This document shows, one piece after another, positions 1 through 21,699 of a DNA stretch of 21,699 nucleotides. A model generated the notes under the pieces. It made no database searches and was not told where the DNA came from. It was given only the letters and a program-made list of their open reading frames with translations. Position numbers and translations under genes: made by a program. Origin of the DNA: a virus. The first letter of the stretch is position 1. Each line of letters starts with the position of its first letter. The DNA lies in IMG/VR virus record IMGVR_UViG_3300037963_000714, positions 4,113 to 25,811 of that record; one strand, 5' to 3'.

Positions 1-69
1 AAGGCAGGCAGAGGGGCGCGAACGATGGGTGGGCGGTAGACTGGAGCGCAAGGCTCTACGTGTTTCGCT
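1..69 (+). other. Probable 3' end of an upstream tail gene (frame unresolved)
   Basis: No complete gene lies here. Two plus-strand frames are open from the left edge and run past the tape measure start: one stops at 75-77, the other at 86-88. The third frame stops at 37-39. In lambda-type tails the gene before the tape measure is a tail assembly chaperone made by frameshift (G/GT), and its end often overlaps the tape measure start, so this is probably the tail of such a gene. The stretch is too short to choose the frame. Confidence 0.3.
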
Positions 70-2772
70 GTGGCTAATTACAACGTAGATATTGCGTTAG
101 CTGTAAGAGGCTCGGAGAAGGCTGCGCGAGAAATAAAAAAACTTGAAAAAGCGATTAACGATATACAGAGAAAAGCAGCTGTAGATCTGGGTGGCCAAGT
201 TCGTCTGCAAGGCGAGCAAAGACTGTTGCGTGAAAAAATTAAAAATTTTCAAATATCGCGAAGAGAGCTAAAAAATAGTCAAGAAATAGCCCGGCTGACA
301 AATGAGCGTATAAAAGGGCTAAGCCAATACGCCAGTACTATTGGCCCGCAAGTTGATCGGATTGCTCAACTGCAAAAACGCGCTGCTCAAGAGCAAATCC
401 AAGCTCAGCAAAGATATAACAAGTTAGTGGATGAAACTTTAGCTAAATTATCTCGCATAGCTGAAGTTAATAGGAAAGCAAGCCAGTACCCTAGCCCGAT
501 TGGTCCTTCAAGAGGAGGCGTAACTCAATATCCAGGCCCAATAGGCCCTGGGGCGGCTAGCCAGGCGAATGTACCTCAAGGCCCTTTTAGCCGTTTAGTC
601 GATAGGCCAAGGCGCATGGCCGGAGCGGGTGGCCCTGGCGGCGGGCTTGCGGGAGGTATTGGCTTTCCACTGCTGTTTGGGAGTGGCCCGGCATCGGCGC
701 TTGGTGGAGCGGGGGGAAGCGCATTTGGCTTTGGCGGTCAAATATTAGGGAGTGCCCTTGGCGGACAGCTCGATCAATTACAAGAAAGGGCAAATAATCT
801 TGCAAAGGCTTTAAGAGGCGTAGGTAGCATATTTGACGCTTTAGAGGCCACTGTAGGCGGTGTTGACGATGAGACTAAGCGTTACATCCAAAACCTAGAA
901 AACAGTGGTCAAAAAACAAAAGCTGCTGCACTGGCAGCGGATGTATTGGCTGAAAAAATAGGGGTAAAAAACGCCGAAGCATTCATAAGCGCCGGGCAAG
1001 CTGCTGATGGCGCGTCCGAAGCTCTTAAAAATGTAGGGACTGTTCTTGTATCGCTTTCGGAAAGATTTAGGAGAGCGGGTGAAAATCCTACGGGTTTGAC
1101 GCCTAACGGCGTTTTGGATTTGTTGCCGCCTCAGTTTAGGCCAGCCCCGCCTACGCCAATTGAAGACACACCAGAGTTTAAAAACAGAACAACAGACCTT
1201 AAAACAGCTCTTGATTTAGAAAAACTGCTGACCGCAGAAAAAAAAGCACAAGGAGGCGTAGACGAAAAAGCAATTGCTCTAGCGTCTGAAGCTGTAGTTA
1301 GAAAACAGGCTCAAATAGAAAAAGATTTAATAGCTCGTGATTTAAAAGACAAAAAAATAGACAAAGAGCAAGAGGCTTTAAAAATTGCAGCGGTGCAAGA
1401 ACGCTTGGATCAAAGACTGTTGGATATTGCTGAGAAAAGAGTTAATGCAGCAGAGCGCAAAAGAAAAGAAGATGAGGCCGATGCAAGAAGAGCTGAGCGC
1501 GAAAGGAGACAGAGAGATCGTGCGTTGCAACAGGCAGAAAAGCAACGAAGAAGTCAATACGATGCTGCAGTTATTAGTGAAGCAGGTCAATTTACCGCCT
1601 TGCTTGAAATTAGGCAGCAATTAACTGCGCTCCAAAAAGGGGAAAGCGCTGCTTTGCAGCAAAGGTCTAATGATTTGGGTAATATCGTTAACAACGAAAA
1701 AACAATACTAGACATTAAATATGAAACAGCAAGCGCAAATGCTAAATCACTTGAAGAACAGCAATCTCTTCGCAATGCTTATCTTAATCAAGTAGAAGCC
1801 CTTAACATCAGAGCCAAACTCGAAGCAGAGGCTATAGCTCAAGCTCAATCTCGAATACAGCTAGAAAAAGCATTGCTAAACCTTCAGCAGCGGCAAGCTC
1901 TTCGTGGAATACAAACTGGCATTGGCAGGCAGATTGAAGACGCTAATTTGCGCCCGACTGGCAACATGGCGCAAGACCAAGAGATAGCGCTTCGGATAGA
2001 CCAAATACGCAGGCAAAGAGACGCAGAGCTTGAACTTACTGACGCAATTGAAGCGCAAAAGGTTATCAGAGATTCAATTACTAGCGATGAAAATATACAA
2101 AAAGCTATTGATGAAATAGGCAGATTAGAAGAGCGTTTAGCTCTAACTAGAGAACTGCTGCCTCAGTTAGACGCAGCCGAGCAGGCTCAACTTAAATTTA
2201 ACCAAGCGCTCGAAGCGGCCAAGCCATTTGCAGACGCATTTACCAGCGGCCTGCTCGATGGAATGGTTGCTGTTGTCGATGGAACGAAAACAGCAGAGCA
2301 AGCCTTTGCTGATTTCTTGAACAACATTGCAAAGATGCTGATTCAGACAGCACAGCAGATGATCGCTCAATACATCGCGATCGGCATCGCCCGCATGTTT
2401 GCGGGGATGGGAGGTGGCGGCAACGCAATTAACACGGATAGCTTGAGTCAGATTCAAAATTATTCAAACGTTGGGGCAAACACCCCTGTTCCTCTTCCAC
2501 TATTTGGCCAAAGGGCGTTGGGCGGCTCAGTTTCTGGCAACCGGCCTTATTTGGTCGGGGAGCGTGGGCCTGAGCTGTTCGTTCCAGGCGCTCAAGGCAA
2601 CATTGTTCCGAACAGCGCAATGGGCAGCGCTAACGTAACTGTGAACGTCGATGCCTCTGGCTCTAGTGTTGAAGGCGATTCTGAACAAGCAAGTCAACTT
2701 GGCAAGATGCTTGGCGCTGCTGTTCAGGCAGAGCTGATTAAACAGAAACGCCCTGGAGGCTTACTTGCATAA
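70..2772 (+). CDS. H: Tail tape measure protein (lambda gpH-like)
   Basis: This protein sets tail length and occupies the tail tube lumen until DNA ejection. Its 900 residues are close to the 853 of lambda gpH; at the usual rule of about 0.15 nm per residue this would give a tail near 135 nm (inference). The GTG start gives MANYNVDIALAVRG, a typical opening for the family, followed by a charged helical region (about 14-120). Residues 185-235 are a Gly/Ala-rich hydrophobic stretch, and about 455-495 is a long Glu/Arg/Lys coiled coil. Residues 710-778 match the lambda tape measure C-terminal type (FADAFTSGLLDGMV, then a long amphipathic helix). Near residue 830 is the hallmark YLVGERGPELFVPG. 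No good ribosome binding site precedes the GTG, so it may be coupled to the upstream gene. The first 2.1 kb is visibly more A-rich than the last 0.5 kb. Confidence 0.93.
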   Translation: MANYNVDIALAVRGSEKAAREIKKLEKAINDIQRKAAVDLGGQVRLQGEQRLLREKIKNFQISRRELKNSQEIARLTNERIKGLSQYASTIGPQVDRIAQLQKRAAQEQIQAQQRYNKLVDETLAKLSRIAEVNRKASQYPSPIGPSRGGVTQYPGPIGPGAASQANVPQGPFSRLVDRPRRMAGAGGPGGGLAGGIGFPLLFGSGPASALGGAGGSAFGFGGQILGSALGGQLDQLQERANNLAKALRGVGSIFDALEATVGGVDDETKRYIQNLENSGQKTKAAALAADVLAEKIGVKNAEAFISAGQAADGASEALKNVGTVLVSLSERFRRAGENPTGLTPNGVLDLLPPQFRPAPPTPIEDTPEFKNRTTDLKTALDLEKLLTAEKKAQGGVDEKAIALASEAVVRKQAQIEKDLIARDLKDKKIDKEQEALKIAAVQERLDQRLLDIAEKRVNAAERKRKEDEADARRAERERRQRDRALQQAEKQRRSQYDAAVISEAGQFTALLEIRQQLTALQKGESAALQQRSNDLGNIVNNEKTILDIKYETASANAKSLEEQQSLRNAYLNQVEALNIRAKLEAEAIAQAQSRIQLEKALLNLQQRQALRGIQTGIGRQIEDANLRPTGNMAQDQEIALRIDQIRRQRDAELELTDAIEAQKVIRDSITSDENIQKAIDEIGRLEERLALTRELLPQLDAAEQAQLKFNQALEAAKPFADAFTSGLLDGMVAVVDGTKTAEQAFADFLNNIAKMLIQTAQQMIAQYIAIGIARMFAGMGGGGNAINTDSLSQIQNYSNVGANTPVPLPLFGQRALGGSVSGNRPYLVGERGPELFVPGAQGNIVPNSAMGSANVTVNVDASGSSVEGDSEQASQLGKMLGAAVQAELIKQKRPGGLLA

Positions 2773-3113
2773 TGGCAACCTTCCCTTCAATCAATCCTGC
2801 TTACGGGCTGCAAAAATCAAGCGCACCATCAGTACGGACTGTGCGTTTTGGTGATGGTTATGAGCAGCGTTTGAGCTTTGGCCTCAATCAAAACCCAAAG
2901 TCATACAGCTTGACTTTTGAAGTTTCAGAAACCGACTCAGACACCATCGAAACGTTCTTGGACGCTAGAGCTGCGGACAATGAAGCGTTTGATTTCACAC
3001 CACCGGGTGAGGGCAGCAGCTCTAAGTTCGTCTGCGAAGAGTGGAGCAAGTCAATTCCGTACTTGAATCGCGCCACAATCCAGGCAACATTCAGAGAGGT
3101 TTTTGAACCGTAA
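2772..3113 (+). CDS. M: Minor tail protein M homologue
   Basis: This is a 113-residue tail-tip protein of the lambda gpM type (Phage_min_tail family; lambda gpM is 109 residues). It acts in assembly of the tail tip on which the tube polymerises. The opening FPSINPAYGLQKSS, the VRFGDGYEQR motif around residues 24-34 and the C-terminal ATIQATFREVFEP are the conserved family signatures. Its ATG overlaps the tape measure stop by one base (TAATG) and its own stop overlaps the L-like ATG in the same way, so the three genes are translationally coupled. Position directly after the tape measure is as in lambda. Confidence 0.9.
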   Translation: MATFPSINPAYGLQKSSAPSVRTVRFGDGYEQRLSFGLNQNPKSYSLTFEVSETDSDTIETFLDARAADNEAFDFTPPGEGSSSKFVCEEWSKSIPYLNRATIQATFREVFEP

Positions 3114-4006
3114 TGGCTGTTGCTGCTTGGGCTGCTGATACTGCCTTTTCTCTTGGCGACATTCGTCGCGCAAGCGCTACGCAGAACAGCGGCTTGGTGT
3201 TCAAATGCACCACCGCTGGAACGTCAGCAAGTTCAGAGCCAACGTGGCCAACTGATATTGGCAGCACAGTCACAGACAACACTGCTGTTTGGACTGCAAT
3301 TAGTTCGGTTTATGCCGACCTGTCAGGACTGGCGCTAAACGCAATTATCGAGCTGTTTGAGCTGCATTACGACAGCACTCTGCATGGTGACTCAGACATC
3401 TTGCGATTTCACGCAGGCAGCAACGCAGATGTAGATGGCAACATCGTTTGGAATAGCAACTCTTACACCCGAATAGCTATCAAGGCAGAGGGGTTTGAGT
3501 ACACAAATACCGGCACGCTGCCACGTCCCACACTGACCGTTGCCAATCTGAACAGAGGGATTACGCAGTTGTTGTTGGGCGTTAATGAAACAACGGCTGG
3601 CAATGACCTGACAGGGGCAAAGGTTGTGAGGATTCGCACCTTAAAACGGTTTCTTGATGGCGAAACTGACGCTGACCCCTATGCCACCTTCCCTGTCGAG
3701 GAGTGGTTTGTGGATCGGAAGGCTACTGAAACGCGAGACGTGGTTAGCTTCGAGCTTGCTAGCAAGTTTGACCTAGACAACAAGCAGCTACCGAACCGTC
3801 AGGTGGTGGCAAACATCTGTCAGTGGGAATACAAAGGCACAGAGTGCGGTTATACCGGTGACGACTTTTTTGATGTAAACGACGACACCGTAAGCGCATC
3901 GGCTCAAGACAAGTGCGGCAAACGGCTTAGTAGCTGCAAGAAAAGGTTTGGGGAAAACGACGAGTTGCCATTCGGATCATTCCCTGGAGCGGGGCTGCTC
4001 TCATGA
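3113..4006 (+). CDS. L: Minor tail protein L homologue with extra N-terminal domain
   Basis: Lambda gpL caps the tail tip and coordinates a [4Fe-4S] cluster through four C-terminal cysteines. Here the matching residues are C236, C245, C268 and C275, in CQWEYKGTECGY and KCGKRLSSCKKRFG, so the cluster site looks intact. The protein has 297 residues against 232 in lambda. The difference is an N-terminal stretch of about 65 residues (GDIRRAS, then YxCTTAGTS-like FKCTTAGTSASSEPTWP and AVWTAI). This resembles a small beta domain often attached to phage tail and fibre proteins and suspected of binding carbohydrate. The lambda-like part starts near VYADLSGLALNAIIELFEL. The stop overlaps the next ATG as ATGA. 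Confidence 0.9.
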   Translation: MAVAAWAADTAFSLGDIRRASATQNSGLVFKCTTAGTSASSEPTWPTDIGSTVTDNTAVWTAISSVYADLSGLALNAIIELFELHYDSTLHGDSDILRFHAGSNADVDGNIVWNSNSYTRIAIKAEGFEYTNTGTLPRPTLTVANLNRGITQLLLGVNETTAGNDLTGAKVVRIRTLKRFLDGETDADPYATFPVEEWFVDRKATETRDVVSFELASKFDLDNKQLPNRQVVANICQWEYKGTECGYTGDDFFDVNDDTVSASAQDKCGKRLSSCKKRFGENDELPFGSFPGAGLLS

Positions 4007-4716
4007 TGTTGCCACCCACTTTGATGGAAAAGATTCAGGCACACGCCGCTGAGGAGAGCCCCAAAGAATGTTGTGGGCTAGTCGCGGTGGTTAAAGGTCG
4101 CCGCAAGTATTTCCCGTGCAAAAACCTCGCAGTCACACCTGAGGAGCATTTTGCGCTTGACCCGCTGGACTATGCAGCAGTGGAAGACCAAGGCGAGATC
4201 GTTGCTGTTGTCCATAGCCACCCAGTCACAAACCACGCCCCATCACAGGCCGATCGGGTGGCGTGTGAGCAAAGCGGGTTGCCTTGGCACATCATCAACC
4301 CCAACACCGGCAACTGGGGCTACTGCGAGCCAGAAGGCTTTGAGCTGCCCTACGTGGGCCGTGAGTTTGCCCATGGAACGGTTGATTGCTACAGCTTGTG
4401 CCGTGACTGGTACAAGCGTGAATGGGGTCTTGAGCTAAAGAACTATCCAAGGCGTAATCAGTGGTGGGAGAATGGGCAGAACTTATACCTTGACAATTTT
4501 GAGAAGGAAGGTTTTTACCGCATACCAGTGTCAGAGTTGCAGCGGGGCGATGCGCTGTTGATGCAGCTGTCTTCGCCTGTGCCTAACCATGCAGCGATCT
4601 ACATCGGGGACCAGCAGGTTTTGCACCACGTTCAGGGAAGGCTGTCTAGCAGGGACGTTTACGGCGGGTATTATGCAAAGAACACCGCTTGCGCCTTGAG
4701 GCATGAAAGTCGTTAA
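4003..4716 (+). CDS. K: Tail tip assembly protein K: JAMM peptidase plus NlpC/P60 domain
   Basis: Two enzymatic domains are visible in 237 residues. Residues 1-110 are a JAB/MPN metallopeptidase: Glu near residues 17-22, then H71-S-H73-P, with S81 and D84 completing the HxH-x7-S-x2-D zinc site. Residues 120-237 are an NlpC/P60 cysteine peptidase with C129 in GTVDCYSLCRDWY, H196 in PNHAAIYIGD and a further His pair at 208-209 in the VLHHVQGR strand. Lambda gpK has the same architecture and is thought to process or attach at the tail tip, with the NlpC domain probably nicking peptidoglycan during entry. The gene overlaps L by 4 bp (ATGA) and I by 14 bp. Both active sites look intact. Confidence 0.92.
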   Translation: MMLPPTLMEKIQAHAAEESPKECCGLVAVVKGRRKYFPCKNLAVTPEEHFALDPLDYAAVEDQGEIVAVVHSHPVTNHAPSQADRVACEQSGLPWHIINPNTGNWGYCEPEGFELPYVGREFAHGTVDCYSLCRDWYKREWGLELKNYPRRNQWWENGQNLYLDNFEKEGFYRIPVSELQRGDALLMQLSSPVPNHAAIYIGDQQVLHHVQGRLSSRDVYGGYYAKNTACALRHESR

Positions 4717-5335
4717 GGTCTACGGCGCATTGCGAGAGCAGTTAGGCCAAGGTCAGTTTGAGTTTGTGGCTGATACGCCTGTGCAAGCATTAAAAGCTTT
4801 GCTGGTTAATTTTCCAGGTCTTGAAAAGTGGTTAGCAAATAGCGAAGAGCGAGGAGTCGCGTATCGGGTAAGAGTTGGCAAGCAGCCTGTCTACGATGAA
4901 GATGTCTCTGGCTTGTTTTTACCTTGGAGCGAACAAGAGGTTTTTAGTATTACACCTGTGCTAATGGGAGCGGGAGGGGGAACTGGTCAATTATTAACGG
5001 GGGTTGGCTTTATTGCTGCTGCTGTCTTGCTTGGTCCAATTGGTTTTTCCGCCATTGGTCTTTCCGCCCCTTTGTTTGCAGCTGGCAGTGGGGTCGCTAC
5101 TGCTTTAGGAGCAATTGGAGCCAGTTTAGTTCTTGGCGGTGTTGCACAAATGCTTTCACCATCTCCGCAACCGCCTGGATTAGCTGAAATCAATGAAGCC
5201 ACCCGTTTGGAGTCAAATAGTTTCAGCGGCATTGTCAACACGACCCGGCAAGGCGTGCCCGTGCCAATAGCTTATGGGCGCGTTTTTGTTGGTGCGGCGG
5301 TTATTTCTGCTGGCCTTGACGTTGATCAGGTTTGA
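4703..5335 (+). CDS. I: Tail assembly protein I homologue
   Basis: This 210-residue protein matches the lambda tail assembly protein I family (lambda gpI, 223 residues), needed for tip assembly although often absent from finished virions. Residues 1-85 form a ubiquitin-like beta-grasp region (MKVVKVYGALREQLG, then FEFVADTPVQALKALL). About 90-150 is a Gly/Ala-rich hydrophobic stretch (GAGGGTGQLLTGVGFIAAAVLLGP). The C-terminus has NTTRQGVPVPIAYGRVFVG, a conserved ending shared with J-adjacent proteins. It starts inside the K gene with a 14-bp overlap and ends at the start of J, as in lambda. Confidence 0.88.
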   Translation: MKVVKVYGALREQLGQGQFEFVADTPVQALKALLVNFPGLEKWLANSEERGVAYRVRVGKQPVYDEDVSGLFLPWSEQEVFSITPVLMGAGGGTGQLLTGVGFIAAAVLLGPIGFSAIGLSAPLFAAGSGVATALGAIGASLVLGGVAQMLSPSPQPPGLAEINEATRLESNSFSGIVNTTRQGVPVPIAYGRVFVGAAVISAGLDVDQV

Positions 5336-5337
5336 CG

Positions 5338-8300
5338 ATGACTGAATCAAAGTACATTGCAGGCGCTGGCGGCGGTGGCGGTGGCGGCAAAGGCGGTGGA
5401 GGCCGCAGTGGTGGAGGCAGCAGCACCCCTACCGAACAGGACGATTCGCTCCAGTCAAAACAATTTGGTAACGTTCTTGACCTTATTAGCGAAGGTGAAA
5501 TTGAAGGATTAGACGACGGCAACAAAAGCGTTTTCCTTGATGGAACGCCTATTGAAGACTCTGCGGGCAACAACAACTTTTCCGGCTTTACCGTTGTCAC
5601 TCGAAACGGTACGCAGGCTCAGACGTACATTCCTGGTGTTTTTGCGAATGTCGAAAATGAAGTTTCTGTCAACGTAGAGGTAACAAACGCCAGTTCTGTT
5701 ACTAGGCAAATTACTGATACTAATGTTGACCGTGTCCGTGTAACTATCACTATCCCTTCTCTCCAGAAATTTGAAGACGATGGCGACATTGTTGGGACAA
5801 GCGTCAGCTTAGACATCCAAGTTCAGTACGACGGAGGCGGTTTCAATAGCGTTAAAACCGACACGATTAGCGGCAAAAGCAGCAGCCAGTATCAACGCGA
5901 TTATCTGCTTACGTTGTCTGGATCGTTTCCTGTGGACATTAGGGTTGTTCGCAGCACTGCAGACACCAGCAGCACAAAACTGGCGAACAAAACCAACTGG
6001 GCAAGCTTTACTGAAATCATCGACGCAAAGCTGCGTTATCCCAACAGCGCTTTAGTTGGTCTGCGGTTTGATTCACGGCAATTCAACGCAATCCCGCAGC
6101 GCAAGTATTTAATTCGGGGCATCAAAGTCAGGATCCCCAGCAATGCAACTGTTGACACGACTACTCACTTGGGACGGATCACATATTCCGGGGTATGGGA
6201 TGGAACGTTTTCTGCGGCGACTTGGACAAACGACCCGGCGTGGTGTCTATGGGATCTGCTTACAGACACGCGCTATGGCGCAGGCGTGCCTGAGGCGTCT
6301 CTTGACCGTTATGACTTCTTTGCGATTAGTCAATATTGCAACGAGCTGGTTGATGACGGCAAAGGTGGCGAAGAGCCGCGATTCAGCTGCAATCTTTTAA
6401 TCAATCAGCGCAGGCAGGTTTACAACGTCATTCAAGAAATGACCAGTATTTTTAGAGGAATTTCGTATTACGGCGCTGGTTCGCTCGTGCTGTTGCAGGA
6501 CAAGCCGTCTGACGCGCAATACACGTTGGGTCCATCAAATGTTATTGAGGGACTGTTTTCTTACTCTGGTTCGTCGCTTCGCAGTAGGCACACCTGTGCG
6601 ACCGTTGCATATCAGGACTATGACGAGCAAGGTGAGGTCTCTTTTGAATACGTTGAAGACGAAAACGCAGTTTCTAAGTACGGCGTCAATAACAAAGACA
6701 TCAAGGCAGTTGGCTGCTATTCCCAAGGGCAGGCCAACAGGCTTGGCAAATGGACGCTGCTAAGCGAGCAAGATTTGTGTGAAACTTGCACATTTTCGAT
6801 TGGCATCGATTCAGGGATTGTCTTACGACCTGGCATGGTCGTAGACATTGCGGACCCGTTGCGTAGTGGAACGCGAAGAAATGGCCGCGTTTCTTCTGCT
6901 ACAACTTCGCAGGTAACAATCGACAGCACTACTGATTTAGACGTTGATACTGAAAATACGCCGACCATTTCGGTTATTTTGCCTACCGGTTTAGTTGAAA
7001 CACGCAGCATTAGTTCTATCGACGGTGCTGCTGTAGATGTCAGCACTGATTTCAGTCAAGCCCCGGCGGTCAATACGCCGTGGTTAATTCAAACGTCAGA
7101 CGTGCAGTCGCAACAGTTTCGCGTTGTTTCGGTAGCTGAAGGCGATGACGGTGCTTTTAGCGTTACAGCACTTAAGTACAACGAAAGCATTTATGCGGCT
7201 GTTGAGGAGAACTTGAACCTGACGCAGAGAGACATCACAAATATTTCTGCAACACCTGAAGCCGTAACGAACATAACCGCCACTGAGTTCCTTTACGAAG
7301 ATGGAGGTTTGGTGCGAACAGGCGTAGACATTACCTGGCAAAGCCCAGTAACCAATGTTCAGGAGTTTGTCGTTAAGCATCGTCTTGATGAGAACAACTT
7401 TGAGCAGGTAGTTACTCAAACGCAATCAACACAAGTCAGAGGGTTGAAGGCCGGATCTTTTGAGTTGCAGATTACTGCTAAGAGTTTTGTAGGTAAAAGC
7501 GGCCCAACAACTTCCCAGACGTTCGCGCTTGCAGGCAAAACAGCAGTTCCAGGTAACGTGACGAACCTCACGCTAGAGCCGTTGAGCTACAACAGTGCCC
7601 GGTTGCGCTGGGACGAAGCTGTTGACATCGACGTAAAAGTCAGTGGCAAGGTTCATATTCGGCACAACAATCTCACCAACGGAACTGCGACATGGAGTAA
7701 CAGCACGGATCTAGTTGACGCCATTGCAGGCAACTCAACTGAAAAGACGGTGCCATTGCTTGAGGGTGAGTATCTGGTCAAGTTTGAGGATGACGGCGGC
7801 AGGAAAAGCGCAACAGAGACCACGATCATTGTGGACAAGCCAGTCGCGCAAACTTTCTACGGCGTAGCGACCCAAAGAGAAGACCAGATCTCACCAACGC
7901 CGTTTACGGGCACAAAGACAAACACCGAATATGACGAAACCTATGACGCTCTAATTTTGTCCAGCTCTGATGGTGACGTGCAGTCATCTGGAGAGTATGA
8001 GTTCGCAGATACGCTCGACCTTGAAGCGGTTTACAGCCTGGATCTAGAGCGCCGAATCGTGTCTCGGGGCATCTACCCAAGCGATCTTTGGGACGACAGA
8101 ACAGAAAACATTGACAGTTGGGAAGACATTGATGGGGATGTCGTTGATGAAGTCAACGCGGAGCTTTACGTGCGAAGAACCGACGACGACCCAAGTGGCA
8201 CTCCTACTTACACCGACTGGCAGCCGCTAGCCAATGGCATGTTGAAAGCACGGGCGTTTCAGTTCAAAGTCATACTTACGTCAAACGACACAGCGCAGAA

Positions 8301-8619
8301 CGTGTTGGTTGATGAGCTGGGTTACGTAGCCGAGCTGCAGCAGCGAACAGAGCAAAGCTCTTCAACCATTGCTAGCGGCACGTCAGCTAAGGCCGTGACT
8401 TTTACTGATGCCTTTTTTACCGGAACTAGCACTCTTGGCGGAGTAGACAGCGCATTGCCCACAATCGGCATTACGCCCCAAAACTTGGCTTCAGGCGATT
8501 ATTTTGAGCTGTCCAGCATTTCCCGCACTGGCTTTACGGTCACATTCAAGGACAGCAGTGACGCGATCGTTGACCGCAACTTCGATTACATGGCTACCGG
8601 GTTTGGCAAGGCCGGGTAA
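5338..8619 (+). CDS. J: Central tail tip / host specificity protein J homologue
   Basis: This is the tail hub and tip fibre that in lambda contacts the host receptor (1132 residues there, 1093 here). A Gly-rich leader (residues 8-30) is followed by LDLISEGEIEGLDDG, the characteristic J N-terminal motif. WCLWDLLTDTRYGAG near residue 305 is the conserved hub motif. About 634-734 and 735-834 look like two fibronectin type III domains (VTNITATEF and VTNLTLEPLSYNSARLRW). The C-terminus GFTVTFKDSSDAIVDRNFDYMATGFG is a common J ending. I chose ATG 5338 because AGG at 5328-5330 sits 7 bases upstream; an in-frame TTG at 5332 overlaps the I stop and would add two residues, but leaves no room for a ribosome site. 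Confidence 0.92.
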   Translation: MTESKYIAGAGGGGGGGKGGGGRSGGGSSTPTEQDDSLQSKQFGNVLDLISEGEIEGLDDGNKSVFLDGTPIEDSAGNNNFSGFTVVTRNGTQAQTYIPGVFANVENEVSVNVEVTNASSVTRQITDTNVDRVRVTITIPSLQKFEDDGDIVGTSVSLDIQVQYDGGGFNSVKTDTISGKSSSQYQRDYLLTLSGSFPVDIRVVRSTADTSSTKLANKTNWASFTEIIDAKLRYPNSALVGLRFDSRQFNAIPQRKYLIRGIKVRIPSNATVDTTTHLGRITYSGVWDGTFSAATWTNDPAWCLWDLLTDTRYGAGVPEASLDRYDFFAISQYCNELVDDGKGGEEPRFSCNLLINQRRQVYNVIQEMTSIFRGISYYGAGSLVLLQDKPSDAQYTLGPSNVIEGLFSYSGSSLRSRHTCATVAYQDYDEQGEVSFEYVEDENAVSKYGVNNKDIKAVGCYSQGQANRLGKWTLLSEQDLCETCTFSIGIDSGIVLRPGMVVDIADPLRSGTRRNGRVSSATTSQVTIDSTTDLDVDTENTPTISVILPTGLVETRSISSIDGAAVDVSTDFSQAPAVNTPWLIQTSDVQSQQFRVVSVAEGDDGAFSVTALKYNESIYAAVEENLNLTQRDITNISATPEAVTNITATEFLYEDGGLVRTGVDITWQSPVTNVQEFVVKHRLDENNFEQVVTQTQSTQVRGLKAGSFELQITAKSFVGKSGPTTSQTFALAGKTAVPGNVTNLTLEPLSYNSARLRWDEAVDIDVKVSGKVHIRHNNLTNGTATWSNSTDLVDAIAGNSTEKTVPLLEGEYLVKFEDDGGRKSATETTIIVDKPVAQTFYGVATQREDQISPTPFTGTKTNTEYDETYDALILSSSDGDVQSSGEYEFADTLDLEAVYSLDLERRIVSRGIYPSDLWDDRTENIDSWEDIDGDVVDEVNAELYVRRTDDDPSGTPTYTDWQPLANGMLKARAFQFKVILTSNDTAQNVLVDELGYVAELQQRTEQSSSTIASGTSAKAVTFTDAFFTGTSTLGGVDSALPTIGITPQNLASGDYFELSSISRTGFTVTFKDSSDAIVDRNFDYMATGFGKAG

Positions 8620-8647
8620 AGTGTCAGAAAGAGTGGAGTAAAGGCCG

Positions 8648-9586
8648 GTGGCGACTCATGACATGTCCCTGGCTAATCAAAGCGGTTCGGCATTCCGTGG
8701 AGATTTAAATAATGCGCTGGCCGCAATTGCCAGCAACAACAGCAGTTCAACTGATCCATCGACCACGTTTGCAAACCAGTGGTACGTGGACACGGGCGAT
8801 GACACGCTAAAAATTCGGAACGCTGCAAACAACGCTTACGTCAACGTCAGCGCAGTTGGTGGCATCGGTACGGCCAACCTTGGCTTGGCTCTTGCTGCGT
8901 CCCCGACGTTTTCTGGAACGGCAACCTTTAGCGGCAACGTCCTGCTGAGCGGGACTGGCACACTTGATTTGCCATCTGGCACAACCGCACAGCGTCCAAG
9001 CAGTGCTAACAACGGAATGATCCGGTACAACTCAACGCTTTCGCGGTATGAGGGGTATTCAGGCTCAGAGTGGATTCGGCTTGGTGGTGACACAACGCCT
9101 GCTGGCACGGTTATTCATACAGCAGCTTCCAGTGCTCCTGACGGGTATTTGAAAGCCGATGGTTCAGCGGTTAGCCGAACGACTTACTCAGACCTGTTTG
9201 CTGCAATTAGTACAACCTATGGATCGGGCAACGGGTCAACCACCTTCAATCTGCCTGACCTGCGCGGTGAATTTGTAAGGGGCTTGGACGATGGCAGGGG
9301 TGTTGATACAGATCGTGCGCTTGGCTCAGCTCAAAGCGATCAAAACAAACAACACAATCACTCGGTGAGTGATTCTGGGCATGATCATGACTTCGATAGG
9401 ACGATTATTAAAGACGGTGGAGGCATCACCGTTGGTGGTCAGCCCGCTCCAGGGCAAGGCACTCACTCTATGGGCACTACAAATACTGGCACGTCAACCG
9501 AAACTACAGGAATTACAATCGCCAATGACGGTGGCACGGAAACACGACCGCGTAACATTGCATTGCTAGCCTGCATCAAGACGTGA
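8648..9586 (+). CDS. Tail fibre with phage tail collar domain
   Basis: This 312-residue fibre protein opens with MATHDMSLANQSGSAFRGDL and FANQWYVDTGDD, an N-terminal region shared by many marine phage fibres and probably a virion docking domain. Residues about 150-220 (PAGTVIHTAASSAPDGYLKADG, TTFNLPDLRGEFVRGLDDG) are a classic phage tail collar domain (PF07484). After it comes a His-rich segment with HNH and HDH motifs, then RPRNIALLACIK, the usual collar protein ending. In T4 fibres such HxH motifs bind metal along the trimer axis. The GTG start has GGAG 9 bases upstream (8635-8638); an in-frame ATG at 8663 is less favoured because homologous N-termini begin earlier. Confidence 0.88.
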   Translation: MATHDMSLANQSGSAFRGDLNNALAAIASNNSSSTDPSTTFANQWYVDTGDDTLKIRNAANNAYVNVSAVGGIGTANLGLALAASPTFSGTATFSGNVLLSGTGTLDLPSGTTAQRPSSANNGMIRYNSTLSRYEGYSGSEWIRLGGDTTPAGTVIHTAASSAPDGYLKADGSAVSRTTYSDLFAAISTTYGSGNGSTTFNLPDLRGEFVRGLDDGRGVDTDRALGSAQSDQNKQHNHSVSDSGHDHDFDRTIIKDGGGITVGGQPAPGQGTHSMGTTNTGTSTETTGITIANDGGTETRPRNIALLACIKT

Positions 9587-9592
9587 TTTGAC

Positions 9593-9976
9593 ATGAGCAC
9601 AGTCAAGGCAGCCAATTTACAAAACACGGGCAGCGGTGCTCCGACGTTTCAGAACAGCTCTGGCACGGAGATCGGTCAGCTTGCTAGAGCGTGGGTAAAC
9701 TTTGACGCAAATGGTACGCCTTCAATTAGGGACAGTTTTAATGTCAGCTCAATTACTGACCACGGCACAGGCGAATATGCAGCAAACTATTCAACAGCCA
9801 TGCCTAATGCTAATTATTGCGTTACCGGGTTAACTCAGAACTCAAATAATTTTCTTGCAATCAATAGCAGTGACACATCAAATCCAAACACCGATTACAT
9901 TAGAGTATCTATAAGAAACCATGATGGGTCTAATGAGGATGGCGACGTTGTTTGCGTTTGTATTCACGGAGATTGA
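9593..9976 (+). CDS. Small fibre-associated protein (MSTVKA type), paralogue of the next gene
   Basis: This is a 127-residue protein of a type common in phage tail fibre cassettes. It opens with MSTVKAANLQNTGSG, a variant of the MSTLKVxTIQxTSG peptide that starts many marine phage fibre proteins and is probably a docking or trimerisation cap. Its core motif ARAWVNFDANGTPSIRDSFN is followed by SSITDHGTGEYAANY and AMPNANYCV. The next gene shares the same core, so the two are tandem paralogues. It ends GDVVCVCIHGD just before the next ATG. A structural role in the adsorption apparatus is inferred from position; the exact function is unknown. Confidence 0.75.
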   Translation: MSTVKAANLQNTGSGAPTFQNSSGTEIGQLARAWVNFDANGTPSIRDSFNVSSITDHGTGEYAANYSTAMPNANYCVTGLTQNSNNFLAINSSDTSNPNTDYIRVSIRNHDGSNEDGDVVCVCIHGD

Positions 9977-9997
9977 ACCATGAGCACACTTAAAGTC
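9968..9997 (+). repeat. 30-bp repeat, copy 1 (ribosome site, stop and start of MST gene)
   Basis: These 30 bases run from GGAG through the TGA stop of the first MST gene to codon 6 of the second. They match 10349-10378 at 28 of 30 positions by eye, while sequence on both sides differs. The repeat carries the ribosome binding site (GGAG, 8 bases before ATG 9980) and the docking-peptide codons, so it looks like a homology joint for swapping fibre genes. Confidence 0.75.
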
Positions 9998-10357
9998 GCC
10001 ACTATCCAAGACACGTCGGGCAACAACAGCTCGACGCCTAACGAAGTTGCTCAGGGCAGGGCAAAGGCGTGGATTAACTTTAACGGCACTGGAACGGTTG
10101 CAATCAGAGATGATTTTAATTTTAGTTCGGTAACAGATAACGGCACCGGCCTATATACATTGAATTTCACAAGTGCTTTGGCAAATGCAAATTATGCAGT
10201 GGTCCCTGGCGGCACTAGAGAGTTGCCTGAATCTTCAAGATGTCATCCGGCAAATATTGATCAAATCGCAACCAGCTCATTTGATCTTTCCACTCACAAT
10301 GATGGCAGCACTAGTGTTGACTGGGAGCTTGTCACTTGCGCTGTTTTCGGAGATTGA
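9980..10357 (+). CDS. Small fibre-associated protein (MSTLKV type), paralogue of the previous gene
   Basis: This 125-residue protein opens with MSTLKVATIQDTSGNNSSTP and then has AKAWINFNGTGTVAIRDDFN, SSVTDNGTGLYTLNF and ALANANYAVV, matching the preceding gene motif for motif. Conserved positions include the W of (A/W)xAW(V/I)NF and the NGTG turn. The last 40 residues diverge, then both end in a VxCxVxGD pattern (LVTCAVFGD here). Divergence confined to the C-terminal half fits a receptor or decoration role, but this is inference. GGAG lies 8 bases before the ATG, overlapping the previous gene's end. Confidence 0.75.
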   Translation: MSTLKVATIQDTSGNNSSTPNEVAQGRAKAWINFNGTGTVAIRDDFNFSSVTDNGTGLYTLNFTSALANANYAVVPGGTRELPESSRCHPANIDQIATSSFDLSTHNDGSTSVDWELVTCAVFGD

Positions 10358-10378
10358 TCAATGAGCACACTTAAAGTC
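10349..10378 (+). repeat. 30-bp repeat, copy 2
   Basis: This is the second copy of the junction repeat at 9968-9997. It spans GGAG, the TGA of the second MST gene and the first six codons of the third; the two mismatches lie in the three bases between stop and start. It gives two neighbouring genes the same translation start signal and N-terminal peptide. Confidence 0.75.
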
Positions 10379-10834
10379 AACACGCTTCAAAACACCAGCG
10401 GCACTGCTTACGATTTTGTCAAGCAGGTAGTGCAAGTTGCCAAAACAGATGCATTCACTACAGGTAGCAGCAGTTTTGTTGACGTTACAGGCTTATCTGT
10501 TTCAATAACTCCATCCTCCACAAGTAGTAAAATTTTAGTATTGGCAAGCTTGTCTATTGGCACAGGCAGCACTAGTGCTGATGGTCAATTTCAACTGCTA
10601 CGTGGCTCATCAAACATCTTGACAAATACAGTTTTAACCCGTGGTGCTAGTGTTTCTGTCATAGAAAATTTTGGCGTAAGTTTCTTAGATTCACCATCTT
10701 CGACTTCTTCCTTGACGTATAAGGTGCAGGTTGTATCTGAAGGCGGTCACGACACTTATGTCAATAGAAGGAACAGCAACCCCACTGGACCTTGGGGTAT
10801 CAGCACAATTACTTTGTTGGAGGTAGCAGCATGA
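10361..10834 (+). CDS. Small fibre-associated protein (MSTLKV N-terminus, different C-terminal domain)
   Basis: This 157-residue protein has the same MSTLKVNTLQNTSG opening as its two neighbours but a different body: QVVQVAKTDAFTTGSSSFVDVTG, ITPSSTSSKILVLASLSIG, FQLLRGSSNIL and a C-terminal ISTITLLEVAA. The alternating Ser/Thr-rich strands suggest a beta-sandwich of a type seen in many phage tail cassettes, usually annotated only as tail or hypothetical protein. It looks like a domain swap behind a common docking peptide. The end overlaps the next ATG as ATGA. Role in adsorption inferred from context. Confidence 0.75.
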   Translation: MSTLKVNTLQNTSGTAYDFVKQVVQVAKTDAFTTGSSSFVDVTGLSVSITPSSTSSKILVLASLSIGTGSTSADGQFQLLRGSSNILTNTVLTRGASVSVIENFGVSFLDSPSSTSSLTYKVQVVSEGGHDTYVNRRNSNPTGPWGISTITLLEVAA

Positions 10835-11145
10835 ATCACGAAGCTATTCGCAAGGCATATCCACAGGCTGTCACTATTGACGACGGCACTGGGGCGTTTG
10901 ACGCTAATGGCAAGCAAGTAACACTTGATCAGTCACTTGTTGACGCTGCCGCTGTTGAGGTTGCAACAGAAAATGCTTGGAGTGATTTGCGGGCTAAGCG
11001 CACACAGTTGCTGACTGACACTGACTATTTAGCACTGTCTGACGCTACTCTTAGCGCAGAAATGCGGACCTATCGCCAAGAGTTACGGGATCTCCCCGCT
11101 AACACCAGCGACCCTGCAAACCCAACCTGGCCCGTTAAGCCATGA
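10831..11145 (+). CDS. Probable tail fibre assembly chaperone (Phage_tail_APC-like)
   Basis: This 104-residue protein has the features of the small tail assembly chaperones that follow fibre genes (Phage_tail_APC, PF16778). W50-SDLRAKRTQLLTDTDYLAL is followed by YRQELRDLPANT (81-92) and PTWP near the end. Such proteins help fold or attach fibres and are usually absent from the virion. I chose ATG 10831 rather than the earlier in-frame ATG 10792: GGAGG at 10819-10823 is 7 bases upstream, it gives the usual ATGA overlap with the preceding stop, and the 13 extra residues of the longer version would be read from the previous gene's coding end. Confidence 0.8.
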   Translation: MNHEAIRKAYPQAVTIDDGTGAFDANGKQVTLDQSLVDAAAVEVATENAWSDLRAKRTQLLTDTDYLALSDATLSAEMRTYRQELRDLPANTSDPANPTWPVKP

Positions 11146-11339
11146 GCGACAAGCGCATCATCTTTCCAAATGACAACGGCGGCGTGTCTGTCATCGTTCC
11201 ATCTGACAACTGCGGACTTAGCGTCGAAGAGATTGCCCGCAAAGACGTACCCGCTGGCAAGGCTTACCAGATTGTGAATGTAGCGGACGTGCCTAGCGAC
11301 CGTTCATTCCGCAACGCCTGGACTTACACGGAGAGCTGA
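11142..11339 (+). CDS. Small conserved tail-cassette protein, 65 aa
   Basis: The gene overlaps the chaperone stop as ATGA and ends two bases before the next ATG. The protein opens MSDKRIIFPNDNGGVSVIVP and contains GLSVEEIARKDVPAGKAYQIV and VPSDRSFRNAW. I recall similar short proteins (FPNDNGG, then DVPAG, then PSDRxFRNAW) next to fibre chaperones in many unrelated phages, so it is a real gene of unknown function. There is no signal peptide or membrane segment. A role in fibre assembly is only suggested by its neighbours. Confidence 0.75.
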   Translation: MSDKRIIFPNDNGGVSVIVPSDNCGLSVEEIARKDVPAGKAYQIVNVADVPSDRSFRNAWTYTES

Positions 11340-11340
11340 C

Positions 11341-11601
11341 ATGCCAATCGGACTTGACCTATCCAAAGCAAAGGACATCCACCGCGACAACATTCGCGCA
11401 GCACGCTTGCCTCTGTTGCAGGCCAAAGATCTTGAGTTTCAACGCGCTCAGGAAACCAGTGCTGACACCGCTGCGATCGTCGCCGCCAAGCAAGCCTTGC
11501 GTGATGCACCAGCGGCAGCAGCTATTGACGCAGCAAAAACTGCTGACGAACTCAAGGCCGCTTGGGACACCAGTCTTTTAGGCGATAGCCCGTACGCCTA
11601 A
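11341..11601 (+). CDS. Small conserved helical tail-cassette protein, 86 aa
   Basis: MPIGLDLSKAKDIHRDNIRAARLPLLQ is followed by LEFQRAQETSADTAAIVAAKQALRDAPA and TADELKAAWDTSLL. Composition is Ala/Leu/Asp/Arg-rich and almost wholly helical, with no membrane segment. This type of protein (helix, then ETGADTAAIVAxKQALRD) commonly sits beside the FPNDNGG protein and fibre chaperone in phages. The function is unknown; a chaperone or scaffold role for fibres is a guess from context. The ATG follows the previous stop by one base (TGACATG), so translation is probably coupled. A 30-base gap follows. Confidence 0.72.
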   Translation: MPIGLDLSKAKDIHRDNIRAARLPLLQAKDLEFQRAQETSADTAAIVAAKQALRDAPAAAAIDAAKTADELKAAWDTSLLGDSPYA

Positions 11602-11631
11602 AAAGGGTAGACTTGCCCCAAGAGGTGCGTC

Positions 11632-11973
11632 ATGGCTGTCAGTCCTGGAACCTACAATTTCACGCTCCAGCGCCGTAGCGACTGGAGCATTACCTTGCAG
11701 TTCAAAGACAGCACGAATACGGCTATCGACTTGACCGGCTACACGGTGTACGCACAGGCGTGGGACAAAGCACGGTCAAAAAAGTATGCGGATTTTACTG
11801 TTGCCTACACAGACAGGTCTGACGGCAAGGTCAAGCTCAGTCTGACTGACACCCAAACAACCGACTTTATTGACGAGCTGTACTACGACGTACTGGTTGA
11901 AGACGGCAGCGAAAACCGTGAGTATTACTTGGAAGGCGTTATTTTTGTAGAGCAGGGGTACACGTCACCATGA
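11632..11973 (+). CDS. BppU-like N-terminal domain protein (baseplate/fibre component)
   Basis: This 113-residue protein resembles the N-terminal domain of lactococcal phage upper baseplate protein BppU, a small beta-sandwich that anchors receptor-binding proteins. It has YNFTLQRRSDWSITLQFKDS, IDLTGYTVYAQAWDK, KVKLSLTDTQTTDF and YYDVLVEDGSENREYYLEGVI, the usual order of strands. In this position it probably makes a platform for the following fibres (inference). GAGG at 11622-11625 lies 6 bases before the ATG. The stop overlaps the next gene as ATGA. Confidence 0.75.
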   Translation: MAVSPGTYNFTLQRRSDWSITLQFKDSTNTAIDLTGYTVYAQAWDKARSKKYADFTVAYTDRSDGKVKLSLTDTQTTDFIDELYYDVLVEDGSENREYYLEGVIFVEQGYTSP

Positions 11974-12203
11974 CAGCAGTCAACGTCACGACAGACGGCA
12001 AGAATGTAGTCGTCAAGGACACGACGACCAACACTGTCTCAATTACGACTGCAGGCCCTCAGGGACCGGCTGCAGCTGGCTTTACCTTCAATGGAGCGGG
12101 TAAAGTTGATAACAGCATCGTCTATTACGACTCATCTGCTGAGGAGTTTAAGGCGGACAACACCACCACTAAACTGAGCCTCGTAGAGGGCGGGAACTTC
12201 TAA
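11970..12203 (+). CDS. Small fibre-cassette protein with a GPQGP motif, 77 aa
   Basis: The gene starts in an ATGA overlap with the BppU-like gene. MTAVNVTTDGKNVVVKDTTTNTV precedes ITTAGPQGPAAAGF, a short collagen-like GPQGP turn, and then IVYYDSSAEEFKADNTTTKLSLVEGGNF. The second half (YYDSSxxxFKADxTT) is the kind of sequence that normally runs into a large fibre, so this may be a detached N-terminal adaptor for the 406-residue fibre that starts four bases after its stop. No enzyme motif is seen. Function unknown. Confidence 0.65.
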   Translation: MTAVNVTTDGKNVVVKDTTTNTVSITTAGPQGPAAAGFTFNGAGKVDNSIVYYDSSAEEFKADNTTTKLSLVEGGNF

Positions 12204-12206
12204 GCC

Positions 12207-13427
12207 ATGGCTAACACCCTACGCATCAAGAAAAGGGCCGCTTCTGGGGCAGATGGGGCTCCAAGCTCGCTTGCCAGCTCGGAGTTGGCGTTTAACGAGT
12301 CAGACCTAACTCTCTACTACGGTTTTGGCGACAACGGCTCAGCGGTAGCCACGTCAATTATCACCATTGGCGGTTCTGGAGCGTTTATCTCCAAGACCGA
12401 TGCCAAGGGCGCAAACCTTGTTTTAGCTGGCCCGACAACCGGATCTGACGCTAACCCAACGTTTAGATCTTTAGTCGCTGCTGATATCCCCAGCATCGCC
12501 CACACCAAGATCAGTGATTTTGACACTGGTGTAAGGACGAACCGTCTGGATCAGATGTCTGCCCCAACGGGCAACATTGACATCAACTCCAACAAGTTGA
12601 CCAACGTCACTGATCCAACCTCGGCTCAGGATGCAGCAACTAAGGCGTATGTCGATGCGGTCAAGACTGGCCTTGACGTCAAGGATTCAGTCAAGGTCGC
12701 CACGACGGCCAACATCACGCTGTCTGGAACGCAAACCATTGATGGTGTTGCGGTTTCCGCCGATGAGCGTGTACTGGTCAAGGCCCAGTCAACTGGATCT
12801 GAAAACGGCATCTACGACTGTAAAGCCGGAACTTGGGCACGTTCCAGCGACTTTGACGCCGATAGCGAAGTTACGTCTGGCGCGTTTGTCTTTGTTGAGC
12901 AAGGCACTGTTAACGCAGACTCTGGCTTTGTACTGACTACTGACGGAACAATCACCGTCGGCACTACTGCGCTGAGCTTTACGCAGTTCTCTGGAGCGGG
13001 TCAGATTACCGCTGGCGATGGCTTGCAAAAGTCTGCCAACACGCTGTCAGCTGATCTAAAGGCGAATGGCGGCTTGGTTATTGAGTCAGCCGAAATCGCA
13101 CTGAAGTTAGATGCAACCAGCATCACTGGCACTCTTGCGATTGGCGACGGTGGTACGGGCGCAACTTCTGCATCTGGTGCGCTTACAAACTTTGGCCTTA
13201 CAGCAACTGCAGCTGAGTTAAACAAGCTTGACGGCGCAACGGTTACGACTGCTGAGCTGAACATTATTGACGGCGACACATCAGCAACCTCAACAACGCT
13301 TACATCGGCTGACCGCATGGTCATGAACGATGCGGGCACAATGAAGCAAGTTGCACTTTCTGACCTTGTTACTTTCATCGCCAATGGAACTGCTAGTTCT
13401 TTTGTCGTTGACGGTGGCACCTACTGA
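12207..13427 (+). CDS. Tail fibre protein, 406 aa
   Basis: The N-terminus MANTLRIKKRAASGADGAPSSL with SELAFNESDLTLYYGFGDNG is a docking domain common in phage fibres. Residues about 135-265 hold the widespread fibre module DAATKAYVDAVKTGLDVKDSV, DERVLVKAQSTGSENGIYDC, AFVFVEQGTVNADSGFVLTTDG and FTQFSGAGQITAGDGLQ. Near 335-356 are tandem AELNKLDG and AELNIIDG repeats, typical of trimeric beta-helical shafts. It ends MKQVALSDLVTFIANGTASSFVVDGGTY. It is expected in the adsorption apparatus, binding host surface polysaccharide or protein. No S74 chaperone domain is present. The N-terminus parallels that of the next, larger fibre. Confidence 0.85.
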   Translation: MANTLRIKKRAASGADGAPSSLASSELAFNESDLTLYYGFGDNGSAVATSIITIGGSGAFISKTDAKGANLVLAGPTTGSDANPTFRSLVAADIPSIAHTKISDFDTGVRTNRLDQMSAPTGNIDINSNKLTNVTDPTSAQDAATKAYVDAVKTGLDVKDSVKVATTANITLSGTQTIDGVAVSADERVLVKAQSTGSENGIYDCKAGTWARSSDFDADSEVTSGAFVFVEQGTVNADSGFVLTTDGTITVGTTALSFTQFSGAGQITAGDGLQKSANTLSADLKANGGLVIESAEIALKLDATSITGTLAIGDGGTGATSASGALTNFGLTATAAELNKLDGATVTTAELNIIDGDTSATSTTLTSADRMVMNDAGTMKQVALSDLVTFIANGTASSFVVDGGTY

Positions 13428-13435
13428 GGTAACCC

Positions 13436-16400
13436 ATGGCGAACACAATTAAGCACAAGCGCGGAAGCGGCTCTAATCCGACTGCTTCTGACTTGGAAGT
13501 GGGTGAACTCGCTATTAGAACAGACACTGGCGTTGTCTTCACCAAAAAGGATGACAACTCTGTAGCTGAAGTTGCAGGTGGCGTAGCTAATAACAGCGAT
13601 CAAAGTGAAAGTATTGGCCTGGGTCCAAATGCACTTGATTCAGAAACTAGCGGTACAGAAAACACTGCTTTAGGGAGTAGCGCAGGCACAGCGGTAACAA
13701 CCGGCGGCTCAAATGTATTTTTGGGTAGGGCTGCTGGCTTAGGGCTTACAACTGGCAACAGCAACGTGATCATCGGCCATGACGCAGCCGAAGACATGAC
13801 ATCTCAAAGTAGTTGCGTAATTCTTGGCAGACAAGCGGGTCAAAACACTACTGCTGATTCACAAATTCTGATTGGTCTCAACGCAGGCAGAAAACAATCT
13901 GGCCACGCAGGTAACATTATAATTGGCCATGAGGCTTTATCTCAACAAACTGGAACGGCTGAACGCATAACTTGCATCGGCTTTGAGTCGCAGAAAAGTA
14001 ACAATGGAGGAGACGACAATACAAGCGTTGGCTATCATACTATCCTTAACAATACTACAGGGTCTGGTAATTCAGCCTTTGGTAGTTATGCCCTAAGGTC
14101 AAACACTACGGGTACTTACAACGTAGCTACCGGCTATTATGCTCTTTACGACAACACAACTGGCGAAAAGAACGTAGCCATCGGCAATCTTGCTCTTCAA
14201 AATAATACTACAGGCCAACTTAACGTAGCCATTGGCTCTGAGGCTCTTAATAATGCCACTGAGACATATTGGAATATTGGAATCGGTGACAGGGCGTTAC
14301 TGGACTGCTCCTCTGGTTGGTTGAACATAGGGATAGGACTTAAGGCCGCCGAAAATTTAACAAGTGGTCAAAGAAACATAGTTTTAGGCGAATCTGCTGC
14401 GCCAGATTTAACTACTGGAGACAACAACATTTGTATTGGCAAAGAATCAGGCGACAGTTTAACAACAGGCGACAACAACATAATTCTTGGCCTTGAATCT
14501 CAACCAAGCTCTGCGACAGTCTCTAACGAAATCACCTTAGGCAATAGCTCTATTAACAGCCTTCGTATCCCAGGGCTTCAGTCTGGAGCGACTGATGGGC
14601 AGGTTCTTACTTACAGTTCTAGTAACGGTAATATTACGCTTGCCGATGCTTCTTCAGGCTCTGCAGACAAAATCACCGAAGGTAATACAGAGGCAGAAGT
14701 TGTTGATACTGGGTCAGATGGCCACTTCAAAGTAACGACCGAGGGTACTGAGCGGCTACGAGTTGACAGTTCAGGCAGGGTTGGAATAGGAACAGACTCG
14801 CCTGAAGAAATTTTACATATTGCAGCAGCAAGTGAAACAGTAGGCAGTCGAGATGGTGTATTGCTCCAATCAACATCAAGCGCGGCTGCTGATACGGGAC
14901 TGCCTATTGTCTTCACGGCTGATGTAGGAGGTGGATTTACAAACTACGGATTAGCATCTATCGCTGGGCGAAAAGAAACTGGAACCGTTAATGGTTCAGA
15001 TGCTGCTGGTTATTTGCAGTTTGCGACTAGTAGCACTGGTGGATCGGTTAGCGAGGCAATGAGAATCGACAGCTCGGGCCACGTAGGCATCGGCACAACA
15101 CCAAATGATGTTGACTCTATTGGTAGAGCATTAAACATTGCTAGCTCTACAGGTGGCGCGATATACCTGCAAGACACCGATTCTTTAACAGGAAAGTTTG
15201 CGGCTATTTCATATAACGGCTCAACGGCTCGCCTGCAAATTCACGCGCATCATTCTTCAAGTTTTATTGACTTAGGAACGAATGGTACGGAGCGGATGCG
15301 TATTGATAGCTCAGGCAATGTGGGCATTGGAACTTCGTCTCCTGACTCCAACCTTGTTGTAAAAGGTTCATCTGGTGATGTTGAATTTAAACTACTTACA
15401 CACAACGGCATTTCTCAGTCGCGCATTTTGTTTGCCGACAATACTGCTGTTGATGGCGTAATTACATACGATCACAACGATCGAAAATTATTGATTGGTG
15501 CAGGTACAAGCACGCCTACGGATGGTGATTTAACTATCGACAGCTCGGGCAGAATTGGCGTTGGAACGTCAAGCCCTAGCGTAGAGCTATCAATTGCAGG
15601 GTCTGACCCGCAACTTTGTATTTGGGAAGGATCTGATGGAGATTCAAGCTCAAAAGTTCAACTAGGCACAGGCACCACACAGGGCTTTATAAATATACAA
15701 AAGGGTGATGGGACTAGAACTGTTCAAATTAACAGTGATGGTGATAGCTTTTTTAACGGCGGTGACATTGGGATTGGAACTGATAATCCCACCGATAATC
15801 TACATGTTTATGACAGTGGTTTTGCTGGTGTTGTTATCCAATCAGGCAGGTCTAGTGGCACTATCGGTGGATTGATTTTACAAGATAGCAGCGGAAATAA
15901 TAAGGCCAATGTTTATGGTGAAGTTGGTGGTGAGTTAGTTCTTGGCACAGATGGTAATGAGCGGATGCGAATCGACAGCTCTGGCCATGTATCTATCGGG
16001 ACTACCACTGCCACTACAGGCAGAAACATAACTATGGCAGCCGACACTGATGCTGGTATTCAAATTACCGGCGCTGATGCTGGAACTAACGCCTACATAA
16101 CTGCGACTCCTGGCTCAAATGCAGCCACTTATATTGGTAACACTAACTCCCGAAATTTGCATTTTACTGTTGGTGGTAACACCGCAACAAAGATGTGTAT
16201 CGAAAGCTCGGGGAATGTGGGGATTGGAACGACGTCGCCTTCTGAAAAATTAGACGTTAATGGCTCTATTTTGGCCGAAAGAATAAGGTTAACTGGTGCA
16301 ATTTATGAAAACGATCAAAACATTAGCGCAGATTATTCGATTACATCTGGTAGTAACGCTATGAGTGCTGGTCCGATCACAATCGACTCAGGGGTGACAG

Positions 16401-16438
16401 TTACGGTAACCTCTGGGTGTACTTGGACTGTTGTCTGA
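13436..16438 (+). CDS. Large repetitive tail fibre protein, 1000 aa
   Basis: The N-terminus MANTIKHKRGSGSNPTASDL with LEVGELAIRTDTG is a short docking domain. Residues 59-381 are about 19 units of 17 residues with consensus N-x-x-I-G-x-x-A-L-x-x-N-T-T-G-x-x, like the beta-roll heads of trimeric adhesins. Residues about 435-935 carry seven spaced (E)RMRIDSSGxVGIGTxSP motifs linking beta-rich segments. The end, DQNISADYSITSGSN then GPITIDSGVTVTVTSGCTWTVV, is a terminal motif I recall from marine phage fibres. No S74 autoprotease is seen, so folding may need the separate chaperone. GAGG at 13426-13429, 6 bases before the ATG, is the ribosome site. It is probably a long side or tip fibre that binds the host surface. 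Confidence 0.87.
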   Translation: MANTIKHKRGSGSNPTASDLEVGELAIRTDTGVVFTKKDDNSVAEVAGGVANNSDQSESIGLGPNALDSETSGTENTALGSSAGTAVTTGGSNVFLGRAAGLGLTTGNSNVIIGHDAAEDMTSQSSCVILGRQAGQNTTADSQILIGLNAGRKQSGHAGNIIIGHEALSQQTGTAERITCIGFESQKSNNGGDDNTSVGYHTILNNTTGSGNSAFGSYALRSNTTGTYNVATGYYALYDNTTGEKNVAIGNLALQNNTTGQLNVAIGSEALNNATETYWNIGIGDRALLDCSSGWLNIGIGLKAAENLTSGQRNIVLGESAAPDLTTGDNNICIGKESGDSLTTGDNNIILGLESQPSSATVSNEITLGNSSINSLRIPGLQSGATDGQVLTYSSSNGNITLADASSGSADKITEGNTEAEVVDTGSDGHFKVTTEGTERLRVDSSGRVGIGTDSPEEILHIAAASETVGSRDGVLLQSTSSAAADTGLPIVFTADVGGGFTNYGLASIAGRKETGTVNGSDAAGYLQFATSSTGGSVSEAMRIDSSGHVGIGTTPNDVDSIGRALNIASSTGGAIYLQDTDSLTGKFAAISYNGSTARLQIHAHHSSSFIDLGTNGTERMRIDSSGNVGIGTSSPDSNLVVKGSSGDVEFKLLTHNGISQSRILFADNTAVDGVITYDHNDRKLLIGAGTSTPTDGDLTIDSSGRIGVGTSSPSVELSIAGSDPQLCIWEGSDGDSSSKVQLGTGTTQGFINIQKGDGTRTVQINSDGDSFFNGGDIGIGTDNPTDNLHVYDSGFAGVVIQSGRSSGTIGGLILQDSSGNNKANVYGEVGGELVLGTDGNERMRIDSSGHVSIGTTTATTGRNITMAADTDAGIQITGADAGTNAYITATPGSNAATYIGNTNSRNLHFTVGGNTATKMCIESSGNVGIGTTSPSEKLDVNGSILAERIRLTGAIYENDQNISADYSITSGSNAMSAGPITIDSGVTVTVTSGCTWTVV
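13610..14578 (+). repeat. 51-bp coding repeats: 19 units of a 17-residue adhesin-like motif
   Basis: Nearly every unit is exactly 17 codons. The best preserved are in the middle, for example NVATGYYALYDNTTGEK, NVAIGNLALQNNTTGQL and NVAIGSEALNNATETYW in succession. Units near residues 110-180 are degenerate and vary by a residue. At DNA level, neighbouring units share runs such as aacgtagccat(t/c)ggc. One turn of a beta-roll per unit is the likely structure. Confidence 0.8.
14750..16235 (+). repeat. Seven dispersed RIDSSGxVGIGT motifs in the large fibre
   Basis: Copies of a motif of about 45 bases encoding (E)R(M/L)RIDSSG(N/H/R)VGIGT(S/D)SP occur near 14750, 15054, 15290, 15524, 15730 (degenerate), 15959 and 16191. 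Spacing is about 200-300 bases. Each begins a short beta segment of the fibre shaft. The same motif is common in phage and bacterial fibre-like proteins. It could serve as homology for gain or loss of shaft segments. Confidence 0.75.
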
Positions 16439-16441
16439 CTC

Positions 16442-16753
16442 ATGGCCATTACCACCACCTGGAATATCACACAGCTAGATCGAGAAACTGCTGACGGTTT
16501 TGTTTTCACCGCTCACTACACCGTTGACTCATCAGACGGTACTTATGCTTCTAACGCTTATGGCAGCGTTGGTTTTGAGCGCCCTGAGACATTGATTCCT
16601 TATGCAGACCTGACCAAAGAAGTCGTTATTGGCTGGGTCAAGGAAGCAATCGGCGGTGCTGATAAGGTTGCAGAAATTGAATCAGCCTTGCAAGCATTGC
16701 TTGGTGAGCAAAAGTCTCCAACCAAAGCCAGTGGAATGCCTTGGGTTAAATGA
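16442..16753 (+). CDS. DUF7936-like conserved phage protein, 103 aa
   Basis: The protein MAITTTWNITQLDRETADGF, VFTAHYTVDSSDGTYASNAYG, IPYADLTKEVVIGWVKE and ending EQKSPTKASGMPWVK matches, from memory, a small conserved protein (DUF7936) found beside tail fibre genes of marine and T4-like cyanophages. The first half is beta-rich and the second half helical. There is no signal peptide. It follows the large fibre by three bases and its stop overlaps the next small gene as ATGA. Function is unknown; a virion or fibre accessory role is inferred from its constant place. Confidence 0.78.
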   Translation: MAITTTWNITQLDRETADGFVFTAHYTVDSSDGTYASNAYGSVGFERPETLIPYADLTKEVVIGWVKEAIGGADKVAEIESALQALLGEQKSPTKASGMPWVK

Positions 16754-16923
16754 CTCGTCCCGACCCAATGATCCCCTGTAAGCCTGGGGCGGAGGATTTA
16801 GAAGCGATGGCCAATCGAGTGCTCTGGCTGGATCAGCTTTACGTGCTTGATGGCCGGGACAATCCTGACCATGAAATGCACGGTGTCTACACTGGCCTCG
16901 CTATTAAATACCAGAACCAATGA
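16750..16923 (+). CDS. Small hypothetical protein, 57 aa
   Basis: This short gene is framed by ATGA overlaps at both ends, which is the main evidence that it is real. It opens MTRPDPMIPCKPGAEDLEAM, continues ANRVLWLDQLYVLDGRDNPDH and ends HGVYTGLAIKYQNQ. The YVLDGRDxPDHxxHGxYTGL segment looks conserved in style (acidic, His-containing) and I recall similar short proteins in cyanophages. There is no membrane segment or signal peptide. No function can be assigned. Confidence 0.7.
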   Translation: MTRPDPMIPCKPGAEDLEAMANRVLWLDQLYVLDGRDNPDHEMHGVYTGLAIKYQNQ

Positions 16924-17108
16924 TCAGATTGGCTGCAGCAACACTGTTGGGCTTGGGGCTTGCTTTTGGTTCTGCTGCTTTGTCGCACCACAAGTATGTG
17001 CCAAGTACATCAGTGGACATGACAGAAAATGGACACCTCACGACTACCGAAAATGCAGAAAGCAAGTACGGTAGTCACGGAAAAAACGTACCCCACGTTC
17101 AACAATGA
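16920..17108 (+). CDS. Small exported His-containing protein, 62 aa
   Basis: The gene starts in an ATGA overlap with the 57-aa gene and ends in one with the beta-barrel gene. Residues 1-21 (MIRLAAATLLGLGLAFGSAA) form a good Sec signal peptide, with possible cleavage after Ala-Leu-Ser near residue 22. The mature part is about 40 residues, polar and rich in His (HHKY, GHL, SHGK, PHVQQ), with no cysteine. Coupling to the mini outer-membrane protein suggests that both act in the periplasm or outer membrane. It is a hypothetical protein with no recognised family. Confidence 0.68.
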   Translation: MIRLAAATLLGLGLAFGSAALSHHKYVPSTSVDMTENGHLTTTENAESKYGSHGKNVPHVQQ

Positions 17109-17470
17109 TCAAAAAGATTGTTTTTGGTGCAGCCGCTGGCGCTCTTGCCTTGGCTCCCCTCTCTGCAGTCGCAGGCCCCTACGCCAACATTGAGGCCAAC
17201 GCAGGATGGGCAGGCAGTGACTATGTGGGAGCAACCACAGACCTGCACGTAGGTTGGGAAGGCTCTGATGGTCCTTACAGCTACTACCTGCAGGCTGGGC
17301 CAGCTGTTGTCTCACCTGACGGCGGCGACACTGAGCTTGAGTTCTCCGGCAAAGTTGGCGGCGCTGTTGCTGCCTCTGATTCTCTTTCTGTCTACGGAGA
17401 AATTTCAGGCATCACTGGAGATGTTGTGAACAGCTACGGCGGTAAAGCTGGCGTCAAGTTCCTGTTCTGA
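17105..17470 (+). CDS. Phage-encoded outer-membrane beta-barrel-like protein, 121 aa
   Basis: A Sec signal peptide (residues 1-23, ending LSAVAG) is followed by about 98 residues of alternating aromatic/hydrophobic and small polar residues. Roughly six strands are visible: YANIEANAGW, DLHVGWEG, YSYYLQAGPAVV, ELEFSGKVGGAVAA, LSVYGEISG and GGKAGVKFLF. The chain ends in Phe, as most BAM-inserted outer-membrane proteins do. A six-strand unit is small, so it may oligomerise or be a periplasmic sheet. I recall related proteins in marine cyanophages. By analogy with lambda Lom, a phage protein placed in the host outer membrane might change adsorption or exclude other phages; this is not shown here. 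It is the last gene before a terminator. Confidence 0.75.
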   Translation: MIKKIVFGAAAGALALAPLSAVAGPYANIEANAGWAGSDYVGATTDLHVGWEGSDGPYSYYLQAGPAVVSPDGGDTELEFSGKVGGAVAASDSLSVYGEISGITGDVVNSYGGKAGVKFLF

Positions 17471-17505
17471 TTAGTCTGCTAGAGCGGACCTGAACACACC
17501 CGCAG

Positions 17506-17541
17506 CCCTCTTCAGTCTCACACCAGCTGAAGAGGGTTTTT
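17506..17541 (+). terminator. Rho-independent terminator ending the tail operon
   Basis: A perfect 10-bp stem, CCCTCTTCAG at 17506-17515 and CTGAAGAGGG at 17527-17536, encloses an 11-base loop and runs directly into five T residues (17537-17541). It lies 35 bases after the beta-barrel stop and points along the plus strand, so it should end the long transcript covering the tail and fibre genes. The opposite strand lacks a comparable T run. Confidence 0.92.
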
Positions 17542-17554
17542 ACTGGAGACAATT

Positions 17555-17794
17555 ATGCAGAAGTATCTGAACATCCTCGGTGCTGCTGGTTTTATCCTTG
17601 CTGCTGCCAACACAACGCTGCTTGTGGTTGCTGTGGTGCGTGGTCCGGCGCTTGTCGAAGAAAACCTGGACAGGATTCAGGCGCTGATGATTGAAAAGAT
17701 GCACGAAACGCTCAGCGACTCCGTGACTGAGGCAATGCCCAGCCAGGTCAAAGAGCTGATGCCTAGCGCCACTGGACCTGCGATTCCGTTCTAG
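17555..17794 (+). CDS. Single-span membrane protein, 79 aa
   Basis: This is the first gene after the terminator. GGAG at 17545-17548 is 6 bases before the ATG. Residues 6-30 (NILGAAGFILAAANTTLLVVAVV) form one membrane helix; the rest is an amphipathic helix (EENLDRIQALMIEKMHETLSD) and a tail ending MPSATGPAIPF. I recall very similar proteins (MQKYLNILGAA start, TGPAxP end) preceding the MPEIRT protein in marine cyanophages, so the pair seems conserved. The function is unknown. The stop TAG shares its last G with the next GTG start. Confidence 0.75.
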   Translation: MQKYLNILGAAGFILAAANTTLLVVAVVRGPALVEENLDRIQALMIEKMHETLSDSVTEAMPSQVKELMPSATGPAIPF

Positions 17795-18408
17795 TGCCTG
17801 AGATTCGCACTATTGGGATCAGCGACATTCGGGTTTGGGACGGAATCCCTGCAATGTCTGTTCCAAAAGCACCGCCTGTCACGGTCAATATCGGCGTGCC
17901 GGTTATTGACATGCCTGCCTTCAACCCAATGGATTACAGGCCGGACAAGTTAACGGTAGATCCTGAGCCCGTCTTGCCGAACCCTCCCAGTACGCCAACA
18001 CCACCAGCGCCAACGCCACCCACGCTGCCACCTGCGAAAGCTGCTGCTGTCGATGTAGATCCAAGATGTCCTCCCCTTCGTGCGAAGGAGGTGGGAACGC
18101 TTGTCCAAAATGGTTCAAAAAGAATTGCGGGCTACGAGATACAAGACGGTAAATGCGTCGTCCTGTATGAAGAGATCAAGTTGCCTGAACAAGTCATAGC
18201 AGCAATTCCATCGTTGCCGCAGGTGACGACTGTAGGGGTTACCGCTGCTGTTGGTGTGACTGCTGGTTTAGCAACGCCGCTACTGCTTAAGGCTGTGAAA
18301 CCTGCTGTGAAGAAGATCGCGAAGAAGATCCAGGGTTTGTTGGGACGTAAGGCGAAACCGGTAAGCGTATTTGAGAGGAGGCAGGCGCAACGGGCGGCGC
18401 GGAAATAG
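17794..18408 (+). CDS. Pro-rich membrane protein of the MPEIRT type, 204 aa
   Basis: Residues 1-50 (MPEIRTIGISDIRVWDGIPA, NIGVPVIDMPAFNPMDY) are a conserved beta-type head that I recall from marine cyanophages. Residues 57-80 are a Pro-rich linker (PNPPSTPTPPAPTPP). Residues 90-140 are a small domain with C92 and C121 and the motif VGTLVxNGSKRIAGYEIQDGKCV. Residues 143-168 are hydrophobic (a probable membrane helix), followed by a strongly basic tail. The GTG start overlaps the upstream stop by one base. The last 122 bases overlap the minus-strand gene tail-to-tail. A perfect AAGGAGGT lies inside the gene at 18085-18092. The protein probably spans the envelope or sits in the virion; function unknown. 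Confidence 0.78.
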   Translation: MPEIRTIGISDIRVWDGIPAMSVPKAPPVTVNIGVPVIDMPAFNPMDYRPDKLTVDPEPVLPNPPSTPTPPAPTPPTLPPAKAAAVDVDPRCPPLRAKEVGTLVQNGSKRIAGYEIQDGKCVVLYEEIKLPEQVIAAIPSLPQVTTVGVTAAVGVTAGLATPLLLKAVKPAVKKIAKKIQGLLGRKAKPVSVFERRQAQRAARK

Positions 18409-19183
18409 CGTGTCTATGCGGCAAAACTTGCCCTGGCTTTGGCTTGATCATTACGTCAGCGCAAACAGCAAAGTAAGGCGACTTGGGATGAAACTCGATG
18501 CCTTTTAGCTTTAGTTCGCCGCAGTTCTTGAGCCTGGCGATTTCATACTCAAGCCGCTTTGTCTCTACAACTTGTTGATGCAGGCGGATGTTGGCATCAA
18601 CCATCGCTTTGCAGCGTTCTTGCAGGCCACCATCTAGAGGAATTGTTGCCTGGATCGACAAACCACCTGACCAGTTGTGAGTGTCTTTTTGACCTGTCCT
18701 GGTGGGCATTGTGTAGAGGACTCGTCCAGGATTGTCGAGTACCCCATCCTCATCAAGATCAGAAAGATCATATACAGGCTCAGGAAAGGTATCCACGTAC
18801 GGAAGCTGATAGCTTTTCGACCTGTTGACATAAGGAGTGACCGTAAGGGTTGGGCCTTGGCATTGAATGCCGTTGCCATAGGTATTCTGGAACGCTGCGC
18901 TGGGCGCAATCATTACCGCTTGATTTGTGACGCTGCCAGAACTGGTTGCGGTTGGAGCGGCAGTGGCAGACACACCACCGATTGTTTCGGCGTTAGCTGG
19001 TGACGCTAAGACTACTGCGAGAAGGTAGAGATAGTGTCTGTGATTTGCTCGATTTCGGTGACGCGCTGGATGGTGGTCACATTGCTGAGCCCTGGCCCTG
19101 AATAGGTCTCTACCAGCTGGAACGCACCACCGGGATTGGTGATTTTCCAGCTTGGCTTGTTGTTGACGTCTAGGGCTGACCAT
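18287..19183 (-). CDS. Exported conserved cyanophage protein with Ca-loop-like motif; start uncertain
   Basis: The convincing product begins with a signal peptide, YLYLLAVVLASPANA (residues 51-65 of this frame, about 19033-18989), then ETIGGVSATAAPTATSSGSV and IQCQGPTLTVTPYV. DLDEDGVLDNPG (residues 143-153) resembles an EF-hand or thrombospondin-type calcium loop. Residues 185-222 are helical (LQERCKAMVDANIRLHQQVV, then RLEYEIARLKNCGEL), followed by FHPKSPYFAVCADV and LPHRH. The last 40 residues are Ser/Pro-rich. I recall this family in marine cyanophages. The only canonical in-frame start before the signal peptide is ATG 19183, which adds about 50 unlikely residues read across the upstream gene. 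A GTG at 18973 would remove the signal peptide. The gene overlaps the plus-strand Pro-rich gene by 122 bp. Confidence 0.75.
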   Translation of the reverse strand: MVSPRRQQQAKLENHQSRWCVPAGRDLFRARAQQCDHHPARHRNRANHRHYLYLLAVVLASPANAETIGGVSATAAPTATSSGSVTNQAVMIAPSAAFQNTYGNGIQCQGPTLTVTPYVNRSKSYQLPYVDTFPEPVYDLSDLDEDGVLDNPGRVLYTMPTRTGQKDTHNWSGGLSIQATIPLDGGLQERCKAMVDANIRLHQQVVETKRLEYEIARLKNCGELKLKGIEFHPKSPYFAVCADVMIKPKPGQVLPHRHAISAPPVAPASSQIRLPVSPYVPTNPGSSSRSSSQQVSQP

Positions 19184-19437
19184 CCATTTACTGTTGTTGT
19201 GCCTGGCGTAAGGCTTGCTCCACCGACGGGTTCAATGTTGGTGCCACTGACAGAGTATTGCCAGCCTGTGCCGTATGACTCGCTGACAATTGTTTCAGTG
19301 ACCTTACTGCTTGTTTCTGTATGACTGGTCATCGAACCAGTTGAAAAATTGGGCACCACTGGAACGGATTGTGCCGGCTTGGCAAAAGCAAACGTTTCGC
19401 CTATTAGCCCGCACAACAGCAGAAGCAGAACACGCAT
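19012..19437 (-). CDS. Exported beta-rich protein, 141 aa
   Basis: The N-terminus MRVLLLLLCGLIGETFAFA is a signal peptide; the Cys at residue 9 sits in LLLCG, so a lipoprotein reading is possible but the lipobox is weak. The mature part has FSTGSMTSHTETSSKVTETI, GWQYSVSGTNIEP, PGGAFQLVETYSGPGLSN and a C-terminal TTIQRVTEIEQITDTISTFSQ. I recall this family (GSMTSHTExxSKVTE to FSQ) as conserved in marine cyanophages. The ATG shares one base with the upstream stop (TGATG). Parts resemble the 162-residue protein upstream, suggesting an ancient duplication. It probably acts in the periplasm, at the outer membrane or on the virion; function unknown. Confidence 0.8.
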   Translation of the reverse strand: MRVLLLLLCGLIGETFAFAKPAQSVPVVPNFSTGSMTSHTETSSKVTETIVSESYGTGWQYSVSGTNIEPVGGASLTPGTTTVNGWSALDVNNKPSWKITNPGGAFQLVETYSGPGLSNVTTIQRVTEIEQITDTISTFSQ

Positions 19438-19925
19438 CAGTCGATGGTGAGTTCAGTTACAAACTGGCCGATCGCAAGGGTGTTCGCTCCACCTGCTGTA
19501 ACCGTAAGTGCGCCTGCTGGTGACACTGTGCCCGCCAAGTCGCCAGCAGTTCCTGAAGCTGTGGACTGCAAGCTTGAGAAGTTAGGGACAGTGCCTGCAG
19601 TAATAGCTGATGTTGGGACGGCATCACCCTGCGTGTACGACTGACTGAAGCTAAAAGCGTTGCCAGGTGTGTCCTGCGTCACAGAGATTGTGCCTGGGGC
19701 GTAAACACCGGAAGTGATTGTGCCTGCTGAAATGGTGTTTGCTGTGGTGCCATCAGTTGTATCAACACCTGAGCCGCTGATGCTGAACGAGCTTCCGATG
19801 CGTTCTGCAGTTGTCATCGCGCCACCAACCTGGAGCGAAACACTGCTTTGGATTTTGTGATTTAGATCAGCGTGTGCTGCTGGGCCAAAAGCCAGCAACG
19901 TAACCAATGGCAGGAAGTGCTTCAT
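19437..19925 (-). CDS. Exported Ser/Thr/Gly-rich beta protein, 162 aa
   Basis: Residues 1-20 (MKHFLPLVTLLAFGPAAHA) form a clear Sec signal peptide cut before DLNHKI. The mature part is low in charge and rich in Thr, Ser, Gly and Ala, with repeated beta motifs: SFSISGSGVDTTDGTT, TISAGTITSGVYAPGTISV, TPGNAFSFSQSYTQGDAVP and GALTVTAGGANTLAIG. There is no cysteine. I recall similar proteins in the same place in marine cyanophages. An AGGAG sequence lies 8 bases before the ATG. Its start overlaps the preceding membrane-protein stop as ATGA, and its stop overlaps the next ATG. Function unknown; fibre-like or adhesive surface protein is possible. Confidence 0.8.
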   Translation of the reverse strand: MKHFLPLVTLLAFGPAAHADLNHKIQSSVSLQVGGAMTTAERIGSSFSISGSGVDTTDGTTANTISAGTITSGVYAPGTISVTQDTPGNAFSFSQSYTQGDAVPTSAITAGTVPNFSSLQSTASGTAGDLAGTVSPAGALTVTAGGANTLAIGQFVTELTID

Positions 19926-20176
19926 TTTGGTGGCTCCTTTAAATCAATCTTAGGTGGCTGTTTTTTCTGCTGGTTAGCAGTCTTGCGCTCAATACCAAAA
20001 GAGGCCATTGCCCCTGTAAGCAAACTAGCCACAAAAGTATTGTCCATTTTCATCTGAGGGAAGAAGCCCAGATAAGAGACAGTGAGCAATGTGGCGCTCC
20101 ATACCAAAACAGCGCATTTCACGATGTCCGCGATTGCAACGCCTTCTTTTTCTTGACTTTCTTGCGGTTCTGCCAT
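19922..20176 (-). CDS. Two-span small membrane protein, 84 aa (holin-like topology)
   Basis: The protein has an acidic N-terminus (MAEPQESQEKEG), a membrane helix at residues 16-39 (IADIVKCAVLVWSATLLTVSYLGFF), a short loop (PQMKMDN), a second weaker helix at 47-62 (TFVASLLTGAMASFG) and a basic Pro-rich tail. That size and topology fit class II holins, but no diagnostic family motif is seen; I recall similar proteins in cyanophages annotated only as hypothetical. I chose ATG 20176 because MAEPQExxEKEG is the conserved-looking start. The longer frame up to 20329 reads across the divergent gene. It is the first gene of the minus operon and overlaps the next as ATGA. Confidence 0.72.
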   Translation of the reverse strand: MAEPQESQEKEGVAIADIVKCAVLVWSATLLTVSYLGFFPQMKMDNTFVASLLTGAMASFGIERKTANQQKKQPPKIDLKEPPK

Positions 20177-20201
20177 GATGTACTTATGCCGAGGTCGAAG
20201 C
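20177..20201. promoter_or_regulatory. 25-bp divergent intergenic region
   Basis: Only 25 bases separate the two divergent start codons (minus ATG at 20176, plus ATG at 20202), so both promoters must overlap the opposite gene or the transcripts must begin far away. The plus ribosome site GAGG is at 20191-20194. A weak plus-strand promoter candidate is TTGACT at 20153-20158 with CATGAT at 20174-20179 (15-base spacing). No convincing minus-strand promoter was found. Confidence 0.35.
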
Positions 20202-20453
20202 ATGATTGAAGTCTGGGCGGCTGCCGCTGGTGCGTCAATCACCGTGGCTGGGCTTGGCATCACAGGACTAAAGCAGCAAAACCAACAGGGCAGAGACTCA
20301 CTGGTGCGCTTGACCGTTGCTGTGGACAACCTCAGCCGCCAGCTTGACGTGCTTCACACAGACATCAGAAGCGTCAATCAAGAGGTTTTCGCGAGGCTTG
20401 CCGAGCTTGAGGCATCAGTAGCGCGACTGGAAGGCCACGCAAACAGAAACTAG
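20202..20453 (+). CDS. Membrane-anchored coiled-coil protein, 83 aa
   Basis: A hydrophobic N-terminal helix (MIEVWAAAAGASITVAGLGI, residues 3-22) precedes a long polar helix (KQQNQQGRDSLVRLTVAVD, then LDVLHTDIRSVNQEVFARLAEL) that should form a coiled coil to residue 78. The layout resembles i-spanins or small phage membrane anchors, and I recall near-identical N-termini in marine cyanophages. ATG 20202 is preceded by GAGG at 7 bases; an in-frame ATG at 20175 would add nine residues overlapping the divergent gene and is less likely. Position next to the C39-like peptidase genes suggests involvement in lysis, not proven. Confidence 0.75.
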   Translation: MIEVWAAAAGASITVAGLGITGLKQQNQQGRDSLVRLTVAVDNLSRQLDVLHTDIRSVNQEVFARLAELEASVARLEGHANRN

Positions 20454-20477
20454 ACTTTTAGTAGTCGGACAACTCCA

Positions 20478-20648
20478 ATGTTCTTGATCCTGAAGCCAAT
20501 CCTTTTTCGGTTTTTGCGGTCTGAAAGTTTGAAGCGTTTGGTTGTAGACCTGATCAAGGCATACGCAAAGCGCTCTGACAACACGGTTGATGATTCTGTG
20601 GCAGCCTTTTTAGAAAAAAACTTGTTTCCGCCAACCAGTAACAAGTGA
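20478..20648 (+). CDS. Small basic protein, 56 aa
   Basis: MFLILKPILFRFLRSESLKR is followed by LVVDLIKAYAKRSDNTVDD and ends VAAFLEKNLFPPTSNK. The N-terminal 14 residues are hydrophobic and basic, enough for membrane association but short for a spanning helix. I recall cyanophage proteins with the same start (MFLxLxPILFRFLR) and end (NLFP). The stop overlaps the next GTG start (GTGA), supporting a real gene. No clear ribosome site precedes the ATG. Function unknown; its neighbours suggest the lysis region. Confidence 0.72.
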   Translation: MFLILKPILFRFLRSESLKRLVVDLIKAYAKRSDNTVDDSVAAFLEKNLFPPTSNK

Positions 20649-20791
20649 TCCGTAAGCGCGTCATCTTCACAGTGCTTCTGGGAGTGATGACGGTGCTATC
20701 TGGCGTGGTTTTGACTAGCGGTGGCTTAATTTATTACGCAGGTTTTCTTGATGGCAGCAAAGGTTGTGACGCGGCAGGATTAGAGCGATGA
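20645..20791 (+). CDS. Small single-span membrane protein, 48 aa
   Basis: This GTG-started gene overlaps the 56-aa stop (GTGA) and its own stop overlaps the peptidase ATG (ATGA), so it is linked into a coupled chain. The product MIRKRVIFTVLLGVMTVLSG continues VVLTSGGLIYYAGFLDGSKG and ends CDAAGLER. Residues 7-34 are one membrane helix behind a basic N-terminus, which places the C-terminus outside the cytoplasm. A single Cys at 41 lies too late for a lipobox. It could be a holin-like, pinholin-like or anchor protein; this is inferred from location only. Confidence 0.68.
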   Translation: MIRKRVIFTVLLGVMTVLSGVVLTSGGLIYYAGFLDGSKGCDAAGLER

Positions 20792-21522
20792 CGCCTCGCC
20801 TTGGGAGCCTAATGAGCCTCGCGTTGCTACCCTTTTTTGCATTCTTCAGATCTGACAGCCCGCATCAACTTGCTGCAATTAAGGAGCTGGAAGACGCGCT
20901 GCCTGAAGAGTTGTTAGCTGAGGATGCAGCGTGGTTCGAGGCGTGGAAAGCTAGCGGCATTGCTCAAAAGGCCGTTGTTCCTTATGTTCATCAGCTTGAT
21001 TTTGATTACAGGGGCCACAGGCGATGTCTAGACGCATCCGCAGCAATGCTGGCCATTATGTACGGCAAAGTGAGCAGCGCCGAAGAGTATGGGGAGGTAC
21101 GGAAAAAATTTGGCGACACGACAGACGTGCTGGCCCAGGTGAGGACACTGAGAGAACTTGGGCTGCACGCAGAGTTCAGGAATGATGCAGATGGCGCATT
21201 AGTCGAAGCAGAAATTGCCAGCGGTCGCCCTGTTCTTGCCGGGTGGCTGCATAAGGGCAACATGCTTCGCGGTGAACCGCCTATGTGTGACTCGCGGTCT
21301 TGCGGGCATTGGAGCGTAATTGTTGGCTTTGAGGGCACCGAATCAACTGGTGATTCTGCTTTTGTGCTCCATGACCCAATGGGCGCTCCAGATATTGAGC
21401 GTGGTGGCCATCCACACCGCTATGGAGGCAAAAACGTCAGGGTGCCACGTAGCACTTTTAATCAACGCTGGATGGTGGAAGGGCCAAGCAGTGGCTGGGT
21501 CATCCTTGTGGATGATGAGTGA
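20788..21522 (+). CDS. C39-like papain-fold cysteine peptidase, candidate lysis enzyme
   Basis: This 244-residue protein has the layout of the peptidase C39-like family (PF13529): Q69 in VVPYVHQLDFDYRG (oxyanion hole), C80 in RRCLDASAAMLAIMYG (nucleophile), H174 in CGHWSVIVGF and D196 in FVLHDPMG. All four expected catalytic positions are present. Residues 5-20 (LGSLMSLALLPFFAFF) form a hydrophobic N-terminal segment, either a signal peptide or an uncleaved anchor. The gene follows three small membrane-associated genes in a coupled chain, so it is a plausible endolysin or envelope-active peptidase; a virion-associated or immunity-type protease remains possible. Its start overlaps the preceding gene by 4 bp. 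Confidence 0.78.
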   Translation: MTPRLGSLMSLALLPFFAFFRSDSPHQLAAIKELEDALPEELLAEDAAWFEAWKASGIAQKAVVPYVHQLDFDYRGHRRCLDASAAMLAIMYGKVSSAEEYGEVRKKFGDTTDVLAQVRTLRELGLHAEFRNDADGALVEAEIASGRPVLAGWLHKGNMLRGEPPMCDSRSCGHWSVIVGFEGTESTGDSAFVLHDPMGAPDIERGGHPHRYGGKNVRVPRSTFNQRWMVEGPSSGWVILVDDE

Positions 21523-21528
21523 ATGATT

Positions 21529-21585
21529 GGGGCGCTGCACATGGTTCTCGCGCCATGAGCTAATTAGCAGGCCAGGCGCCCCTGC
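21529..21585 (+). other. GC-rich intergenic foldback
   Basis: The outer arms GGGGCGC (21529-21535) and GCGCCCC (21576-21582) are perfectly complementary. Inside them CATGG (21540-21544) pairs with CCATG (21553-21557). An alternative hairpin GCAGG (21567-21571) with CCTGC (21581-21585) would compete with the outer stem. No T run follows, so it is not a standard terminator. It may be a structured leader, processing site or protein-binding site for the next gene. Confidence 0.45.
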
Positions 21586-21643
21586 AAGCCTGACTGACCC
21601 ACTCATAGAGAGGGAGCGCACACGGTACTCAAAACAAAAGCCA

Positions 21644-21699
21644 ATGGCAGCAAAAGAATTCAGACGAGCCGACGCACTAAGGGTCACCTATCGCAAGCC
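21644..21699 (+). CDS. Possible start of the next gene (partial)
   Basis: An ATG at 21644 opens a frame running off the window edge: MAAKEFRRADALRVTYRK. The composition (basic, helical, ending in what could be the first helix of a DNA-binding fold) would suit a small terminase subunit or regulator, but 18 residues cannot decide. No clear ribosome site is seen close by; GGGAG at 21613-21617 is 26 bases away. The 120 bases between the peptidase stop and this ATG hold only the foldback. Confidence 0.35.
   Translation, partial: MAAKEFRRADALRVTYRK

Follow-up and report, generated by a model that had tools for sequence, protein, structure and literature searches.

A known, uncharacterised cassette of marine picocyanophages in a new phage type, with a testable hypothesis of a role in lysis

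What might a counter-transcribed block of genes for one membrane protein and three exported proteins do for a phage of marine picocyanobacteria? Lysis of Prochlorococcus and Synechococcus by viruses is a major carbon flux, and the block in question lies in a 21,699-nucleotide stretch of DNA, here called the window (positions 4113-25811 of the 25,811-base virus record IMGVR_UViG_3300037963_000714). An initial annotation had described four coupled minus-strand genes at 18287-20176 with plus-strand flanks, and this description was borne out. The four open reading frames are present, with PHROG families 564, 650 and 848 matched at <=1e-46 and DUF6450 and DUF6322 recognised by Pfam, and they are coupled by overlaps of ATGA between DUF6450 and 564, of 1 nt between 564 and 650 and of 172 nt between 650 and 848. 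On the plus strand phrog_570, phrog_568 and a small Phage_OMP barrel run towards the block, while the divergent side holds a C39-like peptidase, a transmembrane/coiled-coil protein and two small proteins (Table 1). At their 3′ ends, 848 and phrog_570 are antisense to each other over 122 nt (18287-18408; 215 nt in the P-SSM2 version). Of the divergent genes, the C39-like peptidase has an N-terminal hydrophobic stretch and is possibly an endolysin of the signal-arrest-release type, and a 56-aa phrog_2738 protein (20478-20648) belongs to a family that adjoins the terminase small subunit (TerS) in T7-like cyanophages, Syn5 among them. Further away, a large tail-fibre-like protein (13436-16438) contains many NTTGxxNxAxG repeats that resemble YadA-type head repeats. 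Scanning the window for promoters and terminators gave results no better than chance.

Table 1. Features of the cassette and its neighbours in the window
Feature	Positions	Strand	Match
Phage_OMP small beta-barrel (PF24653), often adjoins cassette	17105-17470	+	Pfam 1.2e-39
phrog_568 ('plasmid stability' label), 79 aa, single TM	17555-17794	+	phrog_568 3e-6
phrog_570 (T4-GC 234), Pro-rich, C-terminal TM, convergent partner	17794-18408	+	phrog_570 1.5e-44
phrog_848 (T4-GC 235), ATG start within 650	18287-19183	-	phrog_848 6.7e-92
Dual-coding overlap, 172 nt: 650 (frame 0) and 848 leader (frame -1)	19012-19183	-	
phrog_650 / DUF6322 (T4-GC 236), exported	19012-19437	-	Pfam 2.5e-31
phrog_564 (T4-GC 237), exported, beta-rich	19437-19925	-	phrog_564 4.7e-64
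DUF6450 (PF20048; T4-GC 218), small membrane protein, holin-like candidate	19922-20176	-	Pfam 1.8e-15
phrog_26178, N-terminal TM and coiled coil, divergent neighbour	20202-20453	+	phrog_26178 6.6e-23
C39-like peptidase, endolysin PHROG, divergent neighbour	20788-21522	+	phrog_10051 endolysin 1.1e-45; Peptidase_C39_2 6.8e-7

The DUF6450 protein, which also matched phrog_21865, phrog_721 and phrog_2714 in the PHROG profile search, had been called a two-span membrane protein. A transmembrane scan of the window copy found one strong segment and a weaker second one; the homologue PSSP7_043 of phage P-SSP7 is annotated with two transmembrane regions. The 564, 650 and 848 proteins carry N-terminal hydrophobic export signals, in agreement with the three exported proteins proposed; the signal of 564, MKHFLPLVTLLAFGPAAHA, was read by eye and falls below the threshold of the scan. 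No cassette protein has a lipobox ([LVI][ASTVIG][GAS]C) in its N-terminal 45 residues. In 848 a basic leader precedes the signal peptide, the mature protein starts with a near-invariant stretch of the ETIGGVSATA type, four cysteines are invariant, and a long helix is predicted at residues 185-226 with low confidence (AF2 pLDDT 47, a failed model). This model was too poor for a fold search with 848. Residues ~142-153 of 848 (window 18725-18760), DLDEDGVLDNPG, resemble an acidic, DxDxDG-like calcium-binding loop, which is conserved in the siphovirus and myovirus versions and missing from those of podoviruses. The 650 and 564 proteins are distant paralogues (hhalign E 9e-8), and a sequence search of the PDB returned nothing.

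The cassette itself is already known, having been described by Sullivan et al (2010; PMC3037559) as a cluster of T4-GCs 218, 219, 234, 235 and 237 together with a protein labelled 'plasmid stability', present in every T4-like cyanophage except S-PM2; they gave no function and guessed at functional clustering and mobility. The families are those of the window, in the same convergent layout. HMM mapping on P-SSM4 assigned DUF6450 to PSSM4_133 (GC 218) and phrog_570 to PSSM4_137 (GC 234), T4-GCs 235 and 237 are adjacent on one strand both in the window and, by GC tags, in P-SSM2, P-SSM4, Syn19 and P-HM2, and phrog_568 corresponds to the 'plasmid stability' protein (T4-GC 414; HMM against the P-SSM4 copy 3e-19). 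For T4-GC 219, searched for without a dedicated profile, no window ORF was matched. Unlike the cassette of Sullivan et al, the window copy resides in a lambda-tailed phage and has DUF6450 at the head of a 564-650-848 operon; moreover, 650 (T4-GC 236) is always present, yet missing from their list. The literature consulted does not mention DUF6322, the main text of the P-HM2 paper contains no gene-level data on the cassette loci, and the set has no assigned function, as the initial annotation had supposed. New here are the extension of the cassette to lambda-tailed and T7-like phages, the constant presence of 650, and an 848 start codon that overlaps 650.

How widely is this set shared? By tblastn, DUF6450 was found in 458 phage records, 848 in 442, 650 in 412 and 564 in 403, essentially all of them cyanophages. 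Relatives of 848 also occur in 470 stretches of metagenomic viral contigs, and 15 matches in genome contigs look, judging by title and contig size, like phage contigs within marine MAGs and single-cell genomes. Among metagenomic contigs long enough to show the neighbour concerned, 650 lay upstream of 848 in 75/75 and 564 in 68/68, phrog_570 lay downstream in 61/61 and phrog_568 in 56/57, and Phage_OMP stood beside the cassette in 36/45. The plus-strand genes of one flank fall within the conserved unit, which is a convergent cassette rather than the four-gene island first proposed: the four genes stand, but that boundary was too narrow, since the unit takes in phrog_570, phrog_568 and often the OMP. 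DUF6450, 650 and 848 were jointly present in six genomes (P-SSP7, P-HS2, P-SCSP1u, P-SSM2, Syn9 and DSL-LC02) and jointly absent from five (S-PM2, PSS2, Syn5, P60 and S-CBS4), part of the absence searches having been run without a same-run positive control, although identical models match other genomes.

These linkage counts and the report of Sullivan et al bear out the expectation that the families keep company in marine cyanophages, those of T4 type among them. The expectation that the block occurs in unrelated phage types was also correct. T4-like isolates have the same convergent layout as the window with DUF6450 on the opposite strand, and their cassette lies near psbA, hli, regA or hsp20, away from known lysis genes. 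The siphovirus isolate P-HS2 (morphotype from PMC7852597) matches the window in order, with DUF6450-564-650-848 followed by convergent 570 and 568. T7-like podoviruses carry DUF6450-650-848 without 564, in which the PHROGs concur, and no 568 was detected beside these genes; in P-SSP7 the order is tail fibre, a 570-like protein, DUF6450 with two TM segments, 650/848 with a -1 frame overlap, and TerS. In cassette-free Syn5, gp47 (TM and coiled coil, 36392-36652) fills the slot between tail fibre and TerS and is possibly a functional replacement. The cassette is carried by most of the marine picocyanobacterial viruses examined, among them myo-, sipho- and podoviruses, which have hosts in common and differ in their virions.

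The junction between 650 and 848 proved to hide coding sequence. In the window the start of 848 falls within 650, 172 nt before the latter ends and in the -1 frame, and the signal peptide and basic leader of 848, being encoded by the overlap, appear only when this start is used. In 45/46 divergent sequences, all but P-SSM2, 650 contains an ATG at precisely 166 or 172 nt from its end. The A of this ATG is invariably the last base of a codon that precedes a conserved TGG, while the amino acid before the TGG varies (G, S, T, E or Q). The -1 frame of 650 was open in 45/45 sequences against a mean expectation of 1.2% per sequence from synonymous codon shuffling, and the +1 frame in 0/45. Annotated isolates and records of several types, 15 in all, have overlaps of 56-208 nt that are always open and mostly in the -1 frame (the combined shuffle product is ~4e-26, which is not a strict probability, the sequences being related). 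The overlap recurs in all three morphotypes, with P-SCSP1u using the +1 frame instead. Synonymous-site depression within the overlap was weak (ratio 0.70 vs 0.75, p=0.26, in a near set; 0.78 vs 0.90, p=0.006, in a far set), so that this test alone is insufficient proof of dual coding. The conservation of the overlap is nevertheless far beyond chance, and the 650/848 junction is dual coding.

Most relatives lack a start codon near the signal peptide, which had raised the idea that 848 might be translated from a non-canonical start or through a programmed frameshift. Two results ruled this out: the ATG conserved 166-172 nt ahead of the 650 stop in every close relative and, decisively, the frame-openness test. 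In P-HS2, 848 is split over two frames (leader 6044-6199, body 6139-6756), owing to an indel, an error of sequencing or a genuine frameshift. Of the annotated records checked, about half omit or shorten 848 and lose the overlap: the gene is annotated from a downstream start in P-SSP7, P-SSP2, KBS-P-1A, S-TIP37, S-H68, P-SSM4, DSL-LC02 and others, which removes the signal peptide, and S-T4 has no gene annotated at the leader position. The exported nature of 848 is hidden as a result, which may partly explain why the gene has been overlooked.

Because the set keeps to host range in all three virion types, the host envelope is its likelier target; the initial annotation had left the choice between host envelope and phage surface, and no test result pointed to the virion. 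Gene position and the overlapping exported genes suggest help in breaking the host outer envelope, a step for which these viruses have yielded no genes. Our preferred reading, held tentatively and at somewhat less than even odds, is that the cassette is a horizontally shared host-envelope module of marine picocyanophages acting late, at lysis, as a holin plus spanin equivalent. We infer localisation (beyond the signal peptides), timing and lysis function as follows. DUF6450 would be a holin-like protein of the inner membrane; Sec-exported 650, with its paralogue 564, would join 848 in a periplasmic or outer-membrane complex, the translation of 848 being tied to that of 650 through the conserved overlap; and this complex would disrupt the outer membrane as a spanin equivalent without a lipoprotein. 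A T4-late-like element, TATAAATA, precedes 564 and DUF6450 by ~30 nt in 11/27 cases vs 17/211 other ORFs (Fisher p 3e-5, in an exploratory test whose window was picked after a first look and whose lineages are not independent), and hints that these two genes may be expressed late. The window cassette also adjoins the predicted endolysin-family C39 peptidase and small membrane proteins, which supports a putative lysis neighbourhood. One of these neighbours, the 20202-20453 protein with its coiled coil and a TM-like segment at residues 2-18, could be the real holin or spanin instead. Against the lysis reading, S-PM2 (on WH7803), PSS2, Syn5, P60 and S-CBS4 do without the whole set, which is therefore not indispensable. 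The lack of a lipobox, the failed model of 848 and the absence of a significant PDB fold match for 650 also count against it, as do the distance of the T4-like cassettes from known lysis genes and the opposite strand of their DUF6450.

The main rival, which we consider a weaker but serious contender, is modification of the host surface, in which the small OMP and the exported proteins would mask receptors, block superinfection or otherwise reshape the envelope, lysis being no part of their role. It would account for the exported and outer-membrane-type proteins, for the placement of the cassette beside the host-takeover genes psbA and hli in T4-like genomes, and for its being common to phages that compete for the same hosts. 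However, podovirus copies occupy the position of a lysis locus, and the promoter-like elements are late rather than early, a weak objection. Exclusion genes, moreover, tend towards diversification, and the sequence conservation of the cassette is very strong.

Less probable still is an exported beta oligomer, with the long hairpins of 650 and 564 forming an outer-membrane pore or surface fibre, anchored in the periplasm by 848, for secretion or nutrient leakage rather than lysis. The AF2 model of 650 does consist of two strands of 33-35 residues, and its nearest Foldseek matches, all non-significant, are long-hairpin beta-barrel pores. Mean pLDDT is only 64, though, the fold search was significant only for the protein's own cyanophage family, with no significant PDB match (best E 0.21), and such pores would match any long hairpin.

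We hold as improbable the 2010 suggestion of a selfish mobile cassette maintained by a plasmid-stability function. The cassette does shift its location between genomes, and a 'plasmid stability' protein is cited by Sullivan et al and later papers; yet the phrog_568 protein of the window is a small single-TM protein with a weak match and no Pfam family above the cut-off, and podoviruses keep DUF6450-650-848 without a detected 568. The 'plasmid stability' name, used in papers to argue for mobility, has little support at window 17555-17794. Least likely of all, some or all cassette proteins could be minor virion components, as many virion proteins of cyanophages lack a known function, but those of the cassette carry Sec signal peptides, the identical set serves three unrelated virion architectures, and the text of the P-SCSP1u cryo-EM paper does not include gp31-gp33, although naming may differ.

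The lysis reading gains its appeal from a set that tracks host rather than virion type, a podovirus position equivalent to that of the T7 holin, and an exported gene hidden in an overlap. No spanin genes turned up in picocyanobacterial phages in the survey of Kongari et al (2018), who listed these cyanophages as spanin-less; they also noted that overlapped spanins frequently have misannotated starts, that lysis genes in overlaps are often missed, and that the o-spanin role could fall to an OMP in place of a lipoprotein. The cassette offers a concrete, testable candidate. In T7 the tail fibre is followed by the class II holin, TerS and then the nested 18.5/18.7 spanins. A profile search of T7, run without a same-run positive control, found no sequence similarity to the cassette proteins, DUF6450 and gp17.5 included, and the conserved residues of DUF6450 (W-S, Y and D..F.A) are its own. 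Both are nevertheless small proteins with a charged C-terminal tail, gp17.5 with two TM segments and DUF6450 with one strong and one weaker segment in the window and two in the P-SSP7 annotation, and in T7-like cyanophages the podovirus set, with DUF6450, sits between tail fibre and TerS, as gp17.5 does in T7. The 650/848 pair in turn resembles Rz/Rz1 (T7 18.5/18.7) in its two exported products from same-strand genes that overlap in different frames, in starts that are often misannotated, and in its closeness to terminase genes and to a small membrane protein (two TM segments in the P-SSP7 annotation). An i-spanin has an N-terminal TM segment and a helical periplasmic domain, and 848 could resemble it through its N-terminal hydrophobic stretch and the low-confidence helix noted above. 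The pair differs from Rz/Rz1 in its larger proteins and beta-rich first partner, and from T7 18.5/18.7 in lying upstream rather than downstream of TerS; since it has no lipobox, and so no lipoprotein, it is not a canonical two-component spanin. DUF6450 and the 650/848 pair, often with 564 and 570, may, though we think it rather unlikely, be a lipoprotein-free outer-membrane disruption system common to most marine picocyanophages, a new spanin-like class specific to the picocyanobacterial envelope.
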